DNA of 64,000 nt from Sphingomonas daechungensis (GTDB lineage Bacteria; Pseudomonadota; Alphaproteobacteria; Sphingomonadales; Sphingomonadaceae): positions 930,001 through 994,000 of the forward strand of contig NZ_CP060780.1 in the NCBI RefSeq assembly GCF_014489495.1. Direction: 5' to 3'. Of this stretch, positions 1 to 64,000 are shown piece by piece. The stretch's first letter is position 1; every line of letters starts with the position of its first letter. The notes below the pieces were generated by a model that had not been told where the DNA came from, did no database searches, and saw only the letters and a list, made by a program, of their open reading frames with translations. A program made the translations under genes and the position numbers.

Positions 1-10
1 GATCATCATG

Positions 11-30
11 AAATGATCAGGAAATGATCA
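11..30. promoter_or_regulatory. Operator-like direct repeat, copy 1
   Basis: The sequence is two copies of AAATGATCA separated by GG, each containing the palindrome TGATCA. It lies 68 bp before the start codon of the PEP-CTERM gene. A 17/20 match occurs at 4461-4480, 70 bp before the start of the TbpB-like lipoprotein gene. The matching sequence and matching distance suggest a shared transcription factor site. Inference: the binding protein is the winged-helix regulator encoded between the two sites. Confidence 0.5.
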
Positions 31-98
31 TCGCTCTCCGATAGGCGGCTGGTCACTGTCCTCGCGCACCCGCTTCGGGGTGATGAAGGAGAGGACGG

Positions 99-695
99 AT
101 GGCTAGCAAGACATTCGCTAGGATTGCGGCAGGACTGGCGGCGCTTGTTTGCGCAACGGCGGCACAGGCCGACATACTCGATTTCTCAGGAACAATCTCT
201 GGGCTCGGAATTGCAGGACCGGACGCCACCTGCGCGCCTGCTCCTTCCAGAGGGATTCTCGATCCATCAACGTCGACTGGAAACTCGACATTGGGGAGTT
301 TCACATATGGTCACAACTGGTGTTTCTCTGGGGCATCGGGTCCGATCAACGGCACCTTCCAGCTCGACTTTGGGACCGATGAGATCTTTGGCTCGGTCGC
401 AGGCCTGGCGACACCGAGCGGAACACCTTTTCTGACCAACCTCAACTTAACCTACACCATCCTTGGAGGCACGGGCCTGTATGCCAATGCCAATGGGTCT
501 TTTGGCGGAATCGCCACGTCGCAGCTCGAAGCGGGCGTCGGCTCGCATTTCAATCTCAACTTTGGCGGCTCCGTCAACGCCGTCCCAGAACCTGCGACCT
601 GGGCGATGATGCTGGTCGGATTTGGTGTCGTCGGATTCCAGATCCGGCGCAAGAATTCGCGAAAGGGCGGGGCCCTCATGGCGCGCCCCAACTGA
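99..695 (+). CDS. PEPxxWA-CTERM exported protein
   Basis: This 198-residue protein starts at an ATG preceded by AAGGAGAGGACGG, a good ribosome binding site. A Sec signal peptide covers about residues 1-24 and ends in AQA. The C-terminus carries the PEP-CTERM sorting signal: VPEPATWAMM near residue 161, a hydrophobic GFG stretch, then RRK. In this family the signal is thought to be handled by an exosortase/archaeosortase-like protease, leaving the protein in the envelope. The middle is rich in Gly, Ser, Thr and Asn with no domain I recognise. Its operator-like upstream motif is shared with the lipoprotein at 4551, which ties it to the Slam island. The role is unknown. Confidence 0.85.
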   Translation: MASKTFARIAAGLAALVCATAAQADILDFSGTISGLGIAGPDATCAPAPSRGILDPSTSTGNSTLGSFTYGHNWCFSGASGPINGTFQLDFGTDEIFGSVAGLATPSGTPFLTNLNLTYTILGGTGLYANANGSFGGIATSQLEAGVGSHFNLNFGGSVNAVPEPATWAMMLVGFGVVGFQIRRKNSRKGGALMARPN

Positions 696-866
696 AAAAT
701 GGATCGGGGGCACGCTTGCCCGTACCGGTCCATGCGGGCCTCTCGGTCTTTCATCCAACACACTTGTTCGAACGGGCCAGGTCGCAGACGATTTGCGATA
801 CATATTGAACAAGCAATCCTGGACGGCTGGTTGGAAATGGCACTCAAAGTAGTAAGCTAGAATCAA

Positions 867-2905
867 ATGCTTGGAACCGCTCTTGCCGGTCTCGCGGCAG
901 CGTCAGCCCTGCGACCCTCCGACAATGTCACCTCGGAATCCGAACTCACCGCAGGCAGCGTGATCATGGTGACCGGGGAGCGCGTCCGACGCTCCGAGTT
1001 CGACACACCGGCGAGCGTGGAGGTCTTCGATCAACAGCGGATTGAAGGTTCTGTTGGCGTAGATCGCATTGAGCAGATCCTCGAATTGATCCCCAATGTT
1101 CAGCTTTCCTCGGGCGGGGAAGGCCCGACGATCCGCGGCCAGGATACGACCGGCCCGACCCGCGACTTGCCGGCTTTCCTCGGCGGCACCCGGCCGCGCA
1201 CGACGCTGATCGTCGACGGGAGGCCTGTCAGCTTCAACGAGTTCGTATTCGGCTCAGCGCCACTTTGGGACGTGGATCAAGTCGAGGTTTTCCGGAGCCC
1301 GCAGACCACCACCCAGGGGCAAAACTCGATCGCCGGCGCAATCTTCGTCCAAACTAGCGATCCGTCGTTCGACCCGCAGACTCGCGCGCGCGTGATCGTT
1401 GGCAACCTCGGCACGCGGCAGGCCTCGTTCAGCGCTACAGGCCCGATCGATCGAGATGTTGCAATCCGCGTCGCCGCCGACCTGCGCTACAGCCATCCTG
1501 CGAGCAAGATCGCCGATCGAGTTGAGGGAGCCGATCCCAACCACGATGTCTATGGCCTCGTCCGAGGCAAGTTGCTCGCGAATTTGAGCGATTCTGTTCG
1601 CTTCCAGCTTTCCCTCAGCCATTCAAAATCGCAAATGCCTCAGTTTGAGGCGGTCCGACCGCCGTTCAAGCTCCGGGAGGACCCGGGTGCGTCCTATGGG
1701 ACGTTCAAAATCGGAGTGGATTCGGGAACGGCATCCTCAACCGCTGCCCTGTCGCCATCTTTGACCCTGAAGACCCTTTTCACAGGCGGTCGGACGGAGA
1801 TCCGCCGGTTTGCACCGCCCGGCCTGGGCACCACCCGGATCGCCGGGCGCGACTGGTCGGGTGAGACCTTATTCACTTGGGACCCCTCCGAGACTCTGCA
1901 AACCACAATGGGGCTGTCCCACCGCCAGGCCACCCTTCACCAGATGATCGACCTCTCGCAACTGTCCGGAATCGGGCGGTTCGATGACACGCAGCGCGCG
2001 ACAGGCATCTTCGGCGAAGCCACCTGGCTTTGGACGAGCCGCCTGCATCTCACGGCCGGGCTGCGGTATCAGTCGGATCGACAGGTCAGGACCGGAGCAC
2101 TTGCTGGGAGCACGTCCCCAATCCCGCTGAACTATAAAAAGGCGTTCGACGCTTGGTTGCCCAAACTATCCCTTTCCTACGACGTCCAGAAGAACGTCCG
2201 CGTCGGAGTTCTCCTTCAGCGAGCTTATAATCCCGGTGGGACGACGTTGAGGTTTGATACGGGCCAGCCGGACAATTTCCAGGCTGAATTCCTGTGGGAT
2301 ACCGAGATCTTTGCGCGAGCATCACTTGCTGGCGGCAAGCTCACGGCGTCGGCCAACCTGTTCCGCTACGACATGACGAACCCTCAGCGGGCACGGTCCA
2401 TCGTCATCATTACACCAACGTCGGCGCTCGTCACTTTTGCGGACCTCTTCAATGTTGACAGGGCCCGAAGCGAAGGAGCGGAGCTGTCAATGGACTGGCG
2501 CCCCGATCCAAGCTTCTCAGCGAGGCTGGCAATCGGTGCCCTGTCGACCCGGATAACCGGAGTCCCCCCAGCATACGCTGCGTTCGACGAAAAGGAGTTC
2601 CAGCGTTCGCCGCACTTCAGTCTCGGTGCCGAGGTCATGTGGCAGGTCGTTCCCCGTCTTAGCGTGTCGGCGCAGGTGCGGCATAATAGCGGCTACTTTA
2701 GCGACGACTTGAACCGTGCTGACCGGCGCGTTCATGGCTGGACCAAGGTCGATGCTCAGGCCTCCTACGCGGCAGGGCAATTCAAGATCTTCGGCTATGC
2801 CCGCAACCTGCTGAATACCTTTTACCTTACCTACTTTCTTAACCCGTCCTGGGCGACCGCAGGAGATCCCGGGAAATCGGCATCGGGCTTGAGGCAAAAT
2901 TCTAG
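867..2905 (+). CDS. TonB-dependent outer-membrane receptor (one frame break)
   Basis: This is a TonB-dependent receptor of about 679 residues. It has a plug domain at roughly residues 45-160 (VEVFDQQRI, IRGQD, LIVDGRPV, DVDQVEVFRSPQ and GAIFVQTSDP are plug-like), followed by a long beta-barrel. As called in one frame it would run to 3026 with an unrelated tail. One missing base near 2868-2873 (CCC/GGG) restores the classic barrel end REIGIGLEAKF and a stop at 2903-2905. The first ATG gives a short hydrophobic leader without basic residues, so the true start is uncertain. Its neighbours are a Slam translocon and a TbpB-like lipoprotein, so it probably imports a ligand that the lipoprotein helps capture, perhaps iron or heme. 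Confidence 0.88.
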
Positions 2906-4424
2906 ACGCTGCCCAACCCATAATCCGGCTGCACACCGCGCTTCGACCAATAGTCCGTCAACCCAACACCATCGCAAAGCGCACGAAACCGGGGATCGCG
3001 TCTCAGCGCTTCAGAAGGAGGTGTGAAGAGCCACGGCGTGAACCGCCACGCCGTACTCCGCATTCCGTCGGGGCAGGCGAAGGTCCGACGGCGGTTCCCG
3101 GCTTCCGAAATGCCAACAGCGCGTTAGCGACGTCGAAAGCGGCATCGACTTCCCCAAGAGCGGAAAGTGTCATGACCGCCTGGTAGGACAGAGTTGGCGA
3201 CTTCAGGGCGGCGCGCAGGTTAGCGTCGCGCGCTTGCGCGATGTTTGCAGCCGACCTGTCGCCAAGAGCCGGGAGCGACAACCGCCACAGCGACACTGCA
3301 TCGGGACTGAACGACTGCGGCAGCGTCGACTTGGAATCGAGCATTGATCGAGCCGCCTCGGCCCTGTCCGTGAACGCATAAATCATGAATCGGGCAAAGC
3401 GAACGAAGCGGTGCCACGGCCACATCTCGATCGCCCGATCGATGACCCGGTCAGCCTCGCCGACCCGTCCCAAGATCCACAGCATCTGGGCTCGCGGATA
3501 GTTCGTGACGGGGGCCAAAGGTTGGAGTGCCATAGCCCTTTCGACCAGTCCCGACGCCGCACGACTTAATCCGACCGATTGATAGAGTCCCCAGAGGCTT
3601 CGCATGGCGCTTATGTTCTTGGGGTCCTTGGTCAGGATCTGATTGAGCCTGTCTTCGGTCGACGCGACGTCCAGCATTGACCGCTGAAGGATAGTCTCGG
3701 CGAGGCGTGCATAAGGATCTTCGGGGTCCGCTTTCAGCGCTGCGCGCGAAAATTGGTCCGCGGCACTCGGATTGCCAGTCTGGCTCCCGCCGGAATCGCC
3801 GAGCTGAGTATAGGCCATCAGGCCGAGCGCTTTCGCGTCGCCAGGATAGATTGAGAGAGCTTCCTGCAGCGCCTGAAGGCCCTCCTCGCGCTTATCGAAC
3901 AGCAATGCGCGTTCGCCGGTTTCGAGGAGGGCCGCGAACTGCCGGTCGTTTTGGACCCGCCGAACCGACCACAGGCCAATGCCGGTCAAACCGGCAATTG
4001 CCGCCGCGGAAAAGCCGAGAACGTACCTTCGCGAAACCTGCTCCGAGGGCGCCGCCGACGCGTTGGTCCCAAGCGCTTCGTGGGGTGACGCGCGGTCCAA
4101 CCCTGTGAGGCGATACCCTGTCCGAGGGATTGTCTCGATCTCAAACGACCCGGGCCCGGTCTGCATCGCGATCCGTCGGACACGGTTAATGGTCCGGTTC
4201 AAGCTGTCATCGCCAACCAGAGCTCCGCCCCAGCCAGCATCGAAGAGTTGGTCTCTCGTGACGACCTCACCTCTTGCGTCCACCAAGAGGAGAAAAATCT
4301 GCATGGTGAGGGGCTCGACCTGAATTTCGCCAGCTGGCCCCTGAATGTGTCGGCGGGCAGGGCTGATAAGGAGCGGACCAGCAGTAAAGTCGCGACGCTC
4401 CGCAAGCTGCGCTGGTTTCACCAA
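2902..4424 (-). CDS. Winged-helix (ToxR/CadC-type) regulator with TPR domain (one frame break)
   Basis: The product is about 507 residues once one base is restored near 3063. Residues about 15-110 form an OmpR/ToxR-type winged helix (LTMQIFLLLVDARGEVVTRDQLFDAGWGG, ending in IPRTGYRL). A single membrane segment lies near 131-152 and the rest is TPR-like helical repeats. Without the repair the frame ends at 3003 in a nonsense tail. With it the C-terminus reads FTPW..PP..LRRDPRF and stops at 2902, overlapping the stop of the convergent TonB gene inside TCTAGA. The gene is divergent from the lipoprotein-Slam pair, and the operator-like motif at 4461-4480 lies between them. It probably controls this island and itself. 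Confidence 0.85.
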
Positions 4425-4460
4425 ACCCGCATTCTCCCACCCACAGACGGCCCCATCAGT

Positions 4461-4480
4461 AAATGATCAGGCCATGATCG
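4461..4480. promoter_or_regulatory. Operator-like direct repeat, copy 2
   Basis: The site reads AAATGATCAGG followed by CCATGATCG and matches positions 11-30 at 17 of 20 bases. It lies in the divergent gap between the regulator start at 4424 and the lipoprotein start at 4551, 70 bp before the latter. Copy 1 has almost the same distance to its gene. A role as the regulator's binding site is inferred from position and repetition only. Confidence 0.5.
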
Positions 4481-4550
4481 GCAGTCCGTCATCGCACATT
4501 GATTGGAGGGTTTCTACGCCGCCTTCAGTCTCTTTGCGGGGAGAAAGCAA

Positions 4551-5480
4551 ATGGCTCGTCAAGGCACGAACGCACTCATCATTTTGAGTGCAGCTTTCAC
4601 AATGACTGCCTGTGGCGGTGGCGGTGAAGGAGTAAACTCAACGCCAACACCTCAACCGGGCCCACCACCACCACCACCGCCACCGCCACCGCCACCGCAG
4701 CCACCGGCAGGTGCCTACCTGACTCCCGGCATCACCCAATCGACTTCCTTTTCCACCCTTGGGTGGGAAATCAGCGCGGGTGACAAGCTGGTTTCCGACG
4801 TCGACACAAACGGCTTTTCAGTTTCCTACGACGCTTCGACTCAGAGCTACTTCGTGGCGCTTCCCAGCTATCAGGGAGCTCCGGCTTCGGCTTTCCAGCA
4901 GACCGGGCAGTCCAGTAGCTATTATAACGGCCAGATTGCTGGGGCCGGCATGAACCCGGAGCAGATCTCGTTTTTGAAGCCTGGCTCCGGCTACCAATTT
5001 TCTGACCTTGCCATGGTCAACGTCCTGGCGAGCTATCCGACGTCAGTCTTCGCCTTTGGTCAGGCAACTCCCGCCGCGTCCGTACCGACGACGGGGTCGG
5101 CAAGCTATTCAGGGACAGCAATCGGCGTCTCCGTCTCGAATCTTTACTATTTCGATGGCGCCACAACGCTCAATTTCGACTTCGGGGCAGGAACGCTGGG
5201 TGGGCAAATGGATCTTAGCATCCATGATCTTGGCGGCGGCACATCGCATATTGGAACGTACAGTTTCGCAAACACAGTCTACGGAACCGGAAGCGCAACA
5301 TTCGCGGGATCGCTGCGTGACAGCGCAAACGGCCTCTCCGGAGCATTCTTAGGGCAATTCACTGGGCCTGGCGCAGAGGAATTGATTGCTCGCTGGAACA
5401 TCGATTTTCGCAATCCCGACACCAATCTGACTGAGCCTGCCGTCGGTGCCCTGATCGGGCGCAGGAACAGCGGGCCGTGA
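4551..5480 (+). CDS. TbpB-like surface lipoprotein, likely Slam substrate
   Basis: This 309-residue lipoprotein starts at the ATG preceded by GGGGAG; an upstream ATG at 4503 would bury the signal peptide. The lipobox is FTMTAC, followed by glycines and a tether of about 12 consecutive prolines. The C-terminal part looks like the small beta-barrel of transferrin-binding-protein-B-like proteins: it has alternating strands, LNFDFGAGTL and GGAFLGQF-like sequence (here SGAFLGQFTGPGAEEL). Proteins of this class are flipped to the cell surface by Slam proteins, and a Slam gene follows after 3 bp. It probably captures a ligand for the TonB receptor. The ligand cannot be told from sequence. Confidence 0.82.
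   Translation: MARQGTNALIILSAAFTMTACGGGGEGVNSTPTPQPGPPPPPPPPPPPPQPPAGAYLTPGITQSTSFSTLGWEISAGDKLVSDVDTNGFSVSYDASTQSYFVALPSYQGAPASAFQQTGQSSSYYNGQIAGAGMNPEQISFLKPGSGYQFSDLAMVNVLASYPTSVFAFGQATPAASVPTTGSASYSGTAIGVSVSNLYYFDGATTLNFDFGAGTLGGQMDLSIHDLGGGTSHIGTYSFANTVYGTGSATFAGSLRDSANGLSGAFLGQFTGPGAEELIARWNIDFRNPDTNLTEPAVGALIGRRNSGP
4662..4704 (+). repeat. CCA/CCG trinucleotide repeat encoding a proline tether
   Basis: A run of CCA and CCG triplets inside the lipoprotein gene encodes about 14 prolines just after the lipidated cysteine region. It would act as a stiff spacer between the membrane anchor and the folded barrel. Because the unit is three bases, slippage would change tether length without breaking the frame. 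Confidence 0.8.
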
Positions 5481-5483
5481 GCG

Positions 5484-6797
5484 ATGGGACGAAAGATCCA
5501 TCTCTCGCTCGCAGCGGCGCTGGCCGTTGCCGCCTTGTCCCCTGCAAACGCAAGCGAACGGATCAAGCTGTTGGCGCCGGCGCTGCTCGAACTTGGCCAG
5601 CGCTTCGAGAGGGTGGGCGAACTCGCCAACGCGACGAAAATCTACCGAACTCTTTTGGAGGACGCTGACGCAGAAGTTCGATCGGAAGCACGGTTTCGAC
5701 TTGCCAAGATCCTGGCGGCGGAAGGCAAGACGACTGAAGCGGCAGTCTTGATGCGGCGGGTTGCAGATGAAAATCCGAAGGCGACCGCTCCGCGCATTGA
5801 GCTTGTGGGACTGCTGCATAGGATTGGCGACGAAGCTGGCGTCCTTCGTGAGTTGCGCTCGCTGAGTAGGCTCGACCTTCCGTTGAATATTGCAAGACTG
5901 GTTGACCGGCTGAGTGCGTCCCTCAAGTCTTCTCAGCCGCTGGCATTACAGATTGAACTTGCTGTGGCGCCGGATACGAACATCAACCGCGCCACCCGAT
6001 CCGACACATTGGGAACGGTGTTCGGAGAATTTGCATTCGATGAAGATTCCAGGGCCAAATCTGGTGTTGGCTTGTCCGCAAGGGGCCTGCTTCAGAGTCG
6101 GGTCGATGTGTCGGGCGAAGTTAGCATAGCCGCCCATGGCTCGCTTGACGCCGATTTGTATCGACGGTCAGAGTTCAATGATATTTCGTTCGAAGCAGCA
6201 GTGGGCCCGGAGATCGGCCGCGGCCCGGCAAGGATTGCGATAGAGGTCGCCTTCAATCAGCGATGGTTTGGCATGAAGCCGTACCAACGAACTTTCCGCG
6301 CTTCCGGCAGTGGTCGACTGATCGTCGATCGAGCTTCCCAGCTGCGGGTCGATGCTTCCATTCGAACTTCCGACAATTTCTTTAACGACCTTCAGGATGG
6401 CCACGGCATCGGTACTGTAGTTCGCTACGAACGCGCATTCTCGGCGCGAGTGATTGCGTCGTTGCGTGGGTCATTCGATCGATTCAAGGCAAACGAGCCG
6501 GCGTATGCCACTCGGTCCTGGTCCATCGGAGCGACGATATCGCGCGACCTTGGCCGAGCAACCGTCGACATTGGGGCGGACTACGCAAGGCTGAATGCAG
6601 ATGCCCGGCTGCTAATTCTACCTAAGGCCCGAGAGGATAAGTTGGCTCGTTTTCAATTGGGTGCCGTGTTCCGGCAAATAAGCATTGCTGGCTTTTCGCC
6701 GACGATCCGCATTGTCCGCGAGAGAAACCACAGTTCCGTAGAATATTACGAATACAAACGGACGAGGACCGAGTTCGGAATCAGCCGGTCCTTCTGA
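5484..6797 (+). CDS. Surface lipoprotein assembly modifier (Slam, DUF560)
   Basis: This 437-residue protein has a Sec signal peptide (about 1-23, ending ANA), an N-terminal helical TPR-like region (about 25-150) and a C-terminal outer-membrane barrel. The junction carries APDTNINRAT, matching the PD(S/T)NIN signature of Slam proteins, and the chain ends with strand-rich sequence and a terminal Phe (ISRSF), typical of barrels. Slam proteins move lipoproteins such as TbpB across the outer membrane. The gene follows the lipoprotein gene by 3 bp, so the two are surely co-transcribed. Slam in Sphingomonadales is much less studied than in Neisseria and Moraxella. Confidence 0.88.
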   Translation: MGRKIHLSLAAALAVAALSPANASERIKLLAPALLELGQRFERVGELANATKIYRTLLEDADAEVRSEARFRLAKILAAEGKTTEAAVLMRRVADENPKATAPRIELVGLLHRIGDEAGVLRELRSLSRLDLPLNIARLVDRLSASLKSSQPLALQIELAVAPDTNINRATRSDTLGTVFGEFAFDEDSRAKSGVGLSARGLLQSRVDVSGEVSIAAHGSLDADLYRRSEFNDISFEAAVGPEIGRGPARIAIEVAFNQRWFGMKPYQRTFRASGSGRLIVDRASQLRVDASIRTSDNFFNDLQDGHGIGTVVRYERAFSARVIASLRGSFDRFKANEPAYATRSWSIGATISRDLGRATVDIGADYARLNADARLLILPKAREDKLARFQLGAVFRQISIAGFSPTIRIVRERNHSSVEYYEYKRTRTEFGISRSF

Positions 6798-6810
6798 TGT
6801 GTCGCCTTTA

Positions 6811-6877
6811 GAGTGGGCTTTCGACCCATTGCTGCCGCTAGCTGTCGGAGAGTCTTGCGGCAACAGCTGGCAATGGG
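6811..6877. repeat. Dispersed repeat, CTTTCGACCCA family, copy 1
   Basis: The element holds GGGCTTTCGACCCATTGCTG, then GCCGCTA, as in the copies near 7.5 and 41.3 kb. An inverted partner of CCCATTGC (GCAATGGG) occurs at 6870-6877, so the unit can fold into a stem. It sits in the short gap between the Slam gene and the next gene. Confidence 0.55.
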
Positions 6878-6889
6878 CACCTTAACCGA

Positions 6890-7528
6890 ATGGTGGCCTC
6901 AGAGCAGTCAGCCGAAGGGCGCGTCCAGCACCTCGTTGAGACGGAATATCGGCATTTTGAGGCCGACACGCCGAAAGTGATCGAGGGTTGCCCATGTTGC
7001 CTCGACAGCGAAGGCGCTGACGCCTTGCTAACGAACTCATTGCGACATTTAACTACGAGGAACTCTGGTCGTATGTCTCAGGCGTATTCTTCACCCTGGG
7101 AAGCGAGCTCGACTTTAAATACTTACTTCCGCGCATCATGGACATCGCAGCCAATGACCCGGCAGGTTTGATCGACCCCGAGATCGTCTTGGGGAAAGTT
7201 GGACTAGCTGGTTGGCGAAGTTGGCCCGCTCGTGAGCGCAAGATCATCGAGGATTATGTAGACGCCTGGTTCGAACTCGCGCTCATGCGCGATATGGCAG
7301 ATGCCGAAGAGGGTTGGCTTGGCTCAGAGGCCGAGGGCGTACTATGCGGAGCTGCCAGAGCAGGCATGACGATATCGGGCTTGATCTCGCGATTACAGGA
7401 ACCCGATGGTGCACCCGTCCTCAAATGATCTGGCCGACCGATTTCCTGTTAGGTTGTCGGCCTTCTGGGAGGACGCGCCTGAGGGCCTCGAAGAGCTGTC
7501 GAGAGTGATCAGTCACAAACCGTCGTAG
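6890..7528 (+). CDS. Conserved-looking hypothetical protein with CPCC motif (two frame breaks)
   Basis: Three reading-frame pieces join into about 212 residues if one base is restored near 7050 (ATTTAAC) and one extra A is removed from AAA at 7423-7425. The joined protein reads EGCPCCLD near residue 32, then YEELWSYVSGVFF, LLPRIMDIA, an alanine-rich middle and a tail FWEDAPEGLEEL, ending at the TAG at 7526-7528. The fit of all three pieces to one acidic, helix-rich protein supports the merge. I do not recognise the family. The closely spaced cysteines could bind metal, but no second pair was seen. A dispersed repeat begins directly after the stop. Confidence 0.6.
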
Positions 7529-7558
7529 CGTCCGCTTTCCACCCAAACCTGCCGCTAG
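7529..7558. repeat. Dispersed repeat, CTTTCCACCCA family, copy 2
   Basis: The sequence GCGTCCGCTTTCCACCCAAA, then CCTGCCGCTA, shares its core with six other intergenic copies in the window. It begins at the stop codon of the preceding gene and lies before the end of the convergent ndh gene. Confidence 0.65.
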
Positions 7559-7591
7559 CGCAACACTATCTGGCGACCCATGCCAACCGGC

Positions 7592-8926
7592 TCAGTGGAG
7601 CTTGAGCTTGGGCCTCACCACGATGTTCACGCGGCCGATCAGGATCAGGATCGCGCCTCTCAGAAAGCCGTGAATCGCCAACAGGTGCATCCGGTAGAGC
7701 GACTTGTAGACGAAGCGAGCGATCCGGCCTTCGACGGCGATCCGGCCGCCGATCAGGTTCCCCATCAAGCTGCCCACGGTCGAAAAGCGGGACAGCGACA
7801 CCAGGGAACCGTGATCGTGATAGCGAAAAGGGATCAATTCCCGCCCACGCATGAGGCGGATCAGGTTGCGATAGGTTGCTGATGCCATCTGGTGCGCCGC
7901 CTGAGCGCGCGGCGGAACCGGCTTCCCGTCGGGAAGCTCGCAGAAGCAGCAATCGCCGATCGCGAAGATCCTGTCGTCGACCGTGGTCTGAAGCGTCGGA
8001 CGAACGACGATCTGGCACCGCGCGTTCGTTTCCAGGCCGTCGAGCGAACCCAGGAAATCCGGCGCTTTGACGCCGGCGGCCCAGACCTGGAGGTGGCCTG
8101 GAATGACCTCGCCTTCGTCCGTGATCATCTCATGCGCCCGCGCCTCGACGATGCGGGTCGCCGGTCGGACGGAAACACCCAGCGCCTCGAGCTCCTCATG
8201 GGCGGCCGCGGCTAGCTTTTCCGGAAGGGCGGGAAGGATGCGCGGGCCCGATTCCAGCAAGGTCACCTGAAGCCGCTTTTCGTCGAACACCTCGAGCCCG
8301 TAATGTCGAAGCGCCGAGGCGCTGTTGTAGAGCTCGGCGGCAAGCTCGATCCCGGTCGCTCCGCCGCCGACCACCGTCACGCAGACATGCTCATCGGCCT
8401 CCGCATCGGCGCTCATCGTCCGTGAAACGCGCAGGCACTGGTTCAGCAGGCGGTGGCGGAAGGCATCGGCCTGTTCGCGATCGTCGAGGAACAGGCAATG
8501 CTCCCGCACGCCCGGGACATTGAAGTCGTTGGTCACCCCTCCGACCGCGAGCACGAGATAGTCGTAGCGGATGGCATGCGCGGCCATAAGCTCGGTGCCG
8601 TCCACGTCGACCAGGGGCGCGACGATGACTTTCCGCCGCTTGCGGTCGAGCGACTGGAGCGAGCCAAGAAAGAAGCGGTAACCCCAGCGGTGGCCGTGAC
8701 TCCGGTACCCGACTTCGTCGAGATTGGCGTCGAGCGAACCCGCCGCGACCTCGTGAAGCAGCGGTTTCCAGATGTGCGTGAGGTTGCGCTCGATCAGAAC
8801 GATGTCGTGATTCTTGCGACCGAACCGGGCGCCCAGCAGGCGGGCGAGCTCAAGGCCGCCGGCGCCACCGCCGACAATCACGATCTGCGTCTTTCGCGCC
8901 TTGGCGGTTGGCTGGTCGGCTAGCAC
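7592..8926 (-). CDS. ndh: Type II NADH dehydrogenase (FAD-dependent)
   Basis: The 444-residue protein belongs to the NDH-2 family, which oxidises NADH and passes electrons to quinone without pumping protons. It has an N-terminal FAD-binding GGGAGGLELARLLG motif near residue 18, HIWKPLLHEVAAGSLD near 50, a second dinucleotide fold GGGATGIELAAEL near 188 for NADH, and AIGDCCFC near 320 closing the FAD site. The C-terminus has an amphipathic, hydrophobic tail, as expected for a peripheral membrane enzyme. Length and motifs are normal and the frame is intact. It stands alone on the minus strand. Confidence 0.92.
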   Translation of the reverse strand: MLADQPTAKARKTQIVIVGGGAGGLELARLLGARFGRKNHDIVLIERNLTHIWKPLLHEVAAGSLDANLDEVGYRSHGHRWGYRFFLGSLQSLDRKRRKVIVAPLVDVDGTELMAAHAIRYDYLVLAVGGVTNDFNVPGVREHCLFLDDREQADAFRHRLLNQCLRVSRTMSADAEADEHVCVTVVGGGATGIELAAELYNSASALRHYGLEVFDEKRLQVTLLESGPRILPALPEKLAAAAHEELEALGVSVRPATRIVEARAHEMITDEGEVIPGHLQVWAAGVKAPDFLGSLDGLETNARCQIVVRPTLQTTVDDRIFAIGDCCFCELPDGKPVPPRAQAAHQMASATYRNLIRLMRGRELIPFRYHDHGSLVSLSRFSTVGSLMGNLIGGRIAVEGRIARFVYKSLYRMHLLAIHGFLRGAILILIGRVNIVVRPKLKLH

Positions 8927-9000
8927 GCCTGATGGGACTCGATGTTTACCGGGCGGCTTTCAACCTAGTGTGAACATTTGTCAGGCCGCAGACGATGAGG

Positions 9001-9744
9001 CTACAGGATCGCCTCGCGCGCCATTTCCTCGAGTTTTGCCATCAGGGCTCGATGCGGGAACGGCCCATGACTGATCCGGGCCACGCCCGCGCTCGCCCAT
9101 TCCTGCTTCGGCGGCGCGCCGGGGAAGGCGATTACGTTGAGGGGCAACGGAACCTCGCGGACGACCCGTTCGATCTGCGCGGAGTTCGATAGCCGGGGCA
9201 CGAAGAAGCCGCTTGCTCCGGCATCGGCGAACGCCTTGCCGCGCTCCACGACCTGATCGATCAACGCGTCGTCATGTTCCTGCGTTTTGAGGAGCAGATC
9301 CGTCCGCGCGTTGATGAAGAAATTGTCGCCGACCTGCCGCCGGATCGCGGCGATCTTCTCAACCTGTTGGGCGAGCGGGTGAAGACCCTCCCCGCCAATG
9401 ACCTGGTCTTCGAAGTTGCAACCCACGGCACCCATGTGCGCCAGCCGCCAGACGTTGCGGCCGACCGTGTCCGGATCCGTGGAATAGCCGCTTTCGAAGT
9501 CGACCGTCAGCGGAAGGGTGGTGGCGTCGACGATCCGCGCCGCATTGGCGAGCGCGAAGTCGATCGGGACCTTCTGCCCGTCCGGCCATCCGTTCGCGTC
9601 GGCGACGGGATGACTGCCGGTCGCCAGCGCCTTCGCTCCCGCCTCTTCGACGGCGTGCGCGCTTCCGACGTCCCAGATGTTGTACAGGATAACCGGATCG
9701 CCCGGGACGTGAAGCGCCAGAAAGCGCTCGAATTTCTCAGTCAT
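9001..9744 (-). CDS. Isocitrate lyase/PEP mutase family enzyme
   Basis: The 247-residue protein starts at the ATG at 9744, which has GGAG upstream; the longer open frame adds 24 residues without a good site. It has the TIM-barrel features of the PEP mutase/isocitrate lyase superfamily: LYNIWDVGSA near the N-terminus, VDFESGY with acidic metal ligands, GCNFED and NARTD. Members act on C-C or C-P bonds of small alpha-keto or hydroxy acids such as oxaloacetate, methylisocitrate and phosphonopyruvate. The KKCGH-type catalytic loop of true isocitrate lyase is not seen, so the substrate stays open. Confidence 0.85.
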   Translation of the reverse strand: MTEKFERFLALHVPGDPVILYNIWDVGSAHAVEEAGAKALATGSHPVADANGWPDGQKVPIDFALANAARIVDATTLPLTVDFESGYSTDPDTVGRNVWRLAHMGAVGCNFEDQVIGGEGLHPLAQQVEKIAAIRRQVGDNFFINARTDLLLKTQEHDDALIDQVVERGKAFADAGASGFFVPRLSNSAQIERVVREVPLPLNVIAFPGAPPKQEWASAGVARISHGPFPHRALMAKLEEMAREAIL

Positions 9745-9860
9745 TGTCGCCGCTCCTGCCAGAGTCGTCCGTACAGGCCCCGTAGCACTTGTCCCGGCCC
9801 GATACAGCGCAACCAACTCAGGGTTCAGCGCGTTTGCGGAATCAACAGAGGGGTCGATGT

Positions 9861-10346
9861 ATGACGCGTAACACTGTGTGTATCCCGCTGGCGGCGCTTG
9901 TCCTGCTTGCCGGCTGTAAAACCAACGATGTGACCGATGGAGTGCGGAGCGCCGGGAGCGCTGTCGCGGACGGTGCGCAAAGCGCGGTCGGCGCCGGCGT
10001 GTCGCTGGTCAATGTCGATTTGCGCAATGTTCTCAATGATCTTGCGCTCGACCTGAAGATCGACCGATCCAACATCCCGATCAACGCCCAGATCCCGATC
10101 ACGGTCGCAGCCAACGTCTGCGGCGTGTCGATCAACATCCTGTCGATCGGCGGCGGCGGTTCCAGCCAGAGCTGCACGGCGACCACGAGCTCCCCGGAGC
10201 TCGCACAAGCGGTTCAGCAACAGCTTGCCGCCAATGGCTCGGTCGGCGGCGGGGCGCAGACGACGACAAGCGCGCAAGGCACAAGCGGCAGCGGGACGAC
10301 AACGACCCCGCCGCAGCAGCAACCCACAACCCAACCCCCACAGTAG
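9861..10346 (+). CDS. Small lipoprotein with chaplin-like core, paralogue A
   Basis: This 161-residue protein has a lipoprotein signal ending LLAGC. The mature part has a Ser/Ala/Val linker, then VNVDLRNVLNDLALDLKIDR, NIPINAQIPITVAANVCGVS and a second cysteine about 19 residues later, followed by a Thr/Gln-rich tail. The next gene encodes a paralogue with the same layout. The pattern of alternating aliphatic residues ending in VCG, then a second Cys about 19 residues on, resembles the chaplin/rodlin-type amyloid cores of actinomycetes. That similarity is my inference; function is unknown. RBS-like GAGGGG lies before the ATG. Confidence 0.75.
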   Translation: MTRNTVCIPLAALVLLAGCKTNDVTDGVRSAGSAVADGAQSAVGAGVSLVNVDLRNVLNDLALDLKIDRSNIPINAQIPITVAANVCGVSINILSIGGGGSSQSCTATTSSPELAQAVQQQLAANGSVGGGAQTTTSAQGTSGSGTTTTPPQQQPTTQPPQ

Positions 10347-10364
10347 CTTTCCGGGAGGACTATC

Positions 10365-10849
10365 ATGTTGAAATCGTGGCTTTTGGCCGGCGCGGTCGCG
10401 TCGGCGACGCTCCTTGCCGCCTGCAAGACGAATGACACCGCACCCCAGAGCGCGTCAGACGGCAGTGCTGGCACGACTGCCGGCACCGGGACGACAGGAG
10501 GCACGGGCGCCGGAGACGGCGGCAGCGGCACTTCCACCGGGGGTCGGGAAGCATTCCGACGCTGGTGAACGTGAACCTGCAGAACGTCCTCAACGACCTT
10601 TCCGTGTCGTTGCAGGTCAACCGCAACTCGATTCCCGTCACCGCCCAGGTGCCTGTGGATGTCGCGGCAACGGTGTGCGGAGTCTCGGTCGATGCCCTCG
10701 CGGCCTCTGTCGCGAGCGGCAACGCCACTTGTACTGCGACCACTACCAGTCCGCAGCTGACGCAAGTCGTCCAGCAGCAAATCTCCACGGGCGGGAACGT
10801 CGGCGGAGGCGATCAGACGACCACGACTCCACCGCCGCCAGGAAACTAA
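10365..10849 (+). CDS. Small lipoprotein with chaplin-like core, paralogue B (one frame break)
   Basis: The first frame gives a lipoprotein signal (TLLAAC, KTND) and a Gly/Thr linker, and then hits a stop. The second frame supplies VNVNLQNVLNDLSVSLQVNR, the VCGVSV motif and GNATC. Restoring one G in the run at 10539-10543 joins them into 161 residues parallel to paralogue A. The pair shares the lipobox neighbourhood CKTND, the NVLNDL segment, the VCG motif and a C-terminal VQQQ(L/I) segment with a Gln/Thr/Pro tail. The gap to paralogue A is 18 bp, with GGGAGG before the ATG, so both are probably one transcript. Confidence 0.75.
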
Positions 10850-10948
10850 GATTTCGGCGGTGGAACAGAAAACATCTGTAAGCGTATTGCTCACTTCGAG
10901 AAGATGAGGCTACCTCAGGCATCTCGTGTCAAAACAGGGAATGAACTG

Positions 10949-11218
10949 ATGAAGAAGATTTCGACCGCTTTCGCAGTGGCCCTCGGCGTCGCTGCTCTCG
11001 CAGCTTGTAACCAGAGCCCGCAGGAGCAGGCCGCCGACAACATCGAGGCAAACGCCGAGAACACGGCCGATGCCATCGAAGCCAATGCTGACGATGTTCC
11101 GGGTGTCACCCTGAACGAGACTGCCGACAACGCCGCCGACGCAGTTCGCGCCGAGGGCGAGAACGCTGCCGATGCAGTTCGCAACGGCGCCGACGCTGAC
11201 GGCAATAGCGCGAATTAA
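10949..11218 (+). CDS. Small Ala/Asn-rich lipoprotein
   Basis: The ATG at 10949 begins an 89-residue protein with a lipoprotein signal ending ALAAC. The mature chain is acidic and consists of imperfect repeats of A(D/E)N(A/I)(A/E)A(D/N), such as NTADAIEANAD and NAADAVR. This suggests a rod-like amphipathic helix. Proteins of this look are common in sphingomonads and are sometimes compared with entericidins, but I see no basis for a function. A strong terminator follows at 11252-11286. Confidence 0.7.
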   Translation: MKKISTAFAVALGVAALAACNQSPQEQAADNIEANAENTADAIEANADDVPGVTLNETADNAADAVRAEGENAADAVRNGADADGNSAN

Positions 11219-11251
11219 TTTCGCTCAAGCCGCGCGCACGCACGCGGTTTG

Positions 11252-11286
11252 AAAGGGGCGCTCCGAACGGGGCGCCCCTTTTTTTT
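11252..11286 (+). terminator. Rho-independent terminator
   Basis: Arms AAAGGGGCGC (11252-11261) and GCGCCCCTTT (11272-11281) form a perfect 10-bp stem with a 10-base loop, followed by a run of T to 11286. It closes the small-lipoprotein transcript and lies just before the end of the convergent LytTR gene. Confidence 0.9.
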
Positions 11287-11298
11287 ATGGGCTGGGTT

Positions 11299-12104
11299 CT
11301 AGTGGACGAACCGGGCGACGACGTCGCGATAGGACCGGGACACTTTCACCTGCGCACCCGAATCGAGCACCAGGAAGCATTCCCCGTTGGTGTGGGGCTT
11401 CACCTGGCGGACGAGGTCGAGGTTGACGATGGTCGAGCGGTGCACGCGCTGGAAACGGCGGGGGTCGAGCCGCTTTTCGAGATCCTTCATCGTCTCGCGC
11501 AGGATCAAAGTGTTCTCGCCGGTCTGGATGCACATGTAGTCCCCGGCAGCATCGATCCGCTCGATCGTGTCGACGTCGACGCGGAAGATCTGCCCTGGTC
11601 CTTGATGTTGATCATCTTCTCGTAGCGGTCGGGTGCGTGGCCCTCCGGCGTCCCCGCTTCGGCCAGTTCCTCCGCCGCTTCGGGAGCATGTTCGGCCAGC
11701 GCCTCCTTCAGGCGCCCGGCCTCCTCGGCGCTTCTCTTTTCCGATAGGCGCTGTCGAACCCGGTCGAGCGTCGCCGCAAGCCGGTCTTCCTCGACCGGCT
11801 TCATGAGGTAATCGACCGCCTGCGCCTCGAACGCGCGGAGGGCGTGGTCGCCATAGGCCGTGACGAACACGAACAGTGGCGGCTCGACGTCCATCAGGCC
11901 CTGGATGACGGAAAATCCGTCGAAGCCGGGCATCTGGATGTCGAGGAAGACGAGGTCCGGCTTGTGGGTCTTGATGGCCCTGATGGCCTCACGCCCGTTG
12001 GCCGCAGTGGCGACGACTTCGACGTCGTCGTGAGCCTCGAGCCGGAGCTGAAGCCCCTGGGTCGCCAGCGGCTCGTCGTCGACGAGCACGGTGCGAATGG
12101 TCAT
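11299..12104 (-). CDS. LytTR-family response regulator (one frame break)
   Basis: The 268-residue regulator has a receiver domain at about 1-120 (VDDEP, phospho-acceptor in LVFLDIQMPG, then TAYGDHAL and KPV) and a C-terminal LytTR DNA-binding domain (about 165-268, RFQRVHRSTIVNLD). The two parts sit in different frames; one C restored in the CCC at 11593-11595 on the plus strand joins them as KDQGQIFRVDVD. The start ATG overlaps the stop of the sensor kinase gene by 4 bp, so the two proteins are translationally coupled and form a two-component pair. The targets are unknown; the three small lipoprotein genes lie immediately downstream in convergent orientation. Confidence 0.88.
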
Positions 12105-13288
12105 GTGTCCTTGTCTCCGGTTTCGTAGGGAATTTCTACAATAACGCTGAACCCCCCTTTGTCGTTCTCTTGAGTCGCAAAACCATGGGCAGGACCATAG
12201 GCCTGCGTCAGACGGTCTCGAATGTTCGCCAGTCCGACGCCGGTCGACGGGCTCGCCGACAAGTCCGCACCCTCGGCCGATCCGTTGTCGGCCACTTCGA
12301 TCCTCACGCCCTGCCCCTGCCGGGTCGCGTTGATCCAGATGTCGGCCCCGTCCTCGCTCGGCGTCACCGCATATTTGATCGCATTTTCGATCAGCGGCTG
12401 GAGCAACAGCGATGGCAAGCGGGCGCCGATCGTTTCCGGCTCAATCTTGAAATGGGGACGGAGCCGGTCCTCGAAGCGCATCTTTTCGATCTCGAGGTAC
12501 AGCTTCAAAGTCTCCACTTCCTGGGCCAGGGTCACCTTCGCGGTCGGCTCATTGGCCAAGGTATAGCGAAGGAAGGATGACAGCCGCGCAAGCATCGCAT
12601 TCGCCCGCTCGGTCTGCTTCAGAAGCACCAATGTGGAGATTGAGTTGAGCGTATTGAAGAGGAAGTGAGGATTGAGCTGGTAGCGCAGCATCGCCAGCTG
12701 GGCGGTCGAAGCCTGGCTTTCCAGCCGCTCGCGCTGCTTGATCTCACTTTCCAGCAGGAGGAAATAGTTGATCCCGTAATAGAGCGCGGCCCAGGCCGCG
12801 AGTAAAGCGAAGTCGAGAAGGATCGCGCTGAGGTAGGTGCGCGGTCCAAGCTCCAGGTTCGGCTTCAGGAAGGTCGCGACGCTCCAGGTCTCGATGATCG
12901 AGAAGGCCGTCGCGGCGAGGACAACCACGGCGAGCGACAGGACCAGGGTCCAGATCGGCTTCATCGCGATCAGCCGCCGGAACAGCGACGCCATCAGCAG
13001 GGTCAAAGAATAGCCGGTGGCCGTCAGCAGTGCGGTGTGCACCAGCCAGACGAGGCCCATGCTGTTCGAGAAGCCTGACAAAGACCGCAGGATGAAATAG
13101 CCGGTCCAACCGGCGCTCTGGAGGATCCAGAAGGCACGGTTCTTGTCATCGAAGAACGGCTGGTCGAGACCGACGCCCGCCATCAGCGGCTGGGCGGGCG
13201 AGCGGGCGGCGGCCATGCCGGCTTGCTGTTTCAATGCTGCGCTATCGGTCGCCATTGCCGGTTGGGATATAGAGGGCAATTCAGCCAT
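12101..13288 (-). CDS. LytS/AlgZ-type sensor histidine kinase
   Basis: About 395 residues from the ATG at 13288; an ATG at 13255 is also possible, and the longer frame is an antisense shadow of the HD gene. Four hydrophobic segments lie between about residues 55 and 190. The His_kinase domain follows, with the phospho-acceptor box LRYQLNPHFLFNTLNSIS and the ATP-binding blocks NAIKYA, VADNG and GVGLANIRDRL. This is the histidine kinase class that partners LytTR regulators, and the partner gene follows with a 4-bp overlap. The signal sensed is not evident. Confidence 0.88.
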   Translation of the reverse strand: MAELPSISQPAMATDSAALKQQAGMAAARSPAQPLMAGVGLDQPFFDDKNRAFWILQSAGWTGYFILRSLSGFSNSMGLVWLVHTALLTATGYSLTLLMASLFRRLIAMKPIWTLVLSLAVVVLAATAFSIIETWSVATFLKPNLELGPRTYLSAILLDFALLAAWAALYYGINYFLLLESEIKQRERLESQASTAQLAMLRYQLNPHFLFNTLNSISTLVLLKQTERANAMLARLSSFLRYTLANEPTAKVTLAQEVETLKLYLEIEKMRFEDRLRPHFKIEPETIGARLPSLLLQPLIENAIKYAVTPSEDGADIWINATRQGQGVRIEVADNGSAEGADLSASPSTGVGLANIRDRLTQAYGPAHGFATQENDKGGFSVIVEIPYETGDKDT

Positions 13289-13339
13289 TGCGAGCAAAGG
13301 CAGGAAGCGGCAATCCGGTCCGCCACGGGAGAGACACGG

Positions 13340-13924
13340 ATGAACGAACATGCTCCGCGCGCGAAGTTTCGCAGCATGGACCAAGGTACGGCGGAAGACT
13401 GGGCAACCATCGGGAGCCATTTCTTCCCCTTTGCCCAGGGTCTCGCCGACCGCGTGCTGACCCACCTGAAGCTGCTCGACGGCGACTATGGCGGCTTCCC
13501 GATCGACCGCCTCCAGCACTCCCTGCAGACCGCGACTCGCGCTCATCGGGGCGGCGAATCCGAGGACTATGTGGTGATGGCGCTGCTTCATGACATCGGC
13601 GACACGCTCGGGACCCTCAACCATCCCGACATTGCGGCGGCCATCATCAAGCCCTTCGTCGATGAGAAGCTGCACTGGATGTGCGAGCACCATGGCATCT
13701 TCCAGGGGTATTACTTCTTCCATTACCTCGGAATGGACCGCGACATGCGGGAGCAATTTCGGGGCCATCCGCACTTCGAGGATACTGCCCGGTTCTGCGA
13801 GATTTACGACCAGACAGCGTTCGACGAAGCGTATGACACGGCACCGCTCGACTTTTTCGAGCCGATGGTGCGGCGCTTTTTCTCGGCACCGAAGCGGTCG
13901 ATCTACGTTAGCACCGCCGAATAA
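13340..13924 (+). CDS. HD-domain protein
   Basis: The 194-residue protein starts at an ATG preceded by GGGAGAG. It has an HD-type metal-binding core: HSLQTATRAHRGG, VVMALLHDIGD around residue 75, then LHWMCEHHG. HD proteins are metal-dependent phosphohydrolases acting on nucleotides or phosphodiesters; this subtype is often annotated as a metal-dependent hydrolase of unknown substrate. It diverges from the histidine kinase gene and is followed 9 bp later by the M1 aminopeptidase gene, so both probably share a transcript. Confidence 0.8.
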   Translation: MNEHAPRAKFRSMDQGTAEDWATIGSHFFPFAQGLADRVLTHLKLLDGDYGGFPIDRLQHSLQTATRAHRGGESEDYVVMALLHDIGDTLGTLNHPDIAAAIIKPFVDEKLHWMCEHHGIFQGYYFFHYLGMDRDMREQFRGHPHFEDTARFCEIYDQTAFDEAYDTAPLDFFEPMVRRFFSAPKRSIYVSTAE

Positions 13925-13933
13925 GGACCCTAC

Positions 13934-15852
13934 ATGAGCTTTGTACGTACGGCCGTTGCGGCGGCCGCAATCATTGTTGCGGGCTGCAACTCATCGCAAA
14001 CCAATACGGCCATGAACGCCGCCGATAATCAGACCGAAGCCAGTATCGCGCCGGTCCTCGAAACTGCCGATGCCAAGGACTCAGCCAGCTACGCCCGTCC
14101 GTTGGAAGCGCGCGTCCACCACGTCGCGCTCGACCTCAACGTCGATTTCGAGACGAAGCGTCTAGGCGGCACTGCGACCCTCGACATCGATCGCAAGCCG
14201 GACGCGAAGGAGATCGTCCTCGACGATAAGGGCCTGGAAATCGCCAGCATCACCGACGGCTCCAACCAGCCGCTCGACTACAAGGTCGGTCCGTCCGATC
14301 CCAAGCTAGGCTCTCCGCTCGCGATCTCGCTGCGCCCGGACACCGACCGGTTGATCATCAAGTACAAAAGCGCTCCGGATGCTGGCGCGCTGCAGTGGCT
14401 GACCCCGGAGCAGACCGCGGGGAAGAAAATGCCCTACCTGTTCAGCCAGGGCCAGGCGATCGAGAACCGGAGCTGGATTCCAACCCAGGACTCACCCGGC
14501 ATCCGCCAGACGTGGGAAGCGACGATCCACGTTCCGGCGGGTCTGACGGCGGTCATGAGCGCCCCGAAGGCGGCCGAGCCGATGACCCAGGGCGGCGAGA
14601 GCGTCTTCACCTACAAGATGGATCACAGTGTCGCTCCGTACATGATCGCAATCGCGGTCGGAGACCTCGCCTTCAAGCCGCTCGGCAAGCGAACCGGCGT
14701 CTGGACCGAGCCGGCCATGCTCGATCGTGCCGCGGCAGAGCTCGCGGACACTGAGAAAATGGTCGAGGCTGCCGAGACGCTCTACGGGCCCTATCGCTGG
14801 GGTCGCTACGACGTCCTCGTCCTACCGCCAGCTTTCCCATACGGCGGCATGGAAAACCCGACTCTGACGTTCCTGACGCCGACCTTCATTGCGGGCGACA
14901 AGAGTCTCGTCGGCCTTGTTGCTCACGAGCTTGCACACAGCTGGTCCGGCAATCTCGTCACGAATGCCAATTGGAGCGACAGCTGGCTCAACGAAGGGGT
15001 CACTTCCTACTTCGAGAATCGGATCATGGAGGCGCTCTACGGCCCTAAGCGAGCCGCGCAGGAAGCTGCGCTCAGCTTCGACGAGATGGAGAAAGCGTTC
15101 GCCGAAGAGGGCATTAATGGCCCCAACACGCAACTTCACCTAAGCCCGAAGGAAGGTGTGCCCGATGGAGGCGCAGGCGGAATTATTTACGATAAGGGCG
15201 CCGTCTTCCTGCGAACGATGGAAAAGATCGTCGGCCGCGAGAAATGGGACGCCTATCTGCACTCATACTTCGACCGTCACGCCTTCCAGCCGATGACTTC
15301 CGCCTTGTTTTTGGCCGATTTGCGGGAAAAGCTGGTCAAGGGCGACAAGGCCCTCGAGCAGAAGCTTCAACTCGACAATTGGCTCTATAAGCCGGGCCTG
15401 CCCTCGAACGTCGCACGGCCCGATCCGGCCGCGTTCGCGGATGTGGACAAGGCCGTTTCCGCATTCACCGTCGGGGGACCGGTGCCAGCAGGCTTCAGCA
15501 GCTGGACGACGGCCGAAAAACTGCGATTCCTCAACAAGTTGCCTCGGAAGCTGCCGACTGCCCGGCTCGACCAGCTGAACAAGACGCTCAAATTGAACGA
15601 CGCCGGCAACCAGGAAGTCCTGTTCGCCTGGCTCGATCTGGCCATTCGCAACCGATACGACCCTGCGGTCCCGGCGCTCGAGCATTTCCTGACTTCGCAG
15701 GGCCGACGCAAATTCGTGCGTCCGTTAATCCAAACTCTGGCCTCGGATAACGCGTGGGGCGGCCCATCGCGGCACGCGTCTACAAGGTTGCGAGGAGCTC
15801 CTATCACCCCATTACGCAGAGGGATTTGGACAAACTTAAATTAGGCAGTTGA
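13934..15852 (+). CDS. M1-family aminopeptidase, lipoprotein (one frame break)
   Basis: This is a zinc aminopeptidase of about 639 residues, related to leukotriene A4 hydrolase. It has a lipoprotein signal (IIVAGC), the substrate-anchoring GGMEN loop (GGMENPTLTFL, about residue 300) and the zinc motif HELAHSW with the downstream ligand in NEGVTSYFE. The C-terminal helical domain is present. The open frame ends at 15844 in an odd tail; one base restored near 15756-15762 (TGGGGCGGCCC) gives ARVYKVARSSYHPITQRDLD and a stop at 15850-15852. It probably trims peptides in the periplasm while anchored in a membrane. AAGGA precedes the ATG. Confidence 0.9.
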
Positions 15853-15921
15853 GAGCTACGTCTTAACCGCGTCTCAACCCTCTTCGGCTACCGCTTGCTT
15901 AGACCAGAAGTAGCGAGCGCA

Positions 15922-18255
15922 ATGTACGAAGCTCCCGACCGTTATAAGCGGATGATTTCAGCGCGCCTGCCGGACGGCGAGTCCCTCGGGCTCGCCAGCG
16001 ATCCGTCGGACAACGCCAGTACTCCGCTTAAGGACGTCCAGTTGATTTCCAGGGCGCAGCTCGCGCCCTTTTTCGCCGCCGCGAACATCGTTGCTGCGCT
16101 GATGATGGCCGCTGCCCTCTGGGCGACGTCGATGAAATGCTCGTGGTTCCGTGGGCCTTGGCTGTTGCGGGGATCAACCTCCTCGCGCTTCACATCGCCA
16201 AGACCCAGGCGATCACGCACATCGGCAGGTCGGGACGACGCGTCCCCGACTGGATGATGATCGGCGAAGTCGTCCTTCGTGCGGCAGTCTGGCTGTCACT
16301 TCCGCTCTACGTTTTCGTCGGTCTTCCACCGGGCGGGCAGGTCATCGCGGCATCGATCGCTGCGGGCCTCGGCGTCGCCGGGCTCGGCCTTGTAGTCCAT
16401 CCGCGCTCAGTGATTGGATGGATGTCGACGTTTACGGCAGGCCTGGCTGCGGCACTTCTACTCGGCCGCAACACGGTGCCGTTCCAGCACATGCTTTCGA
16501 TCCTGTTCACACTTGGCGTGTCGATTTTCGGTGTCCTCAACGTCGCCCGCTGGGCCTTCGAGCAATTGAAGACCAACGCGACGTTCAGCGCCCAGAGCGA
16601 AAGTGCCAGCCTTTTGCTGCAGGAATATGAGCAGCGCGGCGTGGGTTGGCTCTGGCAGGTCGATGCGGAAAATCGCGTCACCTACATCAGCTCGCGAATG
16701 ACGGCCTTGCTGGGACGCCCCGCCAGCCAGTTGCTCGGCCACTCGATGCCCTCTTTGCTCGGCGGTCATGCGGAGCTGGGCCGCAAGCTGCTCGAGAAGC
16801 AACCCTTCAATGCGCTCGACATGGAATTGCAGACGGCCGCGGGCCTCGCTGGATCTCGATCGCGGGCGACCCCATCATTGATACCGCTGGCCGCTTCGAG
16901 GGCTTCCGCGGCGTCGGCAGCGACATCACGGAGATGCGCCAGACGCAGGAGCGCCTGACCCACCTCGCCAACATGGATGTGCTTTCCGGCCTGCCCAACC
17001 GCGGTCGCGTTCGTCAGCTTCTCGGCGACGCCCTGCGCCAGGCGACGGCGAACAACACCCCTTGCGCGATCCTTTTTCTCGATCTGGACGGCTTCAAGCC
17101 GGTCAACGACACGTTCGGCCACCCGAAGGGCGACGCCGTCCTGCGCGCCGTTGCCAAGCGTCTGGTCGATGAAGTCGGCGCCGACGGGCACGTCGGCCGC
17201 ATGGGCGGCGACGAGTTCGCCATCGTCATCACCGACGCCCAGAGCCGCAAGCTGGTCGAGCAACTTTGTGATCGCATCATCGTGTCGATCAAGGAGCCCT
17301 ACATGATCGACCAGACCGAGATCCGCATCGGCGTCTCGGTCGGCTGCGCCTTCGGCCCAATCGACGGCGCCACGGTCGACGACCTGATCCTCAAGGCCGA
17401 CCTTGCGCTCTATCAGGCGAAGGACGCCGGACGCGGCGTCGCGCGCTACTTCTCGTCCGAATTGCAGTCGGAACAGGAAGACCGCGTTCGTCTGGAACAG
17501 GATCTCCGCCAGGCGGTCACCTCCAAGCAGTTCCACCTCGCATTCCAGCCTCTGGTCAGCGCCAAGAATCAGAAGCTCGTCGGATTCGAGGCCCTTATCC
17601 GCTGGAACCACCCACAGCGAGGGTTCGTGCCGCCGGGGTCTTTATCCCGGTTGCCGAGGAATCGGGCCTGATGGTTCAAATCGGCGAATGGGTCATCGAC
17701 GAGGCTTGCCGCGCCGTCGCCACCTGGCCGGACCCGATCACCGTCGCGCTGAACATCAGCCCGAAGCAGATCGTGCTTCCGTCACTCCCGAACGTCGTCA
17801 GCGAGGCTCTCGCCCGTTGGAAAGTACCGGGCAACCGCATCGAGCTGGAAGTGACCGAAGGCGTGTTCCTTGGCGACAACGGGCCAACGCTAGACGTCAT
17901 GAAGCGGCTTCGCGCGCTGGGCGTCGGCATTGCGCTCGACGACTTCGGCACCGGCTATTCGTCGATCGGCTATCTGAACAAGGCGATCTTCCACAAGCTG
18001 AAGATCGACGGCAGCTTCGTCCGCGATTGCGGCTCGCGGCCCGAAAACGTCGCGATCATCAAGTCGATTGTCCAGCTGGCCAAGAGCTTCCGCATGTCGG
18101 TGACCGCGGAAGGCGTCGAGACTGCCGAAGATTTCGAGCGGATGCGCGAACTCGGCTGCGACACGATCCAGGGCTACTTGTTCGGCAAACCTCTGTCTTA
18201 TGAGCGAGCGAACCAGATGGTGGTTGGATTGGGCGCCAAGAGGATGGCGGGCTGA
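15922..18255 (+). CDS. Membrane PAS-GGDEF-EAL c-di-GMP protein (three frame breaks)
   Basis: Four frame segments join into about 778 residues when one base is restored at each of AAA 16134-16136, CC 16844-16845 and GGGG 17635-17638. Domain order: several membrane helices (about 40-220), a PAS domain (about 245-360, VGWLWQVDAENRVTYISS), GGDEF (intact GGDEF in RMGGDEFAIV) and EAL (EALIRWNHP, LEVTEGVF, DDFGTGYSS, EGVE). Both catalytic signatures look intact, so it could make and break c-di-GMP. The start ATG at 15922 has only a weak ribosome binding site. The fragments would otherwise be annotated as four truncated genes. Confidence 0.88.
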
Positions 18256-18534
18256 TCAATAGCGAGCGAGGATGAATTCCCGCGCGCGTTCATATTCGTA
18301 CGGCGTCACCCTCCCGTCACCGTCGCCATCTGCGAGGTCCTTGAACGCAAGCGCGGCCGGCTGGGCCTCCTCGATCGAAATCCGGCCGTCGCCATTGGTA
18401 TCGAACGTTCGCCTGGCCCACTGGTCTAGCACCCAGTCGCGCTCGAACAGCTCGACCGCATGAGGGTTGAGCGAGGCCGGCGCTGGCGCAGGTTGAGTCG
18501 CGACTGAGAGGACCGTGAGAAGCAACCCAACCAT
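18256..18534 (-). CDS. Secreted EF-hand protein
   Basis: The 92-residue protein has an N-terminal signal sequence (about 1-20) and two EF-hand calcium loops: DTNGDGRISIEE near residue 44 and DGDGDGRVTPYE near 69. Loop positions 1, 3, 5 and 12 carry acidic or Asn ligands, so calcium binding is likely. It is exported to the periplasm or beyond. Its stop directly abuts the end of the convergent GGDEF-EAL gene. The partner is unknown. Confidence 0.8.
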   Translation of the reverse strand: MVGLLLTVLSVATQPAPAPASLNPHAVELFERDWVLDQWARRTFDTNGDGRISIEEAQPAALAFKDLADGDGDGRVTPYEYERAREFILARY

Positions 18535-18627
18535 GAAACGCTAAACGCAGAGCCGCTCGCGTTGCTCCCGGCTGTTGACTTGGAGGGCTGCCGGACGGAC
18601 ACGGCAGCCTGGAGAGGGGCGGAAACA

Positions 18628-19626
18628 GTGGCGAGCGGCGGCGCGACACCGATAGTCCATATCGGCTTTCCGAAAGCCGCTAGCACCTGGTTCCAGAAGA
18701 GCTTCTTCCCCTGCGTAAAATCGCCGCGCTACGTCAACCGTGCGCTGGTCAATGCCGCACTTCTTGACGCCAATGCGCTGACCTTTGATCCCGCCGCGGC
18801 GCTCGCGACCCTTGGGCTAACAAGGGGTGAGGCCGGCATTCTCTCGGAGGAAGGGCTGTGCGGCTACCAGCATAATGGTGGCATCGACGGCATCGTCACC
18901 AAGGAATTTGCGCATCGGATCAAAGCGACATTCCCGGACGCCCGCATCGTGATCATGCTCCGGTCGCAGACTAGCGTGATCGTCTCTCTCTACCAGCAGT
19001 ATATCCGCGCCGGCGGCACCTTCAGCGCCACTCGCTTCCTGTTTCCCAAACTCTATCTGCAGCGGCCTGAAGTGGTGACCTACAAGCAGCCGCGTTTCGA
19101 CGTCGACTTCTTCCTCTATTCGAGGATCGTCGCGCTCTACGACGATCTGTTCGGACGCGAAAACGTTCACGTCTTCCTGTTCGAGGATTTCCGTCGCGGT
19201 GGCATGGATTTCCTGCGCGAGTTCGCAGCAGAGCTCCGGCTCAACGTCGATTGGGAAAAAGTCTCGCTGGAACCGCGCCTGCGCGGCTATGGCGCTCCGC
19301 TCGCCTGGATCGCCCGCGGCCTCAATCTCTTCACCCGTCGCTCGGTCCTCGACAAGCACTACCTCGTGAACATTCCGGGCTGGTATCGGCCGCGCCGGAA
19401 GATCCTCGAAGCACTCAACCGAACGGGACTGTTCGGGAAGCCGCCCAAGCTGAGCGACCTCATCGGCAAGGATGCTGCGGGGAAACTGGAATCCCATTTC
19501 GCGCGAGACAATGCGCTCCTTGCCGAGCGGCGCGGACTGCCTCTGGCCGAGCTCGGCTATCCCATGCCTGCCGGTCAGGCGGAGAGCATCGCCTTCAAGT
19601 CCGATACCGTCGCGATCGCAGAATAG
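18628..19626 (+). CDS. Sulfotransferase-like protein
   Basis: The proposed GTG start at 18628 follows GGAGAGGGG and gives 332 residues; a longer frame from 18562 overlaps the upstream promoter region. IGFPKAASTWFQ near the N-terminus is the 5'-phosphosulfate-binding loop of PAPS-dependent sulfotransferases. IVIMLRSQTSVIVSLYQQY near residue 112 matches the 3'-phosphate-binding segment (R...S). The protein would transfer sulfate to a sugar, lipid or small molecule. It heads a group with a methyltransferase, an asparagine synthase homologue and a GMC oxidoreductase. Its end overlaps that of the convergent methyltransferase gene by about 50 bp. Confidence 0.82.
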   Translation: MASGGATPIVHIGFPKAASTWFQKSFFPCVKSPRYVNRALVNAALLDANALTFDPAAALATLGLTRGEAGILSEEGLCGYQHNGGIDGIVTKEFAHRIKATFPDARIVIMLRSQTSVIVSLYQQYIRAGGTFSATRFLFPKLYLQRPEVVTYKQPRFDVDFFLYSRIVALYDDLFGRENVHVFLFEDFRRGGMDFLREFAAELRLNVDWEKVSLEPRLRGYGAPLAWIARGLNLFTRRSVLDKHYLVNIPGWYRPRRKILEALNRTGLFGKPPKLSDLIGKDAAGKLESHFARDNALLAERRGLPLAELGYPMPAGQAESIAFKSDTVAIAE

Positions 19627-20880
19627 TCGGAATCGCTCCGGACCAGCCGAACCTCGAGCGGCGACGGGGCTACCTCTTTTGCGACTGCGGCGGCCCAGAC
19701 ATCGTGCCACGTTTCGAGGAACGATGGATTCTCATACTGCCTGAGGATCACCGCATGCCTCTTCCTGCCCTTTTTCGAATTCGGCTCTGCTCCCGGCGAC
19801 TGGAGGCGCTTACGAAGGGTGTCGGGTCGTTGGCAAGCGTAATCGAAGTCACGCGTTTGGCTGACGATAGCAAATGGAACGCAGGGTCGCGGGATGTGCA
19901 TGGAGAGGCCGGTCGAAGGGCCGCAGAATGTCGTAGTGGTAAATCAGCGTCTCGTGGCGGCCGGTTCGAAGTCCATCGACATCGTTTGCGGAGGCCACGG
20001 AGAAGTCGCCTTCAATTCCAAACCGCGCGCGCAATTCCTTCGACGACTTGAGCCGCTCGATGAAGGTCGACTTGCCGACCCCGGTCACGCCCGCAACCAC
20101 GACCAGATGGTCGATCTGTCGCCGGCGCGCTTCGACGATCCACCGGCCTTTGAAGCTCGACGGATGGAAGCGAACCGGCTCGAACGCTTTCGAATGACCG
20201 TTGACGATCACCGACATCGCCTTCTTCGTGAAGGTGAAAGTGCGATCGGCGGCGCGGGTGCTCTTCGACGTATCGCCGAGAAGGACGAGCGGCGCGTTCG
20301 TCGCGCCCATAGCGAGAAAATATTCGCGACCTTCATCACCTCTCGCGCCTTCACCGGCGCGACCTCGAGATAGAAGCGGTCGCGGGTCATCGACATGATC
20401 TTCCGGATCGCCCCGATCGGCTCATAGAGATGGTGAAGCACGTTGAGGCAGAGCACGACGTCGAACGATTTCGGCTCGGGACATAATCCTCGAAATCCGC
20501 TTCAATATACTCCGCGGGCAGGTTCATCAGTCGCGCAATCTCGCGAGCGTGCCGGATGCGCTCCGGCGACGTTTCGAGCCCGGTGGCGCCCGCTGCACCA
20601 TGCTTCAGCGCTTCCAGGCAGAAATGCCCGAGCGAAGAGCCGATATCGAGCAAAGTCAGCCCTTCAAGGCCGCTTCCGAACAGCAGCGAGTCCATGGACG
20701 TGCGCTGGTATCCGCCGGTCCCCTGCCCTCGCCGAAATCGATATTCTGATACTTCACATGCTCTGACTGAAGGAGCTTGGCGATCTCCTGGTCACGCTGC
20801 GTCTGGTCCAAAGTCCCGGCCTCGCTGAAATGTGGCCGCCTCGTATGACCGTGCTTTGCCGAGGGCAAGGTTGGGGACAA
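19575..20880 (-). CDS. SAM methyltransferase fused to a P-loop NTPase/kinase domain (four frame breaks)
   Basis: Five frame segments form one protein of about 435 residues. Residues about 1-60 read NIDFGEG..GTGGYQRTS. A class I methyltransferase fold follows: LTLLDIGSSLGHFCLEAL (SAM motif I), then EADFEDYV, VVLCLNVLHHLYEP and FYLEVAPV. After a DTSKSTRAADRTFTFT segment comes a Walker A motif VVVAGVTGVGKSTFIERL, DFSVASANDVDG, and a C-terminal domain with HAVILRQYENPSFLETWHDVW. Frame breaks lie near 20725, 20479, 20311 and 19875. The fusion of a methyltransferase with a kinase-like P-loop is unusual. It opposes the sulfotransferase gene and diverges from the asnB-like gene. Substrate unknown. 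Confidence 0.7.
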
Positions 20881-20965
20881 TCGACGTTCGGGACGAACAG
20901 AGCCGCTGCGCTGTTGTAGAATTGGCTTCGGGCCTTATGATTCCAGCCTGTCGGGGCAGAGCGAC

Positions 20966-22877
20966 ATGTGTGGAATAGCGGGATGGTATAGACGCTCCGG
21001 CCGAGCGGTCTCCAGCGCTGTCGTGAAGCGGCAGTGCGACACCATCTATTCGCGTGGACCTGACGATTACGGCGTGACGGTCGATGGCGATTTCGGCTTC
21101 GGCATGCGCCGCCTCAGCATCATCGACATCGAAGGCGGCCACCAGCCGATGCGGACCGAGGACGGCCGCTACTCGATCGTTTTCAACGGGGAGATTTATA
21201 ATCACCTCGAGCTTCGGCCGGAGCTGGAGCGGCGCGGCGCCAGGTTCCGCACCCACAGCGATACAGAAACAATCCTTCAGGCTTTTGTGTGTTGGGCAAC
21301 GACGCATGGGGCCGCCTTGACGGCATGTTCGCAATCGCAATCTGGGATCATGCCGATCGCCGGCTGACGCTCGCCCGCGACCCGCTGGGAATCAAACCCC
21401 TGCTCATCACCGAGCAGGAAGGCGGCATTGCCTTTGCCTCCGATCTCCGCGCGCTTCGAGTGCTTCCTGGTCATCGCTGGGAGCTCGACGACCGGGCAGT
21501 TCACGACTTCTTCTGCTACGGTTACGTTCAACCGCCCCGATCGATTTTCCACAACGCGCGGAGCCTCGGTCCCGGTCAATTCATGGAAGTCGACCGGTCG
21601 AGCAGCAATGCAAAGACCTATTGGCAACCGCGCTTCAATGTCCGCCACAATCTGACTGAAGGCGAATGGATCGAAGAAACCCGAAGCAGGGTACTCGCCA
21701 CCGTCAAAAGCCACATGCTTGCCGACGTGCCGGTCGGCGCTTTCCTGTCAGGGGGATCGACTCCAGCGCGATCACCGCAGCGATGGTTCGAGTCGCGAAC
21801 ACGCAGGTCAAGGCCTTCACTCTGGGCTTTCCCGGAACGTCGATTGACGAAAGCGCGTCGGCGGCGCGGATCGCCAGGGACCTCGGTGTCGAGCATCATG
21901 TCCTGCCGCTGGAGCCGGCGGCAGCGGGCGACGTGCTTCCACAAGTCCAGGCCGATTTCGACGAGCCATGCGCAGCGACTGCGGCGGTTCCAATCTGGCA
22001 CCTGTCCAAATTCGCGCGAGAGCAGGTAAAGGTCGTTCTCTGCGGCGAGGGCTCCGACGAGATTTTCGCCGGCTACAAGCGACAGCGGACCGCTCTCCTC
22101 GCATCCCGCCTCGCGCCTTTGCTCAACGGCCCGCTCCATCTCGGCGACTTGATCGACGCACTGCCCAGGAGCGGCCTTGCGCGCTGGAACTACCAGGTTC
22201 AGAGCGCCCGCCGCTTCCGCCAGTCGGCGCTGCTCGAGAACAATCTCCAACGCTATATCGCGGCGACCGAGATCTCGACGCCGGGAGTACGATCCCGGCT
22301 TTACGCGCCGTCCTTCTGGAAAGAACAGGAAGGGCCCGCGAGCTACCAGAAGCTGGAGGCGGAATATTTCCTGCCCGAGCACCGTGCGCTGTCCCCGCTT
22401 GAGCAGCTGATGCTCGGCGATCTCACCATCCATATGCCCGGGTCGCTGCTGAACCGGCTGGACAAGGGCAGCATGGCGCATTCGCTGGAGGCGCGCGTCC
22501 CCTTCCTGTCGCGCGAGTTCGTCGACTGGAGCCTGACGGTACCGCAGGACATGAAACTCCGCGGCCGGGTTGGGAAATACTCGCTCCGCAAGGCGATCGA
22601 GCCATGGCTCAACAAGGACCATCTTGACCGCCGCAAGCTGGGTTTCCAGCTGCCTTTCGCCGAATGGTTCCGCGGCGACTTCAGCCGCTTCGCTCGCGAG
22701 GCCTGGAACGATAGCGGTGCCCGGCAGCTCGGTTACTTGCAGCCCGATGCGGTCGAACAATTGTTCGACGAGCACGCGCGCGGCGAGGCCAATCACGGCC
22801 GCATCCTCTACGCGATCGCCATGTTCAGTTGCTGGTGGCAGCAGTCGATGAGCCAGGGTCAGAGCAAGGCTGCCTAA
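20966..22877 (+). CDS. asnB: Asparagine synthase (glutamine-hydrolysing) family amidotransferase (two frame breaks)
   Basis: About 637 residues. The chain begins MCGIAGW, so Cys2 is available as the glutaminase nucleophile, followed by RGPDD, RLSIID and NGEIYNH. The synthetase half has the ATP pyrophosphatase loop LSGGIDSSAI, which appears only after restoring one G in GGGGG at 21751-21755. GEGSDEIFAGY and SLEARVPFL follow. A second break near 21290 interrupts the glutaminase domain. Homologues make asparagine or, in exopolysaccharide and natural-product clusters, amidate other carboxylates. The GMC oxidoreductase gene follows after 6 bp and a sulfotransferase lies nearby, so a role in tailoring is possible. 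Confidence 0.85.
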
Positions 22878-22883
22878 CCCACC

Positions 22884-24473
22884 ATGCTGATCGATCTTCG
22901 AACCGCAGAGGGCCTCGGCCCTATCGACGCCGACATCTGCGTGATGGGCGCCGGCGCGGCCGGCATCCCGCTTGCTCGCCGCCTTGCCAAGGGCGGGCTA
23001 AAGGTCTGCCTCGTCGAAAGCGGCGGAACGGATTTCGAGCAGGCGACGCAGGATCTCTACCGGGGCGCGAATCTCGGCATGCCCTATTACGACCTGCACG
23101 ATTCAAGGCTCCGGTTCTTCGGCGGCACGGTCGCGATCTGGGGCGGACGCTGCGCGGTCCTCGACCCGATCGACTTCGAGCAGCGTCCCTGGGTCGAACA
23201 CAGCGGCTGGCCCATCGACCGAAGGCAGCTAAATCCATATTACCGGCAAGCGAACGCCATCTTCGATGTCGGCGAGTTCAATTACGAACATGATGTGTGG
23301 CAGCAGCTTGGGGTCCCCGATCCCGGCCTGGATCCTTCCGAGCTCGACGCGAAGCTATGGCGTTTCGACGAGGAAATGGAGCGGTTCACGGCCGCCCGCG
23401 CGCGCGACCTGTTCGAGGTCCCCAACGTCACTGTCCTGCTACACGCCAACGTCACTCAAATCACTACTTCCGAAGCAGGGAGGGCTGTCGTTGGGGTCGA
23501 AGTCCGCTCGCTGGAGGGCCGAAGCACGACAATCAGGGCGCGCCGTTACGTACTCGCCTGCGGGGCCATCGAAAATTCGCGCCTTTTGCTCGCCAACGGC
23601 ATCGGCAATGGTCACGACAATGTCGGCCGCTACTTCATGGAGCATCCCGCCGGCCGCGTAGCGAAGATCGAGACGCGCGAGCCCTATGAGTTGTGGGCGC
23701 TGTTCCAGAAGCGCTTCTACCGCGATCGGCCGCCGCTGGCGCCGGCGCTTCGCCTCGCCGACGACGCCCAGCGGAAGCACGAGGTCCTGAACAGCATCGT
23801 CACATTCAAGCTGCAACGCGACCCGAAGCACGGCGTGAACATGAGCAGCGCCGTCTACAACAAGCTCCGCCACAACATCTCGCCTGACCGCAAGGGCCGC
23901 ATGGCCGACCATCTCTATCGGGCCGTGCGCACCGCCTTCCATCGCTCGGTCCGCAATTGGTTCGAGAAGATTCGGGCCAACACCGGGCGCACCCACCTTT
24001 ACGCGATCACGCGCGGTGAGCAGGCGCCAAACCCAGAAAGCCGCGTCATTCTTTCAGGCGAACGCGACGCGCTCGGGTCACCGCGCGCCGATCTCGTGTG
24101 GAAGCTGAGCGACATCGACAAACGTACCGCCCGGATATTCCCCGATGTCATGGACCGCGAGCTGCGCCGTCTCGGCAAAGGTAGCGCGACGCCGACCGAG
24201 TGGCTGTCCGACCCCGACCCGCAATGGCCGATCGACTACACCGTCGGGAACCACCCCTTCGCAAACTACCACCAGCTCGGCGGCACGCGCATGAGTAGCG
24301 ACCCGGCGAAGGGCGTCGTGGACGGCGACTGCCGGGTCCACGACGTCGAGAACCTTTACGTTGCCGGCGGATCGATTTTCCCGACCAGCGGCTGGGCCAA
24401 TCCGACTCTGACAATCGTCGCTCTCGCGCTGCGGACGGCCGATCACCTTTTGGCGGAATCAGCCTCGGACTAG
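22884..24473 (+). CDS. GMC-family FAD oxidoreductase
   Basis: The 529-residue flavoenzyme has an N-terminal FAD motif, GAGAAGIPLARRL at about residue 23, then LVESGG. FFGGTVAIWGG and ACGAIENSRLLL follow, and the C-terminal signature is NPTLTIVALALR, preceded by GNHPFANYHQLGGTRMS with the catalytic His region. Members oxidise alcohols, often on sugars or sterols. The start lies 6 bp after the asnB-like stop, so the two are co-transcribed and may act on the same molecule. The frame is intact. The end overlaps the convergent hybrid kinase by about 15 bp. Confidence 0.87.
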   Translation: MLIDLRTAEGLGPIDADICVMGAGAAGIPLARRLAKGGLKVCLVESGGTDFEQATQDLYRGANLGMPYYDLHDSRLRFFGGTVAIWGGRCAVLDPIDFEQRPWVEHSGWPIDRRQLNPYYRQANAIFDVGEFNYEHDVWQQLGVPDPGLDPSELDAKLWRFDEEMERFTAARARDLFEVPNVTVLLHANVTQITTSEAGRAVVGVEVRSLEGRSTTIRARRYVLACGAIENSRLLLANGIGNGHDNVGRYFMEHPAGRVAKIETREPYELWALFQKRFYRDRPPLAPALRLADDAQRKHEVLNSIVTFKLQRDPKHGVNMSSAVYNKLRHNISPDRKGRMADHLYRAVRTAFHRSVRNWFEKIRANTGRTHLYAITRGEQAPNPESRVILSGERDALGSPRADLVWKLSDIDKRTARIFPDVMDRELRRLGKGSATPTEWLSDPDPQWPIDYTVGNHPFANYHQLGGTRMSSDPAKGVVDGDCRVHDVENLYVAGGSIFPTSGWANPTLTIVALALRTADHLLAESASD

Positions 24474-26839
24474 CGCCGAGCGCACGGCTTTCGACAGGGC
24501 TTCCGCCCGAAACGGCTTGGTGAGCAGCGGAGCGTTGGGTGCGATCCGCTTGATGGAATCGGTTTCGCTGTATCCGGACACGAACAGAATGGGCTGGCCG
24601 GGATGGGTCGATAGGATCTTGCTGGCGACGTCGGCCCCCGAAAGACCGGGCATGATGAAATCGAGCACCACCAGATCAGGCACTTCTGACGAGAAGGCGT
24701 TCAGCCCAGTCTTGCCGTCTGGAGCCTGGCGAACGACATAGCCCTGGTCGACGAGCGCCTCGGAAATGAATTCCCGAACGTCGGGGTCGTCGTCGATGAC
24801 GAGGATGCGCTCCGCCGACGTTTGAGGTTCGCCGGCCGGCTCCTCGGAGTCGCCGGCTGTGGCTTTCTCGCCCGGCCCGCGGCCTTGAAGAACAGGCTGA
24901 CCGAAGTCCCCTTGCCGGGCTCGCTGACGATCCGCGCGACTCCGCCCGATTGGCGCGCCATCCCGTAGACCATCGACAGCCCAAGGCCGGTGCCCTTGCC
25001 GACTTCCTTGGTCGTGAAAAACGGCTCGAAGGCCCGCTCGCGCACGTCCTCGGTCATGCCGGAACCGGTGTCGCTGATGCTCAGCTCGATGTAATCGCCC
25101 GGGTCGAGGTCGGTCTCCTGGGTGACAACCACATGCCGCGTCTTGAAGGTCAGCACCCCTCCTTCAGGCATCGCATCGCGCGCGTTGATCGCGAGGTTGA
25201 GGACGGCAACCTCGACCTGGGTTGGATCGGCGAGGACCGGCACCATCTCCTCGTCGAGGTCGAACTTCTTCTCGATGCCCGGCCCGAGCACGTTCTTCAG
25301 CAGCGGCCGCATATTGTCGATCAGTGGCGCGATGTGCGTCGCGCGGACTTCCAGCCGCTGGACTCGGCTGAAGGCGAGAAGCTGTCCGGTCAGCCGCGCG
25401 CCCCGCTCCGCGGCGGTGAGCGCGTTGGTGGCGTAGCGCTTTAGTTTCTCGTCCTCGATCCGCTTGGTCAGGAGATCGAGGCCGCCGACGACCACGGTCA
25501 AAAGGTTGTTGAAGTCGTGCGCGATCCCGCCGGTGAGCTGGCCGAGCGCCTCCATCTTCTGGCTTTGCCGGAGCTGCGCCTGGGCAGCCTTCAGCTCGGT
25601 GATGTCGCGCGCCTCGAACAATAAATAGATGATTGATCCATCGGTGTCCTTCACCGGCTGGACCGACACGTCGAGGATCGCCGTAGGAAGTCCCGCCCGC
25701 TCCATCTGGACTTCGGTCGTGAAGATCCTGCCCTTCGCGGCCTGGGCAATACCCTCCCTCATCACCGCACGATGCTGCGGATAGGCTTTCATCGTCGGCG
25801 AATCCCAGAGCTTGAGGCCGATCGCATCGTCGGGATTGGGATGCCGCCAGATCTCGCGGCGATTGTTGACCGCCAGCACCGTGCCGTCGGGCTCCAGCAG
25901 CACCATCACCTCGAGAGCGGCTTCGAAGACCGCCCGGAACTGCGCTTCGCGCCGGACCAACTCGGCAGTCCGCTCCTCGACCTGGCGCTTGAGATCGAGT
26001 TCGGCCTCCTTCGCGACCGTGATGTCAGTGGCCGCACCGATGAAGCCGGCCAGCTCGCCGTCCGGCGCGTAACGCGGCGACGAAGTGCTTCTCAACCAGC
26101 GGTATTCGCCATCGCCGCGCCGGTACCGTCCCTCAAGCGTGAAGGTGCCGCGACCCGCCTCGCCGGCGATCGATTCCTGGACGATCCGGTCATGATCGTC
26201 GGGATGGATGCGCTCCCGCCAGTCGAGCGTACGGGCGAGCTCGCGGTCACCACCGACGAAATCGACATAGGCGTCGTTGACGAAGTCGCGGGTGCGGTCG
26301 AGGCGGGTCACCCACATCAGGACCGGCGCCTGGTTCGCGATCCGGCGGAAGCGATCCTCGCTCTCGCGAAGGGCTCGTTCCGCTGCGCGTTGCTCGGTCA
26401 CGTCCTGTACGAGAACGATGACGCCCCGAACCCTTCCAGTGCCATCCGTCCAAGGCATGTAATTGGTCTGGACCGCCAGATTGCCGCGGGTGGGGTGCCT
26501 GAAGTCCGTCGCGAAGAACTTGCGTTCCCCCGCGAAGGCGGCCGCAATCAGCGGCTCACGCATGGCCCAGGCTTCTTCGCCGAGCAGTTCCCTGATCGTC
26601 AGTCCGAGCAGTTCCAGGCGGGGCCGCTCGAACCAGTCGGCCATGGGCTTGTTCATGAAGCGGTAGCGAAGGTCCTCGCCGATGTAAGCCACCATGACTG
26701 GCAGCATGTCGGCGACTGCAAGCATACCGGAGAAGTCGAATCCCCCGCCTGCAAGTTCGATCGGACTGCCCGATTCCGAGGCCGCTTCGGCGCTCGCCTC
26801 GCCGGCCTTCGAATTCAACGCCTTACTCGTGTCGGCCAT
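24459..26839 (-). CDS. Hybrid PAS histidine kinase with C-terminal receiver (one frame break)
   Basis: About 793 residues from the ATG at 26839. Three PAS domains (about 35-160, 165-290 and 305-425) precede a HisKA block ([17 protein letters not shown], about 450) and HATPase ([28 protein letters not shown]). A frame break near 24873 separates these from a receiver domain ([28 protein letters not shown]). One base restored in CCCGGCCC of the plus strand joins them. No membrane segment is visible, so it is a cytoplasmic sensor of the family often involved in light, redox or general stress signalling. Ligand unknown. No LOV-type cysteine was seen. Confidence 0.85.
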
Positions 26840-27030
26840 GACTCGACATGCTAGGCCAATCCCCCTTTCTGCGAAGCAGAACCTGCTCCGCACCACGGCA
26901 ACAATTCGCGTGATTTCATCCAGTTCCCGGCCTGGCGCGGATTCAGGCAACGGGGCGCGGATCGCCCAATATCGATGAAACCACTGCCGCGGTCACGGCG
27001 TTGAGAGCGGTCGAAAGGAAGGATCGGACA

Positions 27031-27272
27031 ATGCCGACCAACGACGCGCTGAGGACGCTGACTGGTAGAGGGTATCACGCCGTGTACCGGGAGCATGAGG
27101 TCAATCACTGCCCGGCTGCGGCCGCACGCACTGGCTGATCGGTCGAATGTCGGCGGAGTGCGCGTTCTGTGCCACGGCCTTGCCGCTGGCCGAGGCCGGC
27201 ATGCGCTCATACGCTGGCCCCGCGATCATTCAGCACAAAAACCGCCACCAGGACGCTGCCTGGGCCGCCTAA
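27031..27272 (+). CDS. Small zinc-ribbon protein (one frame break)
   Basis: The ATG at 27031 follows GGAAGGA and opens an 80-residue protein. It breaks at CACTGCCCGGCTGCGG; restoring one base near 27114 gives HCPGCGRTHWLIGRMSAECAFC and a stop at 27270-27272. The two CxxC pairs form a zinc ribbon. The wording CPGCGRxxWxxGR..AEC.FC..ALPLAE is one I associate with small conserved sphingomonad proteins of unknown role. Neither fragment is long enough to stand out alone. The end overlaps the end of the convergent cyclophilin gene by 4 bp. Confidence 0.7.
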
Positions 27273-28149
27273 GCTGCCTTCTTCCGCACCGGCACCGACG
27301 CATTGCACAAGTCGACGCCGCCTGCCGGGCGGATGAAGAATTCGTCCTGCCGGTTGGCGCGGGCTTTCACATAAGCCGCAAACGTCGCGCTGCTTGTATC
27401 CATGTACTGGTAGGATGGCCGGGCGGCTGCAGGGATTTCGCTTCCCAGCCGAACCATGGCGATCGGCACGTGCATGCTCTCGCTCTTGTAGAAGCCGAGC
27501 GCCTCGGTCCCTCGCGGTAGCGAACTCAACCGATCCATCCCGTCGATGACCCTGCCGACCACCGCGATGTTGCGGTCGAGGTGACGCGGCGCGTGACCGA
27601 TGACGGCGTACAATTCCCCGCCTGTTCCCGTGTCCGGTGACAGGTCCCGGCCCACGCCGACATAGCCGTAACAGTGGGTGAGATTCGCCGTGCCCGCCTT
27701 GGTGTCATAGCCGATCAGCCAGCCGCCGGCGAAGCCTGCGCTGGGGCGAAATCGTCCGGATAACCCAAGGGTCGGACGGATAATCCCTCTAGCGATCGAT
27801 GATATTCGGCCGGCGGCTTGGCGACGACACCGGCCGGAAGCGGCTTCTTGCCTTCGTTGTTGCCCCACTGAACAACGTAATTGTCCTGCACGCGGTAGAT
27901 CGTCGAGCCGGTCCACCAGCTCCCTTTCGCCAACGCGCGAATGTTCGCGACGTGGACCGGTGCGAACTGCGGTGCGAGCTGGATGACCACCTGTCTTCCG
28001 TTGGCAAGATCCATCACCAGCAGATCGTCCGGGCTGATGTCTCGCCAAGCGCCCGCGGGAGCCCCCGCGACGATTTCGGACGGAGTCTTGGGTTTCGCGG
28101 GAGGCGAGGCGGCAATCAGGACAGTTGAAAACAGAAGCATTGCACGCAT
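27269..28149 (-). CDS. Secreted cyclophilin-type peptidylprolyl isomerase (one frame break)
   Basis: About 293 residues from the ATG at 28149, which has GGAGGG eight bases upstream. A signal peptide (about 1-18) directs it to the periplasm. The cyclophilin core includes VVIQLAPQFAPVHVANIRAL, GSTIYRVQDNYVVQWG and, after the break, GELYAVIGHAPRHLD. One C missing in the GGGG at 27743-27746 (plus strand) splits the gene; repair gives DDFAPSAGFAGGWLIGYD. It should assist folding of exported proteins. Some canonical cyclophilin active-site residues differ, as in many bacterial periplasmic variants. It diverges from purT. Confidence 0.87.
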
Positions 28150-28214
28150 CTCAGCCCTCCACAGCGAACGGCCGTGGTCTAGCCGACGATTGCGAGCGCC
28201 GCTATCGCCCGGCG

Positions 28215-29384
28215 ATGCACACTGCCACTCTGATGCTCCTGGGGTCGGGCGAACTCGGCCGGGAATTTGCAATTGCCGCCAAGCGGCTCGGCTGCCGCGT
28301 CATCGCCTGCGACCGCTCCGAGAGCGCCCCCGCAATGCAGGTCGCCGATGCGTTCGAGGTCTTCTCCATGCTCGACGGCAAGGCGCTGACTGCGGCGGTG
28401 AAGAAGCACAAGCCGGACGTCATCGTTCCGGAGATCGAGGCGATCGACACGGACACTCTCGCCAAGCTCGAATCGGACGGTTGGCGGGTCGCTCCGTCGG
28501 CGAAGGCGGTTCAGCTGACCATGAACCGCGACGGCATCCGCGAATTCGCCGCACGCGACCTCGCTTTGATCACCTCGCGCTACAAGTTCGCCGAGTCCCG
28601 CGAGGATGCGATCGCGGCTGCCGCCGAGATCGGAGTGCCGTGCGTCGTGAAGCCGGTCATGTCGAGCTCCGGCAAGGGCCAGACGACCGTCAAGGAGGCG
28701 GGCGATGTCGGTGCCGCCTATGATTACGCCGTGGCCAACATGCGCGGCGACCGGCCCCGCGTCATTGTCGAGGAATTCATCGAGTTCGACAGCGAGATCA
28801 CGCTCCTGACTGTCGCCACCGAGGCCGGCGTCCTGTTCTGCGCGCCGATCGGTCACCGACAGGAAGCCGGCGATTATCGCGAGAGCTGGCAGCCGGCCAA
28901 GATCGCCGACGGAGCGCTGCTATCGGCGCGGCGGCAGGCGCGGAAGATCGTCGAGGCGCTCCGCGGCTACGGGATCTTCGGTGTGGAGTTCTTCATTAAG
29001 GGCGACCAGGCGATATTCTCCGAATTGTCGCCCCGTCCCCACGATACGGGCATGGTGACTCTGATCACCCAATTCCCGAACGAATTCGAGCTCCACCTGC
29101 GCGCAGTCTTGAAGCTGCCTATTCCTTCGATCGAGCTGACCCGGCCCGGGGCCTCGGCGGTCATCCTGGCGAGCGAAGAGAGCGAGAACTTCGAATTCGA
29201 AGGCTTGGCGGAAGCGCTTGCTCGTGGTCATCCGGGCGCACCGGTCGATCTGCGCATCTTCTGCAAGCCGAAGACGCTCAAGAATCGGCGAATGGGGATC
29301 GCGCTTGCTGGCGGAACGGATGCGGAGGACGCGGTCGCGACTGCAAAAGCTGCGGCAGCGGCCGTGAAGATTCGCTATTCGTGA
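28215..29384 (+). CDS. purT: Formate-dependent phosphoribosylglycinamide formyltransferase
   Basis: The 389-residue protein is an ATP-grasp enzyme that makes formyl-GAR from GAR, formate and ATP in purine synthesis. It starts MHTATLMLLGSGELGREFAI, with CDRSESAPAMQVAD, PVMSSSGKGQ (ATP-binding loop), EEFIEFDSEITLL, FGVEFFIKGDQAIFSELSPRPHDTG and RRMGIALA, all typical of PurT. Length matches the family and the frame is intact. The upstream in-frame extension to 28125 lies in the promoter gap shared with the cyclophilin gene and is left out. purE and purK lie 9 kb away. Confidence 0.95.
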   Translation: MHTATLMLLGSGELGREFAIAAKRLGCRVIACDRSESAPAMQVADAFEVFSMLDGKALTAAVKKHKPDVIVPEIEAIDTDTLAKLESDGWRVAPSAKAVQLTMNRDGIREFAARDLALITSRYKFAESREDAIAAAAEIGVPCVVKPVMSSSGKGQTTVKEAGDVGAAYDYAVANMRGDRPRVIVEEFIEFDSEITLLTVATEAGVLFCAPIGHRQEAGDYRESWQPAKIADGALLSARRQARKIVEALRGYGIFGVEFFIKGDQAIFSELSPRPHDTGMVTLITQFPNEFELHLRAVLKLPIPSIELTRPGASAVILASEESENFEFEGLAEALARGHPGAPVDLRIFCKPKTLKNRRMGIALAGGTDAEDAVATAKAAAAAVKIRYS

Positions 29385-29439
29385 GGTGAAACTCACGGCG
29401 GTTGCGTTGTTGAATCAGTTGATGATGAAAGGACGTTCG

Positions 29440-29832
29440 ATGCGAACCCGGATCTCGGCGACAATCGCACTGGCGCTGCTGGCGTCGGGCTGCGGCGACA
29501 ACAGCAGCCAACCGGCACCGGCGAAGCAGATTTCGGTGCGCAGCGAACAGCAGAATGCACTTCACAATCTCAGCGAATCCAACCTGAAGATCGCGCTTCG
29601 AAGGGCGATCTATGACAGCGGCAAGAAGTGCAACACACTCACCGATGCTGGCTACGTCCAGGAATATGGCAATCTCTCGATGTGGACCGCCACCTGCTCC
29701 ACCAAGCAAAGCTTCGCGATCTTCGTCGGGCCCGACGGATCAATCCAGGTTCGTGATTGCCGGGAAGTCGAGCAGCTGAAGCTACCCGCTTGCGTCATCA
29801 CCAAACGGCCCAAGCCGGACCGCCCGGCTTAG
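29440..29832 (+). CDS. Hypothetical lipoprotein
   Basis: The ATG at 29440 follows AAAGGA and gives 130 residues. The signal ends LLASGC, so it is lipid-modified. The mature part has LKIALRRAIYDSGKKCNTLTDAGYVQEYGNLSMWTATC; the two later cysteine pairs could form disulfides. The IYDSG..C..V...G.Y.GN...W...C pattern recurs in small secreted proteobacterial proteins of unknown role. It follows purT by 55 bp and overlaps the end of the next convergent gene by 4 bp. Confidence 0.75.
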   Translation: MRTRISATIALALLASGCGDNSSQPAPAKQISVRSEQQNALHNLSESNLKIALRRAIYDSGKKCNTLTDAGYVQEYGNLSMWTATCSTKQSFAIFVGPDGSIQVRDCREVEQLKLPACVITKRPKPDRPA

Positions 29833-30116
29833 TCGCAGCGGCGGCTTTCCTTATACTCGCCCGCCGCGGTCTTTTCCTTGACCGTTACGCATGAGCCCTG
29901 GCGCGTTTCCTCGCGCCAGCTGCCGTCCGGATTGGTAATTCGATTGCCGCCCTTGGGCACGCGCTTACCGTCGCGAATCTCGTAGTTCCAGCCGCGCGGC
30001 GTCGCCTGGTCCTTGTTGCCCTGGTTCGCCTGCGCGAAGGCCACGCCGGCAAATCCGGTCACTGCCAGCATGGCAGCTCCGATCAGCAGTGCACCCTTCG
30101 AAACCATCTTCATCAC
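29829..30116 (-). CDS. Small secreted hypothetical protein
   Basis: The 95-residue protein starts at 30116 (or the second Met at 30113), preceded by AAGGAGTCGTGTG. A signal peptide ends AFA near residue 28. The mature part is basic and contains GWNYEIRDGKRVPKGGN and a C-terminal SCVTVKEK..GEYKESRRCD with two cysteines that could pair. I do not recognise a family. Confidence 0.7.
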   Translation of the reverse strand: MMKMVSKGALLIGAAMLAVTGFAGVAFAQANQGNKDQATPRGWNYEIRDGKRVPKGGNRITNPDGSWREETRQGSCVTVKEKTAAGEYKESRRCD

Positions 30117-30251
30117 ACGACTCCTTAGCGTCGCTTCCTACTCTCGCCGATGTGAACAGCGGGTGAAAGACGAAGCGCGGCAAATCTGCGCCGAACTGAC
30201 GCAGATGGGAGCGAAATGACGATTTTTGAAGGGCTTGGCCCTCTCAGGGGT

Positions 30252-30377
30252 TTAGCCCTGGCGAGCCTTGAAACGCCGGTTCGTCTTGTTGATCACGTAG
30301 GTGCGCCCACGGCGGCGGATCACGCGGCAATCGCGGTGGCGCGCCTTGAGCGACTTCAAGCTGTTGCGAATCTTCAT
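30252..30377 (-). CDS. rpmJ: 50S ribosomal protein L36, type B
   Basis: The 41-residue reading frame runs from ATG at 30377 to TAA at 30252. It begins [20 protein letters not shown] and ends NRRFKARQG, matching the alphaproteobacterial 41-residue L36. Only one cysteine of the zinc-binding set remains, so this is the zinc-independent form. It is a structural protein of the large ribosomal subunit. No neighbouring ribosomal genes are present, which is normal for this copy. Confidence 0.95.
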
Positions 30378-30453
30378 GGCGCGCGCCTGTCTCTTCGTTT
30401 CGTCTGGTCAAAAATAAGGAAGGCCGCCCGCAGGGCAGCCGCTGGTCGCGCGC

Positions 30454-32101
30454 TTAAGCGAAAACGGGCTTCGCCGTCAAGGTGCAGCGCTCAGCGGCGG
30501 GCCTTCGGCTGGCCCGGGCATAGGTCTCGCCGAAATAGTCCCCGGCGTACCACATCGGCCTCCGCTCGCCGTCAGCCATCGCCCTGGCAATGCGATAATT
30601 GAGTTCCGCAAACTTCGCGCCCGCGTCCCAGCGAATCGCCTGGCCGAGGTCGTCCTTCACGGAATGATACGTTTCGCCCAGGAACTTCTGCCACAGTGGC
30701 CGCCCGCCATTTGCATAGCCTGTCATCAGGAACACGGCGGGCACGCCCTGCTTCGCGAACGGATAATGGTCGGAGCGGACGAACAGGCTTTCCTGCGGCA
30801 TCGGATCCGGAGAGACCGCGACGTTCATGCCCGCCCCGGCCGCGGCGACAGCCCTTGCGGTCGTCGAATGCTTTGCGCCGAAGGCCACGACGTCGGTGAA
30901 ATCGTAGAGGAGCAGCGGCATGTCGAGGTCGACAAGGCCGACGATCTTGTCCGCGGGTACCGTCGGATGCGACGCGAAATAACTGGCGCCCAGGAGGCCG
31001 TATTCCTCGCCCGTATTGGCAATGAACATCACGGATCGCCGCGGCGGCTTGCCGGAATCGACGAACTCGTGCGCCGCCTCCAGCATCGTTGCAACGCCGG
31101 CCGCATTGTCGAGCGCCCCATTGTAGATCGCGTCTTCACCTGGCTTGGCGTCCGCCCTCACCCCCAGATGGTCGAGGTGCCCCATCAACACGACATGCTC
31201 GGCGGCCAGCTTGCGATCCGACCCCGGCAGCACTGCGACGACTTCAGGGCTCGTGAAGTCCTCCCAGTTCGATTTCGCGGTAATCGAAAGGCTGGCCGGC
31301 AGCGGGAAGCCGCGAACCTTCTTTCCGGTCGCGACGTCCGCCCGGATGGCTCGCAACTGCCGTGGAGCCCGCTCGAAAATCCGCTCGGTGACCTCCGATG
31401 AGACGGCGATCGATTGCGCCGACGATGCGCGGCTCGAACGGCCTTGCGAATCCACCCAGTCGATCACCGGCCGCTTCGAAAAGCGCTGGATATCCCCGCG
31501 ATGGTTGAAGAATCATCGAGCACGATAATCCCGAGGGCACCCTGCTCGCCCGCCGTTTGGGCCTGAATCGACGCGAGGTGCGCCGCCACATCGGTGGGAA
31601 CGCCCGGCAGCCGGTCCGGCAAGGCGACCACGATCTTCCCGCGAACGTCGAGGCCGGCATAATCGTCGACGCCCAATTGCTTGTCGCAGATGCCGCGCCC
31701 GACAAATACGAGCGGCGCGCTCAGGCTGACGTCGTGGCTGGTGACGCTCGGCCTGATGGCTGCGTTCTTTCCGGTGACGAGCGGCATTTTCTTGCCGTTG
31801 ACCGTAAGCGTAATGGAGGCAGGGCGTCGAACGTTGCCTTCCGGAATGGAACGTCGATGAAATAGCTGCCGTTCAGTCCGCCGGGCTTCAGCCCGAGTTC
31901 TCGGAACTCCGAGGCCACGTAGGCGGCCGCGATCCGGTGTCCCTCCGACCCCGTGTCACGGCCCTTCAATAAGTCGCTCGCCAGGAATTCGACGTGCGCC
32001 CGAACGCGGTCGGCGGCGAGATCACGTTCTGCGGGCTTGGCAGGCGCGGCGCCAACCAGCAGCGCCGCAAACGCTGCGACCCAAACGGTCCTGGACTTCA
32101 T
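30454..32101 (-). CDS. Secreted M28-family metallopeptidase with PA domain (two frame breaks)
   Basis: Three frame segments give about 549 residues from the ATG at 32101. After a signal peptide (about 1-25) comes an N-terminal RVRAHVEFLASDLLKGRDTGSEG, a PA domain (LVFVGRGIC..DDYAGLDVRGKIVVAL), and the M28 catalytic domain. Its zinc ligands are visible in MGHLDHLG, NGALDNAAG and NTGEEYGLLG, with VDLDMP and SDHYPF. Breaks lie near 31818 and 31508; one base restored at each joins the parts. It is probably a periplasmic or secreted aminopeptidase. Its start overlaps the galE stop by 4 bp, so the two are one operon. Confidence 0.87.
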
Positions 32102-33098
32102 TCCCAGTTCCGGGACTGCAGCTTCCTCTCCCATTCGAGAGCATGGGTCAGGATCGTGTCGATGTCGGCATAACGCGCCGACCAGTCGAGCGTGCTCAGC
32201 AGCGCCTTGTTGGACGAGATGAGGTTGGGTGGGTCACCCGCGCGGCGGCCCTTGATCTCGCGCCGGATCGGCTTGCCGGTCACGCGCTCCAGCGCGTCGA
32301 GCACCTCGATGACCGACAGCCCGCGCCCGTAGCCCAAGTTAAGGACGAGGTTCTCCTCAGGCTTTTCGATTAGCCGCTCGAGTGCTTTCAAATGCGCCGC
32401 CACCAGGTCGCTGACGTGGATGTAGTCGCGCACGCAACTGCCGTCCTCGGTCGGATAGTCGGTGCCGTAGACGTCGATATGGTCACGCTTCCCGACGGCC
32501 GTCTCGACCGCGACCTTGATCAGGTGGGTCGAGCCCTTGCCGACCTGGCCCGAGCGGCCCTCGGGATCGGCGCCGGACACGTTGAAATAGCGAAGCGCCG
32601 CGTAATTCATCGGATAAGCAGCCGCCGAATCCTCGAGCATTCGCTCGGTCATCAGTTTCGATGCGCCGTAGGGATTGATCGGGATCTTCGCGACGCTTTC
32701 GTCGACCGGCACCCGCTCCGGCTCTCCGTAGACGGCTGCGGTCGAGGAAAAGACGATGTGGCGGACGCCCGCATCGATCGCGGTCGAGACGAGCGCGTGG
32801 CTGGCGACCGTATTGTTGCGGTAATAGTCGAGCGGCTTCTCGACGCTCTCAGGCACCACGATCGACCCCGCGAAATGCATGATCGCGCCGATGCCCTGCT
32901 CGGCAATAATGCGCTGAACGAGCTCACGGTCCGCGACATTCCCTTCGTAGAAAGGGACGTCGTCGGGACGAGATATTTGGTCCCGGTCGAAAGGTCGTCG
33001 ATTACGGCAACGGTCCAACCCGCGTCGCGCAGGGCAAGGACCGCATGGCTGCCGATATATCCGGCTCCGCCGGTCACAAGCACAGGAACTTTGGACAT
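32098..33098 (-). CDS. galE: UDP-glucose 4-epimerase (one frame break)
   Basis: About 333 residues. The N-terminus VLVTGGAGYIGSHAVLAL is the NAD-binding motif; the catalytic region has SSTAAVYGEPERVP and the YxxxK motif in NPYGASKLMTE. RDYIHVSDLV and GYGRGLSVIEV are typical of GalE. A frame break near 32981 splits the first 44 residues from the rest; restoring a base after GGG gives STGNQISRPDDVPF. It interconverts UDP-glucose and UDP-galactose for surface polysaccharide. It is followed by the M28 peptidase gene with an ATGA overlap. Confidence 0.92.
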
Positions 33099-33141
33099 GC
33101 GCGGCAATCGCTAGCCGAGGCTTTGGCGCGGCGCCAGTGCC

Positions 33142-33987
33142 CTACGCCGTTGGTTTCACGAACTTAAGCGTCATGCGGTCGCTTTCGCCGATCGCCAGGT
33201 ACTTGTCGCGGTCCTGGTCCTTCAGCGCCAGCGATGGCGGCAGCGTCCACACGCCTTCCGGCCAGTCGGTCGTGTCCTTCGGATTGGCGTTGATTTCCGA
33301 CGAAGCGATGAGCTTGAAGCCCGCGGCCTCCGCGAGCCGGCGGACGGTCGAAACCTTGATGTAGCCGCTGCTGCGCTCGCGCTCCTCGCTGGCCGATTCC
33401 GGCAGCCGGTGATCGACGATGCCAAGGACCCCGCCGGGTTTCAGCATCGCAAACATCTGGCGAAAGGCTTCCGCGCTGTAGTCCTGCTTGTCGTCGCGGC
33501 GGTACCCCATCCGCCAGTTATGGACGTTGCGGAAGGTCAGGACGACATCCGCCGTGCCGTCCGGAAGACGCTTTGCAGCCGAATCAAAGGCCGGGAAATC
33601 GACCGCCTCGATTCCACCGTAAAGCTTGGCATCGGCCTGCTGCAGCTTGGCAAGGCCGCTGCGTCCCCAATCCGGCGCGCCGGCGTATAGCTTGCCTCCG
33701 CCAGCTGCGAGGTAGGGCGCGAGGATCTCGGTGTACCAGCCGCCGCCAGGCCAGATCTCGACAACCGTGTCGCCTGGATCGACCTCGAAGAAGTTCAAGG
33801 TCGCCGCGGGATGCCGATACCGATCGCGAACGACGTTCGCCGGAGTCCGGCTTGGACTGGCGACGGCGGCTTCGATCTTCGCAAGCCGCTCGGACGAAGC
33901 TGCCTGCGAAGGAACGGGAGCGGTCGCGACTTGCGACGAGGCGGCAATCAGCAATGAAGCGACGGACAAAGCGACGTAAGCAATCAT
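33142..33987 (-). CDS. Exported class I SAM methyltransferase-like protein
   Basis: The 281-residue protein has a clear signal peptide (about 1-22), after which comes a methyltransferase fold. VVEIWPGGGWYTEILAPYLA is SAM motif I and VVLTFRNVHNWRMG, LKPGGVLGIVDHR and RLAEAAGFKLIASSEI are later motifs. It resembles the COG4798 group of predicted methyltransferases, which are typically exported. How such an enzyme obtains SAM outside the cytoplasm is not known, so it may bind another ligand. It stands alone upstream of galE on the same strand, 43 bp before the galE start. Confidence 0.8.
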   Translation of the reverse strand: MIAYVALSVASLLIAASSQVATAPVPSQAASSERLAKIEAAVASPSRTPANVVRDRYRHPAATLNFFEVDPGDTVVEIWPGGGWYTEILAPYLAAGGGKLYAGAPDWGRSGLAKLQQADAKLYGGIEAVDFPAFDSAAKRLPDGTADVVLTFRNVHNWRMGYRRDDKQDYSAEAFRQMFAMLKPGGVLGIVDHRLPESASEERERSSGYIKVSTVRRLAEAAGFKLIASSEINANPKDTTDWPEGVWTLPPSLALKDQDRDKYLAIGESDRMTLKFVKPTA

Positions 33988-34011
33988 GAGAACTCCCTTG
34001 CTCTAACTCAG

Positions 34012-35512
34012 CTATCTCATCGGCTGGTACTTGATCGTCCCGCTTCCGGTTGCGCGGACAGGAAGGAACAGGCCTTGTCCCGTCGCTTCGATCCGGCCGG
34101 ATTCGACCTTATCGATCTGCGCCGAGACGACGACATCGCCCTGCCGCCGTTCCTGAATCGCCTTCCGGGCGGCGGCGATGACATGATCGTAGTCCTTCGC
34201 GAAATCCTCGGTAAGCGCAGCCTGGACGGTCCCGATCATCGTCGGGTCGGTGAACAAGCGGATTGCAAGATTGACGGCCGCATTGCTGGTGTCGCCGGCA
34301 ATGGCCAGATCATGAACGCTCAGGACCGCGGAATTGGGTTCGTTGAACAAGGTTCCGGTCAGCCAGACGACGGCGCTCGTCCTGGTTCGCGGCTTGCCGA
34401 CCAGTTGCGCGGCCAGGTCGATGCCGACAGCAACCCTGCCGTTCTCGGTCGCATAGACGGTCACCTTCTGGAACGTCGCATCGACAGCGCCGACGTTTCG
34501 AATATTGATCCCTTGGCCGCGCGCTTCTGCAGGGCGCGGAGGATGACGGGCTCAATTTCTCCATAGTCCGCGATCACTGGCGTGTTGAAGACGATCCCGA
34601 CTTCCTTGAGGCCGTTGGCCGCGGCGGGAGCGGCGTCGGGACCGGGTCCGTCGGCCGTTCACCAACGAAGGTCTCGGTAAGGAGCTGCGCCGCGATGGTC
34701 AGCGTAATGTTCGTCTTGTTGGCATTGTAGCCGACAACGCCGAGCTTTTGCGGCGATACGCGCATCCAGGCGGGCGGATTCTCGCGGTTGAGAAGGATGG
34801 TCGTGAAGCCCCCGCCCCAGATTTGCGCGACTTGGGGCCGGACATTCAGCTTCTGAAGCTCGGCCGGCAGCGACTTCTCGAGCCCGGCAACGACTCCGGT
34901 CAGCCGGGAATCAGCCTGCTTTATGAAGGTGATCCGCCGGCCGAGCAGGTCGATTCCAGGCGGGTTGGTCCAGTTGTAAGTGATGTCGAGCTTCGCCGTC
35001 GGCGTCCAATCGCTGCGCATGCCCAGGCGAACGCTGGCGGTGACGTTGACGGCGCCGGTGGCGGTCTCCTGCCGAATGATGCCGCCGACGTCCCTGACGC
35101 TCACCACCGCCGAAACCGGCATGGTCATCTGCAGGATCTGACCCTGTCCGCTCAGCCGGATCGGTCCACGGACCGCACGGCCGACGATCTGGCAACCGAG
35201 GTTGGGCGTAACCTTCAGCCCCTTCCGCCCGAAGATCTTCACGCCAAGCACCTTGCCGCCCTTGAATGCGCGCTGCGCCGGAACGCATGCATCCTCATAC
35301 TGATTAATGTTCCAGAGGACGGTCGGAGCAGCCCGGTTCAGGGCCGCCTGAACATCGGCCATCGGCACCACGATCGGGGCTTCGAGGGTGGAGATCAGCT
35401 TCGGCAGTTCCGCCTTGGTCTCCACCTTGGGTGGAGCCTGGATCTCAATCGTCCGATTGCACGAGGCGAGCGCGCACGCCAGCAGTGCGAGCACTCCACA
35501 CCGCGCGATCAT
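34012..35512 (-). CDS. DUF4403 family lipoprotein (two frame breaks)
   Basis: Three frame segments join into about 500 residues from the ATG at 35512. The lipobox is LACALASC. The body has long stretches of alternating hydrophobic residues ([47 protein letters not shown]), as in the DUF4403 family, whose members may have lipid-binding tubular folds. Breaks lie near 34625 and 34511; one base restored at each gives [13 protein letters not shown] and [15 protein letters not shown]. The gene diverges from the M14 peptidase gene. Function is unknown; the family assignment rests on overall look, not on one catalytic motif. Confidence 0.7.
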
Positions 35513-35660
35513 GCCCTCATTGAAAAGAAGCCCCCATTGCGGATTGCTTAGGGGACTATCCCATTGTCGCCAAGCACATGCGCTCTGGAAGACGGTTTGC
35601 TTGATGGACAGGCTCACACTATCAGCGGCGCCGATTACCGGCATTTTTCAAGAAGGTCTC

Positions 35661-36827
35661 ATGGCACTCACGATTTCGAGCGCATTCGATGCAGGAAACA
35701 TCCGCGTCGCGAAGCAGGACGGCAACACGGTCGATCTCGAGATCGTCAAGGACCACATGTCCGACTTCTACCAGTGGTTCTATTTCCGCCTTGCTGGCGG
35801 CGAGGGCCGCGAAGTCACGCTGCGGATCACCAACTGCGCGGACTCCGCCTATCCGAACGGTTGGCCGGACTACAAGGCGGTCGTCTCGAACGATCGCGAA
35901 GAGTGGCTGCGCGTCCATGATACCAGCTATGCCGATGGCATCCTCACCATCCGCTTCACGCCGGCAACCGACTGCGTCTGGCTCGCCTATTTCGCGCCAT
36001 ACTCGATGGAGCGTCACCACGACCTGATTGCGACGTACGCATCGCTTCCGGTCGTTGAGTATCGTTCGCTCGGCAAGTCGATCGACGGACAGGATCTCGA
36101 TTGCCTGACGATCGGCGACGGCGATCTCACCGTCTGGCTCTACGCTCGCCAGCATCCCGGCGAGAGCATGGCCGAATGGTGGATGGAGGGCGCCCTCGAG
36201 AAGCTCACCGATCCCGACGATCCCGTCTCGCGCGTGCTTCGCCGCGACTGCACCTTCCACATCGTTCCGAACATGAACCCGGACGGGTCGAAGCGCGGCC
36301 ATCTGCGCACCAACGCCGTGGGCATCAATCTCAACCGCGAATGGCATGCGCCGACGGCCGAAAAGAGCCCTGAGGTTCTCTACGTCCGCAATGCGATGGA
36401 CGAGACAGGGGTCGATTTCGCGATGGACGTCCACGGCGACGAAGCCATCCCGGCGAACTTCCTCGCCGGGTTCGAAGGCATCCCGTCGCTGACGGATCGC
36501 CAGCTCGGCCTGTTCAAAACGTTCTCCGATAATCTCGAGCGCATTTCGCCCGACTTCCAGACCCGCCAGGGCTATGAGGTTCCTCCTCCCGGCCAGGCCA
36601 ACATGTCCATGTCCACCACCCAGCTTGCCGAGCGCTTCGGCTGCGTGTCGATGACCCTAGAAATGCCGTTCAAGGACAATTTCGACCTGCCCGACCCGCT
36701 CTACGGCTGGAGCCCGGAGCGGTCGAAGTTCCTGGCTTTCGCCTGCCTGGAAGCGCTCCACGCGACGCTTCCCGACCTCTCGAAGGCAAAGGCGGAGAAG
36801 CCCGCCAAGGACAGGGTCGACGCCTGA
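35661..36827 (+). CDS. M14-family zinc carboxypeptidase, cytosolic type
   Basis: The 388-residue protein starts at an ATG with AAGGT upstream. An N-terminal beta-sandwich (about 1-120, [11 protein letters not shown]) precedes the M14 domain. [15 protein letters not shown] carries the first zinc His and Glu, VPNMNPDG and NLNREW follow, VHGDE gives the third ligand, and LEMPFKDN near the end holds the catalytic Glu. The layout matches the CCP/Nna1-like (cytosolic carboxypeptidase) group. There is no signal peptide, so it acts inside the cell. Its TGA stop shares a base with the gpmA ATG (TGATG), so the two are coupled. Confidence 0.9.
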
Positions 36828-37518
36828 TGCCAACGCTTGTCCTGCTTCGCCACGGCCAATCGCAATGGAACCTGGAGAGCCGATTCACCGGTTGGTGGGA
36901 CGTCGATCTTTCCGCGCAGGGCGTCGACGAAGCGCGCGCTGCCGGCAAATTGCTGAAGGACCGCGGCTATGAGTTCGACCGCTGCTTCACGAGCGTCCTG
37001 ACCCGTGCCATCCGCACGCTTCACCTCGTCCTGCACGAGCTCGACAGCCTGTGGCTGCCGGTCGCCAAGGACTGGCATCTGAACGAGCGGCACTATGGCG
37101 GGCTGACAGGGCTCAACAAGCAGGAGATGATCGACAAGGTCGGGGCCGAGCAGGTGAAGATCTGGCGCCGCTCCTACGATATCCCACCGCCCCGCTCGCC
37201 GACGATAGCGAATATGCCGTCGGCAATGATCGGCGCTATGCCGGCATTCCGGTGCCAAATACGGAAAGCCTGAAGGACACGATTGCCCGCGCATTGCCCT
37301 ACTACGATGCGGAGATTGTCCCGGCGCTGCGACGTGAGGAGCGCGTGCTGGTCGCGGCGCACGGCAATTCGATCCGCGGCATCATCAAGCATCTGTCGAA
37401 CATCGGCGACAATGAAATTGTGGGTGTCGAGATTCCGACCGGCCAGCCGCTGGTCTACGAACTCAACGACGACCTGACAGTCCGCGATTCCTATTATCTG
37501 AGCGAGCGCGCGGCTTAG
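36827..37518 (+). CDS. gpmA: 2,3-bisphosphoglycerate-dependent phosphoglycerate mutase (one frame break)
   Basis: About 230 residues. [12 protein letters not shown] carries the catalytic His, followed by NRFTGW-like sequence (here ESRFTGWWD), [21 protein letters not shown] and, after the break, [13 protein letters not shown] with the second catalytic His. One C missing from the CCCC at 37190-37193 splits the gene; repair gives [20 protein letters not shown]. The enzyme interconverts 3- and 2-phosphoglycerate in glycolysis. Break of an essential-type gene at a homopolymer supports a sequencing origin. Confidence 0.93.
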
Positions 37519-38093
37519 GCCGCGGCTTTTTGCCGATACATGGCAAGGTCGGCCCGGGCCATGACCGCCTCCGGCTGATCGTTCGGCTCGATTGCTGAAA
37601 TGCCGATGGCCACGCTCAGCGGCAGGCACGTACCCTGGAAGCAGAACTCGCAATCCGCGATCATCGAGACAAGGCGGTCGGCCGTCTCCGAAGCTCCAAC
37701 TTCGTTGACCCGCTCCAGCAGGATCCCGAACTCGTCGCCGCCCAGCCGGGCCACGCAGTCGCTCTTCCTGACGCCCTTCGCAAGCATGTCGGCAACCTGC
37801 ATGAGCGCTTCGTCGCCGGCCTGGTGACCGAAGGTGTCGTTGATCATCTTGAGGCCGTCGATGTCGACGAACAGCATGGCTGCGCTGTCATCGTAGCGGC
37901 TGACGCGGTCGATCGCCGCTTCCAGGTGACGCATGAATCCACGCCGATTCGGCAGGTCGATCAGCACATCCTGGTAGGCGAGGCGATCGAGAAGCTCGAC
38001 GCGCTCCTGCAGTTGCGCGATCTCGGCCTTGAGGCGCCGCACCTCTGCAAGCAGGGTGTCAGGATCGGTCACGTCGATGACCACATCGTTCAT
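37515..38093 (-). CDS. GGDEF diguanylate cyclase, small
   Basis: The 192-residue protein has an N-terminal coiled coil (about 10-42, LLAEVRRLKAEIAQLQERVELL) and a single GGDEF domain: DVLIDLPNRRGF, FVDIDGLKMINDTFGHQAGD and the intact active-site RLGGDEFGIL. It would make c-di-GMP from two GTP, probably as a coiled-coil dimer. There is no sensor or membrane domain. It is convergent with gpmA (4-bp overlap) and divergent from purE. Confidence 0.88.
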   Translation of the reverse strand: MNDVVIDVTDPDTLLAEVRRLKAEIAQLQERVELLDRLAYQDVLIDLPNRRGFMRHLEAAIDRVSRYDDSAAMLFVDIDGLKMINDTFGHQAGDEALMQVADMLAKGVRKSDCVARLGGDEFGILLERVNEVGASETADRLVSMIADCEFCFQGTCLPLSVAIGISAIEPNDQPEAVMARADLAMYRQKAAA

Positions 38094-38223
38094 AGGAGCC
38101 CGAGATTCCCCTTAAGAGCGAAAAACATAATCTGATTCGGCCTCGGGGAAAATACCCATGACTGGACGATGCGATGGCGTGTTCCTAAACGACACAATTG
38201 CTGAGGCGGAGGGAAGCAGGGGA

Positions 38224-38706
38224 ATGTCGCAGCCGCTCGTCGGTATCATCATGGGCAGCAGCTCGGACTGGGAAACGATGCGCCACGCGGCCGAGACGCT
38301 CGACAAGCTCGGGGTCGCTCACGAGACGAAGGTCGTTTCCGCCCATCGCACGCCCAAGCGCCTCTACGATTATGCGTCGACCGCCAAGGAGCGCGGCCTC
38401 AAGGTCATCATCGCCGGTGCCGGCGGAGCCGCGCATTTGCCGGGCATGGCCGCCTCGATGACCAGCCTTCCCGTGCTTGGCGTTCCTGTCGAAAGCCAGG
38501 CCTTGAAAGGCATGGATAGCCTGCTCTCCATCGTTCAGATGCCCGCCGGCGTCCCTGTCGGCACCCTGGCCATCGGCCGCGCCGGCGCCGTCAATGCCGG
38601 CCTGCTCGCGGCCTCGATCCTTGCGACGATCGACGACGATCTTGCGGCGCGTGTCGAGCGGTATCGCGAGGAGCAAACCCAGGCGGTGGTCGAATCGCCG
38701 GAATGA
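38224..38706 (+). CDS. purE: N5-carboxyaminoimidazole ribonucleotide mutase
   Basis: The 160-residue protein begins [20 protein letters not shown], followed by [24 protein letters not shown] and VPVGTLAIG, the class I PurE signatures. It converts N5-CAIR to CAIR in purine synthesis, working with PurK. The ATG at 38224 has AGGGGA upstream. The next gene, purK, overlaps the end by 4 bp. Confidence 0.96.
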
Positions 38707-39764
38707 TTGCCCCGGGCTCGATCATCGGGATTGTCGGCGGCGGCCAGCTCGGCCGGATGCTGGCGGTCGCCGCGGCCCAGCTCGGTTACAAATGCCACAT
38801 CTTCGACCCGCACGAACGGCCCTGCGCGGCAGATGTCGCCGCTGGCTTTACCAGAGCAGCGTACGACGACACCGCGGCCCTCGCAGCTTTCGGGCAGGCG
38901 GTCGACATTGCGACCTACGAGTTCGAGAACCTGCCCGTCGAACCGCTCAGGGTCCTCGGCGACAAGCTTCGGCCGGGCACCAAGTCGCTCGCCGTCGCCC
39001 AGGACCGCGCGGAGGAAAAGGCCTTCATCGAGGCCACCGGAGCCCGTGTCGCCCCTTGGCGCTCGGTCTCCAGCTTCGAAGACGTCGAAGCCGCGGTCGC
39101 CGAGCTTGGCGTCCCGATCGTGCTCAAGACCCGCCGCTACGGCTACGACGGCAAGGGCCAGGCCTGGATCCGCTCACCGGAGGAGGCAGCGGCGGCGTGG
39201 GACGCGATTTCCCACGAGCCCGCGGTTGCCGAAGCCGGCGTCAGTTTTGCCGCCGAGTTCTCCGTCATCGTCGCACGTTGGGCCGACGGCCGGACGACCT
39301 TCTGGGACAGTCCCGACAACGCCCACCGCGAGGGCATCCTGCGCACGTCGACCGTTCCCAGCGGCGATCTCATCGCTGGCCAGACCGCCGAAGCCCGCGC
39401 GGCCGCAGCCAGCGTTGCCGAAGCCCTCGGCCACATCGGCGTCCTGACCGTCGAATTCTTCGCCAGCGCCCATGGCCCCGTCGTCAATGAGATCGCTCCG
39501 CGCGTGCACAACAGCGGCCACTGGACGATCGAAGGTGCGGTCACGTCGCAATTCGAGCAGCACATCCGTGCCGTCTGCGATCTTCCGCCCGGCTCGACCG
39601 ACCTCGCCGCGGCAGCCGTGGCCATGGACAATCTCATCGGCGACGAGGTCCACGGCTGGCGGGATCTGCTCGCGGACCCGAATGCCCACGTCCACATCTA
39701 CGGCAAGGGCGAGGCCCGCCCCGGCCGCAAGATGGGCCACGTCACAAGGTTGACGCTCAAATGA
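38703..39764 (+). CDS. purK: 5-(carboxyamino)imidazole ribonucleotide synthase
   Basis: The 353-residue ATP-grasp enzyme has [12 protein letters not shown] at the N-terminus, [12 protein letters not shown] (ATP loop), GVLTVEFF and [16 protein letters not shown], all PurK signatures. It makes N5-CAIR from AIR, bicarbonate and ATP, the substrate of PurE encoded just upstream with a 4-bp overlap. The frame is intact and the length is normal. It overlaps the following GST gene by 4 bp, so three genes are coupled. Confidence 0.96.
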
Positions 39765-40497
39765 AGATCATCGGCAGCTTCGTCAGTCCCTATGTCCGCA
39801 AGGTCCTCGCCTGCCTTCACCTCAAGGGCCTCGCCTACGAGATCGACCCGATCACGCCGTTCTTCGGCAATGACGAGTTCCGCCGCCTGAGCCCGCTGAG
39901 CCGCATCCCGGTCCTGATCGACGGCGACTTCACCGCGGGCGATTCCTCCGTCATCTGCGCCTACATCGACGAGGCTTACCCGGGGCCCCCGCTGCTCCCC
40001 TCCGATCCCAAGGACCGCGCCCGCGCCCGCTGGTTCGAGGAATATGCCGACACCCGCCTCGGCGACGTCTTCATCTGGAACCTGTTCTATCAGAAGCTCG
40101 TCCACCCGATGGTCTGGGGCGAGCCGGGCGATCAGCAGCGCATCGACAAGGCGTTGGCCGAGGACATCCCGGAAGTCATGGACTATCTGGAAGGCCAGCT
40201 TCCCGAGAGCGGCTGGCTGTTCGGCGAGTTCGGCCTGGCCGACATCGCGATCGCTACCTTCTTCCGAAACGCCGCCTACGTCGACTACCATCCCGACCCG
40301 GCGCGCTGGCCGAAGGTTGCGAGCTTCGTCGATCGCGCACTCGCCCACGACGCCTTCGCCGCCACCAAGCCGTTCGAAGACATCCAGCGCGGCGTCGACA
40401 TCAAAGGCCGCCGCCAGGCACTCCTCGACGCGGGGCACCGCTCACCAGTGAAACGCTCGGGACTCCGACGCCTCGCAAGGGAAAGATGACGCTTTGA
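39761..40497 (+). CDS. Glutathione S-transferase family protein (one frame break)
   Basis: About 245 residues. The N-terminal thioredoxin-like domain has GSFVSPYVRKVLACLHLKG (Ser near residue 8 may be catalytic), LSRIPVLIDGDF and the glutathione-contact GDSSVICAYIDE. The C-terminal domain is helical (WLFGEFGLADIAIATF). A frame break in GGGG at 40432-40435 changes the last residues; one added G gives AGAPLTSETLG and a TGA at 40495-40497. The 4-bp overlap with purK suggests co-expression, but no purine link is known. Confidence 0.88.
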
Positions 40498-40544
40498 ACG
40501 CAGCAATAGGAACCGCGACCCCACGGCCTTGGTTCAGCCTTTCC

Positions 40545-41041
40545 ATGGCGTTGCGTGCATCCGCGTTGCTCATCGGCAGCCTGTTCCTGTGTTCCGCACC
40601 GGCGGCGAAGGCCGAGCGGCTCCCCTACCCCTCCGCTTCTTCGAAGGCGCGACGGAGATGGTGAGCACCGTCGATCTCATCACCAGGGAACCCTACAAGG
40701 CACGCACCATCGGCCAGGGAAAGATCCAGCCGGACGGCTCGCTCGTCCTGGTCCAGCGCGTCGAGGATGAAGGCAAGAAGCCGTACCAGCGCCGCTGGCA
40801 CATGAAGCAAGTCGCCCCGGGCCGTTACGTCGGAACGATGAGCGAGGCGCGAGGGCCGGTCACCGCCGAGGAAGTCGGCGACCGCTTCCGATTCCGCTTT
40901 AAGCTGAAGGGCGGCGTCTCCGTAGAACAATGGATCATTCCACTGGCCGGAGGCCGCGCCGCCCACAGCCTGATCACCATCAAGAAGCTTGGCATCAAGG
41001 TCGGAAGCTCGACCGGCATGATCACAAGGTCGCTTCGCTAG
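40545..41041 (+). CDS. Secreted DUF3833-like protein (one frame break)
   Basis: From the ATG at 40545 the frame gives a signal peptide (ALLIGSLFLCSAPAAKA) and breaks at CCCC 40622-40625. The other frame continues as LPLRFFEGATEMVSTVDL, with VLVQRVEDEGKKPYQRRW and APGRYVGTMSEARG. Together they make about 165 residues. The pattern (FFEG, an RRW in a charged strand, YVGT.SEA.GP) resembles the DUF3833 group of small envelope proteins. The function is unknown. The GST gene ends 47 bp upstream. Confidence 0.65.
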
Positions 41042-41047
41042 CGGCCA

Positions 41048-41239
41048 CTAAGTCGCGAAATCGGACGTTAGCGCCGACGCCGCCAAAACCCTCCTGACCG
41101 CTTGCCCCAAGAGTGGTACAATGCGCGCCGCTAGATATGCTGAGGAGGCGATCGTGAACGCGATCATGGCCGTGGCAATCACCGCAAACCAGCTGGGATT
41201 GCGTAAAAGCAAGAAACCCGTCGCAAGGCCTGACCCCAA
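41048..41239 (-). CDS. Possible small hydrophobic protein
   Basis: The open frame could encode up to 63 residues with one or two membrane segments (ATGFLLL, FAVIATAMIAFTIASSAYLAARIV). I see no clear ribosome binding site and no family. Its composition is compatible with a small membrane protein, but chance is equally possible. It is listed because the 391-base gap from 41042 to 41431 otherwise holds only a palindromic repeat. Confidence 0.25.
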   Translation of the reverse strand: MGSGLATGFLLLRNPSWFAVIATAMIAFTIASSAYLAARIVPLLGQAVRRVLAASALTSDFAT

Positions 41240-41320
41240 GAAGCGCTGAGCCGGTTCGCGAACATTGGCGATGACTGCGGCGGGCAGCTAGCGGTCCAGA
41301 ATGCTGCCCTCTGCCGGATC

Positions 41321-41353
41321 TAGCGGCAGGTTTCGACCCAAACCTGCCGGTAG
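41321..41353. repeat. Dispersed palindromic repeat, copy 3
   Basis: TAGCGGCAGGTTT, then CGACCC, then AAACCTGCCGGTA form a hairpin whose 13-base arms pair at 12 positions around a 6-base loop. The loop is the CGACCC core shared by all copies in the window. No T-run follows, so this is not a normal terminator. Confidence 0.75.
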
Positions 41354-41431
41354 GCCTCCTGCCCGCTTTGATCAATTGAGTCTTTGGAAGCGAATAGATC
41401 GGGGCAGAAGCGCCTCTCTGCCCCCAATCTC

Positions 41432-41887
41432 CTACTTCGATGGCATGAACGTCACTTCACGCATCAGATATTCACCCGTTATGTCCCGCAAATTGGGATA
41501 GACGGTAGTGGTGGTACTTCGGGTTGGGGCTTCGTTTGCCGTTCCCCACTCTCGCATGAACGCTTCGTAGCGAGCCTTATTTGGCGCCAGATCGCTGGTG
41601 TTGGCGAACGTTGTAACTAGCATGACATTGAACTCGCCGCCGTTCGGCAGGTCACTCACATACACATGATAGTCCTTTATATGCCCAAGCCGCTTTGAAG
41701 CTGCGCTGCTGGCTACCCAGGTCTGGCGGATACCCTGTAGGTAGTCTTCGACCATGTTCTCCTTCACCTTGATCGTGGAGACATTCGAGACGGTGTCGCT
41801 CACAGTGTAGTCCGTATAAGGCTTGAGCTGAGCTGATGCGGGCGTTGCAAGCGCAACGGCGAGGCCAAAGGCCAGTAACTTCTTCAT
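41432..41887 (-). CDS. Secreted hypothetical protein
   Basis: The ATG at 41887 has AGGGAAC upstream and gives 151 residues. The signal peptide is about MKKLLAFGLAVALATPASAQ. The mature chain has VKENMVEDYLQGIRQTW, YHVYVSDLPNGGEFNVMLVTTF and a C-terminal EYLMREVTFMPSK. The alternating strand-helix pattern hints at a ferredoxin-like alpha/beta fold of the NIPSNAP or dabB kind, but this is only an impression. The gene stands alone in a repeat-rich region. Confidence 0.7.
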   Translation of the reverse strand: MKKLLAFGLAVALATPASAQLKPYTDYTVSDTVSNVSTIKVKENMVEDYLQGIRQTWVASSAASKRLGHIKDYHVYVSDLPNGGEFNVMLVTTFANTSDLAPNKARYEAFMREWGTANEAPTRSTTTTVYPNLRDITGEYLMREVTFMPSK

Positions 41888-42224
41888 CGGATTGTTCCCT
41901 GTATCTAGCTGTCTAGCTAGGAGGCGAACCGGCGGTTCGCTGGAGCGGCCCAACCACATGGGCGCGGACGGACAGGTGGAAAGTCGTTCCTGAAGCAACG
42001 AAGCGCGCTTTCCGCGGAATAAGCAATAGCGCGAGCGATATAACTACCCAGCCGGATTATCCATCTTGGTCGGGTGGGCTCGCATCAGGACCGCGGACTC
42101 GATTTTGATCGCTGTCAAGGTCGCGGGGTCGTACGTCGGTTGCGTGCGGCCAGTGGTCAGAATTGCTTCAGCCAGGCCGGCGAATTCAAACCCACGATGC
42201 ACCGAGCCAAGTTAAGGGAGCTTA

Positions 42225-42276
42225 TGTCCGCTTTCCACCCAAACCCGCCGCGACCGTATTCGACCCAAAGCGGACA
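42225..42276. repeat. Dispersed palindromic repeat, copy 4
   Basis: TGTCCGCTTT at 42225-42234 and its exact reverse complement AAAGCGGACA at 42267-42276 enclose a segment with two more ACCCA cores (CCACCCAAACCCGCC and ATTCGACCC). It looks like two partly overlapping units of the family. It lies in the long gene-poor gap. Confidence 0.75.
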
Positions 42277-42414
42277 CTAGGCTGGCAAAGAGATCAGGAA
42301 CGGCCCGGACAGCTGGGGGCCATCCGAGCCGGGACTGTCTCTCCCCTCCTGGAATCGACACTCCGAGCGGCTGCTTACGTAAACGTCAGAGTTTCACAAG
42401 CGCGAAGCAGCCAG

Positions 42415-42440
42415 TGTCAGCTTTCGACCCATTTCGGACT
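42415..42440. repeat. Dispersed repeat, copy 5 (partial)
   Basis: TGTCAGCTTTCGACCCATTT, followed by CGGACT, matches the repeat family but with a degenerate right arm. It lies 140 bp after copy 4. Confidence 0.5.
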
Positions 42441-42636
42441 CCCAACTGCGAGCCAAACCAACCCCCATCCGTGCTTGATCTCCGGCATATCCCGCCGGGC
42501 GTCTGCGACCCGTTCCTGCCATTGGGCAGGCATCTGCCGCTGAAAATTTTCCAACGCCTTTGTTCGACGCGTGAAAACCGAACCGAGCTAGAAGCCTTAT
42601 TCAGCGCGTCGTCGATTGGTGTTTCTTGTATCCGGA

Positions 42637-43356
42637 TCAGGCAGGCTTCAGCGGGCCGGAAGCCACGACCGGGCCGGTCGGCGCACCCGTCGGAGAGCCA
42701 CCGCGCGGTTCGACGGAGATAGCAATCGTCGCGCCTTCCTGAAGCAACTTGGCGAGCGCTTCGGCCAGCGTGACGTGTGACTGATCAGAGCCCGGCAAGG
42801 TTCCGAGCGAGACCGGCTTGCCGCCGGCCGGGATTACCCAAAGCTCATGCGAGTGGGCGGGATCGCCGGAAAGCTTTCCGGACACCACGGTGATCAATTG
42901 ACGGCGGTCGGGGTCCCAATTCGCGACCACTTTCGCTTCCTGGGCATCGCCGAGGACTGCCACCATCGGCTCAGCCGGAACGGCCCGGACCGGGACCGGG
43001 ACCGGCGGCCGGAACACCAGGAAAAGAGCAAGAGCAGCTGCAATGCCGGTCATCCCAAGCGCCGAACCGCGCCAGATCGACACCTTTCGCCGCAAAGCGA
43101 CCACATTGCCGGACGCGCCGGTGTGGCCAACGTCAGCGGTAATCCTCGACCAGAGCATGCGGGGCGGCGCGACCTCTGACACCTCCTCGTACAGGCGAGT
43201 GAACCGGCCAGTCCAGCGTTCGACATCTGCCCGGAATTCGGCATCCGAGGCGTCAAGGTCGCGGGCGCGGCGCAGGTCGTCCCCGGTAAGCGCGCCCAAC
43301 GCATATTCACCAGCGAGGATGTTGCGGTCATCCATGTCTGTGCGGTCGTCGCTCAT
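42637..43356 (-). CDS. Anti-sigma factor, RskA type
   Basis: The ATG at 43356 overlaps the sigma-factor stop by 4 bp and gives 239 residues. The N-terminal cytoplasmic part has the anti-sigma zinc-free fold signature AGEYALGALTGDDLRRA and a helical WTGRFTRLYEEV. One membrane segment lies near 105-122 (ALGMTGIAAALALFLVF). The periplasmic part has SHELWVIPAGGKPVSLG, typical of the RskA C-terminal domain. It should hold the ECF sigma factor inactive at the membrane until released by proteolysis. Confidence 0.88.
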   Translation of the reverse strand: MSDDRTDMDDRNILAGEYALGALTGDDLRRARDLDASDAEFRADVERWTGRFTRLYEEVSEVAPPRMLWSRITADVGHTGASGNVVALRRKVSIWRGSALGMTGIAAALALFLVFRPPVPVPVRAVPAEPMVAVLGDAQEAKVVANWDPDRRQLITVVSGKLSGDPAHSHELWVIPAGGKPVSLGTLPGSDQSHVTLAEALAKLLQEGATIAISVEPRGGSPTGAPTGPVVASGPLKPA

Positions 43357-43928
43357 CGTTCCAGACATCCGCGAAGTCGCTGGAGGCCGCGCCGGATCCA
43401 GCTTTTCATCGTCCCAAGCGGGACACCCTGCCGTTCCGCGAGCTCAGGATAGGTCGCGCCATCCAGGAAAGCCGCCCGGATCATGTCGCGCGTACGCTGT
43501 TCAAGCTCGTCGAGGCAGCCGGCCAGCCGCTCGGACTCCTGCCGATCCTCGATCACATCGATCGCGGACAGACCCCCGTCGGCAATACCCTCGGCCGCAC
43601 CGACATCTTCGCTGTTCGGAAGCCGCTGCCTCAAACGGTCGATGGCCTTGTTTCGTGCAACAACTGCGAGCCAGGTGATCGGGCTCGCCTTGTCGCCGTC
43701 GAAGGTCGCCGATTTCTGCCAGACTTTCACGTAGGTGTCCTGAAGCACATCCTGGGCTTCGGCCTCATTGCCGAGCAGCCTTAGGCAGATCCCGTAGAGC
43801 TTCCCAGAAGTCCGGCCATAAAGCGTTTCGAACGCCTGCACGTCGCCGTCCGCGGTCGCCAGCATCAGCGCTCTCAGTTCGTCCCTTGCGGGGCCGTCGT
43901 TTACGCCACGATTCATCGTAATGGTCAT
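43353..43928 (-). CDS. ECF sigma factor, SigK-like
   Basis: The 191-residue protein has sigma region 2 (AFETLYGRTSGKLYGICLRL and AQDVLQDTYVKVWQ) and region 4 (YPELAERQGVPLGTMKSWIRRGLQRLR, a helix-turn-helix). It belongs to the group whose anti-sigma partner is RskA-like, and such a gene follows with a 4-bp overlap. A fasciclin-domain gene lies upstream on the same strand. In Mycobacterium tuberculosis, SigK and RskA control fasciclin proteins MPT70 and MPT83, so a similar regulon is plausible here. Confidence 0.9.
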   Translation of the reverse strand: MTITMNRGVNDGPARDELRALMLATADGDVQAFETLYGRTSGKLYGICLRLLGNEAEAQDVLQDTYVKVWQKSATFDGDKASPITWLAVVARNKAIDRLRQRLPNSEDVGAAEGIADGGLSAIDVIEDRQESERLAGCLDELEQRTRDMIRAAFLDGATYPELAERQGVPLGTMKSWIRRGLQRLRGCLER

Positions 43929-44005
43929 GCCCGATCCCGGTCCCTACTGATAGGGCCGGCGGGAAGTCGCCGCATCACGCGGTTGAATTGACCCCTTCCC
44001 GCCGG

Positions 44006-44031
44006 GCGTGCCCGACCCCAATCGGGCACGC
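44006..44031 (-). terminator. Strong hairpin after the fasciclin gene
   Basis: GCGTGCCCGA and TCGGGCACGC form a perfect 10-bp stem with a 6-base loop, 9 bases beyond the fasciclin stop. There is no T-run, so efficient Rho-independent termination is not certain. It separates the fasciclin gene from the downstream sigma factor gene and may reduce read-through. Confidence 0.5.
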
Positions 44032-44039
44032 AAGCGTGT

Positions 44040-44591
44040 TCAGGGCATCACAACCGTGTCGACGACGTGGATGACGCCGTTCGATTGCATCACGTTGGCA
44101 ATGGTGATGCGCGATTTGCCGCCCTTGGCGTCGATGACCCACCAGCCGCCGCCCGACTTACGGAACCTGAGGTTCTCGCCTTGCACGGTCTTCAGCGTCG
44201 CGGTGCCGCCATGCTTTGCGGCCATCGCTGCGATCTGGGACGCGGTATAGGTCCCAGGAACGACGTGATAGGTGAGCACCGCGGTAAGCTTGCCCTTGTT
44301 TTCAGGCATCAGCAGCGTGTCGACGGTCCCCGCCGGCAATTTCGCGAATGCTTCGTTCGTCGGCGCGAAAACGGTGAAGGGACCTTTCCCGGACAAGGTA
44401 TCGACCAACCCGGCCGCTTTGACGGCCGCGACCAATGTGGTGTGATCCTTCGAATTCACGGCGTTCTGGACGATAGTCTTGGTCGAATACATCGCGGCGC
44501 CGCCAACCATCGGATTGCGGGCGCCTGCCGGTGACGAGCCTGCCATTGCAATCATCAGAGCGATGGCAACCGGGCGAGCAAGATTCCTCAT
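44040..44591 (-). CDS. Secreted fasciclin-domain protein
   Basis: The ATG at 44591 follows GAAGGAG and gives 183 residues with a signal peptide (about 1-24). The FAS1 domain shows its H1 and H2 boxes: TLVAAVKAAGLVDTL, FTVFAPTNEAFAKLP, LTYHVVPG and the closing NGVIHVVDTVVMP. FAS1 proteins are adhesive envelope proteins. The gene lies just upstream of a SigK-like sigma factor and an RskA-like anti-sigma factor, which probably control it. A near-palindrome around GTTAAC lies 15-30 bp before the start. Confidence 0.92.
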   Translation of the reverse strand: MRNLARPVAIALMIAMAGSSPAGARNPMVGGAAMYSTKTIVQNAVNSKDHTTLVAAVKAAGLVDTLSGKGPFTVFAPTNEAFAKLPAGTVDTLLMPENKGKLTAVLTYHVVPGTYTASQIAAMAAKHGGTATLKTVQGENLRFRKSGGGWWVIDAKGGKSRITIANVMQSNGVIHVVDTVVMP

Positions 44592-44792
44592 AAATTTCTC
44601 CTTCGACAGGTTAACCCTGTATTGGAGATACGGAGACATCTCGCTGGTAGACGCATGGGCGGGTCAGTCAGGTGCGCGCGCCACGACGGCAACTACCGAA
44701 ACGGCTGATTAATATTTATTTACCGGCAGTTGCGTCCGCCGCTGGCGCCCAACCGTAGCTCCTTGGTCCCGTTCCGGGCAAGGAGAGTATTA

Positions 44793-45572
44793 ATGAAAAA
44801 GGGACGTATCGGTCTGTTGGCAATGGCCGCCGTGTGCCTGCCCGTATCGGCCTTAGCCCAGCAGGTTGTGCCGACGGCCCCAGGAAATGCCCAAGGTCCT
44901 GCGCCCCTTCGCTATTTCGGAACCGGCGGAAGCCGTGTCCAGCAAATCTATTCGTCCAGCTATTTCAGCGGACCGCAGTCGATCAGTGCCATCAGCTTTC
45001 GTGCCTATCCGGGCGCGGGGCCGAGCTTCTTCTCCGGCAATACCGTCAATGTGTCCGACATTACGATCCAGGCCGGCGTAACCGGGGCGTCCGGCAATGA
45101 CTCATCGGGAGTTGCCGATGCAGTGTTTGCGAACAATTTGTTGAACCCGCAGACGGTCTATTCAGGGGCGCTGTCGCTCTCCACCGCTGCAACGGGAACG
45201 GGCTCCCAGCCATTCGACTACACTATCATGTTCGACAATCCGTTCCTCTACGATCCGGCCATGGGGAGTCTGATTCTCGACTTCCTGATCCCGACCGACG
45301 CGACGGTCTCGGGCTCCGGGTTCGGCTTTCTGACCTTTGACACGGTGAACACGCTTGACGACGGCATCTACAGCGTTGTCGACATCTTCAATGGTGCAGC
45401 CACCACCGGAACGCAGTCAACAGCGGGGGCGATAACGCAGTTCACGACCTCGCAAATCGCTGCCGTTCCGGAGCCCGCGACCTGGGCAATGATGCTTTTC
45501 GGTTTCGGTGCGGTCGGTCTCTCTATGAGGCGGCGTAAGGCGGGCGCAATCGCACGCCGGCAGATAGCCTAG
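44793..45572 (+). CDS. PEPxxWA-CTERM exported protein
   Basis: The ATG at 44793 follows AAGGAGAG and gives 259 residues. The signal peptide ends ALAQ near 23. The mature part is rich in Ser, Gly, Thr and aromatic residues and appears all-beta (YFGTGGSRVQQIYSSSYF, GFGFLTFDTVNTL). The C-terminus is VPEPATWAMMLFGFGAVG followed by MRRRK, the PEP-CTERM sorting signal. It is therefore anchored in the envelope or released by an exosortase. No operator-like motif such as that near 11-30 was seen upstream, so it is not obviously co-regulated with the first PEP-CTERM protein. Confidence 0.87.
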   Translation: MKKGRIGLLAMAAVCLPVSALAQQVVPTAPGNAQGPAPLRYFGTGGSRVQQIYSSSYFSGPQSISAISFRAYPGAGPSFFSGNTVNVSDITIQAGVTGASGNDSSGVADAVFANNLLNPQTVYSGALSLSTAATGTGSQPFDYTIMFDNPFLYDPAMGSLILDFLIPTDATVSGSGFGFLTFDTVNTLDDGIYSVVDIFNGAATTGTQSTAGAITQFTTSQIAAVPEPATWAMMLFGFGAVGLSMRRRKAGAIARRQIA

Positions 45573-45631
45573 TTCACCTTGTAGACAGTGCCGTCAGTAG
45601 TTTGGCGGCACCTTCTACATCGATCGCGGGC

Positions 45632-45660
45632 GTCCGCTTTCCACCCATCGCGGACATTAG
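45632..45660. repeat. Dispersed repeat, copy 6
   Basis: GTCCGCTTTCCACCCATC, then GCGGACATTAG: GTCCGC and GCGGAC form a 6-bp stem. The right end contains the stop codon of the adjacent minus-strand gene, as copy 2 abuts a stop codon. Confidence 0.65.
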
Positions 45661-45972
45661 ACATCGAAGTGGAATGCCTTGCCTCTAGCGCTCGGTTCCC
45701 AGCCCGCCGCCAGCGCACCCTTGATGGCTTGTTCAAGTTCCTGACGATGGACCTGTGGGCGGTGGCGGGGTCCTCTGGCCTCGCTGAGCAGGACCCTTGG
45801 CGCGGGGAAAGTGTAATAGTGCCTCGCGCCCATCTTCGGTCGCATCCCGGACTCCGACCAACATACCTTGCCAGCCGTCCACAGTGCACCATTGCGGCTC
45901 GCGACGTAGGTCCCAGTCGTACGCCCGACCTTCGATTTCGATTGTGCCATTTAGTGTACGCGTGTGGAGCAT
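45657..45972 (-). CDS. Hypothetical protein, about 104 residues (one frame break)
   Basis: Two overlapping minus-strand frames seem to be one gene. The first gives LNGTIEIEGRAYDWDLRREPQW, then CTVDGWQGMLVGV and REALLHF; the second supplies the end, QELEQAIKGALAAGWEPSARGKAFHFDV. Removing one base between about 45775 and 45800 joins them. I associate this layout (REPQW, GWxG, then AGWEPxSRG near the end) with a small family common in sphingomonads, without known function. The gene is flanked by two dispersed repeats. Confidence 0.55.
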
Positions 45973-46000
45973 GTGGGGGATATCAGCACGCTACTCCTAA

Positions 46001-46030
46001 CGTCAGCTTTCCACCCAAACCTGCCACTAA
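46001..46030. repeat. Dispersed repeat, copy 7
   Basis: CGTCAGCTTTCCACCCAAAC, followed by CTGCCACTAA, is nearly identical to copy 2. It lies between the start of the small hypothetical gene and the end of the M16 protease gene. Confidence 0.65.
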
Positions 46031-46084
46031 AGAACGTCGCCATGGGTTCACCCATGGCGGCGTCGGCCTCCCATCGGACCAGGC

Positions 46085-48928
46085 TTACTTCGGCTGCATT
46101 TCCTCAACCGGCAGGCCAAGCTTGGCCAGCTGCGGCTTCACCTTGGCCGCATCGCCGACCACCACCCAGACGAAGCCGTTCGGATCGACTGCCGCCCGCA
46201 GCGCCGCGTCGAGCGACGCCTTCGACTGCGAACGGTACTTGTCCGCCAGCAGCTCGTAGTAATTGTCGGGACGGCCGTAGAGCGCGTTGGTCTGCATCGC
46301 CCCCAGCACGGAACCCGACGTTTCGAACGAGCCCGGCAGCTGGCTGACCCGGTTGGCGAGGTTCCGTTCGAATTCCTCGTCGGTAACCGGCTTGGTGGTC
46401 AGGAACTCGCGGATGTCGGCCTGCAGCGCCTTGATCGAATCGCCGGTGCGGTCCGCCTGCACGGGGGCGGAAATCACATAGGGCACGACCTTGGCATTGA
46501 GCTGCGTCGTCCCGCGAACGCCGTACGACCAGCCTTTCGTTTCGCGCAGGTCCATGTTGATGCGCGACAGGAACTGCACGCCCAGTACGTCGTTGGCGAG
46601 CGTCAGCGCCGCCATCTCCCCGCGCGGATCGACCGGCGTCACCTGGCCGCCGACGATGATCGACTGCGGTGAGCCCGGGCGGTCGATGAGCACGATCCGC
46701 TGGGCATTCGGGCGCGCCGGCGGCGCGGTGAACACCTTCTCACCCTTCGCAACGGCAGGCGCCGTCCAAGTGCCGAAGCGCTGCTCCAGCTGCTGCTGGA
46801 CGTCGGCAAGCGGCAGGTTCGAGACCACGAAAATCTCGAGATTGTCCGGCCGCAGCCACCGCTGCTGGAAACCGACCAGATCCTCGCGCGAGAACGCCTT
46901 CACGGCTGCCGGATCGCCGGAGCCGATCGCGGCATAGGGATGCGTCGGGCCGTAGAGCAGCGACGGCAGCGCGCGCCCCGCCATCCGCTCCGGAGTCTTC
47001 TGCTCCTGCGCGATCCCGGTCAGGATCTGGGTGCGGACGCGTTCCACTTCCGGCGCATTGAAATCGGGCCGCTGGACGAGGTCTGCCAGCAGGTCGAGCG
47101 ACGGGCCGAGGTTGGCGCTGAGCGCGGACAAGGTGACGTTGCTGGTGTCAGCGCCGCCTCCTGCGGAGATCTGGGCGCCCAGCCGCTCTTCGTCCTCGGC
47201 AATCTGCTGCGAGGATTTGCCCGCAGCGCCTTCGTCGAGAAGCGACAGGGTCATGTTCTGCAGGCCGCGACCGTTGGGTGCATCGGCTGCATAGCCGGCG
47301 TCGAAGCCGAGCGCGATCTGCGTGACCGGCACGGTCGTGCGCTGCGCGTAGCTGACCTTGATGCCGTTGGAGAGCGTCGTGTGCTGAACCGCCGGGAAGT
47401 CGAGCGGCGCATTACCGGATACGGCAGGAATCTCGCGCTTGACCTTGGGCGTCTTGATGTCGGCGGTCTTGCCCGTCTTCGGCTTGAACTTCGTCTCCTC
47501 GTACGGAGGCCGGTCGCCGGGCTCGAGCCTGATCGTGAATGCAGGACGGGTCAGCCACTGCTGCAGCGCCGCCTTCACGTCGGCGGGCGTCAGCGCGGCA
47601 TAGGCATCGAGCGTCCTCTTGTAGAAGTCGGAATCTCCGACGAAGACCTCGCCTTCGGCCAGCGCCACGGCCTTGCCGCCGAAGCCGCCAACCTGCTCCA
47701 GCCCGCGAATGCGCCCGCTGACTTCGCGGGTCGCGGCGCGGCGGACTTCATCCTCGGTCGGGCCGTTGGCGATGAATTCGGCCATGATCTCGTCGAGACG
47801 CTTCTCGACCCCCGCCGGATCGACGCCCGGCTTCACCGTCGCGTCGACCTCGAACATCCCGATCCGCTGGAACGGCTGCAGTCCGGCGCTGACGCCGACC
47901 GCGAGCTTTTCGTCACGCACCAGGATCTTGTCGAGGCGCGAGCTGGCGAGGCCACCGAGGATAGACCCGCCGATGTCGAGCGCGGCAAGCTGGTCCGACT
48001 GCAGACCGGGAACCGCCCAATGCTTCTGGATCTGAACCGCGGCGACGCGATCCTTCATGACGATCGACTTGGGCGCGGCCAGGGTCGGGACGTCGGCGGC
48101 CGCCGGCGTGTTCACCGGGCCCGCCTTGATCGCTCCGAAATACTTCTCGACCAGCGGCTGAGCTTCCGCCGCCGTAATGTCGCCCGCCAGCACGAGGACG
48201 GCATTGTTCGGGCCGTACTTGTCGATGAACCATTCCTTCACCGTCGCCAGGCTGGCGGCGTCGAGGTCCGCCATCGAGCCGATCGTCGAGTGGTGATACG
48301 GATGGCCTTCGGGGAAGAGGTTGCCGAGCACCTCATATTCGGTGAGGCCGCCCGGCTGGTTGTCGCCCTGCCGCTTCTCGTTCTGGACGACGCCGCGCTG
48401 GTTATCCAGCTTCTCCTGCGTCACTGCGCCGAGCAAATAGCCCATGCGGTCGGATTCCATGAACAGGGCGCGGTCGAGCGCAGCCTTCGGCACCGTCTCA
48501 AAATAATTGGTGCGGTCGAACCAGGTCGTCCCGTTGTAATCGGTCGCGCCAATCTGCTGCAGGTAGGTGAAGTAGTCGCCGGGCAGGTTGTCCGAGCCGT
48601 TGAACATCAAATGCTCGAACAGATGCGCGAAGCCGGTCTTGCCCTTTGGCTCGTCCTTGGAACCGACGTTGTACCAGGTACTGACCGCGACGATCGGCGC
48701 CTTATGGTCTTCGTGGACAATGACCGTCAGGCCGTTTGCAAGCTTGAACGAGGTGTGCGGAATCGCGACTTCCTGGACCAGCGCGGAAACCGGCGCCGGT
48801 TCGGACGGCGCTGGCGCCGCAGCGGCCGGCGGGGCGGCCGGGGCGACGGCGGTTTGCGGCGCGGTCGCGCAGGCGGCGAGCAGCGATGCGCTGGCAAGCA
48901 GGACGGCAATACGATTCTTGTTATTCAT
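46085..48928 (-). CDS. M16-family zinc protease, two-domain, lipoprotein
   Basis: The 947-residue protein has a lipoprotein signal (SLLAAC) and an Ala/Pro linker. The first M16 domain carries the inverted zinc motif HLFEH in GFAHLFEHLMFNG near residue 105, with the distal Glu in NEKRQGDNQPGG-like sequence. A second M16 domain (from about 515, TTLSNGIKVSYAQRT) lacks the HxxEH motif and is probably structural, as is usual for the family. It should degrade peptides in the periplasm, tethered to a membrane. The frame is intact despite the length. Confidence 0.92.
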   Translation of the reverse strand: MNNKNRIAVLLASASLLAACATAPQTAVAPAAPPAAAAPAPSEPAPVSALVQEVAIPHTSFKLANGLTVIVHEDHKAPIVAVSTWYNVGSKDEPKGKTGFAHLFEHLMFNGSDNLPGDYFTYLQQIGATDYNGTTWFDRTNYFETVPKAALDRALFMESDRMGYLLGAVTQEKLDNQRGVVQNEKRQGDNQPGGLTEYEVLGNLFPEGHPYHHSTIGSMADLDAASLATVKEWFIDKYGPNNAVLVLAGDITAAEAQPLVEKYFGAIKAGPVNTPAAADVPTLAAPKSIVMKDRVAAVQIQKHWAVPGLQSDQLAALDIGGSILGGLASSRLDKILVRDEKLAVGVSAGLQPFQRIGMFEVDATVKPGVDPAGVEKRLDEIMAEFIANGPTEDEVRRAATREVSGRIRGLEQVGGFGGKAVALAEGEVFVGDSDFYKRTLDAYAALTPADVKAALQQWLTRPAFTIRLEPGDRPPYEETKFKPKTGKTADIKTPKVKREIPAVSGNAPLDFPAVQHTTLSNGIKVSYAQRTTVPVTQIALGFDAGYAADAPNGRGLQNMTLSLLDEGAAGKSSQQIAEDEERLGAQISAGGGADTSNVTLSALSANLGPSLDLLADLVQRPDFNAPEVERVRTQILTGIAQEQKTPERMAGRALPSLLYGPTHPYAAIGSGDPAAVKAFSREDLVGFQQRWLRPDNLEIFVVSNLPLADVQQQLEQRFGTWTAPAVAKGEKVFTAPPARPNAQRIVLIDRPGSPQSIIVGGQVTPVDPRGEMAALTLANDVLGVQFLSRINMDLRETKGWSYGVRGTTQLNAKVVPYVISAPVQADRTGDSIKALQADIREFLTTKPVTDEEFERNLANRVSQLPGSFETSGSVLGAMQTNALYGRPDNYYELLADKYRSQSKASLDAALRAAVDPNGFVWVVVGDAAKVKPQLAKLGLPVEEMQPK

Positions 48929-49038
48929 GAAGCTTTTAACTCCCCTCGACTCGGCGGATTGCTGTAGGGGTCGCGCCCGTCAGCGCAAGACGCTTCGACG
49001 GACGACGCTTCGACATCGACGAACGGGCGGAAATCGCC

Positions 49039-50213
49039 TTAGTGCGGAATGGCTCCGCCCAGGATGTCGCCGATTCCGAACTTCTTCTTTTTCTTCGGCT
49101 GCTGTCCTTGGCCCTGCGGGGCGCCCTCACCCATGTCGGGCATCCCGAGCATGGTCGACGACACCGTCTTGAAGCGGACACGGGCGGTCCACTTGGGCGC
49201 CTTCGGGCTCTCCGCAAAATAGGCTTCCGGACCGTAGCCGATCTCCATGATCATGCCTGCGGGCGACGCCTGGACGACCTCGGCGGGCAAGGTGCATTCG
49301 GTCGTCGTCGGCGGCAATACGTGACCCGTGCCGATCAGTCGCTTCACCTCGCTCGGCGGCAGATAATCGAGCAACGCGGCCGTCGCGGCGCTCTTGGACG
49401 ATGACCAGATGACGACGTCCCCGCTCTGGTTGGCGCCGAACATGGCCAGTGCGTAGCCGGTCGCGGTAGGCGCTGGAGTCCAGCCCATTCGCACCGCTCC
49501 GGAGGGGAGCGCCGCGATCTGCCGGAGGTTCAGGTTCGGCATCCAGTCCTGGCCGAGGGTGAACGCGATCGGCGGCGAATAATTGCCCTCGACCTTGTGC
49601 ACGCCGATTAGCGACCCGCCCGGCGGCACCTGCTTGCGGTCGACCTTGTTGGGCCATTCGCCATAGCCCGGAGCCGTTCGCGGCACCGCCGAATAACGCG
49701 CGAAGCTCGACATCGCGGCCATCCCGGGCGGGATCTGCCCAGCCGCGACCTTGGAAAAATCGATGACCGTCGGCTGGCCGGCCGCGACATGCTCGCCGCA
49801 GCCCCAGTAGACCAGCATCCGCCCCTTTGGCTTCTCATAGGGCATCGCCGTCGGTTCCGGCTTTGGCCTGTCCGGCGCGATCAGCGGCAGGCTCGGTCCC
49901 ATCTGCAGCCCCGGCGGGATCAGGTGATCGGCCTTGGGAGCGGCAGGAGCCTTGGTCCGCGACGCGAGCCGCAGCTCCAGCGTGTGCGTCACCGGCGGTG
50001 CGCTGCCGGACATCATGCCCATCATCTGGCTCATGCTCGGGCGGCCGCCGCCTCCGGTCATTCCGGCCCCAAAGCCGCCTGTCGTCGCGGCATCCATCCA
50101 GTAGTTCGCGATCGGCGGAGGAGGTGGCGGGCCTTCGCGGGCGCCGCCGCATAGACTGCTGCACCACACGCGGCCGCGCACACACCCGTAGCCAAGATGC
50201 TGAACTTGCTCAT
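49039..50213 (-). CDS. Secreted hypothetical protein (one frame break)
   Basis: The ATG at 50213 gives a signal peptide (MSKFSILATGVCAAACGAAV, ending near AYAA) and then breaks; restoring one base near 50130-50134 joins it to the main frame for about 391 residues. The mature protein is rich in Pro, Gly and Met near its start (FGAGMTGGGGRPSMSQMMGMM), then has repeated beta-strand-like segments (MLVYWGCGEHVAAGQPTVIDF). The tail is lysine-rich (KKKKKFGIGDILGG). I do not recognise a domain. It sits between the M16 protease gene and the divergent lepA gene. Confidence 0.7.
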
Positions 50214-50289
50214 CGATTAGCCCCCTGTTGAACAGCCGTTATCCAACGCCCTCGCGCTTCCTTCAATCCCCTGCTAGCGCGCCCCGCAA

Positions 50290-52093
50290 ATGACAGAGCT
50301 GAACAAAATCCGGAATTTCTCGATCATCGCGCACATCGATCACGGGAAGAGCACGCTTGCCGACCGCCTGATCCAGCGCACCGGCGGGCTGACCGAGCGC
50401 GAGATGACCCACGGGCAGATCCTCGACAATATGGAGATCGAGCAGGAGCGCGGGATCACCATCAAGGCGCAGACCGTCCGCCTCGCATGGAACGGCTATG
50501 AGCTGAACCTGATGGACACGCCCGGCCACGTGGACTTCGCCTACGAAGTCTCGCGCTCGCTCGCGGCCTGCGAAGGCGCCCTCCTCGTCGTCGACGCCGC
50601 CCAAGGCGTCGAAGCTCAAACTTTGGCGAATGTTTATCAATCGATTGAGCATGACCACGAGATCGTGCCGGTGATCAACAAGATCGACTTGCCCGCCGCG
50701 GACCCGGAGGGGTGCGGCAGGAGATTGAGGAGATCATCGGGCTCGACGCCTCCGAGGCGGTCCTCGCCTCCGCAAAGTCGGGCATCGGGATCGACGAAGT
50801 TCTCCAGGCGATCGTCGACAAGATCCCCCGCCCAAGGGCGACCGCGACGCGCCGCTGAAGGCGATGCTCGTCGACAGCTGGTACGACCCCTATCTCGGCG
50901 TGGTCATCCTGGTCCGCGTGATGGACGGCGTCATCCGCAAGGGCGCGCAGATCAAGTTCATGGCCGCCGGCACCACCCACCTCGTCGACCGCGTCGGCTG
51001 CATGCGCCCGAAGATCGAGCAGCTAAGCGAGCTGGCCGCGGGCGAGATCGGCTTCATCACCGCGCAGATCAAGGAAGTCGCGGAAACCCGCGTCGGCGAC
51101 ACCATCACCGATGCGAAGCGCCCCGCCGCCGAGCCGCTCCCCGGCTTCAAGGAAGTCCAGCCGGTCGTCTTCTGCGGCCTGTTCCCGGTCGACGCCGCGG
51201 ACTTCGAGAAGCTCCGTGACAGCCTCTACAAGCTCCGCCTCAACGACGCCTCGTTCAGCTTCGAGATGGAGACCAGCGCCGCGCTCGGCTTCGGCTTCCG
51301 CTGCGGCTTTCTTGGCCTTCTCCACCTGGAAATCATCCAGGAGCGGCTGACCCGCGAATACGACCTCGACCTCATCACCACCGCGCCGAGCGTGGTCTAC
51401 GAGGTCCACCTGCGCGACGGCAAAAAGCTGGAGATCCACAACCCCGCCGACTGGCCCGACCCGACCGTGATCGAGCGGGTCGAGGAGCCGTGGATCGACG
51501 CGACCATCTACGTCCCCGACAGCTATCTCGGCGCGGTGCTGAAGCTGTGCCAGGACCGCCGCGGCATCCAGAAGGACCTGACCTACGTCGGCACCGGAAG
51601 CCACGCGCGGGCGATGCTGCGCTACGAGCTTCCGCTCAACGAAGTGGTGTTCGACTTCTACGACCGACTGAAGTCGATCAGCCGCGGCTACGCGTCATTC
51701 GATTATCACCAGGTCGGCCACCGCGAGGGCGACCTCGTCAAGATGAGCATCCTGGTCAACGGCGAGCCGGTCGATGCGCTGAGCATGATCGTCTACCGCG
51801 GAAACGCGGAAGCCCGCGGCCGCGGCATGTGCGAGCGGTTGAAGGACCTGATCCCCAGGCACTTGTTCAAGATCCCGATCCAGGCCGCGATCGGCGGCAA
51901 GGTCATCGCCCGCGAGACCATCGCCGCGCTGCGCAAGGACGTGACCGCCAAGTGCTACGGCGGCGACGCCACCCGCAAGCGCAAGCTTCTGGAGAAGCAG
52001 AAAGAGGGCAAGAAGCGCATGCGGGAATATGGCTCCGTGAGCATCCCGCAGGAGGCGTTTATTGCTGCCTTACGTATGGGTGATGAGAGTTGA
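50290..52093 (+). CDS. lepA: Elongation factor 4 (two frame breaks)
   Basis: About 601 residues, the usual length of LepA. The GTPase domain has [14 protein letters not shown] (G1), RGITIKAQT (G2), DTPGHVDF (G3) and NKIDLPAA (G4). The later part has [12 protein letters not shown] and the LepA-specific C-terminal domain ([19 protein letters not shown]). Two breaks split the gene, at GGGG 50709-50712 and CCC 50831-50833. One G and one C restored give [14 protein letters not shown] and [15 protein letters not shown]. This GTPase binds the ribosome and is nearly universal, so the breaks are best read as sequencing errors. Confidence 0.95.
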
Positions 52094-52203
52094 AGCGCTT
52101 TTTGCAGTGGGGAAGCGAGAGACACGACGCGCAAGGGCTGCTTTCTGATCTCCAATCGGCAATCAACAGCGCGGTTGGTGCGATGACTTGACCTGCATCT
52201 GGA

Positions 52204-52800
52204 GTGTCTGCACCCATCGCCGGGAACGCGAGTGGTCGATCGAGGTGTTTATTGTCTTCGCACGCTGAGATTGCTTTGGATATATTACGGGTCGTCTGGG
52301 AGGAGGTGGAGAGCCAACCGATCCCCGCTCCTTCAGATCCGTTGGATAAGTTGATCGACGTAGTCCTTTCCGGCGAGGAGATCGGCTACAAGAAGGCCGT
52401 AGTCATCCAAGCTGCCGGAAAGGCGGCAGACCCAACTCTGGACGCGCAGGCCATGCAGAAGGGCGATGGCAACGAGCGCTCATGGGACGCGAGAGAGTTC
52501 GCAAAACAGAGCTTTGTGAAGTGGAACCTCGAGGCGAACAAGCCTTTTGCTCATTCGGCTGATCCATATGTGAGCAATCCATATCGTATTCCGCGCTTCG
52601 ATTCCTCGCAACGAAGAGGCAGAAAGCGTCCTCGAGAATTCGACAACACGCTTCTTGTTCTCGAGCACCTAGGCGACTCACCGTTCGAGAGTCAGCAAGG
52701 CTTCAGTCTTTCCCGGATGAATTTCAATTTCTCGGCCGACAAAGCGCAAGATATTCGCAGGTGGGCAATGCAGTTCCACCAATTCTCGCTGAGGCTGTAG
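52204..52800 (+). pseudogene. N-terminal fragment of a SacI-like restriction endonuclease
   Basis: A GTG at 52204 opens 198 codons. Residues about 20-155 resemble the N-terminal half of the SacI endonuclease family: DILRVVWEEV, a PSDPLDKLIDVVLSGEE segment, SWDAREFAKQSFVKWNLE and DPYVSNPYRIPRF. The full family is about 340 residues. From roughly 52670 the same bases read, in another frame, as the conserved end of a DNA cytosine methyltransferase. The reading frame after residue 155 is therefore probably chance. A deletion seems to have fused the two genes, leaving the nuclease inactive. Codon use is more AT-rich than the neighbours, which suits foreign origin. Confidence 0.6.
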
Positions 52801-52832
52801 CAAGTCAGATCACTTCCGCGCTCGCCGCCTGA
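52674..52832 (+). pseudogene. C-terminal remnant of a DNA (cytosine-5) methyltransferase
   Basis: In the frame starting at 52674 the DNA reads RLTVRESARLQSFPDEFQF, then RYSQVGNAVPPILAEAVASQ and a short tail to a TGA at 52830-52832. LT.RE.ARLQSFPD and QVGNAVPP are the conserved motifs IX-X end of m5C methyltransferases. The catalytic motif IV (PC) and SAM site are absent, so this is only a tail. It overlaps the last third of the SacI-like frame at offset +2 and also the end of the vsr gene. The parental enzyme was probably the partner of the nuclease. Confidence 0.7.
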
Positions 52833-53278
52833 GGGGCAGCCGTAACTCGCCGAAGTATTGCCTCTAACTTGTCCAGTTTATCAACTGAACATTCCCAAAT
52901 AGTTAGAGTTCGCCAGCCTAGTCGATTCAATTCGACTACGTTCCGAAGGTCGCGCTCCTGAGTTCTGGCTAGCTTTGGCAACCAATAGTTTTGCCGGGTT
53001 CGAGGCAAGCGAGCGTGGCGGCAGCCTGGGTGCTGATGCCAAAAACATCCATGAACCAGTATCGCCAACCGGTACCTTGGCAAAACGACATCCGGCTTTC
53101 CTGGGAGGTCACACCGATGAAGCCGAAACCGAAATCCCATCCTGTGCAGGAGGCGCCTAACACGCATCTCTGGTTTGGTGTCCGTACTCCGGATCTTACG
53201 CATGCGATCCGAGACCACGTTTGCAATTCGAGCATCTCGCGGGAAGCGCGGAAGGGGCGGAGGCTGCGATTCAAGCAT
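52805..53278 (-). CDS. vsr: Very short patch repair endonuclease
   Basis: The 157-residue protein has the Vsr signatures: RSTDTKPEMRVRRLLHRMGFRFRL, LPGKPDVVLPRYRLAILVHGCFWHQHPGC and RDLRNVVELNRLGWRTLTIWEC. Vsr nicks next to T:G mismatches that arise when 5-methylcytosine deaminates, so it normally accompanies a cytosine methyltransferase. Here only the tail of such an enzyme remains next door, in convergent orientation. The gene itself looks intact. AT-rich codons support acquisition with the restriction system. Confidence 0.9.
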   Translation of the reverse strand: MLESQPPPLPRFPRDARIANVVSDRMRKIRSTDTKPEMRVRRLLHRMGFRFRLHRCDLPGKPDVVLPRYRLAILVHGCFWHQHPGCRHARLPRTRQNYWLPKLARTQERDLRNVVELNRLGWRTLTIWECSVDKLDKLEAILRRVTAAPQAASAEVI

Positions 53279-53391
53279 GACTACTCATATATACGACGGG
53301 CTGAGAACCGGGACCCGACACTTGTCTGACGCTTCCAACTCCGACCCTCCATGCCCGCACGCGCTGCCTTGGTCAGCGACTAATAATGGCC

Positions 53392-53688
53392 CTATCCGAC
53401 CTCCGCAGGCTCCACCGTCAATCGCAACCCCATCGCGCTCAGGATAGCGCGGATCGTCTCGAACGACGGGTTCCCATCTTGGCCGAGCGCCTTGTAGATT
53501 CCCGGACGACTGATGCCGCTGCGCCGAGCCAAATCCGAAATGCCATGGGAACGCGCGACGGTCGCAAGAGCAGTGCGAAGCTCCTCGGGAGTGGAATCCT
53601 CGAGATAGGCATCGAGATAGGCTGCGATGGTTTCGGCGGTGTTGAGATAGTCGGCGGAGTCGAAAGCCGTGGTTTCGATCTTGGCCAT
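53392..53688 (-). CDS. HigA-like antitoxin (addiction module antidote)
   Basis: The 98-residue protein starts at the ATG at 53688, which shares a base with the toxin stop. It has an N-terminal toxin-contact segment (FDSADYLNTAETIAAYLDAYLED) and a helix-turn-helix (GISDLARRSGISRPGIYKALG, about 50-70). Such proteins neutralise a RelE/ParE-fold partner and repress their own promoter. The layout, toxin first, antitoxin second, is typical of HigBA-type and killer/antidote modules. Confidence 0.88.
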   Translation of the reverse strand: MAKIETTAFDSADYLNTAETIAAYLDAYLEDSTPEELRTALATVARSHGISDLARRSGISRPGIYKALGQDGNPSFETIRAILSAMGLRLTVEPAEVG

Positions 53689-53981
53689 CAATCAACCTCC
53701 TTAGCCAAAGCCTTTGCTTCCTCGATGTCCGCGCTCTGCGTCGACTTGTCGCCGCCGCATAGCAAGACGATCAGCTCCGAACCTCGCTGGATAAAATAGA
53801 CGCGATAGCCCGGGCCGTAGAAAATTCTTATCTCCGAGACTCCATCTCCAACCGGAGCGACGTCTCCCAAATTTCCTTGCCCAGCCCGATCAAGCCTCTT
53901 CAGGATGCGAGCCCGGGCGCGTTCGTCACGCAGACCTGCCAACCATGTCGCAAATCGAGTGGTCTGCCGGACCTCGATCAA
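53688..53981 (-). CDS. RelE/ParE-fold toxin (addiction module killer)
   Basis: The 97-residue protein has TTRFATWLAGLRDERARARILKRL and the C-terminal strand pattern EIRIFYGPGYRVYFIQRG, the Gp49/HigB-like killer family of the RelE superfamily. It probably cleaves mRNA at the ribosome. The antitoxin gene follows with a one-base overlap. The module lies just beyond the restriction-modification remnant, so the stretch from about 52.1 to 54.0 kb looks like an accessory island. Confidence 0.88.
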   Translation of the reverse strand: MIEVRQTTRFATWLAGLRDERARARILKRLDRAGQGNLGDVAPVGDGVSEIRIFYGPGYRVYFIQRGSELIVLLCGGDKSTQSADIEEAKALAKEVD

Positions 53982-54045
53982 CTTTGTCTCCTATAGTTTA
54001 CAATACACATGCTGTCAACCATAGATTACAGGAGGCGTGTGTTTG

Positions 54046-54231
54046 TCAACGTAACTGGACGTAGTTCGGCTCACCCAACCGCCCCGCCTCCCCATGCGCC
54101 AGCCATCGGATGAACGCGTCCGCTTCATCCTCTTCGTCAAACTGCTGAGGCCGCTGCTCGCCCGGACCGGCGAGCGGTTGCGGAGGCTGGTTTTGGGGTT
54201 GGCGGGTGGCGGCGTCGGATCGGTGCTTCAT
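54046..54231 (-). CDS. Small hypothetical protein
   Basis: The 61-residue frame starts at an ATG preceded by AAGGAGACCAGG, an excellent ribosome binding site. The product is Gln/Pro-rich with an acidic DEEDEADAFIRWLA segment. No family is known to me. A perfect hairpin lies just upstream at 54258-54280. Confidence 0.5.
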   Translation of the reverse strand: MKHRSDAATRQPQNQPPQPLAGPGEQRPQQFDEEDEADAFIRWLAHGEAGRLGEPNYVQLR

Positions 54232-54257
54232 CCTGGTCTCCTTGGCAAGTGCCAGCC

Positions 54258-54280
54258 GTCACGGGAGTGAATCCCGTGAC
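54258..54280. terminator. Perfect hairpin between two minus-strand genes
   Basis: GTCACGGGA and TCCCGTGAC form a 9-bp stem with a 5-base loop. It lies after the stop of the 332-residue hypothetical gene and before the small gene at 54231. There is no T-run, so its role as terminator, processing site or repeat is uncertain. Confidence 0.4.
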
Positions 54281-54351
54281 GTCGATCGGGCTCGCTGTGC
54301 GACCCGTCGTCCGGCCTGGGGCACGCATCTCTTCGCGCTGCTCCGGCGACG

Positions 54352-55350
54352 CTACGCGTCGGCGTCGCTACGCTCGGTGCTCACTCGCGCGCGCCACTCT
54401 TCGATGGCGCGACGCTCGTAGGCCCGTTGCTCCTCCGCGTCCTGTCCATATTGCCATTGCCGGGCGGCGCGCTGTTCATTGTGCTTCATCGTCGCCCACC
54501 TCTCCCTGGTGAAGCCGCGCGCCGGGGTGGTGGTGGCGCCGGTGGAATCCTCGTCGGCGGCGGTGGTGAACTTGCCCTCGACGCTGCGGTGCGCCTTCAG
54601 GAAGCTGACGTCCGGGTGCCTCGGGCGTTCGGGCTGGCCTTCCTCCGTCCACCATTTCCGCCGCGCGGCGTCCAGCCAGTCGGAGAAGGCGGTGCTGGCG
54701 ATCTGAGTGACATCGTGATCGCCGCGGCGCAGCTTGCTCATCACGTCGTGCGTGTCGAAGCCGAGGCGGGTGGCGGTGAGGTCGAACATGACTTCGATGA
54801 AGGTGACCTGGCGAAGGTAGAAATCGGCGGCGACGGTCTGTCCGGCGAGGCGCGCCTGCCGCTCGGCCGCGACCTTCTTCAGGAACTTGGCGCCGATCGC
54901 CTGCATGAGGTCCCACTTCTGCTCGTCGCTCATGACCGGTTCCGGCGCGGGTTCGGGCGGCAGGTCGCGTTTCGAACCGCGGCGCTGAATGCCGGGGACC
55001 TCGCCGGTGTAGGGCGGCTGGGAATCGAGGCCGTTGCGGCGGCGGCCGATGATGATGGCGGCGTCCCAGGACATGCGGAAGCCGTTGGCGGAAGGGGTCT
55101 TGTAGAGCGCCTCGGAGCCGGTGGCGTGCTTGCCCATCTGCCACACGGCGGACTGGACCGTGCCGGTGGCGGCGATGCGGGCGATCAGCTCTCGCTGAAG
55201 CTCCGGGGTCCAGCCGTCGGGGCGCCTGACCTTGCGGACGACGGGATCGAAGTTGAGCAAGGGCGCGATCTCGGGATCGGCGGCTAGCTTTTCGAAGTGG
55301 GGGATGGCGGTGCCGGTTTGAGGCTCGGCGGGCGCTGGGGATGCGTTCAT
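54352..55350 (-). CDS. Hypothetical protein with helical N-terminus
   Basis: About 332 residues from the Met at 55350. The segment DGWTPELQRELIARIAATGT, then VQSAVWQMGKHATGSEALYK, looks like a helix-turn-helix, and similar text occurs in uncharacterised sphingomonad proteins. The middle has a Pro-rich linker, and the C-terminal part is highly charged (EEQRAYERRAIEEWRARV), probably coiled coil. I do not recognise a function. Position next to the accessory island does not say whether it belongs to it. Confidence 0.65.
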   Translation of the reverse strand: MNASPAPAEPQTGTAIPHFEKLAADPEIAPLLNFDPVVRKVRRPDGWTPELQRELIARIAATGTVQSAVWQMGKHATGSEALYKTPSANGFRMSWDAAIIIGRRRNGLDSQPPYTGEVPGIQRRGSKRDLPPEPAPEPVMSDEQKWDLMQAIGAKFLKKVAAERQARLAGQTVAADFYLRQVTFIEVMFDLTATRLGFDTHDVMSKLRRGDHDVTQIASTAFSDWLDAARRKWWTEEGQPERPRHPDVSFLKAHRSVEGKFTTAADEDSTGATTTPARGFTRERWATMKHNEQRAARQWQYGQDAEEQRAYERRAIEEWRARVSTERSDADA

Positions 55351-55398
55351 CCCGCGCCCTGTATGCAAAATCCGGGGCTGTAGGACAGCCCCGCGCGC

Positions 55399-55728
55399 TC
55401 AGGCGCCGTGCGTTTCGGTGCGGAGATGGTCCAGCGCGAAGGCTTCGGCGAACTCGGCGCCGAGCTTGTCACCGGCGATCCACTTGACCACCGCGTTGCA
55501 GCGGCCGCGGCCGGGAAGCATCAGCCAGATGCGGGCGCCGACTTCGAAATGGCCGTCGCTTTCGGCCATGAAGCCGGTTTCGGAGATGTTGAGGACGCGG
55601 GCCTCGACGCCCTCGGTGCCGAGCTCGCGGACGCGGGCGTCCAGCTCGACCGGAAGGCGCGATGCGCGGCGACGTTCGACGGGATCGGCGGTTTCGCCGA
55701 TGCGGGCCCTGATCATGGAGAAACTCAT
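55399..55728 (-). CDS. PilZ-domain protein
   Basis: About 109 residues. RRRASRLPVELDARV gives the arginines of the c-di-GMP-binding RxxxR motif and NISETGFMAESDG the second (D/N)xSxxG motif. The protein is a stand-alone PilZ receptor, so it should respond to c-di-GMP made by enzymes such as those encoded at 15.9 and 37.5 kb. A second PilZ gene lies directly upstream on the same strand. Confidence 0.88.
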   Translation of the reverse strand: MSFSMIRARIGETADPVERRRASRLPVELDARVRELGTEGVEARVLNISETGFMAESDGHFEVGARIWLMLPGRGRCNAVVKWIAGDKLGAEFAEAFALDHLRTETHGA

Positions 55729-55744
55729 TTCCACGTTACGCAAC

Positions 55745-56030
55745 TCAAGACTTCGTCTCGAAGTTCACTCCGATACGCCCATCGCGAACCCAGCAGACCT
55801 GCCCGCACACCCGGCCCGGTCGGAAAGATGGAGCGCGACGGCCTCGCCAATATGCGGCATCGATTGGAAAATGACCATCGCCCGAAGCGGGAAATGTTGA
55901 GCAGCCGGACGACATGCTTGCGGCCGCGAAGCTCCAGGACGGCGGTCTGGGACACGGTTTCCGTGCGCGGTTCGATGCGTTCGTCGAAGATCCGGCGCAC
56001 GCTTCGCGGTATCATTGTGCCGTTCAACAT
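55745..56030 (-). CDS. Second PilZ-like protein (two frame breaks)
   Basis: Joined over two breaks (CCC at 55881-55883 and CCC at 55810-55812), the frame gives about 95 residues: LRGRKHVVRLLNISRFGAMV, HIGEAVALHL, and a tail VCGQVCWVRDGRIGVNFET with a stop at 55745. NISRFGAM is the PilZ NxSxxG motif and the tail is a typical PilZ barrel strand. The arginine motif is weak (RRIFDERIEPR). The start may be 56030 or 56015. It ends 17 bp before the other PilZ gene. Confidence 0.6.
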
Positions 56031-56230
56031 TCTCAAGGTCCCCAATCGGCAGGGCAAGGTAGGCGGCGGGACCTTAAGGATTGGTTCGTTCCGGATTCAT
56101 CATTTGCCGCAAGGGTGTGGCGCGGGCGTCACTAGCGACAGCCGTTCAGCCCGTGTATCAGGTGGATTGCACATTCTTTGAGGTGTCGAGGTTGGGGCTA
56201 CCCACCTCGAAACGTGGGATTTTCCAGGGG

Positions 56231-57532
56231 ATGAGAGTGCGTTTCAAAGGCTTGCTTCTGTTCACGGCGCTGATGGCTCCCGCCGGGCTCGCGATCGCCC
56301 AGACCGGCGTGCCGGCGGCCAAGCCCGCGCAGGCGACCACGCCCGTCGCTCCGCCGGTGGCGGCGCCCGTTCCGCCGCCTCCGCCGCCCGCGGTGTGGAC
56401 GCCGCTGGACGCCAACCAGCTGCTGATGGCGATCATGACCTCGGCCAAGGAAGGGCTCGACCCCAGGGATTACGATACGGCCGGGCTGATCAGCGCGATG
56501 AGCGCGGGCGACCCGATCCTGCTCTCCGCGGCGGCGACCGAGCGCTTCAACGCGCTGTCGAACGACCTGGCGCTGGGCCGCGTGAAGCGCGCCGACCGGC
56601 AGAACTGGTTCGTCCCCGATCCCGACCTCGATGCGGCGAAACAGGACACCTTGCTCCGCGCCGCGCTGGCGCAGCACCGGGTCGGCGAAGCGCTGACGGG
56701 CTTGTTGCCGACGCACCCGCAATATGCGGCGCTGAGGCACGCTCTGGAGGTCACTCCGAAGGGCGAGACCGACAAGATCAACCGCATCCGCCTGAACATG
56801 GACCGCTGGCGCTGGCTGCCGCGCGACCTGGGCGAGCGATACATCATCGTCAATGTGCCGGCCTATACGGCGGCGCTGGTCGAGAACGGGCAGACCGTGT
56901 CGCGCCACCGCGCGGTTGCAGGTGCAATCAAGACGCAGACGCCGCAGCTGATGGCGGTCGCGACGGGGGTCATCCTCAATCCATGGTGGGAAGTGCCGCC
57001 CAGCATCACCAAGGAAGTCGCGGGCAAGCCGGGCTATGTTTCGCTGAAAGGGCCGGACGGGAAGATCCTCCGCTGGCGTCAGCCGCCGGGGCCGCGCAAC
57101 GCACTCGGGCAGATCAAGTTCGTGATGTACAACCCGCACAACATCTACCTTCACGACACGACCGCGAAGACGTTGTTCGACGCCAAGTCGCGCGCCTACA
57201 GCCACGGCTGCATCCGCACCGAGCACATCCTGCTGCTGGCCGAGAAGCTGCTTGGCGAGGGCACTTATGCGCCGGCCGCGGATGGGACCGTGCCCGCCGC
57301 CTGGACCCCGGAGCGGATCAAGGAGACGGTCGCCAGCCAGAAGACGGTGCAGGCGAACTTCCCCAAGCCGCTCCCGGTCTACATCGTCTACATGTCCTCC
57401 GCTGCGCTGCAGGACGGGTCGATCAAGGACTATGCCGACATCTACAAGAAGGACGGCAAGGTCATCGCGGCCCTGAACAATGCCCCGAAGACCCCGCAAG
57501 CCAAGACGCCTGACAAGGTGGCTTCACGCTAA
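56231..57532 (+). CDS. L,D-transpeptidase (YkuD family)
   Basis: The 433-residue protein has a signal peptide (about 1-24) and a Pro/Ala-rich linker. A helical region (about 65-200) comes first, and then the catalytic domain with MYNPHNIYLHDT and SHGCIRTE, which holds the catalytic Cys. This is the YkuD-type fold that forms 3-3 cross-links in peptidoglycan or attaches lipoproteins to it. It resembles the long YcbB-like members with an N-terminal region. Start at the ATG at 56231; AGGGG lies directly before it, so the exact start is uncertain. Confidence 0.9.
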   Translation: MRVRFKGLLLFTALMAPAGLAIAQTGVPAAKPAQATTPVAPPVAAPVPPPPPPAVWTPLDANQLLMAIMTSAKEGLDPRDYDTAGLISAMSAGDPILLSAAATERFNALSNDLALGRVKRADRQNWFVPDPDLDAAKQDTLLRAALAQHRVGEALTGLLPTHPQYAALRHALEVTPKGETDKINRIRLNMDRWRWLPRDLGERYIIVNVPAYTAALVENGQTVSRHRAVAGAIKTQTPQLMAVATGVILNPWWEVPPSITKEVAGKPGYVSLKGPDGKILRWRQPPGPRNALGQIKFVMYNPHNIYLHDTTAKTLFDAKSRAYSHGCIRTEHILLLAEKLLGEGTYAPAADGTVPAAWTPERIKETVASQKTVQANFPKPLPVYIVYMSSAALQDGSIKDYADIYKKDGKVIAALNNAPKTPQAKTPDKVASR

Positions 57533-57600
57533 CGCCACGGGACTCTTGGCGGCGGCAGCCGTCGCGGCTATTCAAGGTCAAGAGTTGTGGGGAGGGTAAG

Positions 57601-58140
57601 ACGAAACCGGAAATCGTCTATGCGGCGGCTTATGCGGCTTGCGCGGGTATCGCCTTTGTTGCGTCGAGGGCGCGGGGAAATCCCGCCACGTCGGAGACCG
57701 CACCCTTCTGGCTGCGCATCGCATTCGTTTGCGCCGCGTTCGCCGCGCTGCGCGCGGTCGATGCGCAAATGGCAGTCAGCGATGCCTTCGGCGAATATTA
57801 CCATTCGGCGGGCCTGTCCGACTGGTCGCGGCCGGGGCCGTACATCCTGATCGTCGTCTTCCTGGCCCTTGCCTTCGCGGGTGCTGGCCTGTTCCTGTTC
57901 CGCCTGAGGACCCTGCACCGCTCGGTGCTGTGGGCCGCAGCCTCAATCGCTGCACTGGTGGTCCTCGCTTTGTCGCACAGCCTGGCGCTCTATTACCCGA
58001 ACATGATCCTGCAGACGCAAGTCGGGCCGGCGACCGTGAGCCGGATCATCGAAGCGATCCTGCTCGCCACCCTGGCCTGGTCGGCATGGTGGTTCATTCG
58101 CGACGCCAAAGCGCGTGGCGCCGTCGCCCAGGAAGCCTAG
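57601..58140 (+). CDS. Integral membrane protein of unknown function
   Basis: An open frame of up to 179 residues has four or five hydrophobic segments (AAYAACAGIAFVAS, LRIAFVCAAFAALR, YILIVVFLALAFAGAGLFLF, SVLWAAASIAALVVLAL). It has no ATG before residue 57. The best start is the ACG at 57601, right after GGGGAGGGTAAG; an ACG start or a miscalled base (ATG) are both possible. The family is not recognised. It is followed in frame by the nucleotidyltransferase-like gene, so the two may be coupled. Confidence 0.6.
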   Translation, partial: TKPEIVYAAAYAACAGIAFVASRARGNPATSETAPFWLRIAFVCAAFAALRAVDAQMAVSDAFGEYYHSAGLSDWSRPGPYILIVVFLALAFAGAGLFLFRLRTLHRSVLWAAASIAALVVLALSHSLALYYPNMILQTQVGPATVSRIIEAILLATLAWSAWWFIRDAKARGAVAQEA

Positions 58141-58173
58141 CTGCTCGCCAAGGACCTCCGGCAAAGCCTGGAA

Positions 58174-58590
58174 ATGGTCGCCGCCATGGCGGCCGAAGCG
58201 TCCGACGACTGGTGGATCATCGGCAGCGCGGCGATCGCATTGCACGGCTTTCCGGTGACTCCTGTCCGTGACGTCGACCTGCTGATGTCGGCACGGGACG
58301 CGGAGATCTTCATGAAGCGGGTCGGCGGAGGCGGACGGACCGGACCACCGAGCGCGAAGTTCCGGTCGGCCGTGTTTGGAACCTGGCGAGCCCCGCCCCT
58401 ACCGGTCGAAGTCATGGGCGGCTTCGCTTTGGCGGCTGCGAACGGCTGGCAACCCGTGGTGCCGCGAAGCCGCGAGGCAAAGCGGGTCGGGGACCAAGAA
58501 TTGTTTGTCCCGTCCGTTCCGGATCTGAAGGCGATGCTGATGGCGTTTGGTCGGCCCAAGGACCTCGAACGGGCGCTCTTAGTGTCCTGA
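58174..58590 (+). CDS. Nucleotidyltransferase-fold protein
   Basis: The 138-residue protein has the nucleotidyltransferase signature: WWIIGSAAIALHGFPVTPVRDVDLL, with the (G)(G/S) and DxD residues, near residue 16. Related proteins are often of the AbiEii/MNT type with an abortive-infection or toxin role, but a simple enzyme of small-molecule modification is equally likely. The frame is open upstream to 58141, so a longer start is possible. No HEPN or AbiEi partner is adjacent. The end overlaps the convergent hydrolase gene by 12 bp. Confidence 0.65.
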   Translation: MVAAMAAEASDDWWIIGSAAIALHGFPVTPVRDVDLLMSARDAEIFMKRVGGGGRTGPPSAKFRSAVFGTWRAPPLPVEVMGGFALAAANGWQPVVPRSREAKRVGDQELFVPSVPDLKAMLMAFGRPKDLERALLVS

Positions 58591-59244
58591 CATCCAGCGG
58601 CTGAGCGCATCGAGCACTTCGGCTTCGGCTTCGGCCCCAGTCCGGCCGCTCTTCGCCGCAACCTTGAAGCTGTGATCGGCCTGGTCGACCAGGTGCAGCG
58701 TTGCGAGACTGCCGAGCCCGGCAACGACGGGACGCAGCAGGTCGAGCTCCGCCAGAGCGTCGCGGGTGCCGGACACGAACAGCATCGGAATCCGGATCAT
58801 GGCGAGATGGCTTGCGCGCTCAATGCCCGGCTTACCGGCGGGATGAAGCGGAAAACCGAGGAAAGCGAGGCCGCGCACACCCGGCAGCGGGTGGTCCGCC
58901 TGCGCCTGGGACGTCATCCTTCCGCCGAACGAGCGGCCTCCGGCGAAGAGAGGAAGACCGTCCGCAACCTCGGCGGCCCTGGCGACTACGGCGCGGACGG
59001 CGGCATGCGCAAGCCGCGGCGGGTCGGGACGCTTCCCGCCCTTTTCGGTGAAGAGGAAGTTGTAGCGGAGCGTGGCAACGCCGCGTTCGGCCAGCCCTTC
59101 CGCATTGCCGGCCATGGCGCGGTGGCGCATGTCGGTGCCGGCCCCATGCGCGAAGACGAACAGGGCCTTCGCGTCCGGTGGCATCAGCAACAGTCCGGAC
59201 GTGGTTTCATCGCCAACCGGGATCGATAGAGTTTGGGCGTCCAT
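58579..59244 (-). CDS. Alpha/beta hydrolase, KANL3/Tex30-like
   Basis: The 221-residue protein has ALFVFAHGAGTDMRHR (oxyanion region), ATLRYNF, LFAGGRSFGGRM (nucleophile elbow GxSxGG), LFVSGTRDALAELD (acid residue) and DHSFKV (catalytic His). This is the layout of the small alpha/beta hydrolases related to KANL3/Tex30 and dienelactone hydrolase. The substrate is not evident. The frame is intact. Confidence 0.88.
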   Translation of the reverse strand: MDAQTLSIPVGDETTSGLLLMPPDAKALFVFAHGAGTDMRHRAMAGNAEGLAERGVATLRYNFLFTEKGGKRPDPPRLAHAAVRAVVARAAEVADGLPLFAGGRSFGGRMTSQAQADHPLPGVRGLAFLGFPLHPAGKPGIERASHLAMIRIPMLFVSGTRDALAELDLLRPVVAGLGSLATLHLVDQADHSFKVAAKSGRTGAEAEAEVLDALSRWMSGH

Positions 59245-59326
59245 CACCGCGCGCCTAGCACAAAAAGCCGGGGCCCCGGATCACGATCCGAGGCCCGTCC
59301 TCTCCTGCCCCTGAAGCTGGGTCTAA

Positions 59327-60006
59327 TCAGGCAACCTTGTCGGCGTAGATCATCCGGCCGCCGGCGAGGCGGCGCATGACGTCCCACTGGCTGGCGCGGC
59401 TGAACGCAAAGCAGCCTTCGGAACGTCCGAGCTTGCCATGCTGCGAAATCATCTGCGGCTCGGCGTACCAGGCGTTGTGAATGACGATGGCGCGTGCCTC
59501 GGCATTGTTGTTGGTCCAGTCGAGGCCGTTGACCTTCATCGAGAGGCCGTACTTGCCTTCGTAATAATCGCCTGTCGTGTAGGCGCCGCTGGAGGTCGCA
59601 TAGGACCCGAAATCGTTGGAGAAGCGCTCGAGGAAGCCCGAATGGTCGGGATCCGAGCCGCGGCCGTGAGCGACGAGATGGCTTTCGACCGTTCCGTTCA
59701 TCAGGTCGACGAGGTGGAATCGCGGGTCGCTCGACGGTTTCGAGAAATCGACAATGCCGATCACGTCACGCGCACGCGCCTGGTAGCGGTGCGAATCCAG
59801 CGCGGCCTTGGCCTTCTGGAACAAGGTCGGATCGATGCCCGGAGGGGTGACCTGCTGCGGCGCGAGTGGACCCAGCGGGTCCCGCGGCACCGGCGGCGGA
59901 GCGTAAACGATCGACGGAAGGCCAACGGAGCTTGCAGCCGACGAGAGCATGGCCCCGCCGCGCCAACGGCGCCCCAACGCAACACTTCCCTACGATTGAA
60001 ACCCAT
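59327..60006 (-). CDS. Murein L,D-transpeptidase-like protein with Tat-type signal (one frame break)
   Basis: About 226 residues from the ATG at 60006. A twin-arginine signal (FNRREVLRWGAVGAAG) precedes a frame break in CCCC 59953-59956; repair gives AGAMLSSAASSVGLP. The catalytic domain has IVDFSKPSSDPRFHLVDL, AHGRGSD, SSGAYTTGDYY, IVIHNAWYA and GRSEGCFAFS, in which the Cys is the nucleophile. This is the YkuD-like catalytic family common in Sphingomonads. It would act on peptidoglycan after folding in the cytoplasm. Confidence 0.85.
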
Positions 60007-60145
60007 TACCACCCCACTCGAATGAAGCGGAGGTTGTACACGGGAGAAGGTTAATCGCCGATAACCGCGATTGCGCAATTAGTTAGCCTATCGTGTTCAG
60101 GCCTCGATTCACCGCAGTGAATTGAACTTTTTGCTCGCCCGGCAC

Positions 60146-60819
60146 TCAACCTGCGGCGCGACTGACCGGGGAGTCCTTTGGGAACTGTGCCTCGGGAATG
60201 GCCATTTCCGAAATCCTTTCGGCTTCGTGAGATTCGACGCCAAGCGACATGAGAATGCGCTGAGAAAGCTTCTTGCCGTAATCGGGCGGCGGAAGACCGA
60301 GTGCCAAGGTGTTTATGGCAGCCAAGACCGTTCCAGCGACAAGCACGAACCCCAATTCCACCTCGGCGATTGTAAACTGTCCCGAGGCCATACCCGCGAC
60401 GAGGTCTCGAGGAAGATCCTCTCGCAGGCGCGTATTCTGCTCAAAGACATAGAGTCCTGCACGGCGAAAAAATGCGGCCAGGAACTGGTTCGCCTCAATC
60501 AGAGCGATCCATGAGCGAATGCCTGCCGACACCCGTTCTGCCGCGTCTGCCCGCGCTTCCACGACGGGAGCCACCGCGTCCATCAAGTCGTCACTCACCT
60601 GGACCGCGACGGCCTTCAGAAGCTCCTCAACGCTTTCGAAGTAATTGTAGAATGAGCCTCGCGAGACGCCCGCATGTCGAATGACATGCTCGATTCCCTT
60701 CGGCTCGGCATCCGGGACGAAAAGACGACGAGCGCTGCTTCCATCAGCTTCGAGCGCATACGATCGCGGCGCTCGGCAGCCACGCGGACGCGGTGATCAC
60801 CTGTTCTGCTGGAATCCAC
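60146..60819 (-). CDS. TetR-family transcriptional regulator (one frame break)
   Basis: About 224 residues. After RRDRMRSKLMEAALVVF the first frame breaks; restoring one base in AAAA at 60720-60723 yields KGIEHVIRHAGVSRGSFYNYF, which is the TetR helix-turn-helix. The C-terminal ligand domain is hydrophobic and helical (FIAAFFRRAGLYVFEQNTRLR-like). The start (GTG at 60819) is uncertain. A perfect inverted repeat at 60859-60873, just upstream, is the likely operator, so it probably represses its own gene. Confidence 0.82.
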
Positions 60820-60858
60820 CAGCGAGAATTATCGCATGATCGGGTCAGAGTAAACTGA

Positions 60859-60888
60859 TTGTCATAATGACAAGTCGTATATTATGAC
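60859..60888. promoter_or_regulatory. Double palindrome, likely TetR operator
   Basis: TTGTCATAATGACAA is a perfect 15-bp palindrome. It overlaps a second inverted repeat, GTCATAAT (60861-60868) with ATTATGAC (60881-60888). Both lie 40-70 bp before the TetR start, in the gap to the divergent NarL-type gene. Overlapping palindromes are typical of TetR sites that bind two dimers. Confidence 0.65.
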
Positions 60889-61011
60889 TAGACGTCCGGG
60901 TGCCTCCGGACTATTGAACTCGAACTCGTTCGCGCCGCTGCCGACGGCTCGCAGACTTCGAACGAGCTTGTGGAGGCACGCTTTGACCGGCGTCCTCGGA
61001 TCGGGGCAACG

Positions 61012-61661
61012 ATGGCGTCCATTCCAGTCAAGCGACTCATGATCGTGGACGATCATCATTCTGTCCGGCGTGGCGTGAGAGGTCTCGTCGAGGCGACGGG
61101 CTATTACTCGGTCGTTGCCGAAGCGGCAGACAGCCGCGCGGCCGTGGACATGTCCCGAAATACCCGGCCCGATATTGCCGTCATCGATGATTGTTTGCCG
61201 GGTTTGAGCGGCGTCTACCTCGCCACGGAATTGAAGCGCCTGTCGCCGCGAATTGCGATCCTGATGTACACGGCGCACGAGCGGGAAGATTTCGTGCTTG
61301 AGGCCCTCGAAGCGGGCGTGAGGGGTCTCGTGCTGAAATCAGAACCCGGAACGCAGGTTCTACGGGCGCTCGATTCGCTTTCTTCAGGCCGGCCATTCTT
61401 CTCCAGCTCCGTGTCAGAGAGACTGCTGGATTCCTACCTCAAGAAAGGATCCCGGCCGCTCACCGGCTTTTTGACGAATCGTGAGCGTGAGGTCGTCCAG
61501 CGCATTGCCGAGGGCAGACCCGAGCCGAAATGGCGAGCGGGCTCCGGATCAGTGTGAAGACAGTCGAAACGCATCGCACGAACGTGATGCAGAAGCTTTG
61601 CCTCAGGACAACTGCCGACCTCGTACGGTACGCAGTGCGCAACGGGATCATTGTGGCCTGA
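61012..61661 (+). CDS. NarL/LuxR-family response regulator (one frame break)
   Basis: About 216 residues. Receiver domain: [23 protein letters not shown] (phospho-acceptor Asp), ILMYTAHE and LVLKSE. C-terminal LuxR helix-turn-helix: [15 protein letters not shown], and, after one base restored in CCC at 61519-61521, [29 protein letters not shown]. No adjacent sensor kinase is present; its partner may be encoded elsewhere. It is divergent from the TetR gene and shares the promoter region with the palindromic operator. Confidence 0.88.
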
Positions 61662-61887
61662 TCGGGGCAAAGGCTCGCATCCCCCCGGAGCGGATACTCG
61701 CGCATCGACGAGCCCCGGGTCTGCGATCATCCTGCTATTCGGTGGTCTTTCCGCGCCTTGCATGGGCTGGAGGGCACTGCTAAGGGCGGCGCCCCGACCC
61801 AGCAATGCTGCGCCGGGCGAAGATTATTGGTCCCGTAAGCTTTTGACGGGATTGGACACAGCAGATTCGGAGTTTCACAGGGCATTT

Positions 61888-62094
61888 ATGCAGATCATCG
61901 TTCGCGACAATAACGTCGACCAGGCGCTCCGCGCGCTCAAGAAGAAGCTGCAGCGCGAAGGCGTCTATCGCGAGATGAAGCTGCGCCGCCACTACGAGAA
62001 GCCGTCGGAAAAGCGCGCACGCGAGCGTGCCGCTGCCATCCGTCGCGCCCGCAAGCTCGAGCGCAAGCGCGCCGAGCGCGAAGGTTCGCGCTAA
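61888..62094 (+). CDS. rpsU: 30S ribosomal protein S21
   Basis: The 68-residue protein begins [20 protein letters not shown] and has [28 protein letters not shown], the S21 signature, with a basic tail. It acts in the small ribosomal subunit, near the anti-Shine-Dalgarno region. AGGG precedes the ATG. The FKBP gene follows after 31 bp. Confidence 0.96.
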
Positions 62095-62125
62095 GCCCTT
62101 ACCCTCCAGAACGGGACGCAAAGAC

Positions 62126-62682
62126 ATGTCGGTTGCCGAAGCTGCCAAGCGTCCCGAACATCGCGGACGCGCCGCGGGAATCTGGATTGCCCTGATCGTC
62201 CTGGTCGCGGCCGGAATCGGCCTTGCCTGGCTCGGCGCCAGCCCGCTGCGCGGCACCACGACCGAAAGCGGCCTCAGGATCCGCACCCTGCAGGCCGGCG
62301 AGGGCCCGTTCATCCAGTCGGTCGACGGCGTGATGGTCGAATATGAAGGCCGCCTTGCCGACGGCACCGTGTTCGACGACAGCGCCCGCCACGGCGGCCC
62401 GCAGCCGATGATCGCTGGACAGGTCATCCCCGGCTTTGCCGAGGCGCTGACCAAGATGCAGAAGGGCGGCAAGTACAAGATCCACATCCCGGGCAAGCTC
62501 GCTTACGGCGAGACCCCGCCTCCGGGCAGCCCGTTCGGCCCAACGCAGACCTCGATTTCGACGTGCACATCGTCCAGATCGTGCCCAACGCGGCGCTGAT
62601 GCAGCAGCAGGGCGTTCCCGACGGCGGCCAGGCGGAACCGCATCGGCTTCCGGTGCCTGAACCCGGCCAGCCCCAGCCTTAA
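62126..62682 (+). CDS. FKBP-type peptidylprolyl isomerase, membrane-anchored (one frame break)
   Basis: About 185 residues. After a membrane segment (about 15-38, AAGIWIALIVLVAAGIGLAWL) comes an FKBP domain: VDGVMVEYEGRLADGTVFDDS, QPMIAGQVIPGFAEAL and KYKIHIPGKLAYGE. One C missing in CCC 62539-62541 breaks the last strand; repair gives GPNADLDFDVHIVQIVPNA and a stop at 62680-62682. The stop overlaps that of the convergent AI-2E gene in TTAA. It should help fold exported proteins. Confidence 0.9.
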
Positions 62683-63781
62683 GGCGAGCTAGCTCCGTCC
62701 CCGACGACCTCGGGGCTCAATCCATCCTTCTCCGCATTTTCGTGGCTGAGATCCATCAGCGTCACCTTGATCGCTGCCAGGATCGGATCGGCGAACAGGA
62801 TCCCGAGAATTCCGAACAGCGCGCCCATCAGGAGCTGCATGGCGAGCACGATCGCCGGCGCGAGATCGACCGTGCGCCGCGCGATGTATGGAATGATCAA
62901 GTAACCGTCGATGTTCTGCACCGCGAAGTAGATGATGATCGCCGCGAAGCCCTGGTGCGGGCCGGCGCTGAATCCGACCGCGACCATCAGGATGCCCGAG
63001 GTGATTGCACCGATGTTCGGGATGAAGGCGAGGATGCCGGTAATCAGGCCCAGCAGAGCCGCCATCGGCACGCCGACCAGCCACAGCAGCACGCCAGTGA
63101 AGAAGCCTTCGAAGACCATCCCCAGCAGGCGGCCCAGCAGCAGGCGGCGCAGCGTGTACCCGACATGGTTGGCGATTCGGTAGAATTGCTCGCGGTGGCG
63201 GACCGGCAGCATCCAGGCGATGCCCCGGTCGTAAAGGCGCGGCTCAATCGCCAGGAAGATACCGATCACGAGCATCAGGATGACGCTGGTGACGGCGCCG
63301 ATCGCGCTTCCGACAACGCTGGTCAGGCGGCCGACCGAGCCCAATAGCTGGGAGCCGAGGTTCGTCGGCGGTCCCTTTGGAATCAGGCCGAGCGACGACA
63401 CCGTCTCCATCAGCTTGTCGAACTGGGCGGTGACCACGATCCGCAGCGCCTCGAACTGGGCGGCGATGGTGGTGCCGGCGAACCAGCCCACCCAGGCAAC
63501 GAAGCCGAATCCGAGCAGGAGGGTCAGCAGAAGCCGGAAACCGCGGCGAATCGGCAGGAACCGGCCGAGCAGCCGGGCGCCGCCGTCGAGGAAGACGGCA
63601 AAGATCATTCCGCCGATGATCAGCAGCAGCGGCTGGGCGAGGACGATGACGCCCGCGACCAGCAAGGCGAGCCCGAACCAGACGGACGCGCGCTTGAATT
63701 CACGGGCGACCAGGGGTCGCGAAGCTCGACAGGTCCAGGGCGCTCGACGTGAGGTTCGACGGTCGGCGGCCCTGAACTCAT
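62679..63781 (-). CDS. AI-2E family transporter (one frame break)
   Basis: About 367 residues from the ATG at 63781, which has AAGGAG upstream. The frame breaks once in GGGG 63713-63716; one base restored gives VELRDPLVAREFKRASVWF. The body has seven or eight membrane segments, and the family feature is a large periplasmic-facing region between segments 2 and 3 (AAQFEALRIVVTAQFDKLMETV) and GYTLRRLLLGRLLGMVFEGFFTGVLLWLVGVP. Members export small molecules, with the name taken from autoinducer-2. The lepB stop is inside its ribosome binding site, so the two are coupled. Confidence 0.88.
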
Positions 63782-63784
63782 CGG

Positions 63785-64000
63785 CTACTCCTTTTGTGCC
63801 CGAAGAGACGTCCCTGCACGGCCCGAGCGAAGCGCTTCGAACCAGCTCAGCGGGTTCAGCAGCTGCGACGTGCCGTCGAGCGAGAAGGTGATGAACTCCG
63901 CCCGGCCGCCGATATTTTCCCACGGCACGGGGCCGCCGAGGCCCTGCTGCTCATGGGTGAAGCGGCTGTCGGCGCTGCGGTCGCGGTCGTCGCCCATCAG
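63785..64000 (-). CDS. lepB: Signal peptidase I, C-terminal part
   Basis: The open frame runs off the end of the window. The visible part begins at MGDDRDRSADSRFTHEQQG, box E of signal peptidase I (GDNRDxSxDSR), followed by GGPVPWENIGGRAEFI, the last barrel strand. The catalytic Ser and Lys lie beyond the window. The enzyme removes signal peptides of exported proteins at the cytoplasmic membrane. The stop at 63785-63787 lies just before the AI-2E start, so the two form an operon. Confidence 0.9.
   Translation of the reverse strand: MMGDDRDRSADSRFTHEQQGLGGPVPWENIGGRAEFITFSLDGTSQLLNPLSWFEALRSGRAGTSLRAQKE

Follow-up and report, generated by a model that had tools for sequence, protein, structure and literature searches.

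The window analyzed here comprises 64,000 nucleotides of the genome of Sphingomonas daechungensis (contig NZ_CP060780.1). At positions 52252..52671 of its forward strand we found a 140-codon 5′ stub of a gene for a SacI/EcoT38I-type restriction endonuclease, starting with a TTG at 52252. This assignment is based on a profile match and on alignments with two restriction-modification (RM) operons, L007 and L003. In the profile search, PF09566 (RE_SacI) matched the open reading frame 52204-52800 (198 codons) with 31.6 bits (cut-off 19.3, E 2.1e-7), and the match covered only positions 15-134 of the 276 profile positions. When the stub was compared with NCBIfam, no match was obtained at E 0.01. 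The open frame extends back to a GTG at 52204 but since it is the TTG at 52252 that corresponds to residue 1 of the L007 nuclease in the alignment, the TTG is probably the natural start. Over residues 1-140 the stub shares 64% identity with the L007 nuclease, and 44% identity was calculated for the L003 enzyme. These 140 codons contain no stop, and past the junction described below the nuclease frame continues for 42 codons into unrelated residues. The D...(D/E)xK motif, which is located in the back half of the SacI family and thus beyond the 140 residues, is missing from the stub. In the L007 nuclease it corresponds to GDV...EVKD at residues 236-253, which is aligned in EcoT38I and falls within the missing part. 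The L007 nuclease matches the solved EcoT38I structure (7e8r, E 1.1e-7), and the motif together with general knowledge of the superfamily suggests that D...EVKD of L007 and EcoT38I constitutes the PD-(D/E)XK catalytic site. Folding of the stretch 52094-52260 indicated no special structure (z 1.19).

From position 52671 onward the same strand carries the 3′-terminal 53 codons of a gene for a C5-cytosine methyltransferase (52671..52832), which terminates with TGA at 52830-52832. This 3′ stub, identified by its PF00145 match and by alignment with L007 and L003, specifies a protein end carrying LTVRESARLQSFPD and QVGNAVPP, with LTVRES starting at 52677 and QVGNAV at 52758. PF00145 (DNA_methylase) matched the frame 52563-52832 with 59.9 bits (cut-off 22, E 3.6e-16) at profile positions 269-323 of 324. 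TIGR00675 (NCBIfam) scored 56.8 with this stub, which is under its cut-off of 100.65, as expected of a fragment. The stub is 73% identical to residues 280-331 of the L007 methyltransferase and 65% identical to the L003 enzyme. All L007 residues up to position 279 are missing, and RRLTVRES (280) and QVGNAVPP (309) are kept. The missing part carries FSGAGG (8), PPCQ (71), ENV (110), and QKR (152), which we take to be SAM-binding and catalytic motifs of C5-cytosine methyltransferases, as well as the target-recognition region, which precedes residue 280. An earlier note on this DNA had read the locus as a SacI-like N-terminus followed, in another frame, by a methyltransferase tail, and the two profile matches above cut-off together with the position of QVGNAV confirm this reading.

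A gene for a T:G mismatch endonuclease (vsr, 52805..53278, reverse strand) runs convergently to the methyltransferase stub and shares 28 bases with the end of the latter. This gene encodes 157 amino acids and is apparently intact. Its product matched TIGR00632 with 129.8 bits (cut-off 97.85) and E. coli Vsr (1cw0) with an E-value of 1e-30. All five active-site residues are present (E37, D63, H76, H81, and D110), and they align with E25, D51, H64, H69, and D97 of the E. coli enzyme, as listed in the accessible part of PMC12907096.

The upstream flank of the two stubs is formed by lepA (elongation factor 4; 50290..52093, forward strand), which matched TIGR01393 in two open reading frames. When compared with the LepA of a relative, the window gene is read in three frames with breaks at about 50703-50742 and about 50825, which are due either to sequencing errors or to a real pseudogene. 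An open lepA match was detected in 30 of 31 genomes, the window's own included. A protein from a relative (L074) matches the window at 36821-37509 in two frames, with an overlap at 37147-37231, and there is probably a further frame break near 37.2 kb. The assembly comprises two contigs and is 86.6% complete, and its quality is limited by this incompleteness and by the frame breaks in lepA and probably near 37.2 kb. On the other side of the locus, vsr is adjoined by a HI1420/HI1419-type toxin-antitoxin pair on the reverse strand. The antidote gene (53392..53691, GC 0.60) matched PF21716 and TIGR02684 above cut-off, and the RelE/ParE-type toxin gene (53688..53981, GC 0.57) matched TIGR02683 with 134.2 bits (cut-off 62.85) and PF05973 with 28 bits (cut-off 23.9).

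GC contents of 0.55 and 0.54 were calculated for the nuclease and the methyltransferase stub, and the two stubs and vsr together range from 0.54 to 0.56. Since these values are lower than those of lepA (0.64) and of the gene at 54352-55368 (0.69), they suggest that stubs, vsr, and toxin-antitoxin pair (GC 0.54-0.60) represent an acquired island. The 3′ side of lepA may serve as integration site for mobile islands. The regions downstream of lepA in ten relatives of the genus (L070-L079) showed little match to the downstream genes of the window and provide only a weak empty-site comparison. The protein encoded at 54352-55368 was matched in four of these ten regions (L071, L075, L078, L079), and only in L078 is the match located near lepA (about 0.75 kb). 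Short open reading frames lie between the two genes in L078, and the corresponding genome (G064) has neither a SacI-family nor a vsr match. Two other features of these regions were observed. The 3′ region of lepA is duplicated in two relatives of the genus: in G016 (L079, 6526-6948 and 11829-12251) the copies are 5.3 kb apart, and in G012 (L070, 5047-5201) the second lepA end fragment is broken. A stretch at window positions 54257-54288, possibly a dispersed repeat, recurs with 32 identical bases in G012 (L070, L010), and 32 bases overlapping it recur with 97% identity in G064 (L019); each of these copies lies within about 1.5 kb of lepA.

Few intact relatives of the two stubs were found. A search of genome_contigs with alignment A1 matched only L007, which is located on a contig titled Sphingomonadaceae MAG, and the stub itself gave no match there. 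In L007, as in L003, a nuclease gene is followed on the same strand by a methyltransferase gene and both genes are open. The two stubs align to these operons in matching order and orientation, and L007 was the closest of the compared loci for either stub. In two other loci (L004, L005) the methyltransferase gene is convergent with the nuclease gene, and the nucleases share only 21% and 19% identity with that of L007. Of the 71 genomes of the genus only the window's own was matched by PF09566, and in the family sample 4 of 397 genomes were matched. The latter comprise the window's own genome and three others, including that of L003, in which the matching frames involve 368-400 codons. Among 396 genomes of the order, alignment A1 matched two (the window's own and that of L003). 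The stub had no match among the plasmids, where the L007 enzyme found three distant SacI-family members (<32% identity), and no SacI-family match was detected in the phages and viral_contigs sets.

The comparison with L007 places the junction at 52671..52672 of the forward strand, where nuclease codon 140 is joined out of frame to methyltransferase codon 280 (L007 numbering). Homology to the L007 nuclease stops at the codon CTA (52669-52671) and homology to the methyltransferase begins at 52671, so that no bases lie between the two. For the nuclease, the 14 codons up to 52671 agree with L007 in 28 of 42 bases, and the 6 codons that follow in 3 of 18. For the methyltransferase, the 12 codons starting at 52671 agree in 27 of 36 bases, compared with 5 of 24 for the 8 preceding codons. 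Relative to L007, 1535 bp are absent; relative to L003 about 1531 bp, as reckoned by hand. The junction had previously been expected near 52640-52674, and this expectation is borne out and made more exact. Likewise, order, orientation, and the seamless switch relative to L007 and L003 support the earlier suggestion that a deletion had removed the 3′ part of the nuclease gene and the 5′ part of the methyltransferase gene. With the nearest intact operon (L007) just 64-73% identical, microhomology at the breakpoint is unreadable. The junction was not found in any other genome searched, and among the 71 genomes of the genus the stub is the sole SacI-family match.

Because the two stubs are out of frame with each other, no nuclease-methyltransferase fusion protein is formed. 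Of the intact nuclease and the intact methyltransferase that define a functional Type II RM system, only stubs were found. Since the D...EVK motif and most methyltransferase motifs are missing, both stub enzymes should be inactive. We interpret the locus, with a probability of about 0.88, as the scar left by a single internal deletion in a Type II RM operon of the SacI/EcoT38I family that was probably acquired horizontally. According to this interpretation, the deletion would have taken the roughly 1.53 kb that separate nuclease codon 140 from methyltransferase codon 280, one event would have ended both activities together, and the surviving vsr, which would once have served the deleted methyltransferase, would now be left without it. 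The locus shares with the L007 and L003 operons two genes in the same order and on the same strand, but in it the nuclease is without its C-terminal part and the methyltransferase without its N-terminal part.

Three alternative explanations were considered. The real operon might be intact and the assembler might have dropped 1.5 kb, a scenario that gains some weight from the frame breaks in lepA and probably near 37.2 kb and from the incomplete two-contig assembly. However, the observed breaks resemble small indels, and a seamless loss of 1.5 kb is another type of error. When repeats (direct and inverted) of at least 16 bases were searched around the locus, imperfect ones were present but none was located at the junction, where it might have collapsed. 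The earlier note had named a full-length nuclease or methyltransferase at this locus, or a lack of SacI similarity, as observations that would speak against its reading. Neither PF09566 nor PF00145 gave a second match in the assembly, the similarity to SacI-like enzymes proved genuine, and we consider an assembly error improbable. It is still less probable that the stubs originate from two different RM systems that were joined by recombination. The L007 operon is the best match for both of them, with order and strand alike, and their GC contents are similar (0.55, 0.54), although the well-conserved tails of m5C methyltransferases (33-73% in many loci) identify a system only weakly. That selection maintains the nuclease stub as a small functional protein, for instance a DNA-binding or regulatory remnant, appears least probable of all, since its 140 stop-free codons end in an out-of-frame tail, an open frame is equally expected after a recent deletion, and no free-standing relative of such length occurs among the SacI-family matches in the 71 genus, 397 family, and 396 order genomes.

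In the proposed deletion scar, vsr adjoins the RM genes, but we did not see such an arrangement in the four other SacI-family loci (L003, L004, L005, L007). No Vsr match was found on the L007 contig, where the sequence in front of the nuclease gene amounts to only about 0.28 kb, and the L003 genome (G177) is absent from the genomes with a Vsr match. In the genomes of L004 and L005 (G305, G317) vsr is located on another contig or about 170 kb away. An alignment with an intact relative had been proposed in the earlier note, and it did map the junction on nuclease-methyltransferase operons; the intact nuclease-methyltransferase-Vsr locus that had been envisaged for this purpose is not represented among L003, L004, L005, and L007. 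A vsr gene adjoining an m5C methylase gene is usual in the family. In 26 of 30 vsr loci, the window's stub locus included, a C5-methylase-like stretch was detected within the 1.5 kb flanks (tblastn, E 1e-3), and the remaining loci are L044, L060, L067, and L069.

At the level of whole genomes, vsr was found in 20 of the 71 genomes of the genus and PF00145 in 27, and all 20 vsr genomes are among these 27. Each of the 19 other vsr-bearing genomes has a PF00145 match whose open frame comprises 337 codons or more. The sole PF00145 match of the window genome is the stub in its 89-codon frame, and this is the only such case among the 20. A search of this genome for N4/N6 methyltransferases gave one match (PF01555), which is not a C5 enzyme, and no partner m5C methyltransferase for Vsr was found in the assembly, which is incomplete (86.6%). 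In the family sample, a Vsr match was obtained in 122 of 397 genomes and a PF00145 match in 205 of 397, and both occurred together in 119 of the 122 (the window stub counted). For these counts two draws of 397 were taken as identical genomes, the handles of which agree, and the sampled genomes are mutually related so that Fisher values overstate their independence. The three genomes with a Vsr match only are G186, G196, and G311. In G186 the match is strong (E 1.6e-35, C125:4049-4318) and no PF00145 match was found in its draft assembly (87% complete, 300 contigs). The methylase of G186 may simply have escaped assembly, or G186 may be a second true case of Vsr without methylase. The match in G196 (E 9.6e-4) contains one stop and is doubtful, and that in G311 covers residues 67-135 only.

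A vsr gene beside a methyltransferase remnant is not a new arrangement because it is known from NgoAXIII of Neisseria gonorrhoeae, according to the part of PMC6789123 available to us. There, as in the window, vsr adjoins a truncated m5C methyltransferase gene, of which longer versions exist in related species. In contrast to the window locus, only methyltransferase remnants are described for NgoAXIII, and N. gonorrhoeae has other cytosine-methylating systems. The window locus has a nuclease stub in addition, and its assembly contains no other PF00145 match. From the available part of PMC12907096, it can be seen that Caulobacter cells lacking the methyltransferase ScmA exhibit a DNA damage response and a lower fitness, both of which depend on VsrA, and the authors propose that methylase genes are stabilized by vsr-like genes. 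A Vsr-family gene in a cell without its m5C methyltransferase is common to both organisms, apparently so in the window genome, which looks like a natural counterpart of the Caulobacter mutant. However, in Caulobacter this state was engineered by deletion of scmA, to which vsrA is unlinked, whereas the window case is natural and linked, and it is known from sequence. As for the origin of such states, it is stated in the accessible sections of PMC4176335 that full systems seldom degrade into solitary RM genes and that the genes are often lost completely, and a deletion that ended both genes fits this frequent total loss. The section of PMC4081073 available to us contains nothing on SacI or solitary enzymes.

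Remnants of RM systems are ordinary, but they often do not reveal how a system disappeared. In this case, the one junction suggests that a single step put an end to both RM genes. If only the methyltransferase were lost, the chromosome would be exposed to the nuclease, and for this reason the one-step loss of both genes would be a comparatively safe exit. More interesting than the RM remnant itself is the natural occurrence of a Vsr that is apparently without methylase, a state that proved costly to Caulobacter fitness when it was engineered. It is conceivable, although we regard it as tentative, that Vsr is functional in this strain while m5C methylation has disappeared altogether, which would make the strain a natural example of such a state. 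If this were true, and if vsr penalizes methylase loss as proposed for Caulobacter, the lineage must have escaped the penalty, either through a silent or altered Vsr or because the deletion is very recent. The addiction idea would then be directly testable in a natural strain, and this Sphingomonas may thus offer a natural test of whether Vsr penalizes the loss of its methylase.
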